The position numbers were made by a program, and so were the translations under genes. The notes beneath the pieces were generated by a model. It was not told the origin of the DNA. It worked only from the letters and a program-made list of their open reading frames with translations, and did no database searches. From Crocinitomicaceae bacterium (GTDB taxonomy: Bacteria > Bacteroidota > Bacteroidia > Flavobacteriales_D > Crocinitomicaceae), in contig JAQWYK010000012.1 in the NCBI GenBank assembly GCA_029254025.1, positions 1 to 64,000 on the forward strand: a stretch of DNA of 64,000 nt, written 5' to 3'. Position 1 is the stretch's first letter. Each line of letters begins with the position of its first letter. This document shows, one piece after another, positions 1-64,000 of this stretch.

Positions 1-24
1 TTGTAAACAATAAAATAAAACAGT

Positions 25-426
25 ATGAAATCATTTATCTCATTATTCGGAATATATATGATTATATTTCTTAATTCAGGCTGCACAAATTCTGAATCCG
101 GCAGTTCTTCAACAACAAACAACGATCCTGAATTAGTTGGCAAATGGATTAGAAAAAACAAGTATCATTTAGATTTATATAGCAATGGGATAGGTTCAAA
201 AGATAAAAATGTTGTGGTTACTGACGATATCAAGAAATTTAAGAAAGAAAGAATAAATTGGGCTTCATTCAATGATAATTTTCTTTTAATCAATACGGAT
301 GAAGAAGTAATTGGATTTAGTTATCAGGTAAAAGGTGATACTCTATTTTTAAGACAACCTGAAGATAATTTGGAGTTTTTCATTAGAGTTAGAGATGAAA
401 AAAATGAATCGACAAGAACAAGATAA
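25..426 (+). CDS. Small lipoprotein, possibly lipocalin-like
   Basis: This 133-aa protein starts with a basic residue, a hydrophobic stretch and the lipobox-like LNSGC (Cys20), followed by a Ser/Thr/Asn-rich linker, so it is probably an envelope lipoprotein. After the linker a short ELVGKW motif followed by alternating beta-strand-like segments resembles the start of small lipocalin-like folds (inference from pattern only). It is the only gene in the first cassette; the cassette's left edge appears to be exactly the first base of the window. Function unknown. Confidence 0.75.
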   Translation: MKSFISLFGIYMIIFLNSGCTNSESGSSSTTNNDPELVGKWIRKNKYHLDLYSNGIGSKDKNVVVTDDIKKFKKERINWASFNDNFLLINTDEEVIGFSYQVKGDTLFLRQPEDNLEFFIRVRDEKNESTRTR

Positions 427-481
427 TTAATGGTTCTGTCGCATTATTAAAAATTATGAACAACCACTGTAATAAAACTTC

Positions 482-550
482 TTACAACAACGTGTATAGT
501 GCATAGCTACCCTGCGGGATAGCTTCAACACCATACACGGAACGTTAGCA
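482..550 (+). other. attC-like recombination site 1
   Basis: R'' box TTACAAC at 482-488 and R' box GTTAGCA at 544-550. Between them GTGTAT (492-497) pairs with ATACAC (533-538), and an inner hairpin AGCTACCC/GGGATAGCT closes over TGC. The R'' box is the reverse complement of GTTGTAA, which fits the first bases of the window if the base before position 1 is G. Confidence 0.8.
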
Positions 551-579
551 AACATTAATAATTGTAAATACAAAAAAAC

Positions 580-1917
580 ATGAAACAAATTTTAACTGTA
601 ATTCTATTGGTAATGATCATTCTGAATGGAAAGTGTCAAACTCTAGATCAAGATTATATTACTGGGATACCAACTACCACATCTTTTGGCGGTCATCCAT
701 TAGGCCAAGACAATGATCAAGGGCAAAGCTTCACTCCTTACATCACTGGTAACCTTTGTCAATTAAAGGTTCTAGGGAATATTGACGATATGTTCATGAC
801 GTGCAATCCTAATGATTCTGTTGGGTTAGTGATTGAAGTGCATAACGGAGATGGATTTGCTGGTTCAGTTTTAGGAGTTAGTGATACACTATACTCTGGT
901 GTGATTTCAAATTCTATATTAGCATTTAACTTTTCAACCGCAATACCTATATCCTCTGGTTCTGCATATACATGGGAGCTAAAGAGAGTATCTGAGTCTT
1001 GTCAAGATCTATCAGTTAGTCTGGAGGCAGAGTTCAATGGTTCCTATGCAGGAGGTGTTGCATATAACAATGGTTCACCTGCTGGCTCTGGGCAAGATAT
1101 ACTATTTCAATCAATAACCTGCGAAGAACAAATTACAGGTGTAGACACTAGAACCGAATGTAATTCTTACACTTGGATTGATGGGAACAACTATATTTCA
1201 AGTAATAATACTGCTACGTTCAATATTGTTGGAGGTGCTGCAAATGGTTGTGATTCTTTAGTTACACTTGATTTGACAATCATCAATTCCGCTACAGGTA
1301 CAGATACACGAACAGAATGCAATTCTTACACTTGGATAGATGGAAATACTTATATAGCAAGTAACAACTCGGCTACTTTCAATATTGTTGGAGGCGCTGC
1401 TAATGGTTGTGACTCTCTAGTTACTCTAGATTTAACTATAAATAATGTATCTGATTTAACTACATCAACTTCTGGAGTAAACATAACAGCCAACAATACA
1501 GGAGTTAATTATCAATGGTTAGATTGTGATAATAACTATTCATTAATTGCATCTGAGACTAGCCAATCATTCACTGCAACAGCAAATGGCAACTACGCAG
1601 TTCAGTTAACTGAAAATGGTTGTTTAGATACCTCTGCTTGTGTAAACATAAGTACTGTTGGTGTAATTGAAAACAACTTTGGCAATAGTTTATCAGTTTA
1701 TCCTAACCCTACAAGTGGTAATTTCTCAATTGATCTTGGAGATAGTTACGACAAATCAGTTATATCAATTACTGATGTTACTGGTAGGTTACGCGAATCA
1801 AAAACAATTACTCAATCAGAAATTCTGAATCTTTCTATAAACGAATCTGCAGGAATATATTTTATCACTATTCAAGCAGGAGATAAAAAGGCAGTGATTA
1901 GATTGGTAAAAGAATAA
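580..1917 (+). CDS. T9SS-secreted protein with two 53-aa repeats
   Basis: The 445-aa product has a signal peptide (residues 1 to about 19), an unrecognised N-terminal beta-rich domain (about 20-185), two near-identical 53-aa repeats with the core ECNSYTWIDGN and NGCDSLVTLDLTI (about 186-288), a short immunoglobulin-like segment, and a C-terminal type A T9SS sorting domain beginning at SVYPNPTSGNF and ending in a Lys/Arg-rich strand. The repeat family is common in Bacteroidota cell-surface proteins. It should cross the outer membrane through the host T9SS. It is the sole gene of the second cassette. Role unknown; adhesion or surface display is only a guess. Confidence 0.85.
   Translation: MKQILTVILLVMIILNGKCQTLDQDYITGIPTTTSFGGHPLGQDNDQGQSFTPYITGNLCQLKVLGNIDDMFMTCNPNDSVGLVIEVHNGDGFAGSVLGVSDTLYSGVISNSILAFNFSTAIPISSGSAYTWELKRVSESCQDLSVSLEAEFNGSYAGGVAYNNGSPAGSGQDILFQSITCEEQITGVDTRTECNSYTWIDGNNYISSNNTATFNIVGGAANGCDSLVTLDLTIINSATGTDTRTECNSYTWIDGNTYIASNNSATFNIVGGAANGCDSLVTLDLTINNVSDLTTSTSGVNITANNTGVNYQWLDCDNNYSLIASETSQSFTATANGNYAVQLTENGCLDTSACVNISTVGVIENNFGNSLSVYPNPTSGNFSIDLGDSYDKSVISITDVTGRLRESKTITQSEILNLSINESAGIYFITIQAGDKKAVIRLVKE
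1135..1445 (+). repeat. Tandem 159-bp coding repeat, two units
   Basis: Units at 1135-1293 and 1294-1445 (the second slightly shorter) encode the same 53-residue module with few changes. Silent differences between the units suggest an old duplication kept by protein-level selection, not a recent copy. Confidence 0.8.
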
Positions 1918-1924
1918 AACGATT

Positions 1925-1977
1925 TGCTAACATTGTATAAGCCCCATTAAAACGGGGCTTATACTTTACCGTTAGCG
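1925..1977 (+). other. attC-like recombination site 2
   Basis: R'' TGCTAAC (1925-1931), a perfect 11-bp stem GTATAAGCCCC/GGGGCTTATAC around the loop ATTAAAAC, then R' GTTAGCG (1971-1977). The complement match with the core of site 1 extends over nine bases (GTTAGCAAA). No T-tract follows the stem, so this is not a rho-independent terminator. Confidence 0.88.
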
Positions 1978-2045
1978 GTCATTGTAAAGGACGACAGAGC
2001 AATGATAAAACGACAGACAAAAAACAAGTAAAAACAAAGTAAATT

Positions 2046-2432
2046 ATGCCAGAAGAACAAAAAAAAATACCTAAATGGATACTCATAGTATCGGGGCTAT
2101 TTGCTTTCATGGAACTTGGAGTAAGTTTATTATTATTCTTTACCCCGCAATCAGTCGCAGACAAAATTGACCTTAACGCAAAAGGAGTTGACTTCTTAAT
2201 TTATATGTGGGCAACACGACAATTTGCACTTGGTTTTATCTTTGCTTTTGCGACAATAAAAAAATCAATTCCGATGCTGACACTTGCATACATTTTCTTC
2301 TTGGTAATGTTTGTAGGCGACTTGATTGTTGGCGTTTTACAAAAAGACAATTCACTTATCTTTAGTGCTTTGGTAATGTGTGTAATTGCATCAACAATAA
2401 TATTTTTTATTAACAAGAATAAAATAAAATGA
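2046..2432 (+). CDS. Small four-helix membrane protein
   Basis: This 128-aa protein has a short polar N-terminus and four predicted membrane helices (roughly residues 10-33, 48-70, 75-95 and 102-122). I do not recognise the family. It overlaps the next gene by ATGA (2429-2432), so the two are probably translated together. The pair shares one cassette, which is uncommon: most integron cassettes carry one gene. Its coupling to a SRPBCC-fold protein suggests a joint membrane function, but nothing in the sequence names it. Confidence 0.7.
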   Translation: MPEEQKKIPKWILIVSGLFAFMELGVSLLLFFTPQSVADKIDLNAKGVDFLIYMWATRQFALGFIFAFATIKKSIPMLTLAYIFFLVMFVGDLIVGVLQKDNSLIFSALVMCVIASTIIFFINKNKIK

Positions 2433-2968
2433 ACATCGTAATCACAATTCTACTTGTAGTAGTTGGCATCATTGCCTTACTTTTAATTATTGCTCTCTTT
2501 CTTAAAAAAGAACATTATGTAAAACGTGAAATCATCATCAATGCGCCATCTCAAAAGGTCTTTGATTTTTTAAGGCTTCTCAAAAATCAAGACAAGTTCA
2601 ATAAGTGGGCAAAGGCAGACCCTGACAGAAAATGGGAATTTAAAGGAATAGATGGAACAATAGGGTTCATTATTTCTTGGAACGGTAACAAAAAAGCAGG
2701 TGAAGGAGAAAAGGAAATTATGGGAATAATTGAAGGAAAAAGAATTGAAACTCAAATTCGCTTTGTTAAACCAATGGCTATGATTGCAGATGTTACAATG
2801 GAGACAGAAGCAATATCCGACAGTAAGACTAAAGTCTCATTAATTAATTCTGGCACAATAAAATATCCAATGAATATATTTATTCCAATGGCAGAAAAGA
2901 ATTTCCCTAAAGACATGGATGAAAGTTTAAAGACATTGAAAGAACTCTTTGAACAAGATGGGAAATAA
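2429..2968 (+). CDS. SRPBCC-family protein with N-terminal membrane anchor
   Basis: Residues 1-25 form one hydrophobic helix; the remainder looks like the SRPBCC (START/polyketide-cyclase-like) fold, with a first strand VKREIIINAP, the helix FDFLRLLKN, and a long C-terminal amphipathic helix. Such folds bind hydrophobic ligands, but the ligand cannot be inferred. At 179 aa it has the usual length for this group including the anchor. Start at 2429 overlaps the preceding stop by four bases. It is the second gene of the third cassette and ends 10 bases before the attC site. Confidence 0.8.
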   Translation: MNIVITILLVVVGIIALLLIIALFLKKEHYVKREIIINAPSQKVFDFLRLLKNQDKFNKWAKADPDRKWEFKGIDGTIGFIISWNGNKKAGEGEKEIMGIIEGKRIETQIRFVKPMAMIADVTMETEAISDSKTKVSLINSGTIKYPMNIFIPMAEKNFPKDMDESLKTLKELFEQDGK

Positions 2969-2978
2969 ACAACGAACC

Positions 2979-3109
2979 GCTAACAGCACCTACAAGAAAT
3001 TGGCGGTTCAGTGGTTAAATGAAGCTTTGTTCTTCGTATCAAGTTTTGTGGTGGCAGAAAGTTTTGTGCTTCGAAATCGCCAACTTCTTGTAGCTGCAAA
3101 CCGTTAGCG
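2979..3109 (+). other. attC-like recombination site 3 (long form)
   Basis: R'' CGCTAAC (2979-2985) and R' GTTAGCG (3103-3109) enclose 131 bp. The outer arms GCACCTACAAGAAATTGGCG and CGCCAACTTCTTGTAGCTGC pair along about 20 bases with two mismatches. The interior is about 70 bp and resembles that of site 4. It is a long-type attC compared with sites 2, 5 and 6. Confidence 0.85.
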
Positions 3110-3168
3110 GTCATTCACACATTATAACTGATTATAAAAAATAAATTATTTTGACCAAGTAAAACAAT

Positions 3169-4092
3169 ATGGAACTATCAAAATTTTTAGATAAAATTTA
3201 TCCAAAACTTCTTTCAGAAAAAACTAAAGAGAAGAGTGAGAGGGTTATCTTATGGATTGCTTTAATAAGTTTTATAATTCATTTATTAATAATTGCGTTG
3301 ATAAAGTTTGATATTATTTTCATTTATGAACCATCCAATCTATTAAAAAATCCTATCGCTGCTATTTATACCCCTTTTTCTTTTATTTTAGTATACGAGG
3401 TGTATCTTTTAATTTACTACCTCCCAAAATCTACTTCTACTTATGTATCAAAGCAATATGAAATTATTGCTCTCATCATTATAAGGCGATTGTTCAAAGA
3501 CCTTTCAGATTTATCACTTACGTCTAATTGGTTTAACATTAAAAATGATTTGCAATTTACCTATGATTTAGTAGCATCAATCTTACTATTCTATTTAATT
3601 TACCTATTTCATATTCACCGAATAAAAGTTTACGAAACCATTAAAAATAATAAAAACTACTCCTCAAGTATTTCAAAATTTATAAACGCAAAAAAATGGA
3701 TAGCTACTGCCCTGGTTCCTTTGTTAATATTTGTAGCATTGTATTCATTTTTAAATTGGAGTATTGGTGTTTTTCAAACAAGTGATACAAACCCTATTTC
3801 TTTTAAGAACATCAATAATATTTTCTTTGAACAGTTTTTTAATATTTTAATTATTGCTGATGTAATATTATTGTTATTTTCATTTTTTCACACAGACGAA
3901 TTCCATAAGGTAATGCGAAACTCTGGGTTTATTATTTCTACTATATTAATTCGAATATCTTTTTCTGTAACTGGCATCACTAATACTGCATTGATAGTTT
4001 TTGCAATATTATTCGGTCTTTTAATGCTTGTAATACATAATAAATTTGAAAAGCAGTTAGTTGCTGAACGGATTGCAAAGAATAATGAATAG
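3169..4092 (+). CDS. Polytopic membrane protein, unknown function
   Basis: The 307-aa product has about eight hydrophobic segments (starting near residues 27, 60, 95, 140, 175, 215, 250 and 265) and a charged cytoplasmic-looking N-terminus rich in Lys/Glu. A conserved-looking segment between helices 2 and 4 (KSTSTYVSKQYEIIALI and RRLFKDLSD) may be a functional core. I do not recognise the family. It is the only gene of the fourth cassette and has strongly AT-biased codon use, like the other cassette genes. Confidence 0.7.
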   Translation: MELSKFLDKIYPKLLSEKTKEKSERVILWIALISFIIHLLIIALIKFDIIFIYEPSNLLKNPIAAIYTPFSFILVYEVYLLIYYLPKSTSTYVSKQYEIIALIIIRRLFKDLSDLSLTSNWFNIKNDLQFTYDLVASILLFYLIYLFHIHRIKVYETIKNNKNYSSSISKFINAKKWIATALVPLLIFVALYSFLNWSIGVFQTSDTNPISFKNINNIFFEQFFNILIIADVILLLFSFFHTDEFHKVMRNSGFIISTILIRISFSVTGITNTALIVFAILFGLLMLVIHNKFEKQLVAERIAKNNE

Positions 4093-4140
4093 GAAGTATA
4101 AATGTATACAAATGACAATTGATAAAAGAGAAGAACGAAC

Positions 4141-4272
4141 CGCTAACAGCACCTACCCAAAAGGCGGGGTTTCGAGCTTTGCAGACAGTTTTGTGGTAAC
4201 CGAAAGTTCAGTTCTCTGAATGAAGTTTAGTGGTAAAAATCCCGCCCTTCGTGTAGCTGCAAAACGTTAGTG
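4141..4272 (+). other. attC-like recombination site 4 (long form)
   Basis: R'' CGCTAAC (4141-4147) and R' GTTAGTG (4266-4272), 132 bp. The ends (CTAACAGCACCTAC and GTAGCTGCAAA) and an interior AGTTTTGTGGT...GAAAGTT block match site 3, so both descend from one long attC. The outer arms pair through AAGGCGGG/CCCGCCCTT. Confidence 0.84.
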
Positions 4273-4301
4273 GCAACCAGAAAAACAACAAATAAGAGAG
4301 A

Positions 4302-5414
4302 ATGAATAAATTATACCTTACGATCGGGATGGTCTTTAGCATTTTAACAACATTCTCATCTTGCAACGGTAAAACCAATACTCATAACCCACAAATTTTA
4401 ATAAAACAGGAATTTAAGAGTAGTAAAAAAACGAAACTTGATTCGAGAGCAACTGTAATTTTTCGAGACAAAAAAGAGAACTTATGGTTTATGGAAAAGG
4501 AAAAGGGAGTTTACAGATATGATGGCGAAAACCTTACTCTTTTTACTTCAAATGACGCTCTAGGTAGTTACAGAATTATAAGTGTTCAAGAAGATAGTTT
4601 AGGGAATCTTTATTTCGATACCCCAGAAGGAGTTTTCAAATATGATGGAGAAAAATTTTCCGCTTTGCCTATTGTTGAAAGTAAGGAATCTGAAGATGAA
4701 TGGAAAGCAGAACCTGGAGATTTGTGGTTTAGAATTGGATGGGATAAGAATGGACCTTATCGCTTTGATGGAGAAAATCTTTATCACTTAAAATTCCCAA
4801 AAAATCAAATGGAAGATGAATTCTACGAGAAGTATCCGAATGCATCATTTAATCCCTATGCCATTTATTCAATTTATAAGGACAGTAAGGGGAATATTTG
4901 GTTCGGCACATCTAATCTGGGTGTTTATTTATTTGACGGAAATGAAATTAGTTGGATGTATGAAAATCAATGGATAGAGACTCCTGATGGGGGGAATTTC
5001 GGAGTTCGATCAATAACGGAGGATCAAGATGGAAATTATTGGATATGCAATGCTAATTATAAATACACACTATTGCCAAATGACCAAGAAGTTGATGGAC
5101 TCAAATCAATAAACTATAAACGCCAAATTGGAATAGACATTAAAGGGAGAGAGAACTTATATTTCTTATCAATGGAACTCGACACAAACGGGGATTTATT
5201 GATGTTTGCCAACGAAGATGGACTTTGGAGAAATAATGGTAAACAACTCACTCAGTTTTTTATTAAAGACGCCGAAAGAAATATTACTCCAACATCTATT
5301 TACAAAGACATCCAAGGTGTACTTTGGTTTGGAACCGACAAACATGGTATTTATAAGTTTAACGGAAATTCATTTGAAAAATTTAAAATAAAAGCAGCCA
5401 CTAACAATATGTAA
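4302..5414 (+). CDS. Lipoprotein with two-component-regulator-type propeller repeats
   Basis: The 370-aa protein begins with a lipoprotein signal ending in FSSC (Cys21). It contains about five to six blades of the type I/V-x-x-D-x-x-G-N-x-W-F-G-T-x-x-G-V-Y-x-[FY]-D/N-G, for example near residues 50-80, 90-120, 190-220, 235-255 and 335-365. Such blades form the periplasmic sensor part of hybrid two-component systems, but here no membrane helix, kinase or DNA-binding domain follows. It may be a stand-alone envelope binding protein. It is the sole gene of the fifth cassette; its last four codons lie inside the R'' box and stem of attC site 5. Confidence 0.8.
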   Translation: MNKLYLTIGMVFSILTTFSSCNGKTNTHNPQILIKQEFKSSKKTKLDSRATVIFRDKKENLWFMEKEKGVYRYDGENLTLFTSNDALGSYRIISVQEDSLGNLYFDTPEGVFKYDGEKFSALPIVESKESEDEWKAEPGDLWFRIGWDKNGPYRFDGENLYHLKFPKNQMEDEFYEKYPNASFNPYAIYSIYKDSKGNIWFGTSNLGVYLFDGNEISWMYENQWIETPDGGNFGVRSITEDQDGNYWICNANYKYTLLPNDQEVDGLKSINYKRQIGIDIKGRENLYFLSMELDTNGDLLMFANEDGLWRNNGKQLTQFFIKDAERNITPTSIYKDIQGVLWFGTDKHGIYKFNGNSFEKFKIKAATNNM

Positions 5415-5450
5415 AATGCATTAAAACGCATTTTACATTAAACGTTATGC
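5399..5450 (+). other. attC-like recombination site 5
   Basis: R'' CACTAAC (5399-5405), perfect stem TGTAAAATGC/GCATTTTACA around the loop ATTAAAAC, R' GTTATGC (5444-5450). The R'' box is the exact complement of the core of site 4. It overlaps the stop codon of the upstream gene. Confidence 0.87.
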
Positions 5451-5508
5451 ACAATAAATCACGTCCGAAATAGTTGTGTTAAAATTCAACTGAAAATAAT
5501 TTAATGAA

Positions 5509-7131
5509 ATGCAAATAAATTTGACAAAGAGAATCGTTGTTTTGACTTGTCTTATATGCTCTTACAACGTGGTAAATGCTCAATCCTGGAGCAAATCATT
5601 TACAGCAGGAGGCTACGATTCAAATAATAAATTCTTAGGTGGTTCAGAGGTTTTACAATTAGTTAATCATAAAAGCATGCTATTTGCATCTGTCGGATAC
5701 TGGGAAGATGAGAATAACATTTGGTATGGAGGTTCTAACAACAATATTGGTTGGGGGCAAATAAATCGGTTGGATAATCCTTCTGCTATTTGGCAAGAAG
5801 ATTTATTTATGGGAGCAAACCATCTACGGCCGGAAATTCTGAAACAAATTATTTTTACAAAAGATCAATTTGGTAACCTATTAACATTTCCAGATACGGT
5901 GTTAATTGCCGCTGGCTATTCGCCTAATTATATAACGAGTATCGTTACGGTTACAAGTTTCGTAAGAAATGATGTGAATGGTACTTGGGGAGAAAGTCAA
6001 ATTGTGCAAGGGAGTTTCCCTGCAGGTGAAAACTATTCCATAAGAGATATTGAAATATATGTAGACCAGCAAACTGGATTAGAATATGTATTTGCTACTG
6101 TCGGAACACAAGGAATTTATAAAGGGAAATATAATCCTGCAGCTCCAGGTAAAATCGATTGGATATCAACAGCAGAATTTGGCCCCTTAAGTATTAGACC
6201 TTTAGGTATTGAAGTAGCGAATGGGGCGCTTCATTTTTCATCAGGAAGTAAACTCTATAGACGAATTGACGGAGTTTCGCCAAGCTATGTAATAGACCAT
6301 GACTTTAGTGACCTTGGCGCTACAATCAATTCTGCTGTAGGCGGCATTAGAGGTTTAACAAAAATCGATAACCCTAGTGGAGTTGACGATGCCTTCCTGT
6401 TGATGTGGTGCCCTGACGGTCAGTCTCAAGGAACTATTTATCGTCTCGAACCAGATGGTGCTGGAGGATTTAATCGTATTTATGAAACTAAATTATCCTT
6501 ATTGATAGCGAGTTTTTTAGTTGGGTCAAATGCGAGCTATGTTCTTGGAGCATACAATGAGTTTTACGAATATATTGACCCCATAAGCAACGATACTATT
6601 CACCTTATAGGGTTTGAAGCAAATATATCGGGAGGTGGTCATCCAATATGGAACGGCTACTATAAAGGTGGTTTGTTCGCTAAGCGAGATTCAAATGGTC
6701 AGTACTCGATAGAAGAGATAAATGGAACTATAGGCGCAAATGATACGGCTTTAGTTGCTAACAGATGCTATGTCGCTTCACCATTTCCAGGTGAATCTGC
6801 GGTCTATTTTGGTGGGTTTGATCCAAATAGTAACTCTTCAACAAACATGGCTTGGGTGTATAAGAAAGACTATCAAGTTAATGCGATAGATGATATTACT
6901 AGGCATGAAAACAATTTTGTTGTTTACCCCAATCCCGCCAGCAATCAACTTTTTATTGAAAGTGAAAATCTTGAAGATTATGAATTCAACATTATTAATC
7001 TTTTAGGAAAGAAAGTAGCATCTGGCAGGATAAATGGGCAAACTGAAACGGTTGATATTTCATCTTTACCCCCAAATGTTTATATTCTTAGAATTGCTAA
7101 TGAAGCAGTTAAATTTGTCAAAACAAACTAA
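5509..7131 (+). CDS. T9SS-secreted protein, probable beta-propeller
   Basis: This 540-aa protein has a signal peptide ending near NAQS (residue 26) and a C-terminal type A T9SS sorting domain starting at VYPNPASNQLF (about residue 467) and ending in the usual short basic tail. The middle is beta-rich with Gly/Asn-rich turns and recurrent aromatic strands, compatible with a propeller, but I see no catalytic motif. It is the sole gene of the sixth and last cassette and should be exported by the host T9SS. Function unknown. Confidence 0.83.
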   Translation: MQINLTKRIVVLTCLICSYNVVNAQSWSKSFTAGGYDSNNKFLGGSEVLQLVNHKSMLFASVGYWEDENNIWYGGSNNNIGWGQINRLDNPSAIWQEDLFMGANHLRPEILKQIIFTKDQFGNLLTFPDTVLIAAGYSPNYITSIVTVTSFVRNDVNGTWGESQIVQGSFPAGENYSIRDIEIYVDQQTGLEYVFATVGTQGIYKGKYNPAAPGKIDWISTAEFGPLSIRPLGIEVANGALHFSSGSKLYRRIDGVSPSYVIDHDFSDLGATINSAVGGIRGLTKIDNPSGVDDAFLLMWCPDGQSQGTIYRLEPDGAGGFNRIYETKLSLLIASFLVGSNASYVLGAYNEFYEYIDPISNDTIHLIGFEANISGGGHPIWNGYYKGGLFAKRDSNGQYSIEEINGTIGANDTALVANRCYVASPFPGESAVYFGGFDPNSNSSTNMAWVYKKDYQVNAIDDITRHENNFVVYPNPASNQLFIESENLEDYEFNIINLLGKKVASGRINGQTETVDISSLPPNVYILRIANEAVKFVKTN

Positions 7132-7134
7132 TGT

Positions 7135-7186
7135 GCATAACAAAACCTAAACTGCATTAAAACGCAGTTTAGCCAATACGTTAGCA
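7135..7186 (+). other. attC-like recombination site 6 (apparent last site)
   Basis: R'' GCATAAC (7135-7141), stem CTAAACTGC/GCAGTTTAG around the loop ATTAAAAC, R' GTTAGCA (7180-7186). The R'' box is the exact complement of the core of site 5, extended to ten bases (GTTATGCACA). No TGCTAAC-type box follows downstream, so the array seems to end here. Confidence 0.87.
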
Positions 7187-7202
7187 AACCGCGCCCCTCC
7201 CA

Positions 7203-7676
7203 TTGAACCAACTTTTTCTAAATAGCATCAGTACCATCATCTGCGTATTCGCAACGGTTGCGTTTATGTATTTTATTTTTTTCTATGGGTTGATCAACCT
7301 GGGTGACCTTACCTTTGCATACTTTCAAAAATTCCTCGCCGTTGAACTGAAGCCCATTGACCATTTACTCGTTTGGTTTTCGCCCTTGTTGTTTACGTAC
7401 CCGATCATCAAGTGCAAGTTGAACTATCCACGCCAACTGATGCGCATGACGCTCATGGGGATAGGGACAACTTTTTTATCCGTTGTCGGGGGAATTGCTA
7501 TCGGACTCTTTACTTAGGGAAATGATCAATCATCACCATTCCTTCTGGAGTACCTTCTTACACAACCCTTTGAGAATTATAGGACAGTCTTCATCGTCCT
7601 TGGAATAGCGACACCTATTGCAGTAGTGATGCTGCAACACGGAACGAACACCATTAGGGAAGGTACCATCGATTAA
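7203..7676 (+). pseudogene. Broken membrane-protein gene with in-frame TAG
   Basis: A reading frame with TTG as its only plausible upstream start (7203) encodes three membrane helices and stops at TAG (7515-7517). The same frame then stays open for another 52 codons to TAA at 7674-7676, and this second part holds a fourth helix (TVFIVLGIATPIAVVMLQ) and a polar tail. Together they would make a coherent four-helix protein of about 157 aa. The lack of an ATG start and the internal amber codon point to a decayed gene whose 5' end may have been lost at the cassette-array junction at 7186. If the TAG is a true end, a 104-aa three-helix protein remains. Confidence 0.6.
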
Positions 7677-7788
7677 CGGTATTTACAATACCTGCAACTC
7701 ATCGCTTTTAAGTATATTCGTGTTTTTGGCTATACTGCCCAGCATGGGACAGTATGTAACGAAACGACACGTATGAACTTTACAAAAT

Positions 7789-9090
7789 ATGACAATTAAA
7801 AAAAGCCTTATTGTTTTTCTTGTGCCCTTTGCTTTAGCATTAGTTCAAAACAAGATGAAGGCGTGTAGCATGTATAAAATTACTGTTGATGGAAACACAA
7901 TAGTGGGCTGCAATCACGATGCTTGGTTGACTACACCCAAAATATGGTTTGAGAATGCCAAACAACAAAATGAGTTTGGAACTGTCTTTACAGGATCAAG
8001 AGAAGTTTCTAAAAGTAGAACAACTCCACAATCTGGTATGAACACCGTGGGGCTGGTATTTTCGCGTCTGGCTTCATATTACCCAGAACAAAATAATCCA
8101 TTTTCTGATAGGCAAAAAATAACAAACGAGGCTGACTACTTATCGGCTATACTTCATAAGTGTGCAACTGTAAAAGAGGTGAAAAAACACATTGAAGCAT
8201 ATGACCATAGCTTCTTTTTGAATGATGTCTTTATTTACATTGACAGTTTGGGAGATTACTTGATTGTAGAACCATACAAGTTTATAGAAGGTAACGACCC
8301 CAATTATGTACTTTCCAATTTCTGTCCTTCAATAACTGATAGTAATCAAGCTCGAAAAATTGAACGATACCGAAATGGAGAACATTTTTTGAAAACGCAT
8401 CAAGCAATGGCTTCTCTAGACTTCTGTACCGCCCTTTCAGATACAATGTCGGTTTGTAGAAGCAGAAATGGAGACGGTACATTAATAACCTCAATTTTCG
8501 ATACTAAAGCAAAGATGGTGAATCTTTACTTTTACCATAACTTTGATACCTTAGTGCAATATAGCTTAACAGATGAGCTATCAAAAGGGGATATTAGCAT
8601 CAATCTTCCTGAAATATTTCCTGCAAATGAGGAATTTCAAACACTTGTCAACTTTAAGACCCCTTCAAATTCTATAGTATTGAGAATCATTCTTTTGCTG
8701 ATAGCCGGATTATTGGCACTGAATACTTTTACGTTCATTCTTTCCCTATTCTGGAAAAATAAATTCAACTTGGGTTTGCGAAAAACAGTTGCCGCAATTT
8801 CAATATTCAATGTGATTTTCATTGCGTATATTTTTGTATTACTTACGAACCAGAGCATTTTCTATTTTGACGTTCCCTATAAACATTACAGCTCAAATTT
8901 AATCAGTGCCTTTTCATATACGCCATTCATACTTTTAGCAGTGTTCATACCCTTTTTAATCCATACAAGAAGTCAATTAAAATCATTCCAAATGAGGTTT
9001 TTTAAAGTCGCTATGGTGTTAAATAGTGCACTGTATGTTGTCCTAGTGTTGGGATTTGGGTATTGGGGATTATTTAATTTCTGGAATTAA
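7789..9090 (+). CDS. Ntn-type linear-amide hydrolase fused to a membrane domain
   Basis: Residues 1-25 form a signal peptide that ends right before Cys26 (KMKA|CSMYKIT). The segment with Cys26 and GNTIVGCNHDAW matches the N-terminal nucleophile Cys and the N-x-D-W-like strand of choloylglycine hydrolase/penicillin-acylase C45-type enzymes, which cut non-peptide C-N amide bonds. The hydrolase part runs to about residue 290; the C-terminal 140 residues contain four membrane helices. It is thus likely a periplasm-facing, membrane-tethered amidase. Substrate unknown. The usual Arg of bile-salt hydrolases is not evident. It stands alone between the broken gene and katG. Confidence 0.68.
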   Translation: MTIKKSLIVFLVPFALALVQNKMKACSMYKITVDGNTIVGCNHDAWLTTPKIWFENAKQQNEFGTVFTGSREVSKSRTTPQSGMNTVGLVFSRLASYYPEQNNPFSDRQKITNEADYLSAILHKCATVKEVKKHIEAYDHSFFLNDVFIYIDSLGDYLIVEPYKFIEGNDPNYVLSNFCPSITDSNQARKIERYRNGEHFLKTHQAMASLDFCTALSDTMSVCRSRNGDGTLITSIFDTKAKMVNLYFYHNFDTLVQYSLTDELSKGDISINLPEIFPANEEFQTLVNFKTPSNSIVLRIILLLIAGLLALNTFTFILSLFWKNKFNLGLRKTVAAISIFNVIFIAYIFVLLTNQSIFYFDVPYKHYSSNLISAFSYTPFILLAVFIPFLIHTRSQLKSFQMRFFKVAMVLNSALYVVLVLGFGYWGLFNFWN

Positions 9091-9197
9091 GAATGGAATT
9101 GTTGAGTAATCAAAATGTAACGAATAGAGGGTTTGACTGCGATTAAGCGATAAGCGTTATGGCATGGTCTAATTACACATTCAGTAAGGCTGATTAA

Positions 9198-11585
<2,388 letters not shown>

Positions 11586-11606
11586 TTATAAGTTGTGTAA
11601 AGAAAG

Positions 11607-11638
11607 GCAGCGTACTGAATAAGTGCGCTGCTTTTTTT
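11607..11638 (+). terminator. Rho-independent terminator of katG
   Basis: Ten-base stem GCAGCGTACT/AGTGCGCTGC (one T-G wobble) with the loop GAATA and a seven-T tract, 22 bases after the katG stop. Confidence 0.85.
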
Positions 11639-11796
11639 GTAGCTGTATGCGAATCAGTAAAGAAGTCGTTTTTTTCATCTGATTTATTAAAATGCACTAT
11701 CTTCGGCGCGTTTACGCCAAAGGCAAAACATAATCCTGGTTCTGGTGTTACAGGGAAGACAGTTTTGTGGTTTCATCAGGCGAAGTATAGAAAATT

Positions 11797-12939
11797 ATGA
11801 AAATAGGAATTGTGTTATATCCCACGTTTGGCGGGAGTGGAGTAGTAGCTACGGAATTAGGAAAGGCGTTGGCGCAAAAAGGACACGAGGTACACTTTAT
11901 TACCTACGCGCAGCCAGTCCGATTGGGCTCCTACCGAGAAAATATATTTTACCACGAAGTAGCGGTGTCTAATTATCCCTTGTTTGAATTCCAGCCGTAT
12001 GAGACAGAATTAGCGAGTAAATTGGTGGATGTTGTTAAACACGAAAATTTAGACTTGCTACATGTGCATTATGCTATTCCGCATGCTTCAGCGGCATATA
12101 TGGCACAGCAAATTTTAGAAAGCCATGGAATTATGATTCCTTTTGTTACGACACTGCATGGAACCGATATTACGCTTGTGGGAAAGGATAAGTCGTTTGA
12201 ACCAGTAATTTCATTTTGCATCAATAAATCGAATGCGGTAACCGCTGTTTCAGAGAGCTTACGAAAAGATACCTTTACGCATTTCAATACCAATCGTGAA
12301 ATACACGTTGTCCCTAACTTTATCCAGTCCTCTTCCGTTCTACCTGAGTTAGAATTGCTAGAACGTAGAAGGAAATATGCGCAAGATGGTGAACGTATTT
12401 TATGTCATGTATCGAATTTCAGACCAGTGAAACGGGTGGAAGATGTTATTCAAATCTTTAAGCGCGTGAACGATGTTATTCCATCGCGCTTGATGTTGAT
12501 TGGGGATGGTCCTGATCGTTACAATGCAGAACGCTTGTGTCGCGAATTAGGCGTATGTAGCCGCGTAATCACACTGGGAAAGATTCGTGACGCAGCGAAC
12601 CTCATGCAGTTGACTGATTTGTTTCTGCTGCCTTCAGAAACAGAAAGTTTCGGGTTGGCAGCATTGGAAGCTATGGCGGAGGGAATTCCAGTGGTGAGTT
12701 CTAATACAGGAGGTATTCCAGAAGTGAATAAGGATGGTTATTCAGGCTATTTGTCCAATGTGGGAGACGTGGATGGAATGGCAAAAAATGCCATTAAAAT
12801 ACTTTCAAACGAGGCCACGTTAAATCAGTTTAAGACCAATGCGCGGGAACAATCGAAACTATTTAGTTTGGAAGAAATCTTGCCGTTGTACGAAAATATT
12901 TACAATACTATACTGAAAGAAGTGCAGACTCTAAAGTAA
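11797..12939 (+). CDS. bshA: N-acetyl-alpha-D-glucosaminyl L-malate synthase
   Basis: A 380-aa GT4 glycosyltransferase that joins UDP-GlcNAc and L-malate, the first step of bacillithiol synthesis. The BshA-specific N-terminus YPTFGGSGVVATELGKALA, the HGTDITLVG segment and the C-terminal GT-B nucleotide-sugar motif SETESFGLAALEAMAEG are all present at family length. It acts in the cytoplasm. No bshB or bshC lies in the window. Bacillithiol would be the low-molecular-weight thiol of this organism, in line with the other peroxide and sulfoxide defence genes here. Confidence 0.93.
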   Translation: MKIGIVLYPTFGGSGVVATELGKALAQKGHEVHFITYAQPVRLGSYRENIFYHEVAVSNYPLFEFQPYETELASKLVDVVKHENLDLLHVHYAIPHASAAYMAQQILESHGIMIPFVTTLHGTDITLVGKDKSFEPVISFCINKSNAVTAVSESLRKDTFTHFNTNREIHVVPNFIQSSSVLPELELLERRRKYAQDGERILCHVSNFRPVKRVEDVIQIFKRVNDVIPSRLMLIGDGPDRYNAERLCRELGVCSRVITLGKIRDAANLMQLTDLFLLPSETESFGLAALEAMAEGIPVVSSNTGGIPEVNKDGYSGYLSNVGDVDGMAKNAIKILSNEATLNQFKTNAREQSKLFSLEEILPLYENIYNTILKEVQTLK

Positions 12940-13075
12940 ATAAGCCGTTTTACCAAAAAAAAAGAACATTAATTTAGCCAATATAGGTAATAAATTGCAG
13001 AAACGGAAAATGAAAAATATGCTAAACTTTTCACCGGCAAGTGGTATTTCTATTTTTCCTTGTATTTTTGCAGGA

Positions 13076-14071
13076 ATGTTGAAATGGAAGAGTTTATTGG
13101 GAATTGCCGCTCTGGCGCTCATGCTACTAGCATGTGGGGAATACAATGAGATTGTTAAAAGCGACGATTACGATGTGAAATTAGCGAAAGCAGAGTCTTT
13201 GTATGAGTCTAAGTCCTATAACCGTGCCTTGGTATTGTATGAACAAGTTTATCAGCGCTACCCAAGAGACGGACGAGGGGAGATCGCTTACTACCGTTTG
13301 GCGAAATCCTATTACGCGATTGAAGATTATTACATGGCGGGATACTATTTCAGCAATTTCGTCAATCGTTTTCCAGTGAGTACCAAAGCGGAGGAATCAT
13401 TATTTATGAGTGCCATGTGTTCGGTGAAGAATTCTCCGGCATCTCCATTAGACCAAGAAGAAACTGAAATCGCCCTCAACGAACTTCAATTATTTGTGCA
13501 GCGTTACCCACAAAGTGAATTAGTAGATAGCTGTAACCAAGTAATGGATAAGTTACGCTTGAAGTTGGAAAATAAAGCGTTTTTGTCGGTGCAATTGTAC
13601 GCGCAGACAGAGCGATATCAAGCAGCTGTAGTAGCTGGAAGAGCCTTTATTGAAGATTATCCACAGTCGCAGCAACGCGAAGAAGTAGCGTACATCATGT
13701 TGCAGAATGGGTATATTTTAGCCTCCAAAAGTATTTTCAGTAAAAAGAAAGAACGCTTGGAAGAGGTCCTGTCGATTTATGAAAAGTATAAGGTAGACCT
13801 CGAAAAGAAACGCTATCAAGCGCGTGCGTTAGATTACTATAAAAACACATTGGCGATGTTGGAGGAAGTAGATGAACGTGTGGCGTATAACGAAATTTCA
13901 GATGCCTATGCGTCTTCGCAATCCCTTTCCACAAAGAAAAAAATGGACTTTTTAGCGGAAACAATAGAAAGATATCATAAATTTGCAAAAAAGTATCCTG
14001 AATCAGCGTTTTTGAAAAAGGCAGAAGACACCTCTAATAAAGCAGATAAGGAACTGAAAAATTTACAATAA
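13076..14071 (+). CDS. bamD: Outer-membrane assembly lipoprotein BamD
   Basis: Read from ATG 13076 this is a 331-aa lipoprotein (signal ending LLAC) with several tetratricopeptide-like repeats (AxSLYESKSYNRALVLYEQV and following), as in BamD/YfiO, the periplasmic partner of BamA in beta-barrel insertion. The frame is open further upstream to a TTG at 12995, but only the ATG gives a proper signal peptide, and it follows GCAGGA. A TAnnTTTG element (TATTTTTG, 13063-13070) sits directly before it, so a nearly leaderless transcript is possible. It heads the block bamD - rpoZ-like - coaBC - DUF4835 - recN that is common in Flavobacteriia. Confidence 0.88.
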   Translation: MLKWKSLLGIAALALMLLACGEYNEIVKSDDYDVKLAKAESLYESKSYNRALVLYEQVYQRYPRDGRGEIAYYRLAKSYYAIEDYYMAGYYFSNFVNRFPVSTKAEESLFMSAMCSVKNSPASPLDQEETEIALNELQLFVQRYPQSELVDSCNQVMDKLRLKLENKAFLSVQLYAQTERYQAAVVAGRAFIEDYPQSQQREEVAYIMLQNGYILASKSIFSKKKERLEEVLSIYEKYKVDLEKKRYQARALDYYKNTLAMLEEVDERVAYNEISDAYASSQSLSTKKKMDFLAETIERYHKFAKKYPESAFLKKAEDTSNKADKELKNLQ

Positions 14072-14084
14072 AATAAATAAAAAT

Positions 14085-14402
14085 ATGAGCTTTAAAAATA
14101 GCACAGCTGAGCGTACAACAATTACCCGTGATGTAGTTGATATCGAGGAGAAAACTGGAAACGTATACGAGTCGATTGCCATGTTAGGGAAACGTGCAAA
14201 CCAAATTAACGTCGAGCTCAAAGAAGAATTGACACGTAAACTTCAAGAGTTTGCTTCTTCTACAGATAACTTAGAAGAGATTTTTGAAAACCGTGAGCAA
14301 ATTGAAATCTCTCGTTTTTATGAGAAACTTCCTAAGCCTGTGGCTATGGCAATTCAAGAATTGTTGGAAGACAAAATTTACCAACGGAAATTAGAGGAGT
14401 AA
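14085..14402 (+). CDS. rpoZ: RNA polymerase omega subunit (Rpb6/RpoZ-like)
   Basis: The 105-aa protein carries the omega/Rpb6 signature: a helix with NVYESIAMLGKRANQIN followed by an acidic, Glu-rich C-terminal half. It helps fold and hold the beta' subunit. Family length for Bacteroidota. It lies 13 bases after bamD and 9 bases before coaBC, so it is co-transcribed with both. Confidence 0.85.
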   Translation: MSFKNSTAERTTITRDVVDIEEKTGNVYESIAMLGKRANQINVELKEELTRKLQEFASSTDNLEEIFENREQIEISRFYEKLPKPVAMAIQELLEDKIYQRKLEE

Positions 14403-14411
14403 ATCCACACC

Positions 14412-15611
14412 ATGTTAAAAGGAAAGCGCATTATTCTTGGAGTGACCGGGGGTATAGCTGCTTACAAAATACCACTTCTCGTAAGAGAGTTAAAAAAATT
14501 AGAGGCAGATGTTCAATGTATAATGACACCTGCCTCTTGTGATTTTGTGAGTCCGCTGACCTTGGCTACATTGTCGCAGAATCCAGTCTATATTGACTTC
14601 TGGAATAAGAAAGACGGCACTTGGACAAACCATGTGGAGTTAGGTATGTGGGCAGATGTGATGGTCATTGCACCGCTTACAGCCAATACGTTAGCCAAAA
14701 TGACACATGGGAATTGCGACAACCTTTTATTGGCAACTTACCTTTCTGCGAAATGTCCTGTTTTAATCGCACCGGCTATGGACTTGGACATGTATGCACA
14801 TCCCACAACGACTCAAAATTTAGAGCAATTAGCCCAGCATGGTGTACTTATAACACCAGCGCAACACGGATTTTTGGCGAGCGGACTCGAAGGTCAAGGT
14901 CGAATGATGGAGCCCAATGATCTTGTGAGAGAAATTTCATTCTTTTTTGAGCAGTCAATTTCCCTATACGGTAAAAAAGTGTTGGTAACAGCCGGTCCAA
15001 CCTACGAACGGATTGATCCTGTGCGTTTCATCGGGAACCATTCCTCCGGGAAAATGGGTTTTGCGATTGCCAAAAGTTTACTTAAACGCGGGGCGGAAGT
15101 AATCCTTGTAACTGGTCCTACGCAATGTCAATTAACGCATAATAAGTTGACGCGGTGCGACGTTGTTTCGGCCGAAGAAATGCTACAGCAAGTAAAGGAA
15201 CATTTTCCAACCTGCACAGGAGGAATATTTTCTGCTGCGGTTTCTGATTATCGTCCGGCAGAAATGCACTCAGTGAAAATGAAAAAAACAGCGGATGAAT
15301 TAACGCTTCAGTTGGTGAAAAACCCGGACATTCTGCAATGGGCTGGAGACCATAAGAAGCACGGTCAATTCCTCGTTGGATTTGCTTTGGAAACCAATGA
15401 CGCCCTCGATTACGGAAGAGGAAAATTGGAGAAGAAGAAGCTGGATTGCATCGTTGTAAATAGCTTAAAAGATTCTGGAGCAGGATTTGGGGTGGATACA
15501 AACAAAATTACTATCTTAGATTCCAACAATAAAAAGCAGGCTTATGAGTTATCATCTAAAGATGTTGCCGCGCACAACATTGTTGAATATATCGTAAAAA
15601 ATAAGTTATGA
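14412..15611 (+). CDS. coaBC: Phosphopantothenoylcysteine synthetase/decarboxylase
   Basis: A 399-aa bifunctional coenzyme A enzyme. The N-terminal flavoprotein decarboxylase (CoaC, about 1-180) has GVTGGIAAYKIP, the catalytic-His segment NHVELGMWADVMVIAPLTAN and a PAMDLDMY substrate-clamp motif. The C-terminal synthetase (CoaB, about 185-399) has TAGPTYERIDPVRFIGN, SSGKMG and AAVSDYRP. Both active sites look complete. It overlaps the next gene by ATGA at 15608-15611. Confidence 0.95.
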   Translation: MLKGKRIILGVTGGIAAYKIPLLVRELKKLEADVQCIMTPASCDFVSPLTLATLSQNPVYIDFWNKKDGTWTNHVELGMWADVMVIAPLTANTLAKMTHGNCDNLLLATYLSAKCPVLIAPAMDLDMYAHPTTTQNLEQLAQHGVLITPAQHGFLASGLEGQGRMMEPNDLVREISFFFEQSISLYGKKVLVTAGPTYERIDPVRFIGNHSSGKMGFAIAKSLLKRGAEVILVTGPTQCQLTHNKLTRCDVVSAEEMLQQVKEHFPTCTGGIFSAAVSDYRPAEMHSVKMKKTADELTLQLVKNPDILQWAGDHKKHGQFLVGFALETNDALDYGRGKLEKKKLDCIVVNSLKDSGAGFGVDTNKITILDSNNKKQAYELSSKDVAAHNIVEYIVKNKL

Positions 15612-16507
15612 GATTTTTCTTGGCCTTTCTAATAATGGTTGGTGGTGCTGCAGCTGCTCAAGAGTTAAACTGCCAAGTATCGGTGATTCCCAATCCAAAT
15701 TTAGACGTTACTACCACGGAACAAGAAATTTTTAAGGAACTCGAGCGCACCGTGTTTGAACTAATGAACAATACCGCTTGGACCAAAGAATCATTTGAAA
15801 TAGAGGAGAAGATTAACTGTAATATCGTCATTAACATTAATTCTATTCCGGCACAGAACAAGTTCGAAGGCTCCATGCAAATACAGTCTACCCGTCCTGT
15901 GTTCAATTCTACGTACAACTCTACAGTATTTAACTTCTTGGATGAAGACCTTCAATTCAATTTCCAGCGGAATGCTATTTTAAACTATGCGCCAAACGAA
16001 TTTAGGGACAATTTGACTTCTGTATTGGCTTTTTATGCATTCATGATTATTGGGTATGATTTCGATACCTTCTCCTTAGAAGGAGGATCTACCTATTTCA
16101 ACAAAGCACAAGACATCGTAGTGCTTGCTCAAAATGCAGGGGGATCTGGTTGGAGGTCGAATGAGCGTGGTCGAAAGAATCGGTATTGGCTTGTGGATAA
16201 TCAACTTCAGCAGTTGTTTAAGCCTTTAAGAGAGTGTTTTTACGAATATCACCGCGCTGGTTTAGATAAGCTGTATGATGATAAGAATTTAGCGCGCGAA
16301 AATATGTATAACGCCCTTCAGAAATTAACGCCTGTCAACAACGCGCGACCTGCTTCGGTGAATGTGCTCAACTTTCTGCAAGCGAAGCTAAAAGAGCTCC
16401 AGAACCTTTATGCAGACGCCGAAGCCAAGGATAAAAACAATATTGTAATCCTGCTCAAGCGCCTGGATCCGTCCAACTCCTCTAAATATCAAGAAATTAT
16501 TAATTAA
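15608..16507 (+). CDS. DUF4835 exported protein
   Basis: A 299-aa exported protein (signal peptide ending AAAAQ, residue 18) of the DUF4835 family; the early segment ELNCQVSVIPNP and the ISSxF-like core with VFNFLDEDLQFNF are typical. Members are nearly universal in Flavobacteriia and sit between coaBC and recN, as here. Some databases name this family PorD and link it to T9SS biogenesis; I recall that only loosely. It overlaps coaBC by four bases and recN by one base, so it is co-translated. Confidence 0.85.
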   Translation: MRFFLAFLIMVGGAAAAQELNCQVSVIPNPNLDVTTTEQEIFKELERTVFELMNNTAWTKESFEIEEKINCNIVININSIPAQNKFEGSMQIQSTRPVFNSTYNSTVFNFLDEDLQFNFQRNAILNYAPNEFRDNLTSVLAFYAFMIIGYDFDTFSLEGGSTYFNKAQDIVVLAQNAGGSGWRSNERGRKNRYWLVDNQLQQLFKPLRECFYEYHRAGLDKLYDDKNLARENMYNALQKLTPVNNARPASVNVLNFLQAKLKELQNLYADAEAKDKNNIVILLKRLDPSNSSKYQEIIN

Positions 16508-18150
16508 TGCTTAAACGGTTAGCTGTTCAAAATTTTGCGTTAATCGAAAATGTTGAACTGACATTTGATAAAGGATTTACGGTGTTAACGGGAGAAACAG
16601 GTTCCGGAAAATCGATCTTGCTTGGTGCATTGCGTCTTATTTTAGGGGAGCGCGCTGATTATGTCGTTATCCGCGATGCGGAAAGGAAAACGGTGGTGGA
16701 AACCACTTTTTTAGTGAATGGACTTGATCTGGCAGATTTCTTTGAAGCGAATGATTTGGATTACGCGGACGAGACCATTATTCGGAGGGAAATCCATGCA
16801 CAAGGCAAGTCGCGATCATTTATCAACGATACTCCAGTTCAGCTCAGTGTCTTAAAAGAATTAACAGCACAACTCATTCATATTCATTCACAGCATCATA
16901 CGCTCAATTTAAAAGATAAGTCGTTTCAATTAGCCTTGTTGGATACCTTGATTGATGCAGATACGTTGCGAAGAAAAGTCGGTGAGACCCACAGAGAGTG
17001 GAAACAAAAAGAAAAAGTACTTCAGTTATATAAGGAGGAAATCGCCCTAGCATTGCGGGAAAATGATTTCAACCAGTTTCAACTGGATGAGCTGCGTCAG
17101 CTTGAATTACACGCCAATGAGTTTGTTAAACTCGAAGAAGAAGTCAATAGAGGAGAACAATCGGAAGAAATAAAAATGTCTTATGGTAAGTTGTTTGCTG
17201 GGCTTCAAGAGGAAGGCGGAATAGTAGATCAGCTGATGGGGTTGGCGAAACTTCCAACATTTAGTGATACTACACTCGACGAACTGGTGAGACGCTTGGC
17301 TTCTGTGCGCATCGAATTACAGGATATTTCGAGTGTAGCAGAAGACGGTGTGGAAGTGGAATACAGTTCTCCCGAAGAATTACAACGGAAAAGCGACTTG
17401 CTTGATGCCTACAATTCGGCATTGCGCAAGCACGGATTGTTTTCTCAAGAGGACTTGATTCAATTGCAAGCGAAGTTAGAAGAAAGTTTGTCCCATGTGG
17501 AACACGCTGACGCTGACGTAGCTCAACACGAGGAAGAAGTGAAGGCTTTACAGAATAGGTTCTTCCGGTTTTCCAGTGAATTGTCACAGTTCAGAACCGA
17601 AAATGTAACCAAGATAGAAGCAGACATTTGTGGCTATTTAACTGAAGTAAAGTTGGCCGATGCGACAATACGATTCGACCTGTTCGAAGTTCCTCCTTCT
17701 AAAACGGGGACGGATGGTATTAACATGCTGTTTTCGGCAAATACAGGAATGGCTCCTCAACCTATTGAAAAAAGTGCTTCTGGTGGTGAACTATCGAGAC
17801 TCATGCTCGTATTGCAGCACTTACTTTCGAAGAAACAACAATTGCCTACAGTCATTTTTGATGAAATTGATTCAGGTGTCTCTGGTGAAGTGGCTCAGCG
17901 AATTGGTGCGTTATTGCAGAATATGGGGGCAAACATGCAACTTCTTGCAATTACCCATCTGCCACAAGTGGCGGGGAAAGGAAAAGACCATCTAAAGGTC
18001 ATCAAGCGGTCTACTGATAGCGGAAAAACCATAACTGAGCTAATTTATTTGACAGGAGAAGAGCGTGTTGAAGAAGTTGCTCGCCTTATGAGTGGAACTC
18101 AAATTAACGATGCTGCTCTGGAAAATGCGAAGAATTTAATGAATGAATAG
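16507..18150 (+). CDS. recN: DNA repair ATPase RecN
   Basis: A 547-aa SMC-like ATPase of double-strand-break repair. Walker A GETGSGKS (about residues 30-37), a central coiled-coil region, the ABC signature SGGELSRL and Walker B VIFDEIDSGVSG are all intact, and the length is standard. The start ATG shares one base with the stop of the DUF4835 gene (TAATG), so the gene belongs to the bamD-to-recN operon. Confidence 0.95.
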   Translation: MLKRLAVQNFALIENVELTFDKGFTVLTGETGSGKSILLGALRLILGERADYVVIRDAERKTVVETTFLVNGLDLADFFEANDLDYADETIIRREIHAQGKSRSFINDTPVQLSVLKELTAQLIHIHSQHHTLNLKDKSFQLALLDTLIDADTLRRKVGETHREWKQKEKVLQLYKEEIALALRENDFNQFQLDELRQLELHANEFVKLEEEVNRGEQSEEIKMSYGKLFAGLQEEGGIVDQLMGLAKLPTFSDTTLDELVRRLASVRIELQDISSVAEDGVEVEYSSPEELQRKSDLLDAYNSALRKHGLFSQEDLIQLQAKLEESLSHVEHADADVAQHEEEVKALQNRFFRFSSELSQFRTENVTKIEADICGYLTEVKLADATIRFDLFEVPPSKTGTDGINMLFSANTGMAPQPIEKSASGGELSRLMLVLQHLLSKKQQLPTVIFDEIDSGVSGEVAQRIGALLQNMGANMQLLAITHLPQVAGKGKDHLKVIKRSTDSGKTITELIYLTGEERVEEVARLMSGTQINDAALENAKNLMNE

Positions 18151-18152
18151 AT

Positions 18153-18548
18153 ATGGAAAGGAGTTTTATTTTAGCAGGAATATTGTTTGTCTTTCTCGGA
18201 ATCTTCTTAGGTGCTTTTGCAGCTCACGGGTTAAGTACAGCAGGATTGGAACAAGGGAAAATTGAAAGTTTTAAAGTAGGCGTGGATTATTTGTTTTATT
18301 CCGGCTTCGGAATGATGATTATTGGAGGACTACGTGAGCGCTTTGACTTTATGATGAAGTTTCATTTTCGCATGATTCTTTTTGGAACCATATTATTTTC
18401 AGGTTCTATATTTATTTTAGCCGTGGCACCGTTGATCGATTGGGAATTAGGTAAGCTCTTGGGGCCTACTACTCCAATCGGAGGAACAATGATGATTTTG
18501 GGTTGGTTTTCTTTATTTGTTAAGTACTTGCGCCAAATCGCACATTAA
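18153..18548 (+). CDS. DUF423 membrane protein
   Basis: A 131-aa inner-membrane protein with four helices and the DUF423/YgdD signature GAFAAHGL in the first helix. Function of the family is unknown. It lies two bases after recN, so it is the last gene of that operon; tsaD converges on it. Confidence 0.85.
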   Translation: MERSFILAGILFVFLGIFLGAFAAHGLSTAGLEQGKIESFKVGVDYLFYSGFGMMIIGGLRERFDFMMKFHFRMILFGTILFSGSIFILAVAPLIDWELGKLLGPTTPIGGTMMILGWFSLFVKYLRQIAH

Positions 18549-18600
18549 AATAAAAGAAAGATATTCCGACGGCTGTCCAATGTTAATAATACAAGAAAAT

Positions 18601-19623
18601 TTATATCTTGAGCCGCGGGTTCGCACTGATGCTTTGAGGCGCGAATTGTCCTGCTAAATACGCGTACCGACCAGCTATTGCAATCATTGCGGCATTATCC
18701 GTGCAATATTCGAATTTTGGTATGTGAATCTTCCAGTCATGTTTTTTACCCTCGAGTTCCAGCCGACTGCGCAACCCCGAATTAGCTGAAACTCCTCCTG
18801 CAATCGCAATTTCTCTAATGTTTAAGTGCATAGCTGCAGAGGTTAGTTTCTCAAAGAGGGTCTCAATAATCGTTGCTTGTATCGACGCACACAAGTCGTG
18901 AAGGTTTTCTTCAACGAAATTAGGCTGTGTCTTAGTTTGCTTTTGAATGAATTGTAAAATATTAGTTTTTAATCCACTGAAACTAAAGTCGAAGTCATCC
19001 ACCGAGGGTTTCGTAAACGTAAAAGCTACTGGGTTTCCAAATTGAGCATATTTGTCAATTAAAGGACCTCCAGGGTAGGGAAGCCCGAGCAATTTAGCAG
19101 ATTTATCAAACGCTTCTCCAGCAGCATCGTCACGAGTTGTTCCCAGCACTTGCATGTCGTCAAAGCCATCAACCACAACCAATTGGGTATGGCCGCCAGA
19201 GACAGTTAAGCAAAGAAAAGGAAATTGAGGTTTTTCTTTTGTTGCATCGTCAATAAAATGAGCTAGTATATGCGCTTTCATGTGGTTCACTTCAACCATT
19301 GGAATATGCATTGCAAGCGAAAATGCCTTGGCGAAAGAAGTACCCACAATTAAACTTCCTAATAAGCCCGGACCTCTTGTAAATGCAACGACATCAATGT
19401 CCTGTTTAGAGATACCTGCTTTTTTTATGGCAGCATCTACAACAGGGATAATGTTCTGCTGATGAGCTCTAGAAGCAAGCTCCGGAACCACACCGCCATA
19501 GGATACATGCACCTGTTGCCCCGCGATTTCATTTGAGAGGATGGCTTCATTTTTGAGTATGGCCGCAGAGGTATCATCACAGGAAGACTCAATACCTAGA
19601 ATGATTATGTCTTTTTTGCTCAA
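18601..19623 (-). CDS. tsaD: tRNA N6-adenosine threonylcarbamoyltransferase
   Basis: A 340-aa ASKHA-fold enzyme that transfers the threonylcarbamoyl group to A37 of tRNAs reading ANN codons. The metal-binding HMKAH (His114, His118), ESSCDDT at the N-terminus, SGGHTQL and GGVSANSGLR are all in place. It is divergent from tamB with 24 bases between the start codons. A TsaC-type partner is encoded at 49771-50388. Confidence 0.96.
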   Translation of the reverse strand: MSKKDIIILGIESSCDDTSAAILKNEAILSNEIAGQQVHVSYGGVVPELASRAHQQNIIPVVDAAIKKAGISKQDIDVVAFTRGPGLLGSLIVGTSFAKAFSLAMHIPMVEVNHMKAHILAHFIDDATKEKPQFPFLCLTVSGGHTQLVVVDGFDDMQVLGTTRDDAAGEAFDKSAKLLGLPYPGGPLIDKYAQFGNPVAFTFTKPSVDDFDFSFSGLKTNILQFIQKQTKTQPNFVEENLHDLCASIQATIIETLFEKLTSAAMHLNIREIAIAGGVSANSGLRSRLELEGKKHDWKIHIPKFEYCTDNAAMIAIAGRYAYLAGQFAPQSISANPRLKI

Positions 19624-19630
19624 CTTTAAA

Positions 19631-19638
19631 TATCTTTG
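19631..19638 (+). promoter_or_regulatory. Bacteroidota -7 element before tamB
   Basis: TATCTTTG matches TAnnTTTG exactly, ten bases before the tamB ATG. A TTTG upstream is only 12 bases away, too close for a standard -33 box. Confidence 0.45.
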
Positions 19639-19647
19639 TTAGAATTG

Positions 19648-22600
19648 ATGACAAAAATAGCCAAAATAATAGGGAATACCTTTCTTTCCGTACTCGAGTA
19701 TGTACTGATTTTTATTATTGCTTTTGCGTTTTTTATTCGAACAGAAGTCGTTCAAACATTTTTAGCTCAAAAGGTTACGCATTACTTAACAGAGCTTTTA
19801 GCAGCTGAAGTAAGCATTGAACGGGTAGCCATTACATTTATAGATAAAGCCTTTTTGGATGGAATCCTCGTTATGGATCAACATAATGATACCCTCCTTT
19901 ATGCCAAGGAGTTATACGTAAATTTTGGGGAGTATGATGCAGCAACTATGCGCATCAATGTTGATGAGGTGCGTTTATCATCGACAACGGTGAAACTCAA
20001 AAAATACCTTGGCGAGGAGCACCTTAACTTTCAATTTATTATAGACGCATTCAAGTCAGCGCCAGATACTTCAAAAGCAGCAACTGATTTTGAAATGAAC
20101 GTGACGCAAATTGAGTTGGTTGACAGTCGTTTTGTTTTCGATAATCAGCAGATTCAGCCCATTAGTAATGGAATAGATTATGCGCATTTAGACATTACTA
20201 ATCTTCAGTTGCTGGCACACGATGCGCAAATTCTACCCGGAATATACAGTACAGGGATTCAGCATCTTTCTGCGTATGATAAGAGTGGTATCCGTTTGAA
20301 GAAGTTAAGCGCATTAGCGCGGTTCGATGATAGCGGTCTTTCTGTAAAGGATATGCTGCTTGAATTGCCTAATTCAAGTATTGCAGCATCGACATTCGAT
20401 ATGAGGGTTAACCAGCTGGCGGATTTCAGTGCTTTTATTGATCGTGTGAATTGGAATGTTCACTTAGAAAGTTCACATGTTTCGTTGAAAGATGTTTCCT
20501 ATTTTGTACCAACCCTTGAAGGAATGGATGCAGGATTCGGTATTGCAGGATATATCTCGGAATCGATCGCGGGTCTGCGTCTTTCGGACTTTAATGTGGC
20601 GATAGGTGATAGCACTTATATAGCAGGAGATTTTACACTGCCTGATTTTCGGAATCCGAATGAAGAAATTTGGTTGGAGCATATTAGCGAATTGCACATC
20701 TCCATGAACGATATCCAGGGATTTCGTTTGCCGGACAACGGATCTTCAATCTATTTGGTATTGCCGGATCAGGTATCCAACCTTGGCTATGTAGCTGGAG
20801 AAGACTTAACGTTAAAAGGTAATTTGAATGGTGTTACTATGTCCCTTAACCGCCTCACTACGGGGCTTGGTTCACTCACCTTCGATGAGAATTTGGTTCT
20901 GTTCAAGGAAGATAAAGGGGATGGGTTTTATTTCACCAGTGCTGATTCGCAAAAAAATTACATTCATTTTGAACTGTTCGATTTGGGCAGGATGCTCGGC
21001 ACCAGTGAGCTGGGTGTTGTGGACGGAGCATTCGGGTTTGATGCGAAATTTATCGCCTCTAAAACCTTGAAAATCCAAGGGGTACACGGCTTATTTTCAC
21101 GTTTTGATGCTGCAGGTTATAGCTATAAAAATGTTGTCGTTCAAGAAGCTGATTATGACTTAACATTTGGGCAATCTATTCCTAAATCCACGTTGAATGG
21201 GTATATAAGCATTCGTGATGAGAATTTAGACCTTACGTATAGCGGGAGGATGGAAATTAAACAAGAAGTTAAAATGGATTTTTCGTTAGACATTGAATGT
21301 GCACATCTGAATAAACTTCATCCAACATTAGCGGATAGAGGAGAACTGACCGGCAAGATGAAGCTTAAGGGTAGAGTAAGTAACATTAATGAACTGGAGG
21401 GTATTCTGAAAGTGTCCAACCTCACTTATGAAGAAAACCAAGAAGCATTTGATATTAATGAGCTTTTAGTCACCGTTGAGCGCAATACGACCACAGATAG
21501 ATTTCAGATGCGCTCGGATGTTGTTGATATCGATTTCAATGGCTTAGTCGACTTATCAAAATTAAGTGCAAACTTATTATATCAAGGGACTCAGATTTTT
21601 CCAGCCTTCTTTACTGGAGCAGATCCTGTTGTAGATAGCACATCGCAATTCGAATACGCTGTGCTTCTCAAGCGGTTGAACCCTGTGTTAAATGTGTTTT
21701 CTCCTAACCTTGAGGTTTCCGAAGGTACACAACTGTTTGGTCGATATAACGGAGGTAATAATACATTTGATTTAACAGTGGAAAGTGACTATGTGAATTA
21801 CCAAGATTATTCTTTTCATCAAATTTATATGTTTCAAGAGCTGTATGACGGGCAGTTACTCGCACTCTACGATATTCGAACAGTGAACAAGTCGGATTCA
21901 CTCGCATTTCAAAACCTACACTTCACCAATATTGCGTCGAACAACTTTATGGATGCGAACATGCAGTTTGAAGATGCTGTGATGTCTAAGTCAAATATTG
22001 AATGGTATACCCATTTGTTAGACAATGACGTGATTGACATCGATATTCTGCCTTCCTATGTGTCGTTTAATAAGAATAGGTGGGAACTCGAAAATAGGGC
22101 GCATATCAATTACAGTGGCGAGTGTTTTTTTATTGAAGACTTCGAGCTACGTAGAAATGATCAACTCATAAGTGCCAATGGTCAACTCTCCGATTATGAA
22201 GAAGACAAGCTCAATGTGATGGTTTCCAATTTGGACCTCGAAGATGTGGGTGCTGCCTTTTTTAAAGAGCTAAATATGAAAGGAATCGCAAATATAGATG
22301 GTTTTATATCGAATCCGTTTAAAGACCTAGTGTTTGATGGTACAGCTACAATTGATGGGTTCTATTTGAATGAGCGAGAAGTGGGGAATGTATTGTTCAG
22401 TACTTCATTGAATGCAGCTTCTGAACGAATGGAATTCGATGGAGAATTAATTTACAAGTCCTTACCAACATTTAACTTCTCGGGAGATTATTGGTATAGA
22501 CGCACTGAAGACAACATTGATTTTGATTTGCTTTTCAGAAGAACTGATATTGCTGTGCTGAACGAGTTTTTAGATCCAGATCTTGTTTCTGACATCGCTG

Positions 22601-24249
22601 GTGAGTTGGTTGGAGAATTTAAATTATTGGGCTCCATACACGCTCCAGAATTCAACGGGAAAGTAAAAATAAACCGTGGTAATGTGAAAGTAGGACTTCT
22701 AGGCACGAGTTACAAATATAATGGGGTGCTGACTTCTGATGATTTTGGTGTCCTCGTGGATCACATGCCCATTACCGATGAGGAGGGTAACACGGGCTCT
22801 TTAACGGGTATGATTTCCCATGATCATTTTACCAATTTTGACTACGATATCAGTATCAATATGGAAGAACATCCTACGTTGAGAAATCCCGTTAGACCTT
22901 CTGAACCATTGCTGCTCGACAAGTTCTTAGTACTCAAAACGAAGTATGAAGAAGGAAGTGTTTACTATGGTAGCGCATACGTCACAGGAACCGCTAGCAT
23001 CTCTGGATTCAATGATAAAATGAATATCATTGTTAATGCGAAGACGAAGCGTGGTACATGGATTGATTTTCCGATGTATGGACCTACAACTGTGAGTGAA
23101 GATGGTTTTATTTCGTTTAAAACACCCAACAAGACAGAAGAAGAATTGGAACAAAAGATTGACTTTTCTGGGGTAAAGATGAACTTAAATTTTGATGTAA
23201 CCCCAGATGCGCGCGTAAAGTTAATTTTTGACCCGAACATTGGTGATGAAATTACTGCGACGGGTGGAGGGAAAATCAGTATAGGCCTCGATAAATATGG
23301 CGATATTACGATGGATGGAACGTATACGCTATCGGATGGTATGTACAATTTTGCATTAGGACCTTATAAACAGAATTTTGTAATCACTCCGGGTGGAACC
23401 ATTCAATGGATGGGCACCCCTTACGATGCGCAACTGGATGTGAGAACATACTACAGGACGGTAGCGAATTTAACAGCCGTAATGCCTGATGTCATCGAAA
23501 ATAGAGCCTCCGATAACGAGGAAATCTATTCGTACCTTATTTTAAATGGAGATATGAATAGTCCAGAGATTTCCTTTGATATGGAAGCGCCTAAAGCTTC
23601 TGAAGCGGGTAAAGCCGTAATGAATAGAATTCGAAGTGACCAAGATGAATTGAATCGACAGTTTTTTTCTATTATGATCATGAAACGTTTTCTTCCTTTA
23701 GCTGGTCAAGAGTCGCGCGGTGGTGCTGGAGGAAATGCGTTGGTTGACCTCGTTTCTACACAAATAAACTCAATTTTATCAAAAGTATCTAATGAGTATC
23801 AAATGAAGGTTGATATCGATAGTGACGACGTGACAGGGGAAGGTTCGGTGGAGTTTGGTGTCTCGAAAGGTTTCTTTGATGATAAATTGTTAGTTTCTAC
23901 GAGTCTTGGAGTGGGGAATCAAGGAACAGCCAATGAAGGTGCCTTAATAGGTGATGTAAGTGTAGAATACTTGTTGAATGAAGACGGAACGTTTCGGGTA
24001 AACGTTTTCAATCGTTCGAATACGACGAATACCTTGGAGCAAAACAACCAAGGACCTTTAACCCAAGGAGTAGGTATCAATTATAAAGAAGATTTCCACA
24101 ATATTGAAGATTTTAAATTAATTCAGTTTATTTTTGATGTCTTTAGAAAAGAAGAAAACAGAAAGGTGTTAGGTAAGGGCAGAAGCAAGAAACTGACTCC
24201 TATTCCCCAAGAGATAATAGATCAACACGCGATAAAAGAAGAAGAATGA
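19648..24249 (+). CDS. tamB: Translocation/assembly module TamB
   Basis: A 1533-aa AsmA/TamB-type protein: one N-terminal membrane helix (about residues 10-33), a long stretch of repeated beta-strand units forming the expected lipid-transfer groove, and a C-terminal DUF490/TamB domain (about 1080-1480) with TYTLSDGMYNFALGPYKQNF and QFFSIMIMKRFLPL. It spans the periplasm and takes part in outer-membrane biogenesis. ATG 19648 is preferred to an in-frame TTG 12 bases earlier because a -7 promoter element covers that stretch. It overlaps accC by ATGA. Confidence 0.9.
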   Translation: MTKIAKIIGNTFLSVLEYVLIFIIAFAFFIRTEVVQTFLAQKVTHYLTELLAAEVSIERVAITFIDKAFLDGILVMDQHNDTLLYAKELYVNFGEYDAATMRINVDEVRLSSTTVKLKKYLGEEHLNFQFIIDAFKSAPDTSKAATDFEMNVTQIELVDSRFVFDNQQIQPISNGIDYAHLDITNLQLLAHDAQILPGIYSTGIQHLSAYDKSGIRLKKLSALARFDDSGLSVKDMLLELPNSSIAASTFDMRVNQLADFSAFIDRVNWNVHLESSHVSLKDVSYFVPTLEGMDAGFGIAGYISESIAGLRLSDFNVAIGDSTYIAGDFTLPDFRNPNEEIWLEHISELHISMNDIQGFRLPDNGSSIYLVLPDQVSNLGYVAGEDLTLKGNLNGVTMSLNRLTTGLGSLTFDENLVLFKEDKGDGFYFTSADSQKNYIHFELFDLGRMLGTSELGVVDGAFGFDAKFIASKTLKIQGVHGLFSRFDAAGYSYKNVVVQEADYDLTFGQSIPKSTLNGYISIRDENLDLTYSGRMEIKQEVKMDFSLDIECAHLNKLHPTLADRGELTGKMKLKGRVSNINELEGILKVSNLTYEENQEAFDINELLVTVERNTTTDRFQMRSDVVDIDFNGLVDLSKLSANLLYQGTQIFPAFFTGADPVVDSTSQFEYAVLLKRLNPVLNVFSPNLEVSEGTQLFGRYNGGNNTFDLTVESDYVNYQDYSFHQIYMFQELYDGQLLALYDIRTVNKSDSLAFQNLHFTNIASNNFMDANMQFEDAVMSKSNIEWYTHLLDNDVIDIDILPSYVSFNKNRWELENRAHINYSGECFFIEDFELRRNDQLISANGQLSDYEEDKLNVMVSNLDLEDVGAAFFKELNMKGIANIDGFISNPFKDLVFDGTATIDGFYLNEREVGNVLFSTSLNAASERMEFDGELIYKSLPTFNFSGDYWYRRTEDNIDFDLLFRRTDIAVLNEFLDPDLVSDIAGELVGEFKLLGSIHAPEFNGKVKINRGNVKVGLLGTSYKYNGVLTSDDFGVLVDHMPITDEEGNTGSLTGMISHDHFTNFDYDISINMEEHPTLRNPVRPSEPLLLDKFLVLKTKYEEGSVYYGSAYVTGTASISGFNDKMNIIVNAKTKRGTWIDFPMYGPTTVSEDGFISFKTPNKTEEELEQKIDFSGVKMNLNFDVTPDARVKLIFDPNIGDEITATGGGKISIGLDKYGDITMDGTYTLSDGMYNFALGPYKQNFVITPGGTIQWMGTPYDAQLDVRTYYRTVANLTAVMPDVIENRASDNEEIYSYLILNGDMNSPEISFDMEAPKASEAGKAVMNRIRSDQDELNRQFFSIMIMKRFLPLAGQESRGGAGGNALVDLVSTQINSILSKVSNEYQMKVDIDSDDVTGEGSVEFGVSKGFFDDKLLVSTSLGVGNQGTANEGALIGDVSVEYLLNEDGTFRVNVFNRSNTTNTLEQNNQGPLTQGVGINYKEDFHNIEDFKLIQFIFDVFRKEENRKVLGKGRSKKLTPIPQEIIDQHAIKEEE

Positions 24250-25712
24250 AAAAGATATTAGTATCGAACAGAGGAGAAATTGCACGACGGGTAATCCGAA
24301 CAGTGAAGAAAATGGGTATTCGTTCTGTAGCAGTTTATTCTGAGGCAGACAAGGATGCACCATTTGTTTTCGAAGCGGATGAAGCAGTTTGTATCGGACC
24401 TGCTCCTTCTACGCAAAGTTATTTAGTGCAAGATAAGATTATTGAAGTAGCGAAAGATTTAGGTGTCGATGGAATTCATCCTGGATATGGTTTTTTATCG
24501 GAGAATGCAGATTTTGCGAAGCGATTGAAGCAAGAAGGAATAACTTTAATTGGTCCTTCTCCTGAGGCCATGGAGGTAATGGGGGATAAATTGAGCGCGA
24601 AACAAGCCGTAAAGGAATACAATGTACCATTAGTTCCGGGCGTAGATAAAGCAGTTGTAGATCCCCAAGAAGCATTAGAAATTGCCAAGCAAATCGGATT
24701 CCCTGTTTTGATAAAGGCATCTGCAGGAGGCGGTGGTAAAGGTATGCGATTGGTGGAGCGTGAAGACCAAATGGTGGAGCAAATGCAATTGGCGCAATCG
24801 GAAGCGCGTTCCTCATTTGGGAATGACGCTGTTTTTGTCGAGAAATTTGTAACAAAGCCAAGACATATCGAAATTCAAGTGTTTGCGGATAATCATGGAA
24901 ATATTGTTCACCTTTTTGAAAGAGAATGCTCCATTCAGCGGCGTCATCAAAAGGTAATTGAAGAAGCTCCGAGTGCTTTGCTAACACCAGCCTTGCGAGA
25001 GGAGATGGGACAAGCAGCATGCAATGTTGCACGTGCCTGTAATTACTCAGGAGCAGGTACGGTTGAGTTTTTAGTGGACGCGGATAAAAAATTCTATTTT
25101 CTCGAAATGAATACCCGACTTCAAGTTGAACATCCTGTAACTGAAGAAATCACTGGTTTGGACTTGGTAGAATGGCAGATACGTGTTGCTCGAAATGAGG
25201 TGCTACCCAATAAACAGGAAGAACTTTCCATAAAAGGACATGCAATGGAGGTAAGAGTTTATGCAGAGGACGCCTTGAATAATTTTGCGCCAGACATTGG
25301 AACACTGCGTCGCTATAGAAAGCCGCAGGGAGATCATGTTCGTGTGGATGATGCATTTGAAGAGGGTATGGAAATTCCAATTTATTATGATCCTATGATT
25401 GCAAAGCTAGTAACCACAGGAGAAACGAGAGAAGAGTCCATTGATCGGATGATTCAAGCGATCGATGACTATGAAATTTCCGGGTTAAGAACGACACTAG
25501 ATTTTGGGAAATATGTGATGAAACATACCGCATTTCGTAGCGGCGATTTTGATACCAATTTCGTAAAACACTATTTCTCTGATCCGCAAGTAATGTTGGA
25601 TGCTCAAGATATGGAAGAGAAAGCGTTAACAGCTTCTTTAGATGCTATTTATGATCATTTAACGGAAGTAAAAAATAATGAATTCAAGTCTGTGTCTATT
25701 CATCAGAAGTAA
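24246..25712 (+). CDS. accC: Acyl-CoA carboxylase biotin carboxylase subunit
   Basis: A 488-aa ATP-grasp biotin carboxylase: KKILVSNRGEIARR, HPGYGFLSEN, the ATP lid SAGGGGKGMR, ECSIQRRHQK and the catalytic EMNTRLQVEHPVTE are present. It carboxylates biotin on a carrier protein for acetyl- or propionyl-CoA carboxylase. It is about 40 residues longer than standalone AccC of proteobacteria, with an extra charged C-terminus. No carrier (AccB) or carboxyltransferase gene lies next to it, so its acyl-CoA partner is undetermined. Confidence 0.92.
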   Translation: MKKILVSNRGEIARRVIRTVKKMGIRSVAVYSEADKDAPFVFEADEAVCIGPAPSTQSYLVQDKIIEVAKDLGVDGIHPGYGFLSENADFAKRLKQEGITLIGPSPEAMEVMGDKLSAKQAVKEYNVPLVPGVDKAVVDPQEALEIAKQIGFPVLIKASAGGGGKGMRLVEREDQMVEQMQLAQSEARSSFGNDAVFVEKFVTKPRHIEIQVFADNHGNIVHLFERECSIQRRHQKVIEEAPSALLTPALREEMGQAACNVARACNYSGAGTVEFLVDADKKFYFLEMNTRLQVEHPVTEEITGLDLVEWQIRVARNEVLPNKQEELSIKGHAMEVRVYAEDALNNFAPDIGTLRRYRKPQGDHVRVDDAFEEGMEIPIYYDPMIAKLVTTGETREESIDRMIQAIDDYEISGLRTTLDFGKYVMKHTAFRSGDFDTNFVKHYFSDPQVMLDAQDMEEKALTASLDAIYDHLTEVKNNEFKSVSIHQK

Positions 25713-26583
25713 TGGCCACTAACTTAGATAAAACGATTCACGCAAGTTCTTGGAGCATCTTGGGTAGTTTTATGTTGGCAATTATTAAAGGGTTGGCGGT
25801 TTTTTTTGGAAGCTTATTTGCATTAATTGCGGATGCACTTGAGTCGGTTGCAGATGTCCTATCTTCCACGTTAGTGTTATTAGGTTTTAAGTATTTAAAG
25901 CGTCCTGCAGATGAAAATCATACTTATGGTCATGGTAAAATTGAGCCCATTATCACTTTTTTAATGGTTTTACTCATTATTTTTTCGGCTTTATTTATCG
26001 GTTACCAAAGCATTGTCAATATTAATACTTCTCATCAACTGCTAGAATCTTGGACGTTAATTGTTGTCGGTGGTATGATTATATGGAAAGACGTCTCTTA
26101 TCGGATGATGTTCAAAAAGGCCAAAGAAACAAAGAGCGCTTCTTTAAATGCTGATGCTTGGCAGCATTGGATTGATGCCATTGCGTCATTGGCCGTTCTA
26201 GTTGGGATTTCATTAGGGTTACTGCTAGGTGAGGGTTATGAAAATTTAGACGATTGGGCAACATTATTAGCGGGAAGCTTTTTGATCTATAATGCTTTCA
26301 TCATATTTCGCCCTGCGTTGAGTGAAATGATGGACGAGCACATATACGATGAATTCGTTCAACAAATTAAAGAGTTTTCATTTTCGGTAGATGGTGTAAA
26401 AGATACTGAAAAATGTGTTGTTCGTAAGGCTCGAATGAATTTTAATGTCGAACTGCACTTGATTGTGGAAGGAAGCATTTCGGTGCGTGATGGACATACC
26501 ATCGGGCACGTTCTAAAGATGCCTTGAAAGAAGAATTTACTGAATTGGATCATATTCTGATACATGTTGAACCAACTAATTAA
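25712..26583 (+). pseudogene. Cation diffusion facilitator, frameshifted near the 3' end
   Basis: The frame from 25712 encodes 268 residues of a cation diffusion facilitator: about five membrane helices, the metal-site helices DALESVADVLSS and HWIDAIAS, and the start of the cytoplasmic metallochaperone-like domain. At the run AAA (26515-26517) the frame runs into TGA at 26525-26527 after two aberrant codons. One base back, the frame continues as KDALKEEFTELDHILIHVEP to TAA at 26581-26583, exactly the expected family ending (LIHVEP). One missing A explains it. The product may be a slightly shortened, partly working transporter or the change may be a sequencing slip. Its start overlaps the accC stop by one base. 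Confidence 0.8.
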
Positions 26584-26591
26584 ATGAAAGA

Positions 26592-28808
26592 ATGAAAATA
26601 CTTGCTTTAGCATTTTTTTGTGGGCTATTCATACAGATTGACGCTCAAGAGAATCACTTATTGTCACCTCAAGATAAGGCGTATTTGTTCCATACTGTAA
26701 AGAAAAGTCCAATTTTAGACCAGAATTTGGGACGCTTTTTTGAGTACACGGGAGAGGAGATTCTACTGCCTAATGGAACGTTGAATTATGATTCAATGGA
26801 GTTGATGATTATCAATCAGCCGGATATTTTACGTATATACACCGACGAGATCAAGAAGTCTCCAAAAGGATTATTAGCAGAGGCGGCAAACAAGCAGGCG
26901 GTATGGGAATTGAATAAAGTATTACAAGCGAAGCGAGCGGATGAATTAGATAAAGAAGGATATGTGGAAGCATTTGCGCGCTTCGAAGCCTTTTTTCAAC
27001 AACATTTACCTGAAAATGCATTTAAACGTAAAAAGGGAGAAGTTATCGTACATCCTAAAGTCGAAAATGCTTTAAACCCCAGTCTTTCGTTTCAAGATAA
27101 ACTGGCTACCCTGAATGCGATGTCCTCTCTCACTGCACAGGATAAAAAAGGAATTATCGATGCCGCTTCTCGAGCCACTAATCAATGGGTGCAAGAGCGT
27201 TCTTACGCCATATTTCAGCACCTTGGAGGGGAGGCGCTCATGTTTTTAAATGTCTTAACCGCCGCAGGTGATGGGTCCAATACCTCTGGTCTGTTCGAGG
27301 AACGGGAAAAGGATGAACGCGGAAGATGGAATAAGGGGATGCCGAAAGCGGTGGGACTCTTTCCTTATCAGACAATACTCTTCCAAGACCCGAAGCGAAG
27401 CAGAGAGTCGGTAAGGCCAGAAATCTATGCAATTCATCAGTTCGAGTCAGCGGGAAATAATCGAATGACGAATATTCATTTGGATGTATGGGGCTATAAT
27501 TCTGATAAACAAACAACTGTCGTAATCGAAAAGCAAGGTAAGTCGTATCCCTTATTTGGTTCCTCAGAAACCCGTTTTCTTTCACCGGACTCTTCCTTCG
27601 CTTCGGGAATGACTTACTACGCTTTGATTAATCAACTTCAGATAGAAATCAATGAATTGGAGGAGATGATTTCTGGAAAAAAAGGATTTGATTATTGGAT
27701 TGCATACCACGAGAAACGAAAACAAGGGAAGCTGTTGGAGATTGACAAGACGGAAAAGTTGCTCAGTGATTTACGTATGAGTCCCATTAAAACAAACGAC
27801 AAAAAGTACAATACGAAATCGGGTAAAAAGCGCCGTAAGAAAAATCAGGAGAAGGTGGTGCGCTATTACGAAGAGTTAAGCGCTATCAAAAGAAAGATTC
27901 TTGAGCTTGAAACGCTTAAAGAAGAAGTCATTCTTAAGCAAAATAATAAACTTCAAGACAAGAGTAGAATGCTTGATTTGATTGGTAGAGAATGGGTTCC
28001 ATTTTCGGTTGAAGTCGGAAAGTACGTATTTGCTGATTCTTCCACCTTTGATATGTATACCCAAGAGTTTACATTTCCTCCTCGAGAACGTGCCGAAACA
28101 TTCGAAATACGACTATTGGCAATACCTTTATCGCATGAAAGCCATCAAGCAGACGAAGTAATGTTGCACATCAATGTGATGGATGCGAAACCGCTCTACA
28201 ATGCACGAATACAGCTGGAATTACTCGACGCTTTTGGGTCTGATGAATATGAACTAACCACACCTTTGTTCTCTTCTAAAGATTCAATCGCTATTCGCGT
28301 GTTATTTGATGCTTTGTTGGATAAAAAGAAGCCGATAAATACGATAGTGAGTGGAGGGGGTATTGGCAAATGGAATGGTTTCCGCACGGTTATCGACAGA
28401 GAGCCCAAGACGTTATCGTCTTACCCTGGAAGAACAATAGAAGAAAAGCAGCGCTCGAAAATGGATAGCTCATTCTTAAGATTGCGCACAGCGCAAGTCT
28501 TTATAGGGGTGGATCGTGAAATTCAACTTGAAATCAATAGCTTTACTGACCCCGTAGTAAGCAACATTAGTAATTTTTCAGAAGCCATCCGTAACAAAAA
28601 AAGGGGGGCTCAATTATCTAAGAATGAATTGTTAAGTGCTTACAGAAGTAGAGCAGTTTTGTTAAGTTTGAAAAAAGAACTCAATGAATTAGCGGGATCA
28701 TACTTGTCTCGCGAGGAAGCAAAAATCGTGATTGATCGTTTGAATAAAGCGATTGATATGACACGCATTAGCGTCGGAAGAACTTCTTTTGACCTAAAAG
28801 AATTATAA
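26592..28808 (+). CDS. Exported protein of unknown function with coiled coil
   Basis: A 738-aa protein with a signal peptide ending in IDAQ (residue 19). The middle (about 350-470) is very rich in Lys/Glu and predicted to form a coiled coil with a basic cluster (KSGKKRRKKN); the C-terminal 60 residues are helical. I see no lipobox, membrane helix or T9SS sorting domain, so it should be periplasmic. I do not recognise a family. It begins eight bases after the restored end of the transporter gene and may share its transcript. Confidence 0.7.
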   Translation: MKILALAFFCGLFIQIDAQENHLLSPQDKAYLFHTVKKSPILDQNLGRFFEYTGEEILLPNGTLNYDSMELMIINQPDILRIYTDEIKKSPKGLLAEAANKQAVWELNKVLQAKRADELDKEGYVEAFARFEAFFQQHLPENAFKRKKGEVIVHPKVENALNPSLSFQDKLATLNAMSSLTAQDKKGIIDAASRATNQWVQERSYAIFQHLGGEALMFLNVLTAAGDGSNTSGLFEEREKDERGRWNKGMPKAVGLFPYQTILFQDPKRSRESVRPEIYAIHQFESAGNNRMTNIHLDVWGYNSDKQTTVVIEKQGKSYPLFGSSETRFLSPDSSFASGMTYYALINQLQIEINELEEMISGKKGFDYWIAYHEKRKQGKLLEIDKTEKLLSDLRMSPIKTNDKKYNTKSGKKRRKKNQEKVVRYYEELSAIKRKILELETLKEEVILKQNNKLQDKSRMLDLIGREWVPFSVEVGKYVFADSSTFDMYTQEFTFPPRERAETFEIRLLAIPLSHESHQADEVMLHINVMDAKPLYNARIQLELLDAFGSDEYELTTPLFSSKDSIAIRVLFDALLDKKKPINTIVSGGGIGKWNGFRTVIDREPKTLSSYPGRTIEEKQRSKMDSSFLRLRTAQVFIGVDREIQLEINSFTDPVVSNISNFSEAIRNKKRGAQLSKNELLSAYRSRAVLLSLKKELNELAGSYLSREEAKIVIDRLNKAIDMTRISVGRTSFDLKEL

Positions 28809-28920
28809 TAATGCGACATAAATTCCGATTTTACGAAATGGCACAACGCTTGACGAATTAAGACTCGTCAAATTGAAATGCCCTCAAGGAAGCAGTTCCA
28901 AGAGTTAATGGGTAGAAAAC

Positions 28921-28933
28921 TGACAGATTGACG
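28921..28933. promoter_or_regulatory. TGACA-N3-TGACG element before lon
   Basis: TGACAGATTGACG lies 15 bases before the lon start. It resembles GACA-TTC-TGTC at 57892-57902 upstream of grpE, except that the second half-site is not a clean inverted copy. A shared stress operator is inference. Confidence 0.3.
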
Positions 28934-28947
28934 TAAAGAAAGAACAC

Positions 28948-31395
28948 ATGAGCGAATTATTTGACGATAGTATATTAGAATTTAACGTGCCAATAGATGG
29001 TGATGCCGATTTTATCCCGCTGATTACTCAAGAGGAAGAGGAAACAATGAATAATGCAGAGTTTCCGAATGAAATACCAATTCTTCCATTGCGCAACAAC
29101 GTCTTATTTCCAGGAGTTGTGATTCCAATTACAGTAGGACGCGACAAATCAATTAAATTGGTTCAGAAAGCCAATAAAGAAGATCGAATAATCGGTGTGG
29201 TAGCTCAAAAGAATCAAGAGGTCGAAGAGCCAGAATTTTCAGATGTGCACACGGTTGGTACCGTTGCTCAAATTGTGCGATTGCTTAAAATGCCGGATGG
29301 AAGCACGACAGTAATTATTCAAGGTAAGCGACGTTTTGAAATTATCCAGCCCACGCAAAGCGAGCCATTTATGAAGGCTGAAGTTCGTTTTTTCAAAGAA
29401 ACGAAAGCACCTAAAAAAGATAAGGAATTCAAAGCCATCATAGACTCAATGAAGGAATTGGCATTGAACATTATCAGAGATTCTCCTAATATCCCCACCG
29501 AAGCTCAATTTGCAATCAAGAACATCGATAGTCCAACATTTTTAATCAATTTCATTTCTTCTAACATGAATGCAGATGTAAAAAAGAAGCAATCGTTATT
29601 AGAAGAAATGGACCTCATAAAGCGTTCGATGGATTTGCTCCAACACCTAACTATCGAATCCCAACAGTTGGCAATGCGCAATGAGATACAAACACGCGTT
29701 AAAACGGACATCGATAAACAGCAACGCGAATATTTTCTGCATCAGCAAATGAAAACCATACAAGAGGAGTTAGGTGGTAGTCCGCAAGAACAAGATGTGC
29801 GAGAACTACGTAACCGAGCGAAATCCAAAAAATGGAACAAGGAGGTGGAAAAGTTGTTTTCCAAAGAACTAGATCGTTTACAGCGCATGAATCCTCAAGG
29901 GGCTGAGTATACTGTCCAGTTAAACTATTTAGATCTGTTGTTAGATTTGCCTTGGGGAGAATTCACAAAAGATAAATTAGATTTAAAGCGTGCTGAAAAG
30001 ATATTAGCGAGAGATCATTATGGCCTCGAAATAGTTAAGAAGCGAATACTTGAATACTTAGCTGTTTTGAAGTTAAAAGGAGATATGAAATCGCCCATAT
30101 TGTGTTTTTATGGACCTCCGGGAGTAGGAAAGACCTCATTAGGGAAATCGATAGCCGAGGCTTTAGGCCGAGAGTACGTGCGAATGTCATTGGGAGGATT
30201 GCACGATGAAAGCGAAATTCGCGGACACCGCAAAACTTACATCGGAGCCATGCCGGGTAGAATCATGCAAAATATTAAAAAATCGAAATCGGCGAATCCT
30301 GTTTTTGTATTAGATGAAATTGATAAACTCGGAAGGTCAAATCATGGTGATCCATCGAGTGCGTTGTTGGAGGTTCTCGATCCTTCCCAAAATAATGTCT
30401 TTTATGATAATTACATCGAAACGGAATTTGACCTTTCTAAGGTTTTGTTCATTGCGACAGCTAACGATTTAAATACAATTCAGCCTGCTCTGCGTGATCG
30501 AATGGAAATCATTGAGGTGAACGGATACACGCTGGAAGAGAAAATTGAAATTGCGAAACGGCATTTACTTCCTAAGCAGATTGAAGAGCACGGAATTGCT
30601 AAAAAAGACCTAAGTATCGCGAAAACCGTTTTAGAGACGATTGTAGAGGAGTATACACGAGAATCAGGTGTTCGCGGGTTAGACAAGCGAATTGCAAAGG
30701 TTGTAAGGAATAGAGCGCGTCAAATAGCGATGGAGGAAGAAGCAAGGGCAATAGTATCTATAAGTGACTTGCAAAAAATACTTGGCCCAGGAAGAAAGAA
30801 AACGGAATACATGAATAATGATATCGCCGGTGTTGTTACAGGGTTGGCGTGGACCTCAATGGGGGGCGATATTCTTTTCATCGAATCGTCCTTGGCGAAA
30901 GGAAAAGGTAAGCTTACGTTGACAGGAAATCTTGGTGACGTAATGAAGGAATCAGCCGTGATAGCCCTACAATATTTACGTGCTCATGCCCATTGGTTTC
31001 AATTAGATCAAGAAGTTTTTGATCGTTACAATGTTCATGTTCACGTTCCAGAGGGGGCAACCCCTAAAGATGGTCCTTCTGCTGGCATATCCATGTTGAC
31101 CTCTTTAGCGTCCGTTTTTACGCAACGAAAAGTTAAGAAAAATCTTGCAATGACAGGGGAGATTACGTTGCGCGGAGAAGTATTGCCAGTTGGTGGTATT
31201 AAAGAAAAAGTATTAGCCGCAAAGCGTGCGAAAATAAAGGAAATTATTTTGTGCTCGAAAAATCGAGCGGACATTGAAGAGATTACTCCCGAATATTTAA
31301 AAGGGTTAAATTTTCATTATGTCGATACAATGAAACAGGTTTTAGATATTGCCATAACAGGTGAAAAGGTAAATGACGCAGTAGAAATCGGATAA
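28948..31395 (+). CDS. lon: ATP-dependent Lon protease
   Basis: An 815-aa LonA protease that degrades damaged and regulatory proteins in the cytoplasm. Order: acidic N-terminal extension (1-40), LON substrate domain (about 41-240), helical region, AAA+ module with Walker A GPPGVGKT (389-396) and Walker B VFVLDEID, then the protease domain with the catalytic dyad Ser711 (PKDGPSAG) and Lys754, spaced 43 residues as in the family. A TGACA-GAT-TGACG element lies just upstream and resembles dyads before grpE (see separate entry), consistent with heat-shock control. Confidence 0.97.
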
Positions 31396-31448
31396 AGAAT
31401 ATCCTAGAATAAGCTAACGGAATAAACAGTTATTAAACTAGACAACTT

Positions 31449-31808
31449 ATGAACCATTCTATCAAGCGTTTTTTTCACTTACTCATGCTCATTATATTGC
31501 TTCCAATAAGCGCCTATGTACTCTTTTATTATTGGACAAATTCAAGCGTAGAAGGGTTACGTCAATTACCCACATTAATCTGGTCTTCAATTATTGTTTA
31601 CATTTTGATACAAATGATTAAGCGTTTTGTAACAAAAAAGGTAGAGTGGTATGAGTACACGTATTACATTGGTTTGGCTGCCGTATTAATTCCATTTGTA
31701 ATTCCCGCAAATCCTGATTGGTTATTTACTGTAACTCGTTACGGAACCTTATTTTTGGCATTTTCTCCAGTAGCAGATTTGATTCGATTTAGTCAAAAGA
31801 AAATCTAA
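31449..31808 (+). CDS. Small four-helix membrane protein
   Basis: A 119-aa protein with a basic N-terminus and four predicted membrane helices (about 9-28, 42-60, 72-88 and 92-110). Family not recognised. It follows lon by 53 bases and overlaps the convergent miaA gene by four bases at 31805-31808. Confidence 0.65.
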   Translation: MNHSIKRFFHLLMLIILLPISAYVLFYYWTNSSVEGLRQLPTLIWSSIIVYILIQMIKRFVTKKVEWYEYTYYIGLAAVLIPFVIPANPDWLFTVTRYGTLFLAFSPVADLIRFSQKKI

Positions 31809-32791
31809 TTCGTCTTTGGTATTTCTTGCGTAATGATCGGATGAAGTTCTGTTGGAGTTCCCCAAACGGCTCCTGAAATCCCTTTAAACCAAGTAAGTTG
31901 ACGTTTCGCGTAGCGCCTTGTATTCTGTTGGATTAGGTTAAATGCTTCGTAATAGCTAATGCTTCCTTCGAAATATGCAAATAGTTCTTTATAGCCGACG
32001 GTATTTAGCGCCTGATTATTTTTGAGAGGAAAGAGATTGCGAACTTCTTTTTCTAAACCTTTATCAAACATCTGCTGGACGCGTTCATTGATGCGTTCAT
32101 AAAGAATCTCCCGTGGATGATTGACGATATAATAATGAGTAGTGTATTCGTTTTGTTGCAGTTTTCCCTGCCGAGAAAGGGAATAGGGCATGCCAGTGAT
32201 GTCAATTACCTCTAGCGCACGAATTAATCGAACCGGATTGTTTTGATCTACCTTTTCAAAATATATAGGATCCTTGGAACATAATTCTTCTTGTAGATAG
32301 CGTATCCCTTTCTCTGCATAGATTGCGTTCCATTTCATTCGTACATCGTCATCCCCAGGAATATCGTCGATTCCCTCAATCAAGGATTTAATAAATAATC
32401 CTGAACCGCCCACAAGAATTACAGAATCATGTTTGGTAAATAATGATTTTAAAATCAGTCCAGCTTGTTGAGCATACTCTCCAGCGCTCAAAGGCTCATG
32501 AATAGAATGAGAGTCGATAAAGTAGTGGGGGACATTCTCCATTTCAACCGAGTCTGGCTTTGCGGTTCCTATCGACATTTCTTTATAAAACTGTCGACTA
32601 TCCGCAGAAAGAACGGGGCACAAATAATGTTTTGCAAGTGCCACTGATAGTGCCGTTTTTCCACTGGCCGTAGGGCCCGCTATGACGATGAGACGTTTGA
32701 TTTTTTTTAGCAAAGATAATGAATTTAGGTCTATATTAGGTGCGAAGTAGACAGGAAGTGAGTGAATCGTAAACAATTGTGTCGAAGTCAA
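31805..32791 (-). CDS. miaA: tRNA dimethylallyltransferase
   Basis: MiaA adds a dimethylallyl group to A37 of tRNAs reading UNN codons. P-loop GPTASGKT, SADSRQFYKEMSIGTAKP, GGSGLFIKSLIEG and the C-terminal YAKRQLTWFKG are intact. From the only ATG (32791) the protein is 328 aa, with about 27 residues before the usual MiaA start; an internal TTG at 32711-32713 would give the normal N-terminus. The true start is therefore uncertain; the upstream ATG is kept because no nearer ATG exists. Confidence 0.93.
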   Translation of the reverse strand: MTSTQLFTIHSLPVYFAPNIDLNSLSLLKKIKRLIVIAGPTASGKTALSVALAKHYLCPVLSADSRQFYKEMSIGTAKPDSVEMENVPHYFIDSHSIHEPLSAGEYAQQAGLILKSLFTKHDSVILVGGSGLFIKSLIEGIDDIPGDDDVRMKWNAIYAEKGIRYLQEELCSKDPIYFEKVDQNNPVRLIRALEVIDITGMPYSLSRQGKLQQNEYTTHYYIVNHPREILYERINERVQQMFDKGLEKEVRNLFPLKNNQALNTVGYKELFAYFEGSISYYEAFNLIQQNTRRYAKRQLTWFKGISGAVWGTPTELHPIITQEIPKTN

Positions 32792-32813
32792 TTCAAGAAA
32801 CCGTGAATTGTGC

Positions 32814-32821
32814 TATTTTTG
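32814..32821 (+). promoter_or_regulatory. Bacteroidota -7 element before the DUF4293 gene
   Basis: TATTTTTG matches TAnnTTTG, 17 bases before the ATG at 32839. No clear -33 TTTG at the usual spacing. Confidence 0.4.
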
Positions 32822-32838
32822 CATAAAATTTTACATGT

Positions 32839-33411
32839 ATGATTCAACGCGTTCAGACTTTGTATCTTATCTTGGCGATTGCTGCGCTCATTACGCTTAC
32901 CTTAGGAATTGAGGTGTATTCATATGCCATCGTTAAGGAACAAACAACTCACCTCGATGTGTACGTTAACTCATATGGTATTCAAATCGACGGGACAATT
33001 GATGCAACAGCCGCTAGTTCTGATAGAGCGTCATTACAGGTATTTTTAAATACCCAAGAAGAGCTTTCTGAGGTGAAAGGTGTAGCGTATAATAAGTTTC
33101 CATTTTTCTCAATTACATTGTTTTTATCGATGTTGACTATTGCTACTTTGTTAACGTTCAAAAAGCTCCCGACTCAGCTGCGTTTTGGAAGAATGGCATT
33201 TTTCTTCAGTTTGTTGGCTACTATTTTTACTATTGTCTTTTATTACGTCTTGAAAAGTGAATTCAGCGATGTAATAGAAAATGGAGAGGTTGCTTCCTAC
33301 CTTGGTTTGGGATTTTTCTGTTTAATAATTGCAACCGCATTTATTTTTCTCGCCAATATTGGCATTAAGCGCGATTTGGACTTAATCAAATCAATTGATC
33401 GTATACGTTAA
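32839..33411 (+). CDS. DUF4293 membrane protein
   Basis: A 190-aa protein with the DUF4293 start MIQRVQTLYLILA and four membrane helices (about 7-25, 92-110, 118-140 and 150-172), with a periplasmic loop between the first two. The family is restricted to Bacteroidota and has no known role. It overlaps the next gene by one base (TAATG). Confidence 0.85.
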   Translation: MIQRVQTLYLILAIAALITLTLGIEVYSYAIVKEQTTHLDVYVNSYGIQIDGTIDATAASSDRASLQVFLNTQEELSEVKGVAYNKFPFFSITLFLSMLTIATLLTFKKLPTQLRFGRMAFFFSLLATIFTIVFYYVLKSEFSDVIENGEVASYLGLGFFCLIIATAFIFLANIGIKRDLDLIKSIDRIR

Positions 33412-35303
33412 TGAATTTTCTTTCTGTTGAGAACCTCACAAAAAGCTTTGGGGATCGAATTATATTTCAAGATTTAACGTTCGGGATTGAACAAGGTCAA
33501 AAAGTGGCTCTTGTTGCCAAAAACGGAAATGGTAAGTCTACCTTATTGAAGTGCCTGATCGGACAGGAGTCCTTTGATTCTGGCCGTATTGTTTTTCGTA
33601 ACGATATTTCATTAGGTTATCTTGAGCAAGCAGAAAACTTAAACGACAGCAATACGATCATGCAGGAAGTTTTTGATCATGATTTACCAAAGCTTCAAGT
33701 GATTAAACAATATAATAAGGCGCTTAAGGAGAATGACGAAGAGGGAATGGCGGCACTTTTCGAGAAAGTCTCTGAATTAGATGCTTGGGATTTGGAATAT
33801 AAGGTAGAGCAAATTCTTACTCAGCTTAAGTTGACGGACTTTGAACGCAAGGTAGCAACGTTGTCGGGAGGTCAAAGGAAACGGGTAGCCTTAGCGAAAG
33901 TGCTGATTGCTGAGCCGGACTTTTTAATTCTAGACGAACCTACAAACCACCTTGATTTGGATATGATTGAGTGGTTAGAAACATATCTTTCGCAGTCACG
34001 CTCGACTATTTTCATGGTTACTCATGACCGCTATTTCTTAGAGGTTGTAGCAGATATTGTTCTTGAGTTAGAAGATCAAACGCTTTATCGATATAAAGGA
34101 AATTTCTCCTATTACTTAGAAAAGAAAGCGGAACGAGAGGCCCAACAGGAAGCTACCGTGGGTAAGGCGAGAAGTCATATGCGTACTGAGTTAGAGTGGA
34201 TACGTAGACAGCCTAAAGCAAGGGGTACGAAACAAAAAGCACGAATAGATGCTTTTCATGAGACAAAGAAAGTCGCTTCACAAAACATCGAAAGGGACGA
34301 GCTTGAAATTGGCACTAAAATGGAACGACTGGGCTCGAAGATTGTGGAACTCCACAACCTATCGAAAGCCTACGGCGATTTAACTATTTTAGAGAAATTT
34401 TCATACAATTTTAAGCGGAAAGAACGCCTAGGGATTGTAGGGCCGAATGGAGCGGGAAAATCGACTTTTTTGAAAATGATCATGCAGGAGGAGGAGCCTG
34501 ATAAAGGGAAGGTTGTCGTTGGGGATACAGTCGTGTTTGGTTATTACTCGCAAGAAAATATTCAGATTTCTGATGACCAGAAAGTTATCGATGTTATTCG
34601 TGATGTCGCTGAGTTCATACCTTTAGATAAAGGAAAGGAAATGACTGCTGCTCAGTTTCTTGAGAAGTTCCTTTTTCACAAGAGTATGCATTATAACTAT
34701 GTGCGAAAACTAAGTGGAGGTGAGAAGCGAAGGCTAAAATTAATGAAGGTGCTAATGGCTAATCCTAATTTTTTGATTTTGGATGAGCCGACAAATGACT
34801 TAGACATTTTTGTACTTAGTGTATTAGAAGATTACCTGAAGAATTTCCAAGGGTGTTTAATTGTGGTTTCTCACGACAGGTATTTCATGGATAAGATGGT
34901 AGATCATTTATTCGTTTTTGAAGGACAAGGTGTTGTAAACGATATAACAGGGAATTACACAGTTTTCCGTCAACTTGAAAAAGATAAAAAATTCCAAGCT
35001 GAAGAAGATCAGCGCGAAGTGGCAAAGCAAGCCATTAAAGTGGAGAAGGCCATAGAGCAACAAGTTCCGAAAAGTAATGAATCCGAGACGCGAAAGTTGT
35101 CGTTCAAAGAAAAAATGGAATTCGATACGTTGGAAAAAGATATAGAGCAACTCGAGGCGCGAAAGATTGAATTAACGGAAGTGTTGAGCAACCCTTCTTC
35201 AGCAACTGAAGCCTTAATACAGGCGGGAAAGGAACTTTCACAATTGGTAGAGGAGCTTGATCAAAAAACGGAGCGCTGGATTGAGCTTTCAGAGTGGGTT
35301 TAA
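33411..35303 (+). CDS. ABC-F family ATPase (Uup-like)
   Basis: A 630-aa soluble protein with two ATP-binding cassettes and no membrane helices. Walker A motifs AKNGNGKS and GPNGAGKS, signatures LSGGQRKRV and LSGGEKRRL, the inter-domain linker with RRQPKARGTKQKARI, and a C-terminal coiled coil (about 560-625) place it among Uup-type ABC-F proteins that act on ribosomes or branched nucleic acids. A second ABC-F gene, ettA, is at 50483. It is translationally coupled to the DUF4293 gene. Confidence 0.9.
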   Translation: MNFLSVENLTKSFGDRIIFQDLTFGIEQGQKVALVAKNGNGKSTLLKCLIGQESFDSGRIVFRNDISLGYLEQAENLNDSNTIMQEVFDHDLPKLQVIKQYNKALKENDEEGMAALFEKVSELDAWDLEYKVEQILTQLKLTDFERKVATLSGGQRKRVALAKVLIAEPDFLILDEPTNHLDLDMIEWLETYLSQSRSTIFMVTHDRYFLEVVADIVLELEDQTLYRYKGNFSYYLEKKAEREAQQEATVGKARSHMRTELEWIRRQPKARGTKQKARIDAFHETKKVASQNIERDELEIGTKMERLGSKIVELHNLSKAYGDLTILEKFSYNFKRKERLGIVGPNGAGKSTFLKMIMQEEEPDKGKVVVGDTVVFGYYSQENIQISDDQKVIDVIRDVAEFIPLDKGKEMTAAQFLEKFLFHKSMHYNYVRKLSGGEKRRLKLMKVLMANPNFLILDEPTNDLDIFVLSVLEDYLKNFQGCLIVVSHDRYFMDKMVDHLFVFEGQGVVNDITGNYTVFRQLEKDKKFQAEEDQREVAKQAIKVEKAIEQQVPKSNESETRKLSFKEKMEFDTLEKDIEQLEARKIELTEVLSNPSSATEALIQAGKELSQLVEELDQKTERWIELSEWV

Positions 35304-35307
35304 TTAT

Positions 35308-35460
35308 TCACTTTTTAAATAAAAACCATGACACTGTGGAGAACAGAAGCAAAAAGCTGAATGTGAGCCACCAATTTTGAACCACAAAAAATAACACCAA
35401 AGCAGTTGGAATCCCAAATAGAATCAGTAGGTGAAATGTACCTTGGTGTGGATTAGACAT
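35308..35460 (-). CDS. Small two-helix membrane protein, coupled to the cyclo-ligase gene
   Basis: A 50-aa frame starts at ATG 35460, inside the last codons of the upstream cyclo-ligase gene (eight-base overlap), and ends at TGA 35308-35310. The product begins MSNPHQGTFHLLILFGIPTA and has two membrane helices (about 9-28 and 31-48) with a Lys-Lys end. The overlap suggests translational coupling. No family recognised; its small size makes the call moderate. Confidence 0.55.
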   Translation of the reverse strand: MSNPHQGTFHLLILFGIPTALVLFFVVQNWWLTFSFLLLFSTVSWFLFKK

Positions 35461-36022
35461 TCAAATAATGTATGGTTTCTGGAGTCACCACTATATGTAA
35501 TGTAATATCATTTTCGTAGGTGTCGAGAATAGCCTCCTCTAATTCAAAAAGGTGCAACCCTATAAATTTGCAATTGGGATGACAATACGATAAGAAACGG
35601 TCGTAAAAACCTTTTCCGTATCCTACTCTAAAACCTTTTTTGTCAACTGCTAGAAGTGGCACAAAAACATAATCAAACTGCTCATATGGAATTTTCTTTC
35701 CATTTGTTGGTTCGGGAATATCGAACTCATTTAAGTTAAGAATAGTTTCTTCCGTGTAGGTTTTGTGCACAAGCGTAAGGTGATGGAAATCAGCAACTGG
35801 AAGTCCTACCTTCGCTCCAATTCCAAAAGCTCTTTCTAAGAGTCCATATGTGTTGATTTCATGATGACGTTCGATTGGAAGAAAAAGGCTTATCGTTTTT
35901 CCTTCCAATTGAAAATTCGACAGTACGCGCTCTGTGATTGCTTCACTTGATTCAATCAGTGATTTTGGAGAGATGGCCTTTCTTCGTGCCTTGTATAGTT
36001 TCCTTAATTCAGCTTTGGTCAT
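35453..36022 (-). CDS. 5-formyltetrahydrofolate cyclo-ligase
   Basis: A 189-aa enzyme that uses ATP to turn 5-formyl-THF into 5,10-methenyl-THF. The N-terminal basic helix KAELRKLYKARR, the substrate loop and the signature VPLLAVDKKGFRVGYGKGFYDRFL are intact, and the length is standard. Cytoplasmic. It is the first gene of a leftward pair with the small membrane ORF at 35308-35460. Confidence 0.92.
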   Translation of the reverse strand: MTKAELRKLYKARRKAISPKSLIESSEAITERVLSNFQLEGKTISLFLPIERHHEINTYGLLERAFGIGAKVGLPVADFHHLTLVHKTYTEETILNLNEFDIPEPTNGKKIPYEQFDYVFVPLLAVDKKGFRVGYGKGFYDRFLSYCHPNCKFIGLHLFELEEAILDTYENDITLHIVVTPETIHYLNV

Positions 36023-36124
36023 GATGGTTAATTCATGACCATAAAGTTAGGTAAAATAACGTAATTCAAGTTCATTTTCGAAACCTGAAAACCAAAAGGG
36101 GGGCGCAACCATATATTTTTATTG

Positions 36125-36132
36125 TACATTTG
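36125..36132 (+). promoter_or_regulatory. Bacteroidota -7 element before the cytochrome locus
   Basis: TACATTTG matches TAnnTTTG, four bases before the ATG at 36137, implying a very short or absent leader. Confidence 0.4.
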
Positions 36133-36136
36133 AAAT

Positions 36137-37171
36137 ATGAAACTAAACCTGTGTATTCTTTGCTTAGCTTCCATTGCCTTTTACTGGGTCATTTCTGCAG
36201 CAGCTGACGGGACGAGTAGCATAAAGCCCATCGATAAGAACACTAGCCTCGAAGAAGCCAGGATTGCTTTGGGAGCTGCACCGCTTATTCATCATATGGA
36301 CGCGTTTGATGCGGAATTGGCTGTTGTAGGTGAACAATTGATTATTCAAGGGAAGGCTAACTATAAGGAATTTAAAGGTAAACGTATTTCTTCATATTTT
36401 GTATGCACGGATTGTCATAACCTTGGTCTAGAAACACTAGAGTTAACATCTGTAAGTCAACAAGACAGGCTGGATTATGCTGTACAAAATAAAATTCCTT
36501 TTCTGCCCGGGTCTACTTTATTTGGTGTTTACAATAGAACTTCGTTTTATAACGATGACTATGACAAGAAATACGGAAATCTCGTTTTCGGTGCACGTGA
36601 CTCCTTGCGAAACGCGATTCAATTATGTGCCGAGTACTGTGCCTCTGGTCGAACACTATTGGATTGGGAGCTGGAAGCCATGATGCATTATTTTAAACGG
36701 GAGGAATTAACACTAAAGGATTTGCAGTTGACGACGGATGAAATGGATTTAGTGTCAACGGCTTCGAACAAAACAGCTAAAATTAAAGATGCTGCATTGT
36801 CTGTGTTAAATGACCATTATGTAACGGCTTATCGTGCTCATTTTCCTGGTGCTATGAATGAAAACAAAAGAACATATGGTGCTACTGGTAATGCACTGAA
36901 TGGGAAAAAGATATATGAAAGCAGCTGTATGTTTTGCCATGGCAATGCTAGAGTAACATATTTGAACCTAGAAAATGATGTGTTATCTGGAAGTTTTCTC
37001 TGGAACAACAAAGAAGGATATGGTGATAAATCGATTTACCAAGTTATTCGTTGGGGTACATATCCAATTGCCGGAAGAAAGCAATATATGCCCCTGTATA
37101 CAACGGAAAAGCTTACAGATGGTCAAATCGAAGATTTACTGGCTTACATTAAACAATTAGCAAACAAATGA
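36137..37171 (+). CDS. Di-heme c-type cytochrome
   Basis: The 344-aa exported protein (signal peptide to about residue 22) has two heme sites: CTDCH (90-94) and CMFCH (264-268), each starting a cytochrome-c-like domain. The second domain has a plausible axial Met (Met318 in KQYMPLYT). The first ends with a CAEYCASGRTLLDWE segment (Cys164, Cys168) and a helix AMMHYF. It is the first gene of a four-gene locus and overlaps the beta-barrel gene by ATGA, so the two are coupled. Role as an envelope electron carrier is inferred from the heme motifs. Confidence 0.85.
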   Translation: MKLNLCILCLASIAFYWVISAAADGTSSIKPIDKNTSLEEARIALGAAPLIHHMDAFDAELAVVGEQLIIQGKANYKEFKGKRISSYFVCTDCHNLGLETLELTSVSQQDRLDYAVQNKIPFLPGSTLFGVYNRTSFYNDDYDKKYGNLVFGARDSLRNAIQLCAEYCASGRTLLDWELEAMMHYFKREELTLKDLQLTTDEMDLVSTASNKTAKIKDAALSVLNDHYVTAYRAHFPGAMNENKRTYGATGNALNGKKIYESSCMFCHGNARVTYLNLENDVLSGSFLWNNKEGYGDKSIYQVIRWGTYPIAGRKQYMPLYTTEKLTDGQIEDLLAYIKQLANK

Positions 37172-38037
37172 TGAAAAATACATTACTTGGTTTTACATTC
37201 TTATTCGTAATCAATGGTTTCTCACAAACTGATACCAACATGGTCTTTGAGACATTCTCTACTGTCCACATAATAAATGGGCACTCAGCGGAGACCTTGA
37301 AAAAGAGACAATGGCGTTATGTAATTGCGCATCGTTTTGGAGATATCGCAGGACCAGCTGGTGGTGTTCAAACGGCGTTTGGTTTTGACAATGCCTCTGA
37401 CATCCGTTTTGGATTTGATCTGGGGATTACAGATAATATTATGGTTGGTGCTGGTCGACTGAAAGGAGCAAATAATCCTTACAGATCAATTCTTGAAGGG
37501 TATATTAAGTATCGTTTTTTAAGTCAAACGAAGGATAATCGTATGCCTGTGTCAGTTGCTGTAGTTGGAACAGCCTATGCCACGTATATGCCTGCGAGTA
37601 GTGATCCTGTATCAGTTGCTAGCTTTCCTAAGTTTATCCACCGTTTTAATTACGCTACTCAATTGTCGATTACTCGGAAGTTTCATCCGAGATTAAGTGT
37701 CGCATTAATGCCGACGTATGTTCACCGTAATTTGGTGAATGAAAATGATCAAAACGGTTTATTCTCATTGGGTGGAGCGGCAAACATTAAACTCACAAAG
37801 TCGCTCGGCTTGGTCGCCGAATATTTCTACAATGTGAATACATCGGAAGCACGAAGTGATTATAACAATAGCTTAAGCTTTGGTTTAGAGTGGATAACTA
37901 ATGGACATAACTTCACTTTAAATCTTACGAATGCAAGAGGTTTTGGAGAATTGCAGTATATTGCGTTAAATCAAACGGAATGGTTGGAAGGCCAATTTCG
38001 CTTTGGTTTTACAATAACACGAACATTTAAATATTAG
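37168..38037 (+). CDS. DUF5777 outer-membrane beta-barrel
   Basis: A 289-aa protein with a signal peptide ending FSQ (residue 19) followed by alternating strands and a C-terminal strand ending in aromatic residues (TRTFKY), typical of a beta-barrel of about 12 strands. The HIINGHSAETLKKRQWRYVIAHRFGD opening marks the DUF5777 family, which in Bacteroidota often neighbours c-type cytochromes. It is coupled by ATGA to the di-heme cytochrome, which suggests that both work at the outer membrane. Confidence 0.82.
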   Translation: MMKNTLLGFTFLFVINGFSQTDTNMVFETFSTVHIINGHSAETLKKRQWRYVIAHRFGDIAGPAGGVQTAFGFDNASDIRFGFDLGITDNIMVGAGRLKGANNPYRSILEGYIKYRFLSQTKDNRMPVSVAVVGTAYATYMPASSDPVSVASFPKFIHRFNYATQLSITRKFHPRLSVALMPTYVHRNLVNENDQNGLFSLGGAANIKLTKSLGLVAEYFYNVNTSEARSDYNNSLSFGLEWITNGHNFTLNLTNARGFGELQYIALNQTEWLEGQFRFGFTITRTFKY

Positions 38038-38057
38038 CCGAACAATCAAATTAATAT

Positions 38058-38414
38058 ATGAAAAGAATATATCTAATACTGATATTGTCAATAGGACTAT
38101 TAATACCGGCATGTAAAAAGCAAGAACCCACGCCTGTTACTCCAGAGTGCAGTGCACAGATTTCTTATGCAAGTGACATCGCAACATTGATTACAACGAG
38201 TTGTGCAACTTCTGGTTGTCACAATGCTGCAAGTTCATCTGCTGGATTTGTATTTGAAAACCACAGTCAGGTGAGTAACAATGCGTCGATTATTCTTAGT
38301 GTAATTCGTCATGAGTCCGGTTTTCAGGCTATGCCTCAAGGAGCGTCTAAATGGTCTGATGAACAAATTAATAACTTCGCATGTTGGTTAGAACAAGGAA
38401 AATTAAATAATTAA
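38058..38414 (+). CDS. Lipoprotein cytochrome-like protein with CX4CH motif
   Basis: A 118-aa lipoprotein (LIPAC, Cys19). Its folded part contains CATSGCH at residues 49-55: two cysteines with four residues between, then His, a wider-spaced variant of the CxxCH heme-binding motif, followed by the cytochrome-like MPQG (possible axial Met) and a C-terminal helix CWLEQG. Whether heme is attached depends on a heme lyase tolerating CX4CH. It lies 20 bases after the DUF5777 gene, in the same operon. Confidence 0.72.
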   Translation: MKRIYLILILSIGLLIPACKKQEPTPVTPECSAQISYASDIATLITTSCATSGCHNAASSSAGFVFENHSQVSNNASIILSVIRHESGFQAMPQGASKWSDEQINNFACWLEQGKLNN

Positions 38415-38430
38415 TTAGGATAAATCTAAA

Positions 38431-39300
38431 ATGAAAAATTCAGTTAGAATAAGTTTAATAGGGGCTGGTATTATAGCCATAAGTATGGTTGGTGCAACTT
38501 CTACGGGAAGTTATTCGATATATCACGAATCAGCAGTTCAATTAAATTCGAGTGGGTCTCCATCTGCTAGAACAGGTGCTCCGGGTGAGGCAACTTGTAC
38601 ATCTTGCCATAACGGTTCAGTATTGGATGGAAATGCTGGGGTAAATAGCTTGACATTGGTGGCTGGTGGAACAGAGTATGTCCCTGATGCCGTTAACGTC
38701 ATGCAGTTAACATTTAATGATGCCTCGTCTAAAAATGGATTTCAATTGGTGGCGTTAAATGAAGCGGAAGAAATGGCGGGTTCACTGGCGGTTAGTGATG
38801 CCACTAATACCAAATTCGTCGCCAGTGCTTTTTTGAATAGAGAGTACATCACACATACTTCAAATGGAACAACATTGTCTACTTGGACATTCGATTGGTC
38901 TGCTCCTTCATCAGGAGATGTTACTTTTTATGTAGCCACGAATAGAACAAATGCAAATGCACAAAATACTGGTGATATAGTGTATGTCTCTGAACATACG
39001 TTTAATGCGCCAAGTATTGCAAGTGTTGTAGCTGAAGAGATAGATATTTTACCTTTTGTCGTAGGATATAACCCAGATAAACAACAAGCTTTTTTGGACT
39101 TTACCGTTAATCAAAAAGAGGAGCTGTACCTAAATGTGGCAGATATGAACGGTAAATCGGTATTTTTTGAGCGCTTAGGTAATTATGCGCCTGGGAATTA
39201 TTCCAATAAAGTTCACTTGGATCATCTTGAAAAAGGAATGTATAATGTCACACTTTTCATGAATAACAAACCGTTTTCTGGAAAAATTTATATCCAGTAA
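38431..39300 (+). CDS. Reelin/choice-of-anchor-V-like protein with one CxxCH
   Basis: A 289-aa exported protein. After the signal peptide, SARTGAPGEATCTSCHNGS holds a CTSCH heme site (56-60); the segment is typical of the choice-of-anchor V/Reeler-like domain of Bacteroidota, which follows as a beta-sandwich (about 65-195). The last 80 residues look like a T9SS C-terminal domain (ending KGMYNVTLFMNNKPFSGKIYIQ in pattern: short strand, Gly, Lys, Ile-rich end). Thus a possibly secreted, heme-carrying surface protein. It lies 17 bases after the CX4CH gene. Confidence 0.75.
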   Translation: MKNSVRISLIGAGIIAISMVGATSTGSYSIYHESAVQLNSSGSPSARTGAPGEATCTSCHNGSVLDGNAGVNSLTLVAGGTEYVPDAVNVMQLTFNDASSKNGFQLVALNEAEEMAGSLAVSDATNTKFVASAFLNREYITHTSNGTTLSTWTFDWSAPSSGDVTFYVATNRTNANAQNTGDIVYVSEHTFNAPSIASVVAEEIDILPFVVGYNPDKQQAFLDFTVNQKEELYLNVADMNGKSVFFERLGNYAPGNYSNKVHLDHLEKGMYNVTLFMNNKPFSGKIYIQ

Positions 39301-39389
39301 ATGAGCGATTTATAATTTGAATGACTCAGTGTAAGTCGCTAACGTTTTTGCTTTTTTTGAAGTTTATTGAATGTGTGTAGGTATTTTGT

Positions 39390-39397
39390 TATTTTTG
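39390..39397 (+). promoter_or_regulatory. Bacteroidota -7 element before the 371-aa barrel gene
   Basis: TATTTTTG matches TAnnTTTG, 10 bases before ATG 39408. Confidence 0.35.
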
Positions 39398-39407
39398 ATT
39401 TTTAAAA

Positions 39408-40523
39408 ATGGTTCACATGAAAAATAAATATTTGTTTTTATCGCTATTCTTTGCAGCGCTATCAGTTTCGACTTATTCTTTTACTCAAGTTGAAGGAGAA
39501 GATGAGGAGGATTACAGCATGTATGATGATTTCGGAATTGATGAAACAGTTAAGAGATATTGTACACCAAAAATTGCAGGAATCAGCCCCGCTAAATTAA
39601 TAACGGTAGGGTACGATTTTGCAGGGTCGCATACAATCAATGCTGGAGGTATAGGGGGGTTAGTGCCCGCTCAATCTGAGGACGTATCAAACTATCATGG
39701 TTTGCGTCTAGGGTTAAACCTTCCTGTGTTGTCCAATAACAAGATTTTGATTAATGTCGGAATGACTTATTTAAAAGCGAATTACGGTTTTACCAACTCT
39801 TCATTGTCACACCCTTTGCATCGAGCACTTAATGGAAATATTCGGTCATTAGGTTTGAATACTACTGTCTTTAAACCATTGAATGAGAAGAATTTCTTGT
39901 TAGGTTTCTATTCGGCTGAGTATAGTGGAAATTATGATTTTATTTACTTTCAATCTATTCAATTTGTTAAGCATAGTGCACTCCTTCTTTATGGATGGAA
40001 ACCTCATGATCGCTTGCAGTATGGATTTGGTGCCACTCAATCATATCGAGCAGGTGAGGTGAATCTATTTCCAATTGTGATGTATAATTTCACGTCTAAA
40101 AATAGAAATTGGGGTATTGAGGCTTTGCTTCCTGCTCGTATGCATTACAGATATAAATTAGGTCAACGCAGCTTGTTGATGGCTGGATTTGAATTAGAAG
40201 GTACGAGTTATCATTTATTAAACCGTCCCTACGTCGATTTCCCAGAAAATCCAAATTTTACGAACCCACCAGGGGAGTCACCTTATAATCCCGAAAATTT
40301 AGAATTGCGTCGCTCAGAAATTCGTATTCATGCTAAATACGAATATGGAATAACCAGCTTTATATGGCTTTCAGCTCAGGTTGGATATGCTCTGAACTAT
40401 CGTTTTGATGTTGATAATGGTGAATTCTTTAGAGGTTTTTTCAAAGATGTTCCTTACATGATGGAAAACGATGTGACTGGTGCTCCTTACGTTCAGTTGA
40501 CGCTGAATCTAGTAAGTCCTTGA
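39408..40523 (+). CDS. Outer-membrane beta-barrel protein (DUF6268-like)
   Basis: A 371-aa protein with a signal peptide (the ATG at 39408 or the second at 39417 both work) and an acidic linker (EGEDEEDYSMYDDFG). The rest is alternating strands with aromatic girdles and a C-terminal strand GAPYVQLTLNLVSP, consistent with an outer-membrane barrel of the DUF6268 type. It has its own promoter element and is separated from the cytochrome locus by 107 bases. Function unknown. Confidence 0.7.
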   Translation: MVHMKNKYLFLSLFFAALSVSTYSFTQVEGEDEEDYSMYDDFGIDETVKRYCTPKIAGISPAKLITVGYDFAGSHTINAGGIGGLVPAQSEDVSNYHGLRLGLNLPVLSNNKILINVGMTYLKANYGFTNSSLSHPLHRALNGNIRSLGLNTTVFKPLNEKNFLLGFYSAEYSGNYDFIYFQSIQFVKHSALLLYGWKPHDRLQYGFGATQSYRAGEVNLFPIVMYNFTSKNRNWGIEALLPARMHYRYKLGQRSLLMAGFELEGTSYHLLNRPYVDFPENPNFTNPPGESPYNPENLELRRSEIRIHAKYEYGITSFIWLSAQVGYALNYRFDVDNGEFFRGFFKDVPYMMENDVTGAPYVQLTLNLVSP

Positions 40524-40543
40524 TTAGAGGAATGTAGTGTCTT

Positions 40544-41251
40544 TTGAAATCAATCCTCCATAGAGCAGAAAGTCGTGGTCATGCCGACCATGGGTGGCTT
40601 GAATCGTATCATTCTTTTAGTTTTGCCAATTATTATAATCCAGAGCGAATGAGTTTTGGAGTATTAAGGGTACTGAATGATGATCGCATCGCAGCTGGTA
40701 CTGGATTCGGTACACACCCTCACGAAAACATGGAGATTATCTCTATACCCTTATCTGGAAGTTTGAAGCATAAAGACAGCATAGGGAATAAAACCCTTAT
40801 AAAAGCTGGAGAAATTCAAGTAATGTCTGCCGGCACAGGTGTTCAACACAGCGAATTGAATGGTTCTTCATCAGAGGAAGCCCGGTTTCTTCAAATTTGG
40901 ATAATTCCAAACACGCGAAATGTATTACCCCGATACGATCAAATCTTGATTCCTGAAAATCGGCTTAACAACTTGGTGCAGGTGGTTAGCCCTAATGAAA
41001 ATGACGATGGTGTATGGATTCATCAGAATGCATGGTTTCATATTGGTCATTTTAGCATAGAGACAGGAATAAACTATCGCCTTAGGGATTCAGGGAATGG
41101 AGTGTACATATTCGTTTTAGAGGGAACTGCAGTGGTGGCTGGTAACCAACTCTCAAGAAGAGATGGTCTGGGTATTTGGAATGTGGATACTTTATTGATT
41201 ACATGTTCCTCGTCCACCTATGTTTTGGTCATGGAAGTGCCAATGATGTAA
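40544..41251 (+). CDS. Pirin-family protein, TTG start
   Basis: A 235-aa bicupin. The metal ligands His58, His60, His102 and Glu104 (THPHENME and QHSELN) are present, as is the hallmark start KSILHRAESRGHADHGWLES. The only in-frame start that gives this N-terminus is TTG at 40544; no ATG lies before the conserved region. Pirins of this type are Fe-dependent redox sensors or quercetinases. It lies 50 bases upstream of a MarR-type regulator, which may respond to the same stress. Confidence 0.9.
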   Translation: MKSILHRAESRGHADHGWLESYHSFSFANYYNPERMSFGVLRVLNDDRIAAGTGFGTHPHENMEIISIPLSGSLKHKDSIGNKTLIKAGEIQVMSAGTGVQHSELNGSSSEEARFLQIWIIPNTRNVLPRYDQILIPENRLNNLVQVVSPNENDDGVWIHQNAWFHIGHFSIETGINYRLRDSGNGVYIFVLEGTAVVAGNQLSRRDGLGIWNVDTLLITCSSSTYVLVMEVPMM

Positions 41252-41266
41252 AATTTAGTTCGTAAA

Positions 41267-41297
41267 CTTGAATATATTACCAAGGTAACTATCTTTG
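41267..41297 (+). promoter_or_regulatory. Promoter of the MarR-type gene (TTG-N19-TATCTTTG)
   Basis: A TTG ending at 41270 and TATCTTTG (41290-41297) are separated by 19 bases, close to the Bacteroidota -33/-7 consensus. The element lies four bases before the ATG at 41302. Confidence 0.55.
41277..41288. promoter_or_regulatory. Palindrome TTACCAAGGTAA, possible MarR operator
   Basis: Perfect arms TTACC and GGTAA with a two-base centre, placed between the -33 and -7 boxes of the MarR-type gene. The position is right for autorepression; the binding protein is inferred. Confidence 0.5.
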
Positions 41298-41301
41298 CAA
41301 T

Positions 41302-41742
41302 ATGAAGATAGAAGAGTTGATTCAAGCCAAGTTTAAAGATGATTATCATAAGGCCATCGTTAATGTGCGTTATACATCTAACTGGATTGGGAATTTTTAC
41401 AATCATCAATTATTAGAGTTTGATATTACTTTTCCTCAATTGAACATTCTGCGTATCCTTCGAGGTGCGAAAGGGAAATTGAGTGTTAAGGTCGTAAAGG
41501 AGAGGATGTTGGAGAAGTCTCCGAATACGACTAGGTTGATTGATAAATTAATAGATAAGGAATTAGTAGAGCGAACGCGTTGTGAATCGGACCGACGTGT
41601 AGTGTACATTTCTATAGCTGAGAAAGGGCTAAAGGTACTTTCTGAAATAGATCAGGTGTTCGACGACCAGGCTCTAAACGGAAATCTTACGAAGGAAGAA
41701 GCGAAATCTTTAAGTGACCTTCTTGATAAATTACGCGGGTGA
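41302..41742 (+). CDS. MarR-family transcriptional regulator
   Basis: A 146-aa winged-helix protein: dimer helices at both ends and the central DNA-binding unit LNILRILRGAKGKLSV...SPNTTRLIDKLIDKELVER with the wing CESDRRVVYISI. The effector is unknown. It lies just after the pirin gene and before a TonB-receptor-like gene on the same strand; it probably controls itself through the palindrome at 41277-41288 and possibly one or both neighbours. Confidence 0.92.
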   Translation: MKIEELIQAKFKDDYHKAIVNVRYTSNWIGNFYNHQLLEFDITFPQLNILRILRGAKGKLSVKVVKERMLEKSPNTTRLIDKLIDKELVERTRCESDRRVVYISIAEKGLKVLSEIDQVFDDQALNGNLTKEEAKSLSDLLDKLRG

Positions 41743-41792
41743 CGCACCAGCTGTTTTCACAAATAATTAACACCTAGAACCGAGTATTCATT

Positions 41793-41800
41793 TAATTTTG
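41793..41800 (+). promoter_or_regulatory. Bacteroidota -7 element before the 807-aa barrel gene
   Basis: TAATTTTG matches TAnnTTTG, 22 bases before the TTG start at 41823. No clear -33 box. Confidence 0.35.
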
Positions 41801-41822
41801 AACCCAATTAAATTCACATTCT

Positions 41823-44246
41823 TTGATAGTCATTCGCACACTTCTTTTCGTATTATTTTTAATGCCCCATTTTGTAGGAGCTCAATCAAAAATTACTGCG
41901 GTTATTGCTACGAAAGAAGCTGATCCTCTGGAATATGCAAACTTAAGAGTATTTAAATTGGATTCTACAGTGCTTAAAGGTGGATTTTCAAATAGCCAAG
42001 GTGAAGTCATAATTGACGAATTATTACCTGGAAAATATTATGCTGTAATTACGGCCTTTGGATTTCAAAAAAAGTTTCTTCCTGAATTTGAGATTGTCGG
42101 TAAAAAAACTTATGACTTTGGCTCTGTTACTTTGGAGAATGAAATGGGACAGGAGTTCGAAGAAGTTGAGGTAGTTGCAGAAACGAGCTTATTGCGTACA
42201 AGTATTGATAAAAAAGTTTACAGTATTGGAGATGATTTATCGTCTCAAGGAGGTGGGGCTACAGATGTTTTAAATAACATTCCCTCTGTAGAGGTGGATA
42301 ACGATGGTAATATTTCATTACGTGGTAATAGTAATGTAACCATTCTAATCGATGGAAGACCAAGTGCTTTGTCTGGAGGGGTAGAAGGTGCATTGGATGC
42401 GATTCCTGCGAGCGCTATTGAACGTATCGAATTAGTAACAAATCCATCTGCGAAGTATGATCCCGATGGAACGGCAGGAATTATTAACATAGTTCTAAAG
42501 AAAAGCAAACTGCGAGGAACAAATCTTGGAGTCGATTTGAGCGGTGCAACGGGCAATCTATTTAATGGAAGTTTAAATTTCAATGTGCGAAATCAAAAAT
42601 TTAATTTTTACACCAATTATTCATACCGTTATGTTGAAGGCTACAGGAATAATTACAACAATCGAAATACCTTCTTTGAAGACTCTACGGTAAACTTATT
42701 GCAGGAACGAGAAGGCACGGACACCCGTAAATCACATACAGGAAAAATTGGATCTGATTTCTTCATTAAAGACAATCAAGTTATAGGTGTTTCTTTAAGC
42801 GGTTCGTTTAATGATCGCACCAGAACAGGTAATCAGTTCAATTTTGAAAGTTTTAATGAGGAACTTAATCGCTATTGGAATCGTATTACCTATGATCCAA
42901 GGCTAAGACAAAATATTGATGTTAAAGCGGATTACAAATTAGACTTTAAAGAAGGGAAGGGAGATTTTATTGCTGTGGTTACTCAGAGTATTGGAAACAA
43001 TGAATCTGTTGGTGTATTCAAGGAGTTTTATTTTAACTCTGACGGATCCATTGGCGAACCAGAATTCTTGTTTCAGAATCAATTAGGTAAGGAACGAAGT
43101 TCCAATTTTTCTGCGAGTGCTGATTTGACGAGGAATGTTAGTGAAAAAATGCGCTATGAGACGGGTGCTAAAATAATTAGCAACAGAGAGCTTCGGTCGA
43201 ATTATTTAGAGTATTACGATACAGTCACACAAACCTTTGTTCCGGATTTAAATGTGAATAACGAGTTTGAGTTTGATGAAGATATCATTTCTGCCTATGG
43301 TATTTTGGCACACAAACCATTCGAAAAATTTAGCTATCAGGTTGGCTTGCGTCTAGAACAGGCACTTACATCCCCAAGATTATTGACAACAAACGAAGAG
43401 TTTGAGAATAACTATTTTAGTTATTTTCCTTCTGCGCACTTGGTGTATGAGCCCAAAGACAAAATGGAGTTCTCCATAAGTTATAGTCGTCGAATAAATC
43501 GACCTAACTCATGGAATTTAAACCCTTTTGCCGTATACGATGACCCATTAAATTTGCGGCAAGGGAATCCTGCTTTGCAACCAGAATATATCAATTCAAT
43601 GGAGGCAGGATACTTGAAAGAAATGGAAAAACTTACGCTAACAGGGTCATTCTATTACCGCCAAACAGTAGATAAAATTCAACGCGTACGTGAATTTTTT
43701 CCAGACGGAAGAAGTATTACGAGTTTTGCAAATATTGATGAAAGTTATGATTTCGGAATCGAGGTTATAGGAATCTATAGTCCTTTTAAATGGTGGAAGA
43801 ATACGTTGTCATTCAACGGAAATGAAACACGCCTAGCCGCCAATATTAATGGCGTTACCTTGCGGAATAGTGGCTTTAGCTGGAATACAAAATTGAATTC
43901 AACGTTTAACTTATTTAAAAACACAACTACCATTCAGTTGAATGCCCAATACGTTTCTTTGTCGTATGCCGTACAGGGCACCTATCGAAGAAGAACGGGG
44001 ATTGACTTAGCAATAAACCGTATTTTCTTTGATAAAAAATTAACACTGGGTCTGCGTGTAACGGATATATTTGATAACCAAGGGTTTGAATTGGAATTCA
44101 CCCAAGGACTAACGGTTCAACAATCAGAATATAAGTGGCTAACCAGACGAGTATATCTTTCCGTTTCGTACAAGTTTGGTAGGATGGACGAAAAGAAAGA
44201 AGATCGAAAAGGTGGAGGCTCTGGTGGAGGAGGAGACGACTTTTAG
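41823..44246 (+). CDS. TonB-dependent-receptor-like outer-membrane protein
   Basis: An 807-aa protein with a signal peptide ending GAQ (residue 20), a carboxypeptidase-like regulatory beta-domain (about 21-105), a plug with the motif DVLNNIPSVEVDNDGNISLRGNSNVTILIDGRPS in spirit (about 140-190; key residues L-R-G-N-x-N), and a 22-strand barrel of the 'outer membrane beta-barrel family' type. It ends in a Gly/Asp-rich tail (GGGSGGGGDDF) common in this family. The start is TTG; no ATG fits the signal peptide. Substrate unknown. Confidence 0.9.
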   Translation: MIVIRTLLFVLFLMPHFVGAQSKITAVIATKEADPLEYANLRVFKLDSTVLKGGFSNSQGEVIIDELLPGKYYAVITAFGFQKKFLPEFEIVGKKTYDFGSVTLENEMGQEFEEVEVVAETSLLRTSIDKKVYSIGDDLSSQGGGATDVLNNIPSVEVDNDGNISLRGNSNVTILIDGRPSALSGGVEGALDAIPASAIERIELVTNPSAKYDPDGTAGIINIVLKKSKLRGTNLGVDLSGATGNLFNGSLNFNVRNQKFNFYTNYSYRYVEGYRNNYNNRNTFFEDSTVNLLQEREGTDTRKSHTGKIGSDFFIKDNQVIGVSLSGSFNDRTRTGNQFNFESFNEELNRYWNRITYDPRLRQNIDVKADYKLDFKEGKGDFIAVVTQSIGNNESVGVFKEFYFNSDGSIGEPEFLFQNQLGKERSSNFSASADLTRNVSEKMRYETGAKIISNRELRSNYLEYYDTVTQTFVPDLNVNNEFEFDEDIISAYGILAHKPFEKFSYQVGLRLEQALTSPRLLTTNEEFENNYFSYFPSAHLVYEPKDKMEFSISYSRRINRPNSWNLNPFAVYDDPLNLRQGNPALQPEYINSMEAGYLKEMEKLTLTGSFYYRQTVDKIQRVREFFPDGRSITSFANIDESYDFGIEVIGIYSPFKWWKNTLSFNGNETRLAANINGVTLRNSGFSWNTKLNSTFNLFKNTTTIQLNAQYVSLSYAVQGTYRRRTGIDLAINRIFFDKKLTLGLRVTDIFDNQGFELEFTQGLTVQQSEYKWLTRRVYLSVSYKFGRMDEKKEDRKGGGSGGGGDDF

Positions 44247-44264
44247 CATTGAAAATTTGGCCTA

Positions 44265-45956
44265 TCATTCTCCTTTGGTTAATTCATTGAGTTGGTTTTT
44301 CAATTCAGCAATTCTCCTTGACTTACCAAGGTTACGTATGTTTTGGGCGGTCTCAGTGTAGTACTCGTGTTCGTTTTCTAGGTAGTTTAATTGGAATTTC
44401 ACCCATTCGATGTCAGTCATTGTTTTTCCTTGCTCCTCAAGTTCTATTCGTAATTTGCTTGCGACGGCATGATAATCGGCTCTACCTAAGTAATCATGGT
44501 CGGCATCGCACATGATCATTTCCAGCAGGGATGTAGGCCGTGTTCCACGGATTGTAGCCCGAATTATCGCAGCAACTTGTTGAATTTGTTTTTCTGTATA
44601 GCCAAAGTTCGGTAGTTCTGAACGCATTAACTTAATGGCAATTTCTTCATTACCTTCATTGGTGAGAATATAACCGGCATCATGGAAAAGGACTGCAGTT
44701 CGAAGCAATACAAGCTCTTCTCCTTTTATCCCCTCCAGTCTTGCAAACTGCTGAGCGGCTTTTTCGACATTTAAAGTGTGCTTGATATCATGATAGGTCA
44801 ATTCGTCAGGCAGTGAAGACTTCAAGCGATTTAAAATAGTTCTACGCGCATGTTCGAAATCCATCGTCATTAATCCGCATCCTTTTCTCAGCTTGGAGGA
44901 GGGCAACTTTCCTTCTTCAAATAGCGAATAAGGACCTTTCAGGTTATTTAGGAAATACATATCTACAGCTCCACCATGCTTAATGTCAATTTCTCCTCGG
45001 TGCTCTAAATTAAAGTACGGAATTGCGTGACCTGCTACTCTGTCGGTAATTGTGATACCATTGGGAACAGAATGGTGTTCAGCTCTGGCTGCTATATTTA
45101 CGGTGTCGCCCCATACATCAAAACTAATTTTTTTAGCTCCAATTATTCCAGCAACCAATGGACCAGAGTGAATTCCAATCCGTATTTCCCAATAATCCTT
45201 TCCAGTTGCTTGTGCAAACAACTTCTCGTTCACCATGTAGTCGCGCATCTCTAATGCGGCTAGACAAGCTCTTACTGCGGGTTTGCTATTTTTCTCAGTT
45301 ACGCCTGATAATGCCATGTAGGCATCTCCAATCGTTTTTATTTTTTCTAACTGGTAACGATCAATGATCTCATCGAATTTATTGAAGTAGGTTTCTAACC
45401 TTTTTAGCAATTCCAATGGAAGCATGCGCTTCGCTATCTTGGTGAAGGCAACAAAGTCCGTAAACAAAACAGTTCCTTCCTCAATACGCTGTGGGCTAAA
45501 TTTCCCCTGTACGTTTAAGTCTTCTAAGACGTTTTGAGGAAAGATATTGGTAAGCAATTGATTGATTCGTTGGTCCTTAAAAAAAAGCGCTTTGAATACT
45601 TCTATTTTTGCTTTGACCAGGTTTGGATTAAATGGTTTTATAATGTGATCTACTGCTCCTTCTCGGAAACCTTTTACTAATTTTGTTCCGCTTCCTATTT
45701 CATCTGTAATGACGATTTTATAAATTTCGGCGCCTTTTGGATGTTGCTTTAATCGCCTTAGGAGTTCAACGCCCCCTTCTTTCTCCGAAGCGCTCACTAA
45801 GATGATTCCTATGTCTCTTTTGTTCAGAATTGTATTGGCTTCTTCTTCAGTTGGAACACTAATTACATTATTTCCACCTCCATTTAAAATGGATTTAAGT
45901 CCACGCACTGTATTCTCGTCACTGTCAATAATGAGTATGTTGATAAAACGTTCCAC
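44265..45956 (-). CDS. Receiver-like / class III adenylate cyclase / HD-domain fusion
   Basis: A 563-aa cytoplasmic protein in three parts. Residues 1-125 are receiver-like, with the acidic pair Asp11/Asp13 and Lys107, but Ser55 stands where the phospho-accepting Asp should be. Residues 155-340 form a class III cyclase: metal Asp167 and Asp211, adenine-selecting Lys207 and Asp280, and transition-state Asn287 and Arg291, so ATP is the likely substrate. Residues 375-560 form an HD domain with His393, His425-Asp426 (LFHDAGY) and Asp484, the pattern of HD phosphohydrolases. It may both make and break a cyclic nucleotide. It stands alone, convergent to the barrel gene. Confidence 0.88.
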   Translation of the reverse strand: MERFINILIIDSDENTVRGLKSILNGGGNNVISVPTEEEANTILNKRDIGIILVSASEKEGGVELLRRLKQHPKGAEIYKIVITDEIGSGTKLVKGFREGAVDHIIKPFNPNLVKAKIEVFKALFFKDQRINQLLTNIFPQNVLEDLNVQGKFSPQRIEEGTVLFTDFVAFTKIAKRMLPLELLKRLETYFNKFDEIIDRYQLEKIKTIGDAYMALSGVTEKNSKPAVRACLAALEMRDYMVNEKLFAQATGKDYWEIRIGIHSGPLVAGIIGAKKISFDVWGDTVNIAARAEHHSVPNGITITDRVAGHAIPYFNLEHRGEIDIKHGGAVDMYFLNNLKGPYSLFEEGKLPSSKLRKGCGLMTMDFEHARRTILNRLKSSLPDELTYHDIKHTLNVEKAAQQFARLEGIKGEELVLLRTAVLFHDAGYILTNEGNEEIAIKLMRSELPNFGYTEKQIQQVAAIIRATIRGTRPTSLLEMIMCDADHDYLGRADYHAVASKLRIELEEQGKTMTDIEWVKFQLNYLENEHEYYTETAQNIRNLGKSRRIAELKNQLNELTKGE

Positions 45957-46025
45957 ACCATAAAAGTAAAGGAAATGAATTTGTCGTGTTCGAAAACGCC
46001 AGAATTTTATTCACAAATGATTTCC

Positions 46026-46490
46026 TTATAACTCCACTTCAGGGGACTTCTCCAATATATCCCAAGTATGATCAGCTAGTAAACGGACTGTAGCAATGAA
46101 TTGAAACGTATTTTTTGACTTGCCCCATTGGTTCGGAGCAATGAGCGATAGTAGGTGATTCCCGTCTTCCTTTTTGTATAGATGATAAATGTGGTTGATT
46201 AATGGTTCAAAACGCATTTCAGCCAAGTAAATCCGTTCAGAAATTTCTTTACGATCCTGAAGTTTTTTTGCTTGATCTGCAAGCAATTGCATTTGCTCAT
46301 AAATTTGGCCGAGTTGCATGTCGGTTTGATGTTCCATTGCGTTTAACCCGCGACTCTTAATCTTGCCTTGATCTTCTGGTTTGACTAGAGCACTGCCTGT
46401 GTGATGTGCATAAGGCAAATTATGGGGGGTTTCCGTTATTTTATCAGGATCTATGGGATTGATAAACTCTTCTTTTTCCTTTTCACTCAT
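46026..46490 (-). CDS. DUF2452 protein
   Basis: A 154-aa soluble protein with the DUF2452 pattern: NPIDPDKITETPHNLPYAHHTG and a helical core with RFEPLINHIYHLY and PNQWG. Function of the family is unknown. It lies 69 bases upstream of the cyclase gene on the same strand. Confidence 0.85.
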   Translation of the reverse strand: MSEKEKEEFINPIDPDKITETPHNLPYAHHTGSALVKPEDQGKIKSRGLNAMEHQTDMQLGQIYEQMQLLADQAKKLQDRKEISERIYLAEMRFEPLINHIYHLYKKEDGNHLLSLIAPNQWGKSKNTFQFIATVRLLADHTWDILEKSPEVEL

Positions 46491-46694
46491 GGTATTGAAC
46501 TGTTCTGTTAAGGAAACATTTTCTTAGCGGATTTGTTTTGTTTTGGGTGAAATATAGGGCAGATTTGAGCGGAATATGTTCCTACTGTCTATTGCAATTC
46601 CATTTATACCAATGGATAAGTAGCACAAACATACATCTAATTAAGTTATAGGAAAGTCAATTGGTCTCCGTTATCAAAACCCTGCTTTGGGTCT

Positions 46695-46722
46695 TTTGCA
46701 TTCAATTATTATTCTAATTTTG
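46695..46722 (+). promoter_or_regulatory. Promoter of fabI (TTTG-N16-TAATTTTG)
   Basis: TTTG at 46695-46698 and TAATTTTG at 46715-46722 lie 21 bases before the fabI ATG; the spacing is slightly short for the consensus. Confidence 0.45.
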
Positions 46723-46743
46723 TAGGTAATAAATACTTGAATT

Positions 46744-47556
46744 ATGGCAAACGACTTATTAAAAGGAAAACGAGGAATTATATTTGGAGCGTTAAACAAT
46801 CAATCTATTGCATGGAAAGTCGCACAACGCGCGCATGAAGAGGGTGCTACTTTTGTGCTGACTAATGCTCCAATCGCTATGCGAATGGGAGAAATCAATG
46901 AATTAGCTGCTCAAACGGGAAGTCAAGTTATTCCAGCAGATGCGACAAGTGTTGAGGATTTAGAGAAATTAATCACAGAATCTATGGAGATTCTTGGTGG
47001 AAAAATTGATTTTGTCCTGCATTCGATTGGTATGTCTCCTAACGTTCGAAAAGGAAAACATTATACCGATATCAATTATTCGTGGTATAACCAAACATTG
47101 GATGTGTCTGCAGGATCATTACATAAAACATTATCAACCGCGATGAAACTAGATGCAATTAACGATTGGGGGTCAGTAGTGGCGCTTACTTATATAGCTG
47201 CGCAGCGTATTTTCCCTGACTATAACGATATGGCGGATGCTAAATCATTGCTGGAATCCATTACTCGAAGCTTTGGTTATCACTATGGGATACAGAAAAA
47301 AGTGCGTGTAAATACGATTTCACAGTCACCAACAGTTACTACTGCAGGCCAGGGAATCAAAGGGTTTACAGAATTTATTAATTTCAGTGAGCAAATGAGT
47401 CCTCTCGGAAATGCTTCGGCTGAGGCGTGTGCGGATTATTGCATTTCTATGTTCTCTGATTTAACGAGGTATGTAACTATGCAAAACCTCTTTCATGATG
47501 GTGGATTTAGCAATACTGGTGTAACGCAGCAAGTAATTGAACGTTTCGGAGAATAA
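46744..47556 (+). CDS. fabI: Enoyl-[acyl-carrier-protein] reductase (NADH)
   Basis: A 270-aa short-chain dehydrogenase that carries out the last reduction of each fatty-acid elongation round. The Tyr160-x6-Lys167 pair of FabI (DYNDMADAK), the second Tyr150, the nucleotide-binding start GKRGIIFGALNNQSIAW and the SIG motif LHSIGMSP are present. Monocistronic, with its own promoter and a terminator. Confidence 0.95.
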   Translation: MANDLLKGKRGIIFGALNNQSIAWKVAQRAHEEGATFVLTNAPIAMRMGEINELAAQTGSQVIPADATSVEDLEKLITESMEILGGKIDFVLHSIGMSPNVRKGKHYTDINYSWYNQTLDVSAGSLHKTLSTAMKLDAINDWGSVVALTYIAAQRIFPDYNDMADAKSLLESITRSFGYHYGIQKKVRVNTISQSPTVTTAGQGIKGFTEFINFSEQMSPLGNASAEACADYCISMFSDLTRYVTMQNLFHDGGFSNTGVTQQVIERFGE

Positions 47557-47577
47557 TCCCTTTATCAATTTATTATA

Positions 47578-47617
47578 AACACAGTTACTGGCTTGTCTAG
47601 GAACTGTGTTTTTTTTG
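47578..47617 (+). terminator. Rho-independent terminator after fabI
   Basis: Nine-base stem AACACAGTT/AACTGTGTT with a 15-base loop and a run of Ts, 22 bases after the fabI stop; it may also serve the convergent gene. Confidence 0.7.
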
Positions 47618-47620
47618 AGC

Positions 47621-48364
47621 CTATTTTTCTTGAGGAGGTAGGGCTGCCGTTTCTCGATTTCTGATTTTCAAAAAAGAAAGGGTTCCTACCATCGTTAAGA
47701 AAACAGGCGCTAATACAATACCAATATGAGGAATGGCTAAAAATCCAGTAAAAATTAGTCCTGTACTAATCATATGAAGTGGATGAGAAAATGCATATCC
47801 CCAACTTTGGGCAACCGAGTAATCGTATCGTTCTAGTGAAAAGTCATAGCTATTAAATCCTGTAAAAAAGGCAATAAAAATAATGGTCATGTATGGTGTA
47901 AGAAAGCCCAAACCGCAAATATAGGCCAACATTAACCAGATAAATTTGATAAAGAGATACATCAATCCACCCAATATAGCGACCCCTATAGTTCGAACGA
48001 TGTCGTTGATGATTTTCGACCAACTATTTTGAAAGTTCGACCCCGTTTCTTCGCGATCTAAGCGTTCACTGAGGATTGTGTGGAATGGAGACAGTAGTGT
48101 AATCAATATAAACTGAAATATGAACAACGATAGACCTTCTATCCAGCCAAAGAATATATCAACTCCAGCTTTCAAGGATTCTCCTATGTGAGGAATATAA
48201 CTTACAACACTTATGTATTCATTGACAGAATTTAATGATTGGATGTAGAAGAAATATGCGATGGCTAAAACTATTCCGGGAAGAAAGTAAACGAGGTATT
48301 TTCCTTGAGTTAAAAGGACGAATGAACGATAAATTGCTGAAAAATGGTCAGTAATGAACTTCAT
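47621..48364 (-). CDS. EI24-domain membrane protein
   Basis: A 247-aa protein with six predicted membrane helices and the EI24/CysZ-like pattern (FSAIYRSFVLL at the start, ERLDREETG in the cytoplasmic loop). CysZ relatives carry sulfate; here no cys genes are near, so the substrate is open. Its start lies two bases after the stop of the small membrane ORF at 48367-48534, so they are co-transcribed. Confidence 0.8.
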   Translation of the reverse strand: MKFITDHFSAIYRSFVLLTQGKYLVYFLPGIVLAIAYFFYIQSLNSVNEYISVVSYIPHIGESLKAGVDIFFGWIEGLSLFIFQFILITLLSPFHTILSERLDREETGSNFQNSWSKIINDIVRTIGVAILGGLMYLFIKFIWLMLAYICGLGFLTPYMTIIFIAFFTGFNSYDFSLERYDYSVAQSWGYAFSHPLHMISTGLIFTGFLAIPHIGIVLAPVFLTMVGTLSFLKIRNRETAALPPQEK

Positions 48365-48366
48365 AA

Positions 48367-48534
48367 TTACGAATAAATCAATTTTAGAATGAGCAAAGAA
48401 ATCGCATAAAAGCCGAGTGTGCCCAAAAACAAGAGCTTCCCACCTCTATAACCTTGGTAATACCAATATATGCTATTCAATACTCCCAATGAAAAAGCCG
48501 GGATAATACTGATTATAAAAATGTTACTGCTCAT
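48367..48534 (-). CDS. Small two-helix membrane protein upstream of the EI24 gene
   Basis: A 55-aa frame from ATG 48534 to TAA 48367-48369. It begins MSSNIFIISIIPAFSLGVLN, has helices at about 4-22 and 33-53 and a short basic loop (YRGGK). The spacing to the EI24 gene (two bases) supports a real, coupled gene. No family recognised. Confidence 0.55.
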   Translation of the reverse strand: MSSNIFIISIIPAFSLGVLNSIYWYYQGYRGGKLLFLGTLGFYAISLLILKLIYS

Positions 48535-48592
48535 ACTATTTTTGGCATGTAAATTGAAATGAAACCGTCTGTAAACATAAAAAAAAGAAATT

Positions 48593-48838
48593 ATGAAAAC
48601 GATATTTTATAACGGTATTGCATTAGCCGTAGTTTTTTTTAGTTTGGCTTTTGCAGCAAGTGCTCAGGAAGGCAAAGTGAACCCAAAATTAACACCATAC
48701 AAAGTAAAGGTACAGCATTTCCGAGGTAAAAACAAGGCAGAAGCCCAGAAGAGATCAACGAATAATCGAAAAAATATTGTAAGAATTTCAACTATTCAAC
48801 CTCTTCCTATTGAAAAAAGAGAAGCCTTAAAGGAATAA
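48593..48838 (+). CDS. Small exported protein
   Basis: An 81-aa protein with a clear signal peptide (cleavage after SAQ, residue 25) and a basic, polar mature part (about 56 residues, many Lys/Arg/Asn) without cysteines. Function unknown. It stands alone and is followed by a bidirectional terminator. Confidence 0.65.
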   Translation: MKTIFYNGIALAVVFFSLAFAASAQEGKVNPKLTPYKVKVQHFRGKNKAEAQKRSTNNRKNIVRISTIQPLPIEKREALKE

Positions 48839-48892
48839 CCTACACCTTAAAACAAAGTAGTTTTACAGTTTACAAATAAGTAGTTTAGCATG

Positions 48893-48924
48893 AAAGCCTT
48901 TTACTCTGGAGTAGAAGGCTTTTC
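48893..48924. terminator. Bidirectional terminator
   Basis: AAAGCCTT (48893-48900) pairs with AAGGCTTT (48915-48922), with the inner TACT/AGTA pairing, between two convergent genes. Confidence 0.7.
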
Positions 48925-49751
48925 TAATGCTGAGCTTGAATAAATTTAATAGTATAGGAACTCACTTCTTCGAGCCACCGAGGTAAGTTGTCTTCTGACC
49001 AAGGATGTGAAGCTCCAAAAGTATGATCAGCCTCCTGAATACCAATCAATTCTCCTGAGGTCCATTCTGTCAAGACTTCAGACTCTTTCATATGAACGGC
49101 TTCATCTTTGGTTCCATGAATATGCAGGCATGGCTTCTTTAGTGAAATTGAAGCATTTTTGATATCCAATAAATCTTGGTTGTAATACCAATCTTCATAA
49201 AATGAAAATTGGTGAGGCATATGCTGCTTTGTGCGATTATTTTCAATATATCGAACTCCTTCTTCTTTCCATTGTTGGAGTTCTTGACCAATTGGGAAAC
49301 GGTTTGCGATACTCGAGATACTGGCCCAAGTGATGACACCACAAACTCGTTCGTCTTGTCCAGTTAAAATAACGTCACCGCCACCACGACTATGTCCTGT
49401 AAGAAATAACTTTTTTCCGGACATATCCAATGTTCGATAAAGCCAGTCGATTCCCTCGTAAATATCATCGATTTCATATGTGTACCGATTATCACCGAAA
49501 GCAACGAGGTCAGGAAAATCTATAGGATCATCAATCGTACCACCGTTGTGAGATAAATTTAGCTTACAAAAACCAATGTTATGAGTAACGAAATAATCCG
49601 AAACTAAGTTCCAACAACCCCAGTCTTTAAATCCTTTGTAGCCATGTACGAACAATACAACGTTCTTAAAGGTTTCATTATCAGGGGCAACAAGGTCTAT
49701 AAGACTCTTTCGATCATTCGCTCCTGTATAGATTTGATTTATTAACTGCAT
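48924..49751 (-). CDS. Alpha/beta-hydrolase
   Basis: A 275-aa hydrolase read from ATG 49751; the frame is open up to 49829, but that would overlap the upstream gene. The nucleophile elbow GHSRGGGD, the oxyanion region VLFVHGYKGFKDWG, Asp in HGTKDEAVH and His in EADHTFGASHPW form the catalytic set. It resembles dienelactone-hydrolase/acyl-esterase relatives; the substrate is unknown. It lies 19 bases after the TsaC-type gene. Confidence 0.87.
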   Translation of the reverse strand: MQLINQIYTGANDRKSLIDLVAPDNETFKNVVLFVHGYKGFKDWGCWNLVSDYFVTHNIGFCKLNLSHNGGTIDDPIDFPDLVAFGDNRYTYEIDDIYEGIDWLYRTLDMSGKKLFLTGHSRGGGDVILTGQDERVCGVITWASISSIANRFPIGQELQQWKEEGVRYIENNRTKQHMPHQFSFYEDWYYNQDLLDIKNASISLKKPCLHIHGTKDEAVHMKESEVLTEWTSGELIGIQEADHTFGASHPWSEDNLPRWLEEVSSYTIKFIQAQH

Positions 49752-49770
49752 AATTAATCCGTTTATGGGC

Positions 49771-50388
49771 TTACAATATTCCTGCTCCTTGACGTATGAT
49801 TTCAGGGGATGTTCCGAGGCAATTGACAATAGTTGAAGCCTCTAATTTCCCCAAGCCACCATCGATAATCGTATGGACCTTATCGTCGAAACGTTGATAG
49901 ATTTCATAGGGATCAATAAAATATTCTAACAATTCGTCTTCATCATCAATTAGAGAAGTGGTCACTAATGGGTTACCTAATTCCTCTACTAACGCCAAGA
50001 CTATTGAATTATCAGGTATTTTTATTCCAATTTCTTTTCGTTTGTTGTCGAATAATTTCGGAACATCGTTCGTGGCCTCCAGAATAAAGGTAAAAGGCCC
50101 TGGCAAACATTGTTTTAATAATTTAAACGTGGAACGATCAATCTGTTTGACATAATTGGAAACTTCACTGAGGTCTTTACATATAATAGAGAACTTAGAT
50201 TTATTTAACTTCATGTTTTTCAATCGAGCTAGGTTTTCCAGCGCCTTTTTGTTCATCAGATCGCATCCCATGGAATACACTGTATCTGTGGGGTATATAA
50301 TGATTTCACCTTGTTTTAATGCCTTTACAACTTGTTGAATAAGGCGTTTATCTATATTGTATTCTTGAATTTCGATGAGCATAAACAA
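49771..50388 (-). CDS. L-threonylcarbamoyladenylate synthase (TsaC/YciO type)
   Basis: A 205-aa YrdC-fold protein with YPTDTVYSMGCD, the KxR-like KNMKLNKSKFSIICKDL segment and PGPFTFIL. It makes threonylcarbamoyl-AMP from threonine, bicarbonate and ATP for the t6A37 pathway and would feed TsaD (18601-19623). YciO-type paralogues look similar, so assignment as the true TsaC is not certain. The second ATG (49771-50382 in length terms) is an equally good start. Confidence 0.82.
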   Translation of the reverse strand: MFMLIEIQEYNIDKRLIQQVVKALKQGEIIIYPTDTVYSMGCDLMNKKALENLARLKNMKLNKSKFSIICKDLSEVSNYVKQIDRSTFKLLKQCLPGPFTFILEATNDVPKLFDNKRKEIGIKIPDNSIVLALVEELGNPLVTTSLIDDEDELLEYFIDPYEIYQRFDDKVHTIIDGGLGKLEASTIVNCLGTSPEIIRQGAGIL

Positions 50389-50482
50389 GGTCTTTGAAGA
50401 AGTTCAAATTTAAGAATAAATTAAGGTAAATGGGAGAACATCCTAACTATTTCTGTAATTTTATAGCTTAAATTTATAAAGT

Positions 50483-52171
50483 ATGTCAGACGATAAAAAA
50501 GTCATATTTTCTATGCACCGAGTGAGCAAGACAACTCCTGCTGGAAAACAAATCATTAAAAACATATCGCTATCCTTTTTTTATGGAGCGAAAATAGGAA
50601 TCATCGGTCTTAATGGTTCCGGTAAGTCTACAGTAATGAAAATTATTGCGGGTTTAGATAAATCATATCAAGGAGATGTGAGCTTTGTTGATGGTTATTC
50701 TGTGGGGTATCTTCCTCAAGAGCCAGAGTTAGACGAAAGCAAGACGGTCAAAGAAATTGTAATGGAAGGTGTTCAAGAGACTGTAGATGTGCTCAAGGAA
50801 TACGAGGAAATCAACAATGCGTTCATGGATGAAGAAGTGATGAACGATCCTGACAAAATGGATAAATTGATTGCTCGTCAAGGGGAGATTCAAGATCGCA
50901 TTGATGCATTGGATGCTTGGGAACTAGATAGTAAACTTGACCGAGCAATGGATGCTTTACGTTGTCCGCCGGATGATCAAAAAATTGAAAACCTTTCTGG
51001 TGGTGAACGTCGTCGCGTAGCCTTAACACGTTTATTGCTGCAAAATCCAGAGGTGCTATTGTTGGATGAACCTACCAACCATTTGGATGCTGAATCGATT
51101 GATTGGTTAGAACAACACTTACAGCAATACGCGGGTACTGTGATTGCAGTCACACACGATAGATACTTCTTGGATAATGTGGCTGGTTGGATTCTAGAGC
51201 TAGATCGAGGAGAAGGTATTCCTTGGAAAGGAAACTATTCATCTTGGCTGGAGCAGAAATCTAACCGATTAAAACAAGAGGAAAAAGGGGAGTCGAGACG
51301 TCAGAAAATGCTTGAACGAGAATTAGAATGGGTGAGGATGAACCCGAAAGGACGCCAGGCCAAAAATAAAGCAAGGATTTCCAATTACGATAAATTATTA
51401 TCGGAAGAACAGAAAGAGAAAGAAACAAAATTGGAGATTCCAATTCCAAATGGACCGCGTTTAGGCTCTAAAGTTATTGATGCAGTAAATGTATCTAAAG
51501 GATTTGTAGACAAGTTATTATATGACGACTTAAACTTCTCATTGCCGCCAGCTGGAATTGTTGGGATTATCGGACCAAACGGTGCCGGTAAAACGACCAT
51601 TTTCAAAATGATAATGGGAGAAATTCAACCTGATGGAGGTACTTTTGATGTAGGTGAAACAGTTAAAATTGGCTATGTCGATCAAACTCATGCTGATTTA
51701 GATCCGAATAAATCGATATTCGATGTCGTATCTGGAGGAACTGAATTCATTGAAATTGGAGGAAATCAAAAAGTAAATGCGCGCGCATACCTTTCTAAGT
51801 TTGCTTTTGCGGGTTCCGATCAGAGCAAAAAAGTAGGTGTATTGTCTGGAGGTGAGCGAAATCGATTGCACTTGGCCATGACGTTAAAAACTGAAGCGAA
51901 TGTGCTCTTATTGGATGAACCTACGAACGACATCGACGTTAATACCTTACGTGCATTAGAGGAAGGAATTGAAAATTTTGCGGGTTGCGCGGTTGTGATT
52001 TCTCACGACAGATGGTTCTTGGATCGAATATGTACGCATATACTCGCATTTGAAGGAGATTCGCAAGTTTACTGGTTCGAAGGATCGTACTCTGAATACG
52101 AGGAAAACAAAAAGAAACGTCTGGGTGATGTAACGCCACGTCGCATTAAATACAGAAAACTGGTTAAATAG
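50483..52171 (+). CDS. ettA: Energy-dependent translational throttle protein EttA
   Basis: A 562-aa ABC-F protein. Walker A motifs GLNGSGKS and GPNGAGKT, signatures LSGGERRRV and LSGGERNRL, and the EttA-type P-site-tRNA-interaction linker (RQKMLERELEWVRMNPKGRQAKNKARI in pattern) and the C-terminal RRIKYRKL ending assign it to EttA, which gates translation according to ATP/ADP ratio at the ribosomal E site. Confidence 0.94.
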   Translation: MSDDKKVIFSMHRVSKTTPAGKQIIKNISLSFFYGAKIGIIGLNGSGKSTVMKIIAGLDKSYQGDVSFVDGYSVGYLPQEPELDESKTVKEIVMEGVQETVDVLKEYEEINNAFMDEEVMNDPDKMDKLIARQGEIQDRIDALDAWELDSKLDRAMDALRCPPDDQKIENLSGGERRRVALTRLLLQNPEVLLLDEPTNHLDAESIDWLEQHLQQYAGTVIAVTHDRYFLDNVAGWILELDRGEGIPWKGNYSSWLEQKSNRLKQEEKGESRRQKMLERELEWVRMNPKGRQAKNKARISNYDKLLSEEQKEKETKLEIPIPNGPRLGSKVIDAVNVSKGFVDKLLYDDLNFSLPPAGIVGIIGPNGAGKTTIFKMIMGEIQPDGGTFDVGETVKIGYVDQTHADLDPNKSIFDVVSGGTEFIEIGGNQKVNARAYLSKFAFAGSDQSKKVGVLSGGERNRLHLAMTLKTEANVLLLDEPTNDIDVNTLRALEEGIENFAGCAVVISHDRWFLDRICTHILAFEGDSQVYWFEGSYSEYEENKKKRLGDVTPRRIKYRKLVK

Positions 52172-52313
52172 GAGATAGTTGAGTCGAAAGTTGGTTGATT
52201 TCCTATAACTTTAGGTTTACTACTAAGGAATGAATAAAATAATTAGCGGAAAAACATTAGTGTCAAGCTAAAAGGCTTAACAACTTGTGAATTACCACGT
52301 TAGATAAAAAAAT

Positions 52314-53771
52314 ATGGAAGTAAAAGATTTAAAACCTAAAGCGATCTGGACAAATTTCGCAGCACTGAATGCGGTACCTCGTCCAAGTAAGAAAGAAGAA
52401 CGCGTGATTCAATTCATGGTTGATTTTGGTAATGAACTTGGTTTGGACACTCAAACTGACAGGATTGGTAATATCATCATTAAAAAGCCCGCGACTTCCG
52501 GCATGGAGGATAGACAAACAGTGATATTACAGTCCCATGTAGATATGGTTCACCAAAAGAACGCTGATACGGTTTTTGACTTCGATTCCGAAGGTATTCG
52601 CATGATTGTCGACGGTGACTGGGTGAAAGCTGATGGCACAACCTTGGGAGCAGATAATGGTATTGGTGTTGCCACGATTATGGGGTTGTTAGGATCTACG
52701 GATATTCCACACCCTGCGCTTGAAGCGATGTTTACTGTAGATGAGGAAACTGGTATGACGGGTGCTATGGAGTTGGAGCCTGAATATTATGATGGGAAAA
52801 TATTATTGAATCTCGACACAGAGGATGACGATGAATTATCGATTGGCTGTGCAGGTGGAATAGATACCAATACGTCGTATGACTTTGCTTCCGAGGATAC
52901 TCCAACTGATGTGGTAACCTTTGTAATTAAGTTGCGTGGTTTGATGGGAGGGCATTCGGGAATGGATATCGATAAAGGAAGAGGTAACGCAAATAAATTA
53001 ATGACGCGTATTTTATACGATGCCCCAATAGATATTTTCCTGCATGAGTTCGATGGGGGAAGTTTACGAAATGCCATTCCAAGAGAGGCAACTGTCAGTG
53101 TTTCTGTTCCAATGGAACACAAAGAAACCTTTCAAGCCTACGTGAAGGAGCAAGAGGCAACGTTAAAAATGGAGTTCAGTCCAATTGAAAAGAATATGAG
53201 CTTTACGATAAATAAGGCTGAATCAACCCCTTCGACGTGCGTATCCGCTGCGGACCAATCAAAAATTTTATCTGTCCTTTATTCTCTTCATAATGGAGTG
53301 TTTAAAATGAGTTTGAATTTTGATGACCTGGTAGAAACGTCATCATCTTTGGCGCGTGTATTGGTGAAAGACGGTAATTTTGGAACGCAGTCATTACAAC
53401 GTAGTAGTGTAGAATCTACAAAAACTGATGTTGCAAATACCATAAAAGCTGCATTTGAGCTCATTGGTGCTGACATTGAGCAAACTGGAGATTATCCAGG
53501 TTGGGAGCCGAATCCAGGCTCCCCAATATTGAACGTTATGGCCCAAATGTATCGCGAGAAGTTTAACGAGGAGCCACAAATCAAAGCATGTCACGCTGGT
53601 TTGGAGTGCGGGATTTTAGGAAAACACTTGCCGGATGTAGATATGATTTCATTTGGACCTAATATTCGTCATGCCCATTCACCTGATGAATGTGTTCAAA
53701 TAAGCTCTGTCCAGAAGTTTTGGGAGTTTCTTCTGGACGTACTCAAGGAAACACCAAAAAATAAATGCTAG
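52314..53771 (+). CDS. pepD: Aminoacyl-histidine dipeptidase (PepD/M20)
   Basis: A 485-aa di-zinc M20 dipeptidase. His75 and Asp77 (SHVDMV), Asp114 (GADNGIG), Glu144-Glu145 (DEETGMTG) and the C-terminal HAHSPDECV metal/substrate segment are in place. Cytoplasmic; splits Xaa-His and related dipeptides. It overlaps the next gene by seven bases. Confidence 0.93.
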   Translation: MEVKDLKPKAIWTNFAALNAVPRPSKKEERVIQFMVDFGNELGLDTQTDRIGNIIIKKPATSGMEDRQTVILQSHVDMVHQKNADTVFDFDSEGIRMIVDGDWVKADGTTLGADNGIGVATIMGLLGSTDIPHPALEAMFTVDEETGMTGAMELEPEYYDGKILLNLDTEDDDELSIGCAGGIDTNTSYDFASEDTPTDVVTFVIKLRGLMGGHSGMDIDKGRGNANKLMTRILYDAPIDIFLHEFDGGSLRNAIPREATVSVSVPMEHKETFQAYVKEQEATLKMEFSPIEKNMSFTINKAESTPSTCVSAADQSKILSVLYSLHNGVFKMSLNFDDLVETSSSLARVLVKDGNFGTQSLQRSSVESTKTDVANTIKAAFELIGADIEQTGDYPGWEPNPGSPILNVMAQMYREKFNEEPQIKACHAGLECGILGKHLPDVDMISFGPNIRHAHSPDECVQISSVQKFWEFLLDVLKETPKNKC

Positions 53772-53986
53772 CGGAAGAACAGACTGAGTTATTAGCATTA
53801 GCTAATATGAAAATGCCCTTTGGAAAATACAAAGGGTGTTTTTTGGTGGATATTCCTGAACCGTATTTTGTTTGGTACAATTCTAAAGGGTTTCCATCCA
53901 ATAAATTAGGGAATCAACTTCGATTGATGTATGAGATTAAAGTGAACGGATTGGAACATTTAATTCGTCCTCTTGTGAAACGTTAA
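53765..53986 (+). CDS. DUF3820 protein
   Basis: A 73-aa protein with the DUF3820 core MPFGKYKGCFLVDIPEPYFVWY. The family has no settled function. It overlaps pepD by seven bases and precedes the HsdR_N-type gene by three bases, so all three are one transcript. Confidence 0.85.
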   Translation: MLAEEQTELLALANMKMPFGKYKGCFLVDIPEPYFVWYNSKGFPSNKLGNQLRLMYEIKVNGLEHLIRPLVKR

Positions 53987-53989
53987 GTT

Positions 53990-54448
53990 ATGCTAACTCC
54001 ATTAAATTTACCCCAAGCAAAGTTAAAACTCTCTCAAAAGGGTCAAAGGCTTATGGTTTGGGATGAATTCCGCATGAAGCAGGTTGTGTTGACACCAGAA
54101 GAATGGGTTAGACAGCATTTCTTACATTTCCTGACTTCTGAAAAAGGAGTGCCGAAGAGTTTAATTGCTGTTGAGCAGGTGATTCAAGTGAATTCTCTCG
54201 TACGTCGCTGCGATGCTGTCCTCTATAACAATGATGGGGCACCGATAGCAATTGTAGAATGTAAAGCTCCTGAGATTGCATTGACAGAAAAAACCTTACA
54301 CCAAATTGCACAGTACAATTTTAAATTACGTGTAAATTTTTTGATATTAACGAATGGTCTTCAGACCATTACGGCAGTTATTAACTCCAAGAGCAAGACT
54401 ATTGATTATCTTCAGATTGTCCCGCTGTTTTCAGAAATGCAGGAATGA
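53990..54448 (+). CDS. HsdR_N-type PD-(D/E)XK nuclease-fold protein
   Basis: A 152-aa protein with the nuclease core Asp75 ... Glu90-x-Lys92 (RRCDAVLYN and IVECKAP), matching the N-terminal domain of type I restriction HsdR. No helicase, methylase or specificity gene is near, so it is a free-standing member of a family widespread in Bacteroidota, and not a full restriction system. Confidence 0.85.
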   Translation: MLTPLNLPQAKLKLSQKGQRLMVWDEFRMKQVVLTPEEWVRQHFLHFLTSEKGVPKSLIAVEQVIQVNSLVRRCDAVLYNNDGAPIAIVECKAPEIALTEKTLHQIAQYNFKLRVNFLILTNGLQTITAVINSKSKTIDYLQIVPLFSEMQE

Positions 54449-54505
54449 TAAAACTATTGAAAGCAACTTTTATGCTTTTAGTTCGTTGTGGATTAAATTA
54501 AAAGA

Positions 54506-55222
54506 ATGAAGACTTTTATATTCTTTGTCATTTCTCTGTTATTTTTCCTTAGAATGGGTCTTACGCAAGAATCAAGATTTAAATTAGGTATTTCGGTTTC
54601 TCCCATGTATTCTTGGGGTTTGATAACAAATGACGGAAATACTCCACAATGGTTGGAAGATAAATACAATGAAAGTGAAATCGGTAAGGTATCGTTGAGC
54701 AGTTCATTTACAGTCGAATATAGGTTTAATGAAAAAATTCAATTGGGTGCTGGTTTGGGATATCAAAATAATGGCCAACGTACAAAGAAAAGCGTTCTTT
54801 TCTTTATTGATAATCCAAATAATCCTTCTGGAAACCCTAATCCACCCATAGAGTCAAGAATGGTATATAACCATCATAATTTGGAAATCCCTATTTTTAT
54901 GAGTTATTCCATTCTACCTCGATTTTATTTAGTAGGAGGGATAAGTCCAGTAATAAATATTTTGAATACATCTACCAGTATATTGTATTATCTTGAAGGA
55001 GAAGGTGATACGGAAAGAACTGTAATTGAAGACAATTCAACAGATTTCCGTAGGGTAAATTTATTTGCGAACTTGGCAATTGGTTTTAATCTCTATGAAG
55101 CTAAAAGAATTCGGTCCTTTGTTCAAGCTCATTGCTACTATGGAGTTTTCGGAGTATCTAGTAATGCATCTTTGAATCGCATCCCTTATGCCACTGGCGT
55201 AACGTTCGGTGTAAAATTCTAA
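54506..55222 (+). CDS. Outer-membrane beta-barrel protein
   Basis: A 238-aa protein with a signal peptide ending TQ (residue 21) and a small barrel pattern like the OmpA/PorT-type 'outer membrane beta-barrel' group (FKLGISVSPMYSWG, VEYRFNEKIQLGAGLGYQ, ending TGVTFGVKF). Role unknown. Followed after 14 bases by an exported protein gene. Confidence 0.78.
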   Translation: MKTFIFFVISLLFFLRMGLTQESRFKLGISVSPMYSWGLITNDGNTPQWLEDKYNESEIGKVSLSSSFTVEYRFNEKIQLGAGLGYQNNGQRTKKSVLFFIDNPNNPSGNPNPPIESRMVYNHHNLEIPIFMSYSILPRFYLVGGISPVINILNTSTSILYYLEGEGDTERTVIEDNSTDFRRVNLFANLAIGFNLYEAKRIRSFVQAHCYYGVFGVSSNASLNRIPYATGVTFGVKF

Positions 55223-55236
55223 ATATATAGTTCTTT

Positions 55237-56109
55237 ATGAAAAATACGCTCATTTGTTATCTTCTGTTTGTTCTTTCCTTCGTAACTATGGCGCAGAATG
55301 AAGACTATCAGATCCGAGTTTATCAAAACAACCAAGAAATTATGCACAATAAAGGGGTCATTAGGTTAAGTAAGGCACCTTTCCAATTGGTATATGTTTT
55401 TTCTGCTCCTTCAAATTGGGTAATTATAGCAGGGAGTCAAAGCAAAATGAAAAACGCTTCAAATACTCAGAGTTCCTTGCTGGGACTATTATTGAATGCA
55501 GAATCAGGTGGGGCGGATAGTTATTTCAATACAGCAAGAAGTATAAGAGCTTGGAACGGCGAAATTGAAACAGCGATTTATTACGAAGATGATACCCATC
55601 ATACATTTGATAGCCTTTATAAAGCAGGAAAGACTGTTTATGGAGTGCGAACGGTAGAGTTTTTGTCCACGCAAGATGATGAGTTGATAGTGGAAGAGTG
55701 GCCTGATGATGAATTGATTGTAGCCAGCGCTTCCGTTTCTTATTCATCTGGTAAGAAAAGTGTAAGTCAGCCAATAGCTTTGAAACTCCAATTGATAGAT
55801 GTTCCGAATACATCGATTATGGATGTGAAGGGCAAGTCATTTATTGAAGAGGGAGAAGCGCACTTTCAAGAAGGCTGCGAGGGATGTGGGAATTTAGGTT
55901 CTTTTGATTTTCTACGAAATGGCAAAGAGGTAGAGTTTTTGTTTTCAGGATCTGATATTTTCGAATTTGGTAATTATACACAAGAAGGTAATCAAGTAAT
56001 TATTGCTCGAGGAGTGAAGACTTTCACGGTAAGACCTGACGGGAATCAATTAACAGACAACGAATACGGAACGAAATATAATTTAGAGCAGAGAAAAGAG
56101 GAGAAGTAA
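55237..56109 (+). CDS. Exported protein of unknown function
   Basis: A 290-aa protein with a signal peptide ending MAQ (residue 19). The mature part is mostly beta-rich with an acidic middle (DDELIVEEWPDDELIV) and one Cys-rich spot (EGCEGCGNLG, about residues 209-218) that could bind metal or form a disulfide. Its C-terminal third reads like a small lipocalin-type sheet. No family recognised. It is co-directional with the small barrel protein and ends at a bidirectional terminator. Confidence 0.65.
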   Translation: MKNTLICYLLFVLSFVTMAQNEDYQIRVYQNNQEIMHNKGVIRLSKAPFQLVYVFSAPSNWVIIAGSQSKMKNASNTQSSLLGLLLNAESGGADSYFNTARSIRAWNGEIETAIYYEDDTHHTFDSLYKAGKTVYGVRTVEFLSTQDDELIVEEWPDDELIVASASVSYSSGKKSVSQPIALKLQLIDVPNTSIMDVKGKSFIEEGEAHFQEGCEGCGNLGSFDFLRNGKEVEFLFSGSDIFEFGNYTQEGNQVIIARGVKTFTVRPDGNQLTDNEYGTKYNLEQRKEEK

Positions 56110-56124
56110 CTCTCAATATTTTAC

Positions 56125-56158
56125 ACCAAAAAAAAGCCGATATCGACTTTTTTTTGGT
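56125..56158. terminator. Bidirectional terminator between exported-protein gene and dnaJ
   Basis: ACC plus eight As, a short stem centred on CGATATCG, and eight Ts plus GGT form a nearly perfect palindrome between convergent genes. Confidence 0.75.
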
Positions 56159-56169
56159 TAATACAATTC

Positions 56170-57282
56170 TTAATTGCTGAACATATCTTTTACTCGTTGG
56201 AAAAATCCTTTTTCCTTTCCGTCTGGTGAAGGGGTGAAATTCTCACTCAATCGAAATTTTTCCAAAATCGACGTTTCCTCTTTCGAGAGTGTTTTTGGTG
56301 TCCATACGTTAATGTGCACGAATAAATCACCTGTTCCATAATTGTGAACACTTGGCAATCCTTTTCCTTTGAGGCGCAGCATTTTTCCACTTTGTGTTCC
56401 TGGTTCAATTTTTATTTTGGCTTTTCCCCCCAATGTAGGGACTTCAATCGATGCGCCTAATGCAGCGTCCGCAAAATTTACAAATGCTTCGAAGTGTAAA
56501 TTCTGGCCGTCACGTCGCAAATGTTCGTGTTCAACTTCTTCAATAACAACTAATAAATCACCTGGAATTCCATTAAATGGACCAGCGTTTCCTTTACCAT
56601 TGACACTAAGCTGCATTCCCTCTTCAACACCGGATGGAATATCTATTTCGATAACCTCTTCTTGTCGCTTAAGCCCATGAGTATCTGAATCAGAAGGACG
56701 TTTGTCAATTACTTTTCCTGTTCCTTGACAAGCTCCACATGTGGAAGCAGTTTGCATAGCTCCCAAAAATGTTTGAGTAACACGCGTTACACGTCCGGAA
56801 CCATTACAGCCAGAACAACTTTTAAATGTAACACCCTCGGCATTAACAAGTTTGTTAACTTTAATTTTCTTTTTGACCCCCTCAGAGATTTCTTCCAGTG
56901 TTAGTTTAATTTTCACGCGGAGGTTGGTTCCCTTTGTAGCGCGCGCACCGCCGCCTCGTCGTTGGCCGCCTCCGAATGTTCCTCCGAAAATATCTCCGAA
57001 TTGAGAGAAGATATCATCCATGTTCATACCTCCACCAAATCCTCCGGCACCACCGCTCATTCCTGCATGCCCAAACTGGTCGTAACGCTGCTTTTTCTCT
57101 GCATTACTCAGTACTGTGTAGGCCTCAGCTGCTTCCTTGAATTTGGCTTCTGCGCTAGCATCGTCCGGGTTCTTGTCTGGATGATATTTAAGCGCTAATT
57201 TCCGATACGCCTTTTTAATTTCTGACTCGCTAGCTGATTTCGAAACACCTAATACTTCGTAATAATCTCTTTTATCGCTCAT
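56170..57282 (-). CDS. dnaJ: Co-chaperone DnaJ
   Basis: A 370-aa J-protein that delivers substrates to DnaK. The J-domain has the HPD motif (YHPDKNPDD, about residue 34-36), a Gly/Phe-rich region (75-110), then a central domain with only two CxxCxGxG motifs (CSGCNGSG and CGACQGTG), against four in the classical protein, and the C-terminal substrate domains. The reduced zinc region is also seen in other Flavobacteriia, as I recall. It follows grpE by six bases. Confidence 0.93.
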
Positions 57283-57288
57283 ATCTTA

Positions 57289-57840
57289 TTATTGTCCGAC
57301 TATCACTTTCGCGTATCGGATCACTTTTTCATGTAAGTAATATCCTTTTTCAACTACGTCAATCACTTTTCCTTTCTCCTCTTCTTTTTCAACTGGCACA
57401 TTTGTAATGGCTTCATGCAAGTCCAAGTCAAATGGAGTACCTTTGCTCTCCATCGGCTTTAGACCTTTTGATGCAAGAATTCCATTGAACTTGTTATAAA
57501 TGAGTTGAAAGCCTTCTTTGAGTCCATTAACATCTTCAGTATTTTCATTGGATTGAATAGCACGCTCGAAGTCATCTAATACAGTTAGCAAATCCTTCAA
57601 CACCCCTGCATTCGCATTTGAAATTAAATCAGCTTTCTCCTTGATTGTTCGCTTTCTGAAATTATCAAAGTCAGAATAAAGCCTTAAGTATTTGTCATTC
57701 AACTCATTGAATTTGTCTTCCATTGTTGGCTCTTGCACAACTTCTTCTGTTGTTTCCTCTTTCCCTGAATCGTTTTGATCAAGGGTATCTTTTTCTTGAG
57801 TGATGTCTTTTCCTTCTTCCTGATCCTCTTTCTTCGCCAT
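57289..57840 (-). CDS. grpE: Nucleotide exchange factor GrpE
   Basis: A 183-aa protein with an acidic, Glu/Asp/Gln-rich N-terminus, the long dimer helix (DKYLRLYSDFDNFRKRTIKEKAD) and the beta-wing ending VIRYAKVIVGQ. It drives ADP release from DnaK. First gene of the grpE-dnaJ operon; dnaK is not in the window. Two dyads upstream may control it. Confidence 0.95.
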   Translation of the reverse strand: MAKKEDQEEGKDITQEKDTLDQNDSGKEETTEEVVQEPTMEDKFNELNDKYLRLYSDFDNFRKRTIKEKADLISNANAGVLKDLLTVLDDFERAIQSNENTEDVNGLKEGFQLIYNKFNGILASKGLKPMESKGTPFDLDLHEAITNVPVEKEEEKGKVIDVVEKGYYLHEKVIRYAKVIVGQ

Positions 57841-57891
57841 ATTTCAATGTTTTTCTCTTCTTGTCAAATTTTTTGCCAGGTAGTATTCCGG

Positions 57892-57902
57892 GACATTCTG
57901 TC
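57892..57902. promoter_or_regulatory. Dyad GACA-TTC-TGTC upstream of grpE
   Basis: Perfect 4-bp inverted repeat with a three-base centre, about 50 bases upstream of the grpE start. Similar to the TGACA-N3-TGACG element before lon. Candidate heat-shock operator. Confidence 0.4.
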
Positions 57903-57929
57903 AGCAAACGAGAAGAGGCATTGAATTTC

Positions 57930-57948
57930 TGTCATAATTTTTATGACA
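57930..57948. promoter_or_regulatory. Palindrome TGTCATAA-TTT-TTATGACA between grpE and csp
   Basis: Perfect eight-base arms around TTT. A third half-site TTATGACA occurs at 57993-58000. It lies about 90 bases upstream of grpE and 160 bases upstream of the cold-shock gene, so either gene could be its target. Confidence 0.5.
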
Positions 57949-58073
57949 CATGGCAACTAACCTTAAGCTTAAACGATCAAGCCTCGAATACTTTATGACA
58001 GTTAGGTTTTTAGTATTCTTTCCACAATAATTTTTTATTATTCAATTAATTAGGTTTATCAAATATATGGTAG

Positions 58074-58081
58074 TACATTTG
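58074..58081 (+). promoter_or_regulatory. Bacteroidota -7 element before the cold-shock gene
   Basis: TACATTTG matches TAnnTTTG, 25 bases before ATG 58107. Confidence 0.45.
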
Positions 58082-58106
58082 CACTTTATTATTAATTATT
58101 TTTATT

Positions 58107-58301
58107 ATGCCACAAGGAACAGTTAAGTTTTTCAACAATGACAAAGGTTTTGGATTCATTGTACAAGAGGAAAACGGAAGCGATGTATTCGTACACGCAA
58201 ATGGATTAATCGACGAAATTCGTGAAAACGATAAAGTTGAATTCGAAGTAGAACAAGGAAGAAAAGGATTAAATGCCGTTAACGTTAAAGTTATTGGTTA
58301 A
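58107..58301 (+). CDS. Cold-shock domain protein
   Basis: A 64-aa single-domain cold-shock protein with both RNA-binding motifs (KGFGFI and VFVHA) and the usual start GTVKFFNNDKGFGF. It binds single-stranded nucleic acids. Its leader is short here (about 20 bases), unlike the long thermo-sensing leader of E. coli cspA. A strong terminator follows. Confidence 0.95.
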   Translation: MPQGTVKFFNNDKGFGFIVQEENGSDVFVHANGLIDEIRENDKVEFEVEQGRKGLNAVNVKVIG

Positions 58302-58323
58302 TAGTTGATTTTGAAGTTCGAAA

Positions 58324-58353
58324 AGCCATTCGCCTAGCGAATGGCTTTTTTTT
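58324..58353 (+). terminator. Rho-independent terminator of the cold-shock gene
   Basis: Ten-base perfect stem AGCCATTCGC/GCGAATGGCT with the loop CTA and eight Ts. Confidence 0.9.
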
Positions 58354-58375
58354 ATTAAAAAATTATGCGTGTGTA

Positions 58376-58383
58376 TAAATTTG
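58376..58383 (+). promoter_or_regulatory. -7 element before the Trp leader
   Basis: TAAATTTG matches TAnnTTTG, 22 bases before the leader-peptide start. No clear -33 box. Confidence 0.4.
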
Positions 58384-58405
58384 TTCTTAGATTAGCACCA
58401 TGTTA

Positions 58406-58459
58406 ATGAATACTAATAACAAGATGAACTGGTGGCGCTCAACAATGATTGTTGGATAG
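58406..58459 (+). CDS. Trp-rich leader peptide (attenuation)
   Basis: A 17-aa frame, MNTNNKMNWWRSTMIVG, with tandem Trp codons at 58430-58435 and stop TAG at 58457-58459 (an in-frame ATG two codons earlier, 58400, would add two residues). It lies between a promoter element and an attenuator-type terminator upstream of DAHP synthase/chorismate mutase. Trp is rare and two in a row in a peptide this short is the mark of a tryptophan-sensing leader. Confidence 0.72.
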   Translation: MNTNNKMNWWRSTMIVG

Positions 58460-58520
58460 GGCGCATAAAGATATAATGGTATAAATCCCATTCGCTATGT
58501 GCGAATGGGATTTTTTTTTT
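58440..58520 (+). promoter_or_regulatory. Transcription attenuator for the aromatic-pathway gene
   Basis: CAACAA-TGA-TTGTTG (58440-58454, right after the Trp codons) can form the pause hairpin. A terminator stem AAATCCCATTCGC/GCGAATGGGATTT (58483-58513, loop TATGT) with ten Ts follows, 34 bases before the ATG at 58555. GGAT (58454-58457) can pair with ATCC (58485-58488) as part of an antiterminator when the ribosome stalls on Trp codons; that pairing is weak and inferred. Confidence 0.7.
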
Positions 58521-58554
58521 GAAACAAGACATAGGTTAAAAGTGTTAATAGAAT

Positions 58555-59628
58555 ATGGATTTAATAAAGGAAATAAAAAAGTCAAGGCCTTTTGTAATCG
58601 CTGGTCCTTGCAGTGCAGAAACTGAAGAACAAGTCCACACTGTGCTAGATGAAATCGCTCGAGATGGAAAAACAGCGCTGCTGAGAGCAGGAATAAGGAA
58701 ACCAAGAACCCGACCTAATTCTTTTGAAGGTCTCGGAGAATTGGCTTTGCCGTGGTTGTTGGAAGCAGGAAAGAAAAATAATTTACCTGTTACGACAGAA
58801 GTGGCCAATGCAAAGCATGTTGAGATTGCACTTAAATACGGAGTTGATGTATTGTGGATAGGAGCAAGAACTACAGTAAATCCTTTTGCAATTCAAGAGA
58901 TTGCAGATGCATTGAAAGGAGCAAAGGTACCAGTCATTGTCAAAAACCCTGTGAACCCGGATCTTATGTTGTGGGTGGGTGCGTTTGAACGTCTTCAGCA
59001 GGCTGGAATTACGCAATTAGCCGCACTTCATAGAGGGTTTTCCATTTATAAACACGCTAAATATAGAAACATTCCTAATTGGGAGATTCCAATCGCTTTA
59101 CGAGAAGAAATGCCAGAAATTCCGTTGCTGTGTGATCCTAGTCATATTTCAGGAAAAAGAGAAGGGCTTCTTGAAGTTGCCCAAAAAGCAATGGATTTAA
59201 ATTATGATGGCTTGATGATTGAAACGCATCCAAATCCAGATGGTGCTTGGTCTGATCCAGCGCAACAAGTAACAGCAAATGGGCTAAATGAGTTACTCTC
59301 AAAAATCATTCTACGAAAAGAAGAACTTTCTGAAGAGGAATTAAGTTATATCGTTGTCATGCGCGAGAAAATAGCAGGGTTAGACGATCGAATTTTTAGT
59401 TTGCTTTCAGAGCGAATGAAAATGGCAGAGGAAGTTGGTTTGTACAAGCGAGAGAACGACATCACCATTCTGCAGCAGGAACATTGGAGAAACGTAATTG
59501 CAAACAGGTTAGAACAAGCGGAAAATTTGCACCTTACAAATCAATTTGTACGTTCTATAATGGATGCCATTCATCAAGAATCAATTAGGCACCAAACGAA
59601 GGTTATGAACCCCTCCTTAAAACGCTGA
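58555..59628 (+). CDS. Bifunctional DAHP synthase / chorismate mutase
   Basis: A 357-aa fusion. The N-terminal KDO8P-like DAHP synthase (about 1-260) has VIAGPCSAE, GIRKPRTRPNSFEG, VKNPVNPD and CDPSHISGKREG. The C-terminal AroQ-type chorismate mutase (about 265-350) has the Arg/Lys/Glu helices (MREKIAGLDDRIFSLLSERM). It starts the shikimate pathway and also makes prephenate, a common Bacteroidota arrangement. Expression is probably set by the Trp attenuator upstream, though the CM domain leads to Phe/Tyr. Confidence 0.94.
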   Translation: MDLIKEIKKSRPFVIAGPCSAETEEQVHTVLDEIARDGKTALLRAGIRKPRTRPNSFEGLGELALPWLLEAGKKNNLPVTTEVANAKHVEIALKYGVDVLWIGARTTVNPFAIQEIADALKGAKVPVIVKNPVNPDLMLWVGAFERLQQAGITQLAALHRGFSIYKHAKYRNIPNWEIPIALREEMPEIPLLCDPSHISGKREGLLEVAQKAMDLNYDGLMIETHPNPDGAWSDPAQQVTANGLNELLSKIILRKEELSEEELSYIVVMREKIAGLDDRIFSLLSERMKMAEEVGLYKRENDITILQQEHWRNVIANRLEQAENLHLTNQFVRSIMDAIHQESIRHQTKVMNPSLKR

Positions 59629-59671
59629 TTTTTGATTGATCTCGAAGTGCCAAACTCCAATTTTAAGGTAG

Positions 59672-60820
59672 TTATCTTCTCACTAAATGCCAGATAAGAT
59701 AGGTCATTGCAAGAGATGCTAAAGATGCACCGTAGAGAAAAACGTAGAAAACGCTTTCATACGTACTATCGTATATGAATAGCGTGCTTGCAGAACCAAA
59801 TAGAATTCCTAATTCCAATGATATAAATAGAGTTCCTGATCCAATTCCCCTGCGATGGACGGGAGATAAATCGGCCATCCATGCAAATAATGTAGGACTA
59901 TTTATTCCTGTGGCAACTCCAAAAACAATAGATGCCGCTGTATATGAAAATACATCGGTAGCATAAGCCACCATCAACATGGAAATGATAAGGAAACCCA
60001 TACCTATGATAAGGGATTTTCGACGGCCTATTTTATCAGAAAGCTTTCCTATTGTCAAGCGAACTGAGATTGTTGAAATGACGTAAAACATAAAAAACCA
60101 TCCTTTATTTTCGATTCCCAGATAACTCGAAAGATCAGGAGAAAGCACAAATAGAATTCCAGAGCAGGCGGCCGATAGATACATCACCATAGCAACGGGG
60201 AGCACATTGACTTCGAAGAATTCATCCTTTCTTAATCGGAAAATTGACCAATTAAAAGATTGTCTTTCGACTAAGGTTTCTTTAATCGATTTGACCATTA
60301 AGATGGATATCATCGCTAATATTCCCGCGGCAAAGAATAATCCGTCTAACGTTATTAATTGAGTGATAGGGGTTCCTAAAAATTGACCTACACCAATACC
60401 CAGTGATATCCCCGTCCCAAATACTCCCATTCCCTGTCCGCGCTTGTCTGGAGGGAGTATGTCCGTGATTAAGGCTGTTGCCCCCGTTGGAAGAAAACCA
60501 GTGGAAAATCCATGCATAAAACGAAGGAATAAAAAGAAGGTAATACTACCTGATAATGGATATAAAAAGGTTACAACAATACAAATAATTGTGCCAATGT
60601 ACATGGTGCTTTTTCTGCCAACCGTATCCGCAATTTTTCCCGAGAAGGGGCGAGAAATTGCGGCTGAGATAGTAAATAATGAAATAATTAAACCCTTATA
60701 TTCTTTGCCACCTAAGTGCGTGATAAAGTCGTTCAACTCTGGAAGGATCAAATTAAAACTCGTCATGAAAAGAAACATGGCGAAGGTAAGTGCCCAGAAA
60801 TTTCTACTGTAAGAGCGCAT
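59672..60820 (-). CDS. Major facilitator superfamily transporter
   Basis: A 382-aa transporter with 12 predicted helices, the MFS A-motif [11 protein letters not shown] between helices 2 and 3 and a second copy [12 protein letters not shown] between 8 and 9. It looks like a multidrug- or metabolite-efflux type; no substrate can be named. It is divergent from msrB. Confidence 0.9.
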
Positions 60821-60831
60821 ATAATTTTCTA

Positions 60832-60839
60832 CAAAAGTA
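60832..60839 (-). promoter_or_regulatory. Bacteroidota -7 element before the MFS gene
   Basis: On the minus strand TACTTTTG matches TAnnTTTG, 11 bases before the MFS start. Confidence 0.4.
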
Positions 60840-60904
60840 CTTTAATTCTAGAGTTTCGAACATCTAAAAGCTTTGTTTGTTCCGTACTTAAAGAAAATGT
60901 TCTT

Positions 60905-61408
60905 ATGAAATATAGTATATCTGCGCTAGTTCTATTGGTTATTTTGGCCTGCACTTCAGAAACTGAAACTCAAAATTTAGGCGTACAGTCTTCAAATTAT
61001 GAAAATCCTTCGGATGATACCTTGAAGAAAGTGGTGAAATCTGAAGAAGAATGGAAAAAAATCTTGACTCCTCAACAATTTGAGGTGACACGGAAAGAAG
61101 GAACGGAAGTTGCTTTTACTGGAGAATACTGGGACAGTAAAAAGAAGGGAATATACCATTGCGTATGCTGTGACTTACCATTATTCAGTTCTGAGACGAA
61201 ATACAACTCAGGTACGGGATGGCCAAGTTTTTATGCGCCCTTGAACGATCAAAATGTCGGTGAGGTAGTTGATAACAATTATGGTTGGAACAGAGTAGAG
61301 GTAATATGTAATCGTTGTGATGCGCATCTTGGTCATGTGTTCGAAGATGGTCCTAAGCCGACAGGATTGCGTTATTGCTTAAATTCAGCCGCATTAAAGC
61401 TGAAGTGA
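60905..61408 (+). CDS. msrB: Methionine-(R)-sulfoxide reductase, lipoprotein form
   Basis: Read from ATG 60905 this is a 167-aa lipoprotein (LVILAC signal). It has the zinc cysteines CVCC and CNRC, the substrate loop [28 protein letters not shown] with the catalytic Cys, and the C-terminal NSAALKL. It repairs methionine-R-sulfoxide, here probably in the periplasm. The frame is open 189 bases further upstream, but only this start gives a signal peptide. Confidence 0.92.
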
Positions 61409-63355
61409 TTATTCCTCTTCACTAACTGTTACGAATGGTCGTAATTTTTCTAAAGTTGCAGGACCTATTCCTTTTATTTTCAGCAAGTCCTCTACGGCTC
61501 CAAAACTTCCATTTTCTTGTCGGTAAGCAATAATTGAAGATGCACGACCTGGACCAATAGAGGGAATTAGCTCAATTTCTTGTTGTGTAGCAATATTCAA
61601 GTTAAGAGGGTATAAGTCCTCAAGCATAGCTGCTTTTTCCGTTTGAACGCGCATCCCCAAACTATCCGGCTGAGACCACATACCGACACCTTGAAACTCT
61701 GCCTCCTCAATGTATTTGCGAAAAGCAACAACGGAGTCTTGAGAGTGACGCGCGTAGTCGCTATGTCTAGCAGCTCCAGCTATGAGCATTTCTCGATTAA
61801 CATGTGTTACGTTACCACTGCTGTCAATAGCCAAAACATACGCGTAATAGCGACCAAATTTGTGTTCTGGTATTTCACGCTCAGGTCCAGTAATGATAAT
61901 TTTCTTATCTGCTACCAATTTTTTTAGTTCTGCCTTAGCTTCCGCCGAATAGAAATATGTGGAATCTCTATGACCTCCCCAATCGCGAGGTGCAGATATC
62001 CCTAGTAGGCTTACGGGATAAAATACATTGGTGGTCAGTTCAACTTCCAATAATTGACCGTCTATCACTCGACATCTATCGTAGGTTGTATCGACATTAA
62101 CAGTAGGGTATTGATGAAAGCTTTCTCCTTTGGCACGACTCATAACCCCCATGAAATCTTGGTAGTATTGATTGGCGATGTTATTATCGAAAATAATTAA
62201 AATATTCTCGTCGTTCGCCAATTCAGCAGCTTTGGAAAAGTTGTATGACCCAGTAATGGTAACTGCTTTGTGCCTTTCCGGATAAGGATAGGTTACATCA
62301 AGAAGGAGCGTTTTTGAGTGCAGTTTACGCATTTCTTTTCCTGCTGTAATATATCTGTTTCCAAATTGAGATTCAGGACGAGCCCAAACGTCCCCATTAT
62401 TGCGATAGCGAGCAAAAAATGCCGGATCAATAACACCTTGTAGAATTAATTCTCCGCGAGCAGAACGGTCTAAGAGTGCCTGGCTTAGAGGTATGTCACT
62501 GCTGATAGCAAATGCTAGAAATCGTGCATCATGTTTGGCGTAATCAGTAATTAATTCAGTTACGCGCTCACTGATGCTTGGTTTTGTTTTGTCTCTATCC
62601 AATGGTCCAAAATAGACCTCAACACGAATGGAATTGATATAATGAATGTTGTTAGATACATTTAATTTATCCTTGTGAAAACGTGCAAGGTTTGCATTTG
62701 GAGTGGCTTTTTTACTCCCCCACATCTGTTGAAACTCCTCTAAATAGGCAGACGAAATTCCGCTATCCTTAATGACAAGTATAGCATTGGTATTCCATGG
62801 TCCCGTGTATGTAATATTCATTGTTCCAGTCCATAAGAAGTCGTCATTAGGATCATCACTTAAACCATCTATTACGCAGAACTTATGGTGCATGTTTGCA
62901 CCGGAGTTGGGGAGTTTTTTTGGTAAAGACTCTATCCTTCCATCGGGCCAATAAATTGTTCCGCTGTCGTCGAAACTTATAATCCCTGCGGCTCTTAAGG
63001 TGTCCCACATCGGAAGAACGAAGCGAGGGGCATGATTACGGTGTATTACATCTGTAATTACGCGCACCTGCAGACCTCTTCTAGCGGCATTTGCTAAAGC
63101 GTGTCCCACTCGCATGTTTTGAAGGTCATAAGCTACTAAGTCTACGCTATACTGAGCTTGATTAATGAGTTTGACCAATTCACCTATCATATCCCAATTG
63201 TCATTAGATGTATTTCCCTCAAGTGCATAACTGTGGTCAGATGGAGTATTGAAGTAGGCTTTGATCCATTCTAATTGACTTGTATCACGTTGCTTGGCAG
63301 ATAGTTGCGCGCAAGTCAGAAATAAAAAAGCGAGAAGCAGGTATTTGGAATTCAT
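61409..63355 (-). CDS. Secreted PLD-like / nuclease-like / helix-hairpin-helix fusion
   Basis: A 648-aa exported protein read from ATG 63355 (signal peptide to about residue 20; the frame is open to 63472 but that would overlap comB). Two phospholipase-D-type HxK(x)4D sites, His156-Lys158-Asp163 and His346-Lys348-Asp353, form one active centre. Residues about 425-560 resemble the staphylococcal-nuclease fold (LGISAPRD, AKAELKKLV, GRYYAYV), but key acidic residues look replaced. Residues 583-645 form a ComEA-like helix-hairpin-helix pair (IPSIGPGRASSII and IKGIGPATLEKL). All modules are tied to nucleic acids, so an extracytoplasmic nuclease is likely; a phospholipase cannot be excluded. Confidence 0.83.
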   Translation of the reverse strand: MNSKYLLLAFLFLTCAQLSAKQRDTSQLEWIKAYFNTPSDHSYALEGNTSNDNWDMIGELVKLINQAQYSVDLVAYDLQNMRVGHALANAARRGLQVRVITDVIHRNHAPRFVLPMWDTLRAAGIISFDDSGTIYWPDGRIESLPKKLPNSGANMHHKFCVIDGLSDDPNDDFLWTGTMNITYTGPWNTNAILVIKDSGISSAYLEEFQQMWGSKKATPNANLARFHKDKLNVSNNIHYINSIRVEVYFGPLDRDKTKPSISERVTELITDYAKHDARFLAFAISSDIPLSQALLDRSARGELILQGVIDPAFFARYRNNGDVWARPESQFGNRYITAGKEMRKLHSKTLLLDVTYPYPERHKAVTITGSYNFSKAAELANDENILIIFDNNIANQYYQDFMGVMSRAKGESFHQYPTVNVDTTYDRCRVIDGQLLEVELTTNVFYPVSLLGISAPRDWGGHRDSTYFYSAEAKAELKKLVADKKIIITGPEREIPEHKFGRYYAYVLAIDSSGNVTHVNREMLIAGAARHSDYARHSQDSVVAFRKYIEEAEFQGVGMWSQPDSLGMRVQTEKAAMLEDLYPLNLNIATQQEIELIPSIGPGRASSIIAYRQENGSFGAVEDLLKIKGIGPATLEKLRPFVTVSEEE

Positions 63356-63405
63356 ATGCTGTAGTCTAAAATGTCGAATTCTTGTAACAACGATACCAAT
63401 AGAGT

Positions 63406-64000
63406 CTAAGAGTTGATTATACGATTCCCGTGAAGAATAGGTATAACGTTCATTTGATTCGGTGTTAAACAATATTTGATATCCTCATTCAAATTTAATC
63501 GTTTTAAACGCCTTCTATGCGAACTAGACTTTAAAAACCCCATATAGTTATCCATGGATGACAAATACAGATACTTGGCGGCAACCGATGAATCATCATC
63601 AGATGTATATTGGCCAGATGCCAATAGAGCTTCACAAATAGCGCCTCCACAGATAGTGTCTTCCAAATTGAAATTGTCTTTCCAGCCAGAGCAAAGACAT
63701 ACCACATTTTTATTTTGTGCGAGTAACCAATCGATCAATGCTTGAAGGTTCACTAGCGATCCAATTACAACTTTTTCTGCGCCTTTGGCAATGTTAATAG
63801 CGCGCGTCCCGTTCGTGGTTGAAAGCACTACGTCCTTTCCTTTCAGTTCAGGTGTCATATAACTGTAAGGTGAGTTTCCGAAATCAAAGCCTGGAACAAT
63901 TTCACCTCCTCGTTCGGCGCCGACTAAATAGCCTTTTTGCTTATATTCAAGTGCTTCTTCTATTGTAGAAACAGGTATTATTGAATTAACGCCATTGTTA
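63406..64000 (-). CDS. comB: 2-phosphosulfolactate phosphatase ComB, 5' part outside window
   Basis: The frame is open from the right edge (64000) to TAA at 63406-63408. It shows the ComB pattern: GGEIVPGFDFGNSP, then STTNGTRAI, CSGWKDNFNLEDTICGG and a C-terminal helix DIKYCLTPN. The enzyme removes phosphate from 2-phosphosulfolactate in sulfonate metabolism; in Bacteroidota its pathway partner is often unclear. About 195 residues are visible; the start is beyond the window. Confidence 0.85.
   Translation of the reverse strand, partial: NNGVNSIIPVSTIEEALEYKQKGYLVGAERGGEIVPGFDFGNSPYSYMTPELKGKDVVLSTTNGTRAINIAKGAEKVVIGSLVNLQALIDWLLAQNKNVVCLCSGWKDNFNLEDTICGGAICEALLASGQYTSDDDSSVAAKYLYLSSMDNYMGFLKSSSHRRRLKRLNLNEDIKYCLTPNQMNVIPILHGNRIINS

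Follow-up and report, generated by a model that had tools for sequence, protein, structure and literature searches.

A probable integron cassette array and its associated XerA-like recombinase in a Crocinitomicaceae bacterium

An integron consists of a recombinase, a docking site and a row of exchangeable gene cassettes. The left end of the 64,000-nucleotide stretch of a Crocinitomicaceae genome analysed here (the window, whose start is the end of contig C6) contains genes separated by attC-like sites, which raises the question of whether such a system exists in this bacterium and which recombinase would serve it. We consider it highly probable that a sedentary chromosomal integron, representing a type that occurs across the class Bacteroidia, has its cassette array at positions 1-7186. 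An integron-type array had been proposed here from the sequence, and this reading was supported by relatives in which integrase, attI-like core and attC cassettes lie on single contigs. Six cassettes delimited by six attC-like sites span 1-7180. The proposed pairing between the core of one site and the R'' box of the next was borne out for all five consecutive pairs, with cognate matches of 9, 9, 9, 9 and 10 bases, and the match length between non-cognate pairs of different cores was mostly 3-6 nt. The observed sum was equalled in 4 of 720 re-assignments of cores and R'' boxes, because repeated cores give ties. The core 7-mers, described earlier as five different ones, are only four, with GTTAGCG common to sites 2 and 3. 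All genes do face one way, as all seven cassette ORFs are found on the + strand.

All cassettes and sites are on the + strand, and site coordinates run from the 7-nt R'' through the 7-nt core. Cassette 1 (1..544) begins with TTGTAA at the crossover point, encodes a lipoprotein-like protein of 133 aa (25-426) and carries S1 (482..550; R'' TTACAAC, core GTTAGCA). Cassette 2 (545..1971) encodes a 445-aa protein with a T9SS type A sorting domain (580-1917), followed by S2 (1925..1977) with a stem of 11 bp and the loop ATTAAAAC. Cassette 3 (1972..3103) contains two of the seven ORFs, for a 128-aa membrane protein with a weak DUF4267 match (2046-2432) and a 179-aa SRPBCC/polyketide-cyclase-like protein (2429-2968), and its site S3 (2978..3109) belongs to the 132-nt class, as does S4 (4141..4272) of cassette 4 (3104..4266). 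The 307-aa membrane protein of cassette 4 (3169-4092) gave no match in the family search. Cassette 5 (4267..5444) encodes a 370-aa two-component-regulator propeller protein (4302-5414) and has the short-class site S5 (5399..5450). Cassette 6 (5445..7180) encodes a 540-aa protein, again with a T9SS type A sorting domain (5509-7131), and S6 (7135..7186) is the final site of the array. No R'' partner for the S6 core was found downstream to 14 kb, and therefore the array end was placed at 7180/7186.

A strict chain detector, run over the whole 64 kb without prior coordinates, placed its two top chains within the 1-7186 array, and the remaining matches were weak two-site chains. A looser setting (7-nt match, stem 4) was abandoned in favour of an 8-nt match and stem 6, as it produced spurious long chains. 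The attC alignment has an asymmetric spacer and fixed mismatch columns, and all 14 stem pairs showed two-sided compensatory changes across 41 sites. Most sites folded as single strands better than their shuffles, the exceptions being S4 and one site of contig C2. The attC model R1 scored S3 at 120 bits and S4 at 84 bits, both sites being within its training set, and S5 at 35 bits though it lies outside that set; on controls R1 gave 2 marginal matches in 388 kb. The Rfam scan of the window returned no family at gathering score. The original prediction had named sites fixed in position, or no paired-core logic elsewhere in the genome, as findings that would speak against it; neither was encountered on checking, and further attC clusters were found in the host genome on contigs C2, C19, C24, C28 and C38.

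It had been suggested that an intI tyrosine recombinase be sought to the left of the window; a recombinase does lie there, one that lacks the IntI additional domain. The adjoining contig encodes a tyrosine recombinase of 371 aa (C41:216-1331), 97 bp upstream of cassette 1 and co-oriented with the cassettes. Integrase and array are thus on two contigs, and the C41-C6 junction rests on an exact end overlap of 119 nt, the first 119 nt of cassette 1 being a copy of the end of C41 that bears attI and the integrase, and on the TTGTAA match. The catalytic residues R228, K253, H318, R321, H344 and Y353 (RKHRH and Y) are intact in 16/16 aligned members. The additional domain is reported to be necessary for IntI-mediated integron recombination, and to our knowledge all known integron integrases are defined by it. 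This domain (I2, ~42 residues) was absent from 36/36 measured members of the recombinase family and present in 14/14 IntI, and was also missing when the recombinase was aligned to 2A3V and IntI1. The best profile and PDB matches were of XerA type (NF040815, 207.1 bits, slightly under its cut-off of 220; 5hxy, E 2e-35). In a tree built by a quick method with SH-aLRT support only, the family fell outside the IntI clade, which was starred at 100. On these sequence criteria the recombinase is not a canonical IntI, with the additional domain, the TIGR02249 score (189.1 bits, below the curated cut-off of 265) and the clade placement all against it. Most family members carry an extra N-terminal domain with the pattern strand-strand-helix-strand-strand-helix-strand, which is mostly lacking in homologues on viral contigs. 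A HARP-like fold was suspected for it, and Pfam, Foldseek (best E 0.09) and a PDB profile search (E 0.0014 to a designed protein, 33 residues covered) gave no assignment.

Downstream of the integrase an attI-like site is found, often with a putative Bacteroidota-type promoter. The consensus in relatives is TATAnACnAG|TTRRRY (17 loci), and the core of the host genome, AAC|TTGTAA, is a variant with C in place of the relatives' G. The suggestion that the window edge fits as a sixth pair holds over 6 nt (TTGTAA) and fails at the preceding base on the adjoining contig. A TAnnTTTG box near the integrase was found at 20 of 66 loci, the host genome included, vs 2.8 expected. The ~97 bp between integrase and cassette 1 probably contain an attI-type site and a predicted cassette promoter.

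In many Bacteroidia, attC arrays are preceded by a homologue of the integrase, which shares a contig with the array in G005, G013, G025, G036, G063, G119, G128 and G151. In relatives, R'' boxes are cognate to the preceding core as they are in the window. Chains of at least three sites were found downstream of homologues at 9 named or MAG loci, and none upstream of any homologue or at non-Bacteroidota homologues. In the complete genome G119, R1 detected 29 sites that span 110 kb, and every one lies on the integrase strand and downstream of the gene; this polarity was observed for 51/51 R1 sites in seven genomes. When the top-scoring sites of 150 genomes were compared, 38 obeyed the polarity and 3 were contrary; in G019 and G106, attC sites close to a homologue of lower score are on the opposite strand. 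One attC class was present in 93/150 genomes of the order to which the window belongs, and attC occurred in 56/72 genomes with integrase vs 37/78 without detected integrase (Fisher p 2e-4). Furthermore, G119 has duplicated cassettes that are 100% identical with breakpoints at the core, including an 846-bp cassette at 5 places, and 9/10 of its non-IS repeat pairs have a core at both ends. The 1,715-bp repeats of G119 were rejected as cassettes as they encode an IS1182-type transposase, and a supposed cassette common to G128 and a Chryseobacterium plasmid was rejected since the shared element is a group II intron.

The box logic, covarying stems, integrase linkage, single polarity and core breakpoints together suggest that the system works like an integron. 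The possibility that its sites have nothing to do with integrons and are palindromic terminators or repeats (REP/RAYT-like, or IS200/IS605-like ends) separating genes by chance is scarcely credible. The short sites do have terminator-like hairpins, but such elements give no reason to expect each 3' end to match the 5' end of the following element rather than that of the same element, they leave recombinase linkage and polarity unexplained, and they are contradicted by the cognate-pair test and the core breakpoints; no transposase was found among the ORFs of the window array. We also regard as very unlikely a decayed array, in which a former integron is now fixed and is spread by homologous recombination or by IS acting at attC. 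Integrases with internal stops in several relatives, four copies of an IS1182-family element at attC cores of G119 and integrase-less attC clusters dispersed through the host genome would fit such decay, but the host integrase is intact with conserved catalytic residues, and the 846-bp and ~1.4-kb cassettes of G119 are 100% identical between places with differing neighbours and end on the core. Likewise, the terminal part of contig C2 contains S1 and the 3' end of cassette 1 again, and its sequence diverges from C6 directly past the core (GTTAG).

It is improbable as well that a canonical integron, with its own or a since lost IntI elsewhere, built an array of ordinary attC and that the XerA-like recombinase is a bystander. 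Canonical IntI was found in 84/296 genomes sampled from the wider phylum, two attC-like sites next to one canonical IntI (L180) score marginally with R1, and arrays that lack an integrase are common (PMC9024848). Against this, no IntI above the cut-off was found in the host genome and only one among the listed genomes of its class, a recombinase other than IntI is recurrently placed directly upstream of arrays with fixed polarity, and it has its own attI-like core, the letters of which agree with the first cassette. For most of the canonical IntI loci the flanks examined were short, and the array detector therefore gave no useful result there.

The Bacteroidia system resembles sedentary chromosomal integrons with canonical IntI (e.g. 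Vibrio superintegrons) in its integrase gene, attI, long one-way arrays, varied cassettes and attC sites built from a GTTRRRY core and a cognate R''. It differs in an integrase without the additional domain, placed outside the IntI clade and in most cases extended by an N-terminal domain, and in common attC classes (~130 nt; ~52-77 nt) that have fixed mismatches within a 14-pair stem. The recombinase shares with TIGR02249/IntI1 the RKHRH-Y fold and active site and a similar C-terminus (...IRSPFDDL; ...GVRSPLD in IntI1), whereas the spacing from KGxKDR to HxxRHS is 63-65 residues in 36/36 family members vs 106-111 in 14/14 IntI. With XerA/NF040815 (site-specific tyrosine recombinase/integron integrase) it has the lack of the additional domain in common, but XerA-like relatives in other phyla have no attC arrays and, with one exception, no N-terminal domain. 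Co-orientation of integrase and cassettes is likewise known in Treponema denticola (PMC3607928). Integrons of the Bacteroidetes/Chlorobi group (Salinibacter ruber, Chlorobi, Ignavibacteriae), which share the broad phylum and the attI/attC cassette logic, were identified via canonical IntI, and for Bacteroidetes proper a 2022 IntegronFinder survey lists a single complete integron (PMC9024848). Archaeal integrons similarly extended integrons to a new group by in silico discovery; their IntI keeps the additional domain, and cassette recruitment was shown for them (PMC9668308).

From left to right, the proposed layout would comprise the 371-aa recombinase, ~97 bp with attI and a probable promoter, and six promoter-poor cassettes, each terminated by attC. 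One attC strand would form an imperfect hairpin in which R'' pairs with R' and L'' with L', a single-stranded substrate on which the 371-aa recombinase would probably cut the core between G and TT. Joining of the cassette to attI or a different attC would follow, with the array growing from the integrase end and being read from the putative promoter adjoining attI. The N-terminal domain may assume part of the role of the missing additional domain. Whether Bacteroidia have an integron lineage of their own, with a Xer-type recombinase in which the additional domain was lost or was never present and an N-terminal domain that may substitute for it, arising as an independent invention or as a Xer-IntI intermediate, seems to us evenly balanced.

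Surveys define integrons via the additional domain of IntI and therefore miss an integrase without it; the absence of this defining domain may be the cause of the system's omission by survey tools. No published description of the Bacteroidia system was found in the open-access literature. If confirmed, a large gene-exchange system of a major phylum, with T9SS-exported proteins among its cassettes, has been overlooked, and it becomes testable whether the additional domain was what made an integron integrase out of a Xer recombinase, a hypothesis discussed previously (PMC4792948). Besides the T9SS-exported proteins, a probable restriction-modification pair was found among the cassettes of the system.

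The region spanning 1–7186 of the window contains six attC-like sites (S1–S6), and its cassettes lie at 1–544, 545–1971, 1972–3103, 3104–4266, 4267–5444 and 5445–7180. The predicted agreement over seven bases, reaching nine to ten, between each site's core (GTTRRRY) and the R'' box of the site after it was confirmed, with cognate matches of 9, 9, 9, 9 and 10 nt, and non-cognate pairs with different cores matched over mostly just 3–6 nt. The five cores had been taken as five different 7-mers, but only four distinct 7-mers were found among them. The observed cognate sum was equalled by 4 of 720 re-assignments, every one a tie due to repeated cores, and a coordinate-free detector placed the two best chains of the whole 64 kb inside the array. 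The seven cassette ORFs are all on the plus strand, as the original prediction had it. Their products include a lipoprotein-like protein, two T9SS type A sorting domain proteins, a membrane protein and a regulator-propeller protein, and one cassette carries two genes, for a membrane protein and an SRPBCC-like protein. A search downstream to 14 kb found no R'' box pairing with the last core, so the end of the array was placed at this core. Just beyond it, 9321–11585 encodes a 754-aa putative catalase-peroxidase-like protein bearing a lipoprotein-type signal.

The host genome is 2.70 Mb in 50 contigs, and window position 1 is the first base of contig C6. The end of another contig, C41, is identical to window bases 1–119, and this 119-base overlap together with the box match suggests that C41 and C6 are joined. 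An intI had been expected to the left of the window; a 371-aa tyrosine recombinase is indeed encoded on C41, 97 bp upstream of cassette 1 and co-directional with the cassettes, but no IntI scored above the cut-off in the host genome. The same layout of integrase and array was found on single contigs in relatives, and the interpretation is therefore independent of the join.

Integrase homologues were present in 23 of 39 near genomes, many at contig ends. Most are followed by an attI-like core with the main consensus TATAnACnAG|TTRRRY (17 loci); the base preceding TTGTAA in this core is C in the host and G in the relatives. The TAnnTTTG box, a Bacteroidota-type promoter motif, occurred within 70 nt after the integrase stop at 20 of 66 loci, the host genome among them (TAGCTTTG), where 2.8 were expected. 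With a strict detector, chains of at least three sites were found downstream of nine homologues, among them those of Rufibacter sp. SYSU D00344 (13 sites), Flavobacterium enshiense (10 sites), Algibacter onchidii (9 sites), and Flavobacterium aciduliphilum, Winogradskyella ursingii and Seonamhaeicola aphaedonensis (at least three each), and none upstream of any homologue or at homologues of other phyla. Two lower-scoring homologues (L185 and L186, in genomes G019 and G106) have nearby attC sites on the opposite strand, and a convincing linked chain was sought at these loci and not found.

The ~130-nt attC class has a consensus stem of 14 pairs derived from 41 sites, and two-sided changes with pairing preserved were seen at each of the 14. 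Matches of R1, the covariance model of this class, to S3, S4 and other A3 sites hold by construction. R1 sites were detected in 93 of 150 genomes of the order and the integrase in 72, with both in 56 (Fisher p 2e-4); the R1 counts are lower bounds because a ~167-nt class escapes the model. An array of this uniform ~167-nt class, missed by R1, was seen at L042 (G005:C1:2329500–2349499). The 388 kb of controls gave two marginal matches, both adjoining a canonical IntI in divergent orientation. In seven genomes, 51 of 51 sites lie on the strand of the integrase and downstream of it. A hand count of the best-scoring sites across the 150 genomes gave 38 with this polarity and 3 that depart from it. 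R1 also detected attC clusters outside its building set on contigs C19, C24 and C28 of the host. A single cassette on C28 (L153:11116–13535) carries genes for a 525-aa putative DNA cytosine methyltransferase and for a companion protein of 278 aa, which may be a restriction enzyme.

Footprints of cassette movement were also seen. Contig C2 of the host repeats the 3' end of cassette 1 and its attC with 96% identity, and the two copies diverge directly after the core. The complete genome G119 contains 29 R1 sites across 4,209,514–4,319,512; every one lies downstream of its integrase (4,320,330–4,321,427) and on the same strand, and 90 genes lie on that strand and 12 opposite. An 846-bp cassette (244-aa lipoprotein) occurs five times and a T9SS cassette of ~1.4 kb three times, the copies of each being 100% identical with differing neighbours. 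In nine of the ten non-IS repeat pairs both boundaries fall on a core, the remaining pair ending within attC arms. Two genomes of different families, G022 and G063, have in common a similar cassette of ~780 bp at 91% identity. The G119 array (L164–L169, G119:C1:4202001–4322000) also holds an IS1182-family element of ~1.7 kb with a 524-aa transposase in four copies, each directly adjoining an attC core, and this element looks like an IS targeting attC sites.

The host recombinase scored 207 bits with NF040815 (XerA-type; cut-off 220), 196 with XerD and 189 with the integron integrase model TIGR02249, below its cut-off of 265. Its closest PDB match was XerA (5hxy); IntI4 (2a3v) was third and aligned in two pieces, with a gap at the position of the additional domain. 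The catalytic residues are invariant among 16 aligned family members, and the KGxKDR–HxxRHS spacing is 63–65 residues in 36 of 36 members against 106–111 in all 14 canonical IntI compared, which shows that the family lacks the additional domain. In a quick tree, IntI formed a starred clade (plus one Allochromatium row) with the family outside; support within the family was modest, and its members were not resolved as a single clade. Lacking the additional domain, scoring under the curated cut-off and placed outside the IntI clade, this recombinase is not a canonical IntI. IntI above the cut-off was present in 84 of 296 wider-phylum genomes, and among those listed just one belongs to the window's class. 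An N-terminal domain, predicted as strand-strand-helix-strand-strand-helix-strand, occurs in 30 of 37 family members, 0 of 14 IntI and 1 of 19 Xer-like relatives of other groups; no fold assignment was obtained for it in family members.

A system of this anatomy, with covarying stems, integrase linkage, kept polarity and breakpoints at the cores, is best read as functioning like a sedentary chromosomal integron, which it resembles in its working but not in its integrase, as this lies outside canonical IntI. Cassettes would be captured when attI and a folded attC recombine at G|TT, a reaction presumably catalysed by the host recombinase on a single-stranded substrate; the array would grow at the integrase end and be read out from a putative promoter adjoining attI. 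The N-terminal domain may do part of the work of the missing additional domain. Cassettes are likewise co-directional with the integrase in Treponema (PMC3607928). The additional domain is described both as defining integron integrases and as required for integron recombination (PMC9668308; Messier and Roy 2001, as cited elsewhere); the origin of these integrases has been proposed as its gain by a Xer ancestor (PMC4792948). The one complete integron that IntegronFinder 2.0 reported for Bacteroidetes proper is that of Salinibacter (PMC9024848), and Bacteroidetes are not mentioned for taxon-specific attC models (PMC8352920). No description of the Bacteroidia system was found in the open-access literature, the scope of our search; because of this scope, and as NCBI names some family proteins ‘site-specific tyrosine recombinase/integron integrase’, the system may have been recognised earlier.

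The integrase was also seen on Chryseobacterium and Rufibacter tibetensis plasmids (L141, NZ_CP041688.1; L142, NZ_CP094530.1; L191, NZ_CP012644.1), followed by genes in a single orientation. The SNU WT5 and Rufibacter plasmids have a few linked attC sites as well; the presence of integrase and linked sites on plasmids suggests that the platform may be mobile too. A hairpin of ~149 nt, whose 14-bp arms are perfect, lies directly at the Chryseobacterium plasmid attI core (L141:13158–13306) and is repeated at 15253 and 17634. This plasmid array and genome G128 have in common a group II intron (ltrA, 85%), in or adjoining the cassette arrays (L141:18738–20230; L176:3853–5340). The integrases of the relatives G062, G072, G073, G094, G097 and G140 contain one or two internal stops and their attC sites are retained, suggesting repeated loss.

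Follow-up and report, generated by a model that had tools for sequence, protein, structure and literature searches.

Why should a gene for the shared first step of the aromatic pathway heed Trp, when the chorismate mutase fused to its enzyme feeds Phe and Tyr? The question is raised by a leader in the window (the whole stretch of 64,000 nucleotides analyzed here), for which the original prediction had proposed classical Trp attenuation while finding the sensed amino acid odd. The gene behind the terminator is, as that prediction had it, a fusion of DAHP synthase and chorismate mutase (DAHPS/CM): the ORF 58555-59628 matches the Pfam families DAHP_synth_1 (5e-33) and CM_2 (4.5e-20). It forms a single-gene unit, and the next downstream gene lies on the opposite strand. 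Judging from the sequence, we consider it highly probable that the leader is a classical ribosome-mediated attenuator, which senses charged tRNA-Trp and controls a DAHPS/CM isozyme dedicated to Trp. The features are collected in Table 1.

Table 1. Features of the DAHPS/CM leader and gene (positions in the window).
Feature	Position	Strand	Basis
Putative Bacteroidota -7 promoter box TAAATTTG	58376-58383	+	fits TAnnTTTG
Leader peptide ORF MLMNTNNKMNWWRSTMIVG	58400-58459	+	predicted from sequence; stop TAG 58457-58459
Tandem Trp codons TGG TGG (putative sensor)	58430-58435	+	sequence
1:2 (pause/protector) hairpin	arms 58435-58440 and 58459-58464, span 58435-58464	+	RNAfold
2:3 antiterminator	58461-58502; GCGCAUA 58461-58467 with UAUGUGC 58496-58502	+	folding
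3:4 intrinsic terminator with T10 tract	58483-58520; stem 58483-58513, loop 58496-58500	+	folding
DAHP synthase (type I)/chorismate mutase (AroQ) fusion, 357 aa	58555-59628	+	Pfam
His310 codon, column of E. coli CM Arg51	59482-59484	+	alignment

The predicted leader ORF is short and carries tandem codons for the regulated amino acid, as the leader of an attenuator should. It can start at ATG 58400 or at a second ATG (58406); the latter gives 17 aa and corresponds to the 17-residue frame with tandem Trp codons that was first noticed. Upstream of the ORF lies a sequence that fits TAnnTTTG, the -7 consensus for flavobacteria (PMC9723704). Such a box is present within 50 nt upstream of 14 of the 28 family leaders, against 1.4 expected. 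We saw no clear -33 element at the box in the window.

Folding of the leader RNA gave three alternative pairings. The 1:2 hairpin is the "pause hairpin" of the original prediction and contains an additional inner stem. Its region 1 begins within the second Trp codon, so that a ribosome stalled there would block region 1. The 2:3 antiterminator has a further inner helix (58476-58479/58488-58491) and a calculated energy of -12.3 kcal/mol with the sequence to about 58443 hidden by a Trp-stalled ribosome. The terminator, which stands between the leader ORF and the structural gene, has a stem of 13 pairs (-20.1 kcal/mol), and the ten Ts that had been noted are found at its end (58511-58520). Positions 58461-58464 are common to the 1:2 and 2:3 pairings, and 58488-58502 to the 2:3 and 3:4 pairings. 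The antiterminator is exclusive with the terminator and with the hairpin that overlaps the sensor, an arrangement supported across the set of loci. The 132-nt leader folds at z = -4.0 relative to shuffled sequences. At this locus alone, 23% of spacer shuffles give an equally good antiterminator, so the support for this pairing comes from the set of loci.

These elements suggest the following mechanism. When Trp is ample, the ribosome would pass both Trp codons and reach the stop codon. Region 2 would then be covered by the ribosome or paired with region 1, the terminator would form, and transcription would stop before DAHPS/CM. When Trp is short, the ribosome would stall on the TGG pair and mask region 1. 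Region 2 (GCGCAUA) would be free to pair with the loop and upper stem of the terminator, and this antiterminator pairing would allow DAHPS/CM to be transcribed. That the leader responds to Trp, and how strongly, is what we infer from this architecture.

We read the upstream regions of DAHPS/CM orthologues gathered from 59 relatives, 240 family genomes and 80 named contigs. To count as a leader, a short ORF had to contain W(x)W and end 55-135 nt before the DAHPS/CM gene. Of the 145 distinct upstream regions read from the Crocinitomicaceae-like family, 32 contain such a leader, a count uncorrected for the relatedness of the genomes; dinucleotide shuffling gives a mean of 0.41 and a maximum of 2. 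Outside the family, none of 54 upstream regions has a W(x)W leader before DAHPS/CM. In the window's own genus, a gene that is 95% identical (L015/L044) has the leader MLRNTNSRMNWWRSTMFVG and an identical terminator. Other Trp leaders of the family are MFKTNNTKWWSLNALSE, MITMKNNWWYNYLQSE, MTIKNTRFFWWWNNLN, MRKHTTYTWFWNDMKN, MITNNAYNWLWNDLT and MNQTTQHIVFLNWWTE. The NWWR motif of the original prediction was seen in the window's own genus only; the general conserved motif is W(x)W.

The pairing is conserved as well. In 29 of 29 analyzable family leaders, the spacer that separates the Trp codons from the terminator can pair over at least 6 bp with the 5' half of the latter. When spacers were swapped between loci, none of 20,000 permutations matched as well, which indicates that the spacer-terminator pairing is specific to each locus. 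The 1:2 pairing gave a modest p = 0.0175 in the same cross-locus swap test. Trp leaders, terminators and alternative pairings thus recur across the family; together with the ORF, the TGG pair and the three pairings of the window, this conservation upholds the classical attenuation architecture that was first proposed.

Many relatives have no leader, often where DAHPS/CM follows a gene that is presumably tsaB. This arrangement, with DAHPS/CM directly after the tsaB-like gene and without an attenuator, was seen in L016, L017, L026, L027, L035, L047, L052 and others. Regions that have no Trp leader, the tsaB-linked loci among them, were scanned for a displaced leader to as much as 1.7 kb upstream if the locus reached that far; the only leaders found lay close to the gene. 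Some relatives have leaders that combine Phe/Tyr with Trp codons (for example, FFWWW and FYWFW). The presence of Phe/Tyr residues in the leaders of Trp copies appears to track the presence of prephenate dehydratase (PDT; p = 0.008, uncorrected for kinship), which is suggestive only.

The choice of Trp becomes understandable from the aromatic pathway of the genome, a 2.7-Mb draft of 50 contigs with an estimated completeness of 99.9%. Among named relatives, the nearest is a MAG of the Crocinitomicaceae, order Flavobacteriales (L044, protein 95% identical). Neither PDT (PF00800) nor prephenate dehydrogenase (PDH, PF02153) was found in the 50 contigs. Of 14 control genomes, at least 13 gave matches to both families in the same searches; the absence is homology-based and refers to a draft, and non-homologous enzymes would escape it. 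Across the 240 genomes of the family, PDT was detected in 29 and PDH above the cut-off in 3. The genome does have chorismate synthase and a complete trpEGDCFBA operon, whose own leader MNRTIQNTNWWWLSTRWCDLAQ (WWW) is followed by a terminator. Because PDT and PDH are absent and trpEGDCFBA is complete, Trp should be the only aromatic amino acid that the organism makes, judging by its gene content. With such an output, a Trp sensor on the first enzyme is to be expected: Trp would be sensed because the route from shikimate to Trp is kept and the enzymes from prephenate to Phe and Tyr are lost. This explains the apparent oddness of Trp sensing as read from the tandem TGG.

The DAHPS/CM gene holds the sole CM_2 domain of the genome. 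DAHP_synth_1 occurs in this gene and in one other, which encodes a DAHP synthase of 345 aa without a CM domain (L007 3110-4147, contig C46) and adjoins a gene for a KdsC-like phosphatase. We saw no canonical KDO-8-phosphate synthase among the genes of the DAHP_synth_1 family, which number two in this genome. Of the AroQ active-site residues R11, R28, K39, R51, S84 and Q88 (E. coli numbering), five of six are kept in the window's protein, and the R51 column holds His310, with the motif TILQQEHW in place of TILQxxRW. PMC5526877 counts Arg51 of E. coli CM among the active-site residues. In the clade of the window's copy, this column is His in most rows and sometimes Leu, Gln or Trp; Arg occurs in one row (L047). 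It is Arg in the DAHPS/CM copies linked to pheA or tyrA.

In most of the PDT-containing relatives that we examined, there is an additional DAHPS/CM copy, located in an operon with pheA or with an asnA-like gene and pheA. The leaders of the pheA-linked operons, such as MKINNTYFFFNNNYMT, MIINNNFFFFFNHFKF and MVQNFNFFFFSFFHKRD, are also followed by terminators. They have on average 0.27 Trp per leader versus 2.09 in the Trp-leader class, and 5.4 Phe plus Tyr versus 1.7. In L259, L266 and L269, the operon follows a Phe-rich leader and consists of a presumably AsnA-like (aspartate-ammonia ligase) gene, pheA and DAHPS/CM. A quick protein tree, in which some forks are open, separates most pheA-linked copies from window-like copies and places the window's copy in a clade of 65 rows (99% SH-aLRT). 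A few family members outside this clade have the Arg and a Trp leader together (L043, for example), so that the Trp leader may predate the loss of the Arg.

The Trp copies are also often tied to the trp genes by position. In about 20 relatives' loci, trpE is transcribed divergently from DAHPS/CM and lies upstream of it at a distance of a few hundred bases, and 22 of 28 leader loci have a second Trp-rich leader on the opposite strand (for example, MNVKVQNTNWWWHSTNCWCAWC). Back-to-back Trp attenuators of trpE and DAHPS/CM share one short intergenic region in L030, L142, L128, L133 and others. In the window's genome, trpE and DAHPS/CM are not neighbors, and a Trp leader precedes each. Taken jointly, the data suggest a history in which we place about as much belief as doubt. 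Crocinitomicaceae DAHPS/CM would comprise two isozymes whose control is divided by leader peptides: one with pheA and Phe/Tyr codons, the other back-to-back with the trp operon and with Trp codons. The Trp copy would then have lost the catalytic mutase Arg, and in many genomes without the Phe/Tyr branch the domain would persist in a structural or allosteric role, no longer acting as a mutase. In which direction evolution ran and what became of the mutase activity are points that we infer.

Other explanations of the leader have to be weighed against Trp attenuation. The leader could be coupled to the ribosome and yet act mainly as a general sensor of translation rate or growth, or as a constitutive partial terminator, with no specificity for Trp. 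That it has just two Trp codons, and that some relatives mix Phe/Tyr with Trp, would fit such a sensor. Against it, the leaders keep Trp although the residues around it change, and the pheA-linked paralogues have Phe/Tyr instead; a constitutive terminator would need neither a conserved leader ORF nor an antiterminator. We regard this as improbable, although it is the strongest of the competing readings. It is very unlikely that the terminator merely ends the transcript of the upstream csp gene (58107-58301, same strand) and that the small ORF is incidental. The arms shared by the two terminators (CCATTCGC/GCGAATGG) would speak for a link with csp, but csp has its own terminator at 58320-58350, and the putative promoter box and the leader ORF come after it. 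Moreover, relatives in which the neighbor is trpE and not csp show the same kind of leader and terminator. The arms of the terminators at 58320-58350 and 58483-58513 are identical, as if one had been copied from the other.

Slighter still is the chance that the leader peptide acts in trans, like peTrpL of Sinorhizobium, besides or instead of attenuation in cis. A trans role of a trp leader peptide is described for another phylum (PMC7298713). Here the peptide shows little conservation from genus to genus beyond its aromatic core, which does not point to a conserved role in trans. Attenuation by a ribosome that senses charged tRNA-Trp remains by far the preferred explanation.

In this reading, control of the shared first step follows the remaining output of the pathway: with the Phe/Tyr branch gone, the gene would heed Trp alone. 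The paralogues with Phe/Tyr and Trp leaders offer a clean natural series on how the specificity of an attenuator changes after gene duplication. The exchange of Arg for His in genomes without visible use of prephenate makes a purely regulatory persistence of the fused chorismate mutase testable.

The leader of the E. coli trp operon, trpL (Rfam Trp_leader), has tandem Trp codons, 1:2, 2:3 and 3:4 hairpins and a U tract. The window leader has the same attenuation logic as this proteobacterial leader; it differs in its target gene, in the lack of an Rfam match and in its putative promoter box of the Bacteroidota type. In E. coli, the TrpR repressor controls the gene of the Trp-sensitive DAHP synthase, aroH, which is not known to be regulated by attenuation. 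A leader-ORF attenuator directly before a DAHP synthase gene has been predicted in Acholeplasma, where the uORFC-13-1 motif lies upstream of aroF (PMC8632094). Unlike the window leader, it is Phe-sensing according to its authors and belongs to another phylum, and a CM fusion is unmentioned in that paper. Within the phylum, a putative attenuator precedes pheA>hisHb>aroAI-beta-aroQ>tyrA of Bacteroides thetaiotaomicron (PMC1173090, Table 7), an operon that includes an orthologous DAHPS/CM fusion. It would govern a whole Phe/Tyr operon, however, and the related operons in our set have leaders rich in Phe/Tyr, not Trp. The DAH7PS-CM fusions of Prevotella nigrescens and Porphyromonas gingivalis are active bifunctional enzymes (PMC12202928). 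The window's protein resembles them in its N-terminal DAHPS, C-terminal CM and length, but it has His in the column of the active-site Arg, in a genome without the downstream prephenate enzymes.

The mechanism is a known one, on a target for which we found no precedent: in the open-access literature searched, we met no account of a DAHPS/CM gene preceded by a Trp attenuator. Rfam searches of the leader, at the gathering threshold and at a relaxed E-value, returned only chance-level leader matches (PyrR and Thr_leader, below threshold). A genome-wide pattern of TGGTGG followed by T7 occurs at 14 places, versus 6 matches in the control; those recognized as a leader ORF with a terminator are the window and trpE leaders, the others having been viewed less closely. 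The nearest described element is the Bacteroid-trp RNA (RF01692), the leader of Bacteroidota trp operons (PMC2864571), with a case in F. psychrophilum (PMC6414381). Even with E values up to 10 allowed, the RF01692 covariance model gave no match at the window leader, and we accordingly do not file this leader as a member. The trpE leader of the same genome scores 26.5 bits, below the threshold of 49 bits, and is probably a divergent relative of the Bacteroid-trp RNA. RF01692 matches in L030 and L142, considered as DAHPS leaders, were rejected; both over-threshold matches are divergent trpE leaders. The window element and the Bacteroid-trp RNA share a short ORF with tandem Trp codons, alternative hairpins, a terminator and the phylum. 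They differ in the gene that follows, which is trpE for the Bacteroid-trp RNA and DAHPS/CM here.
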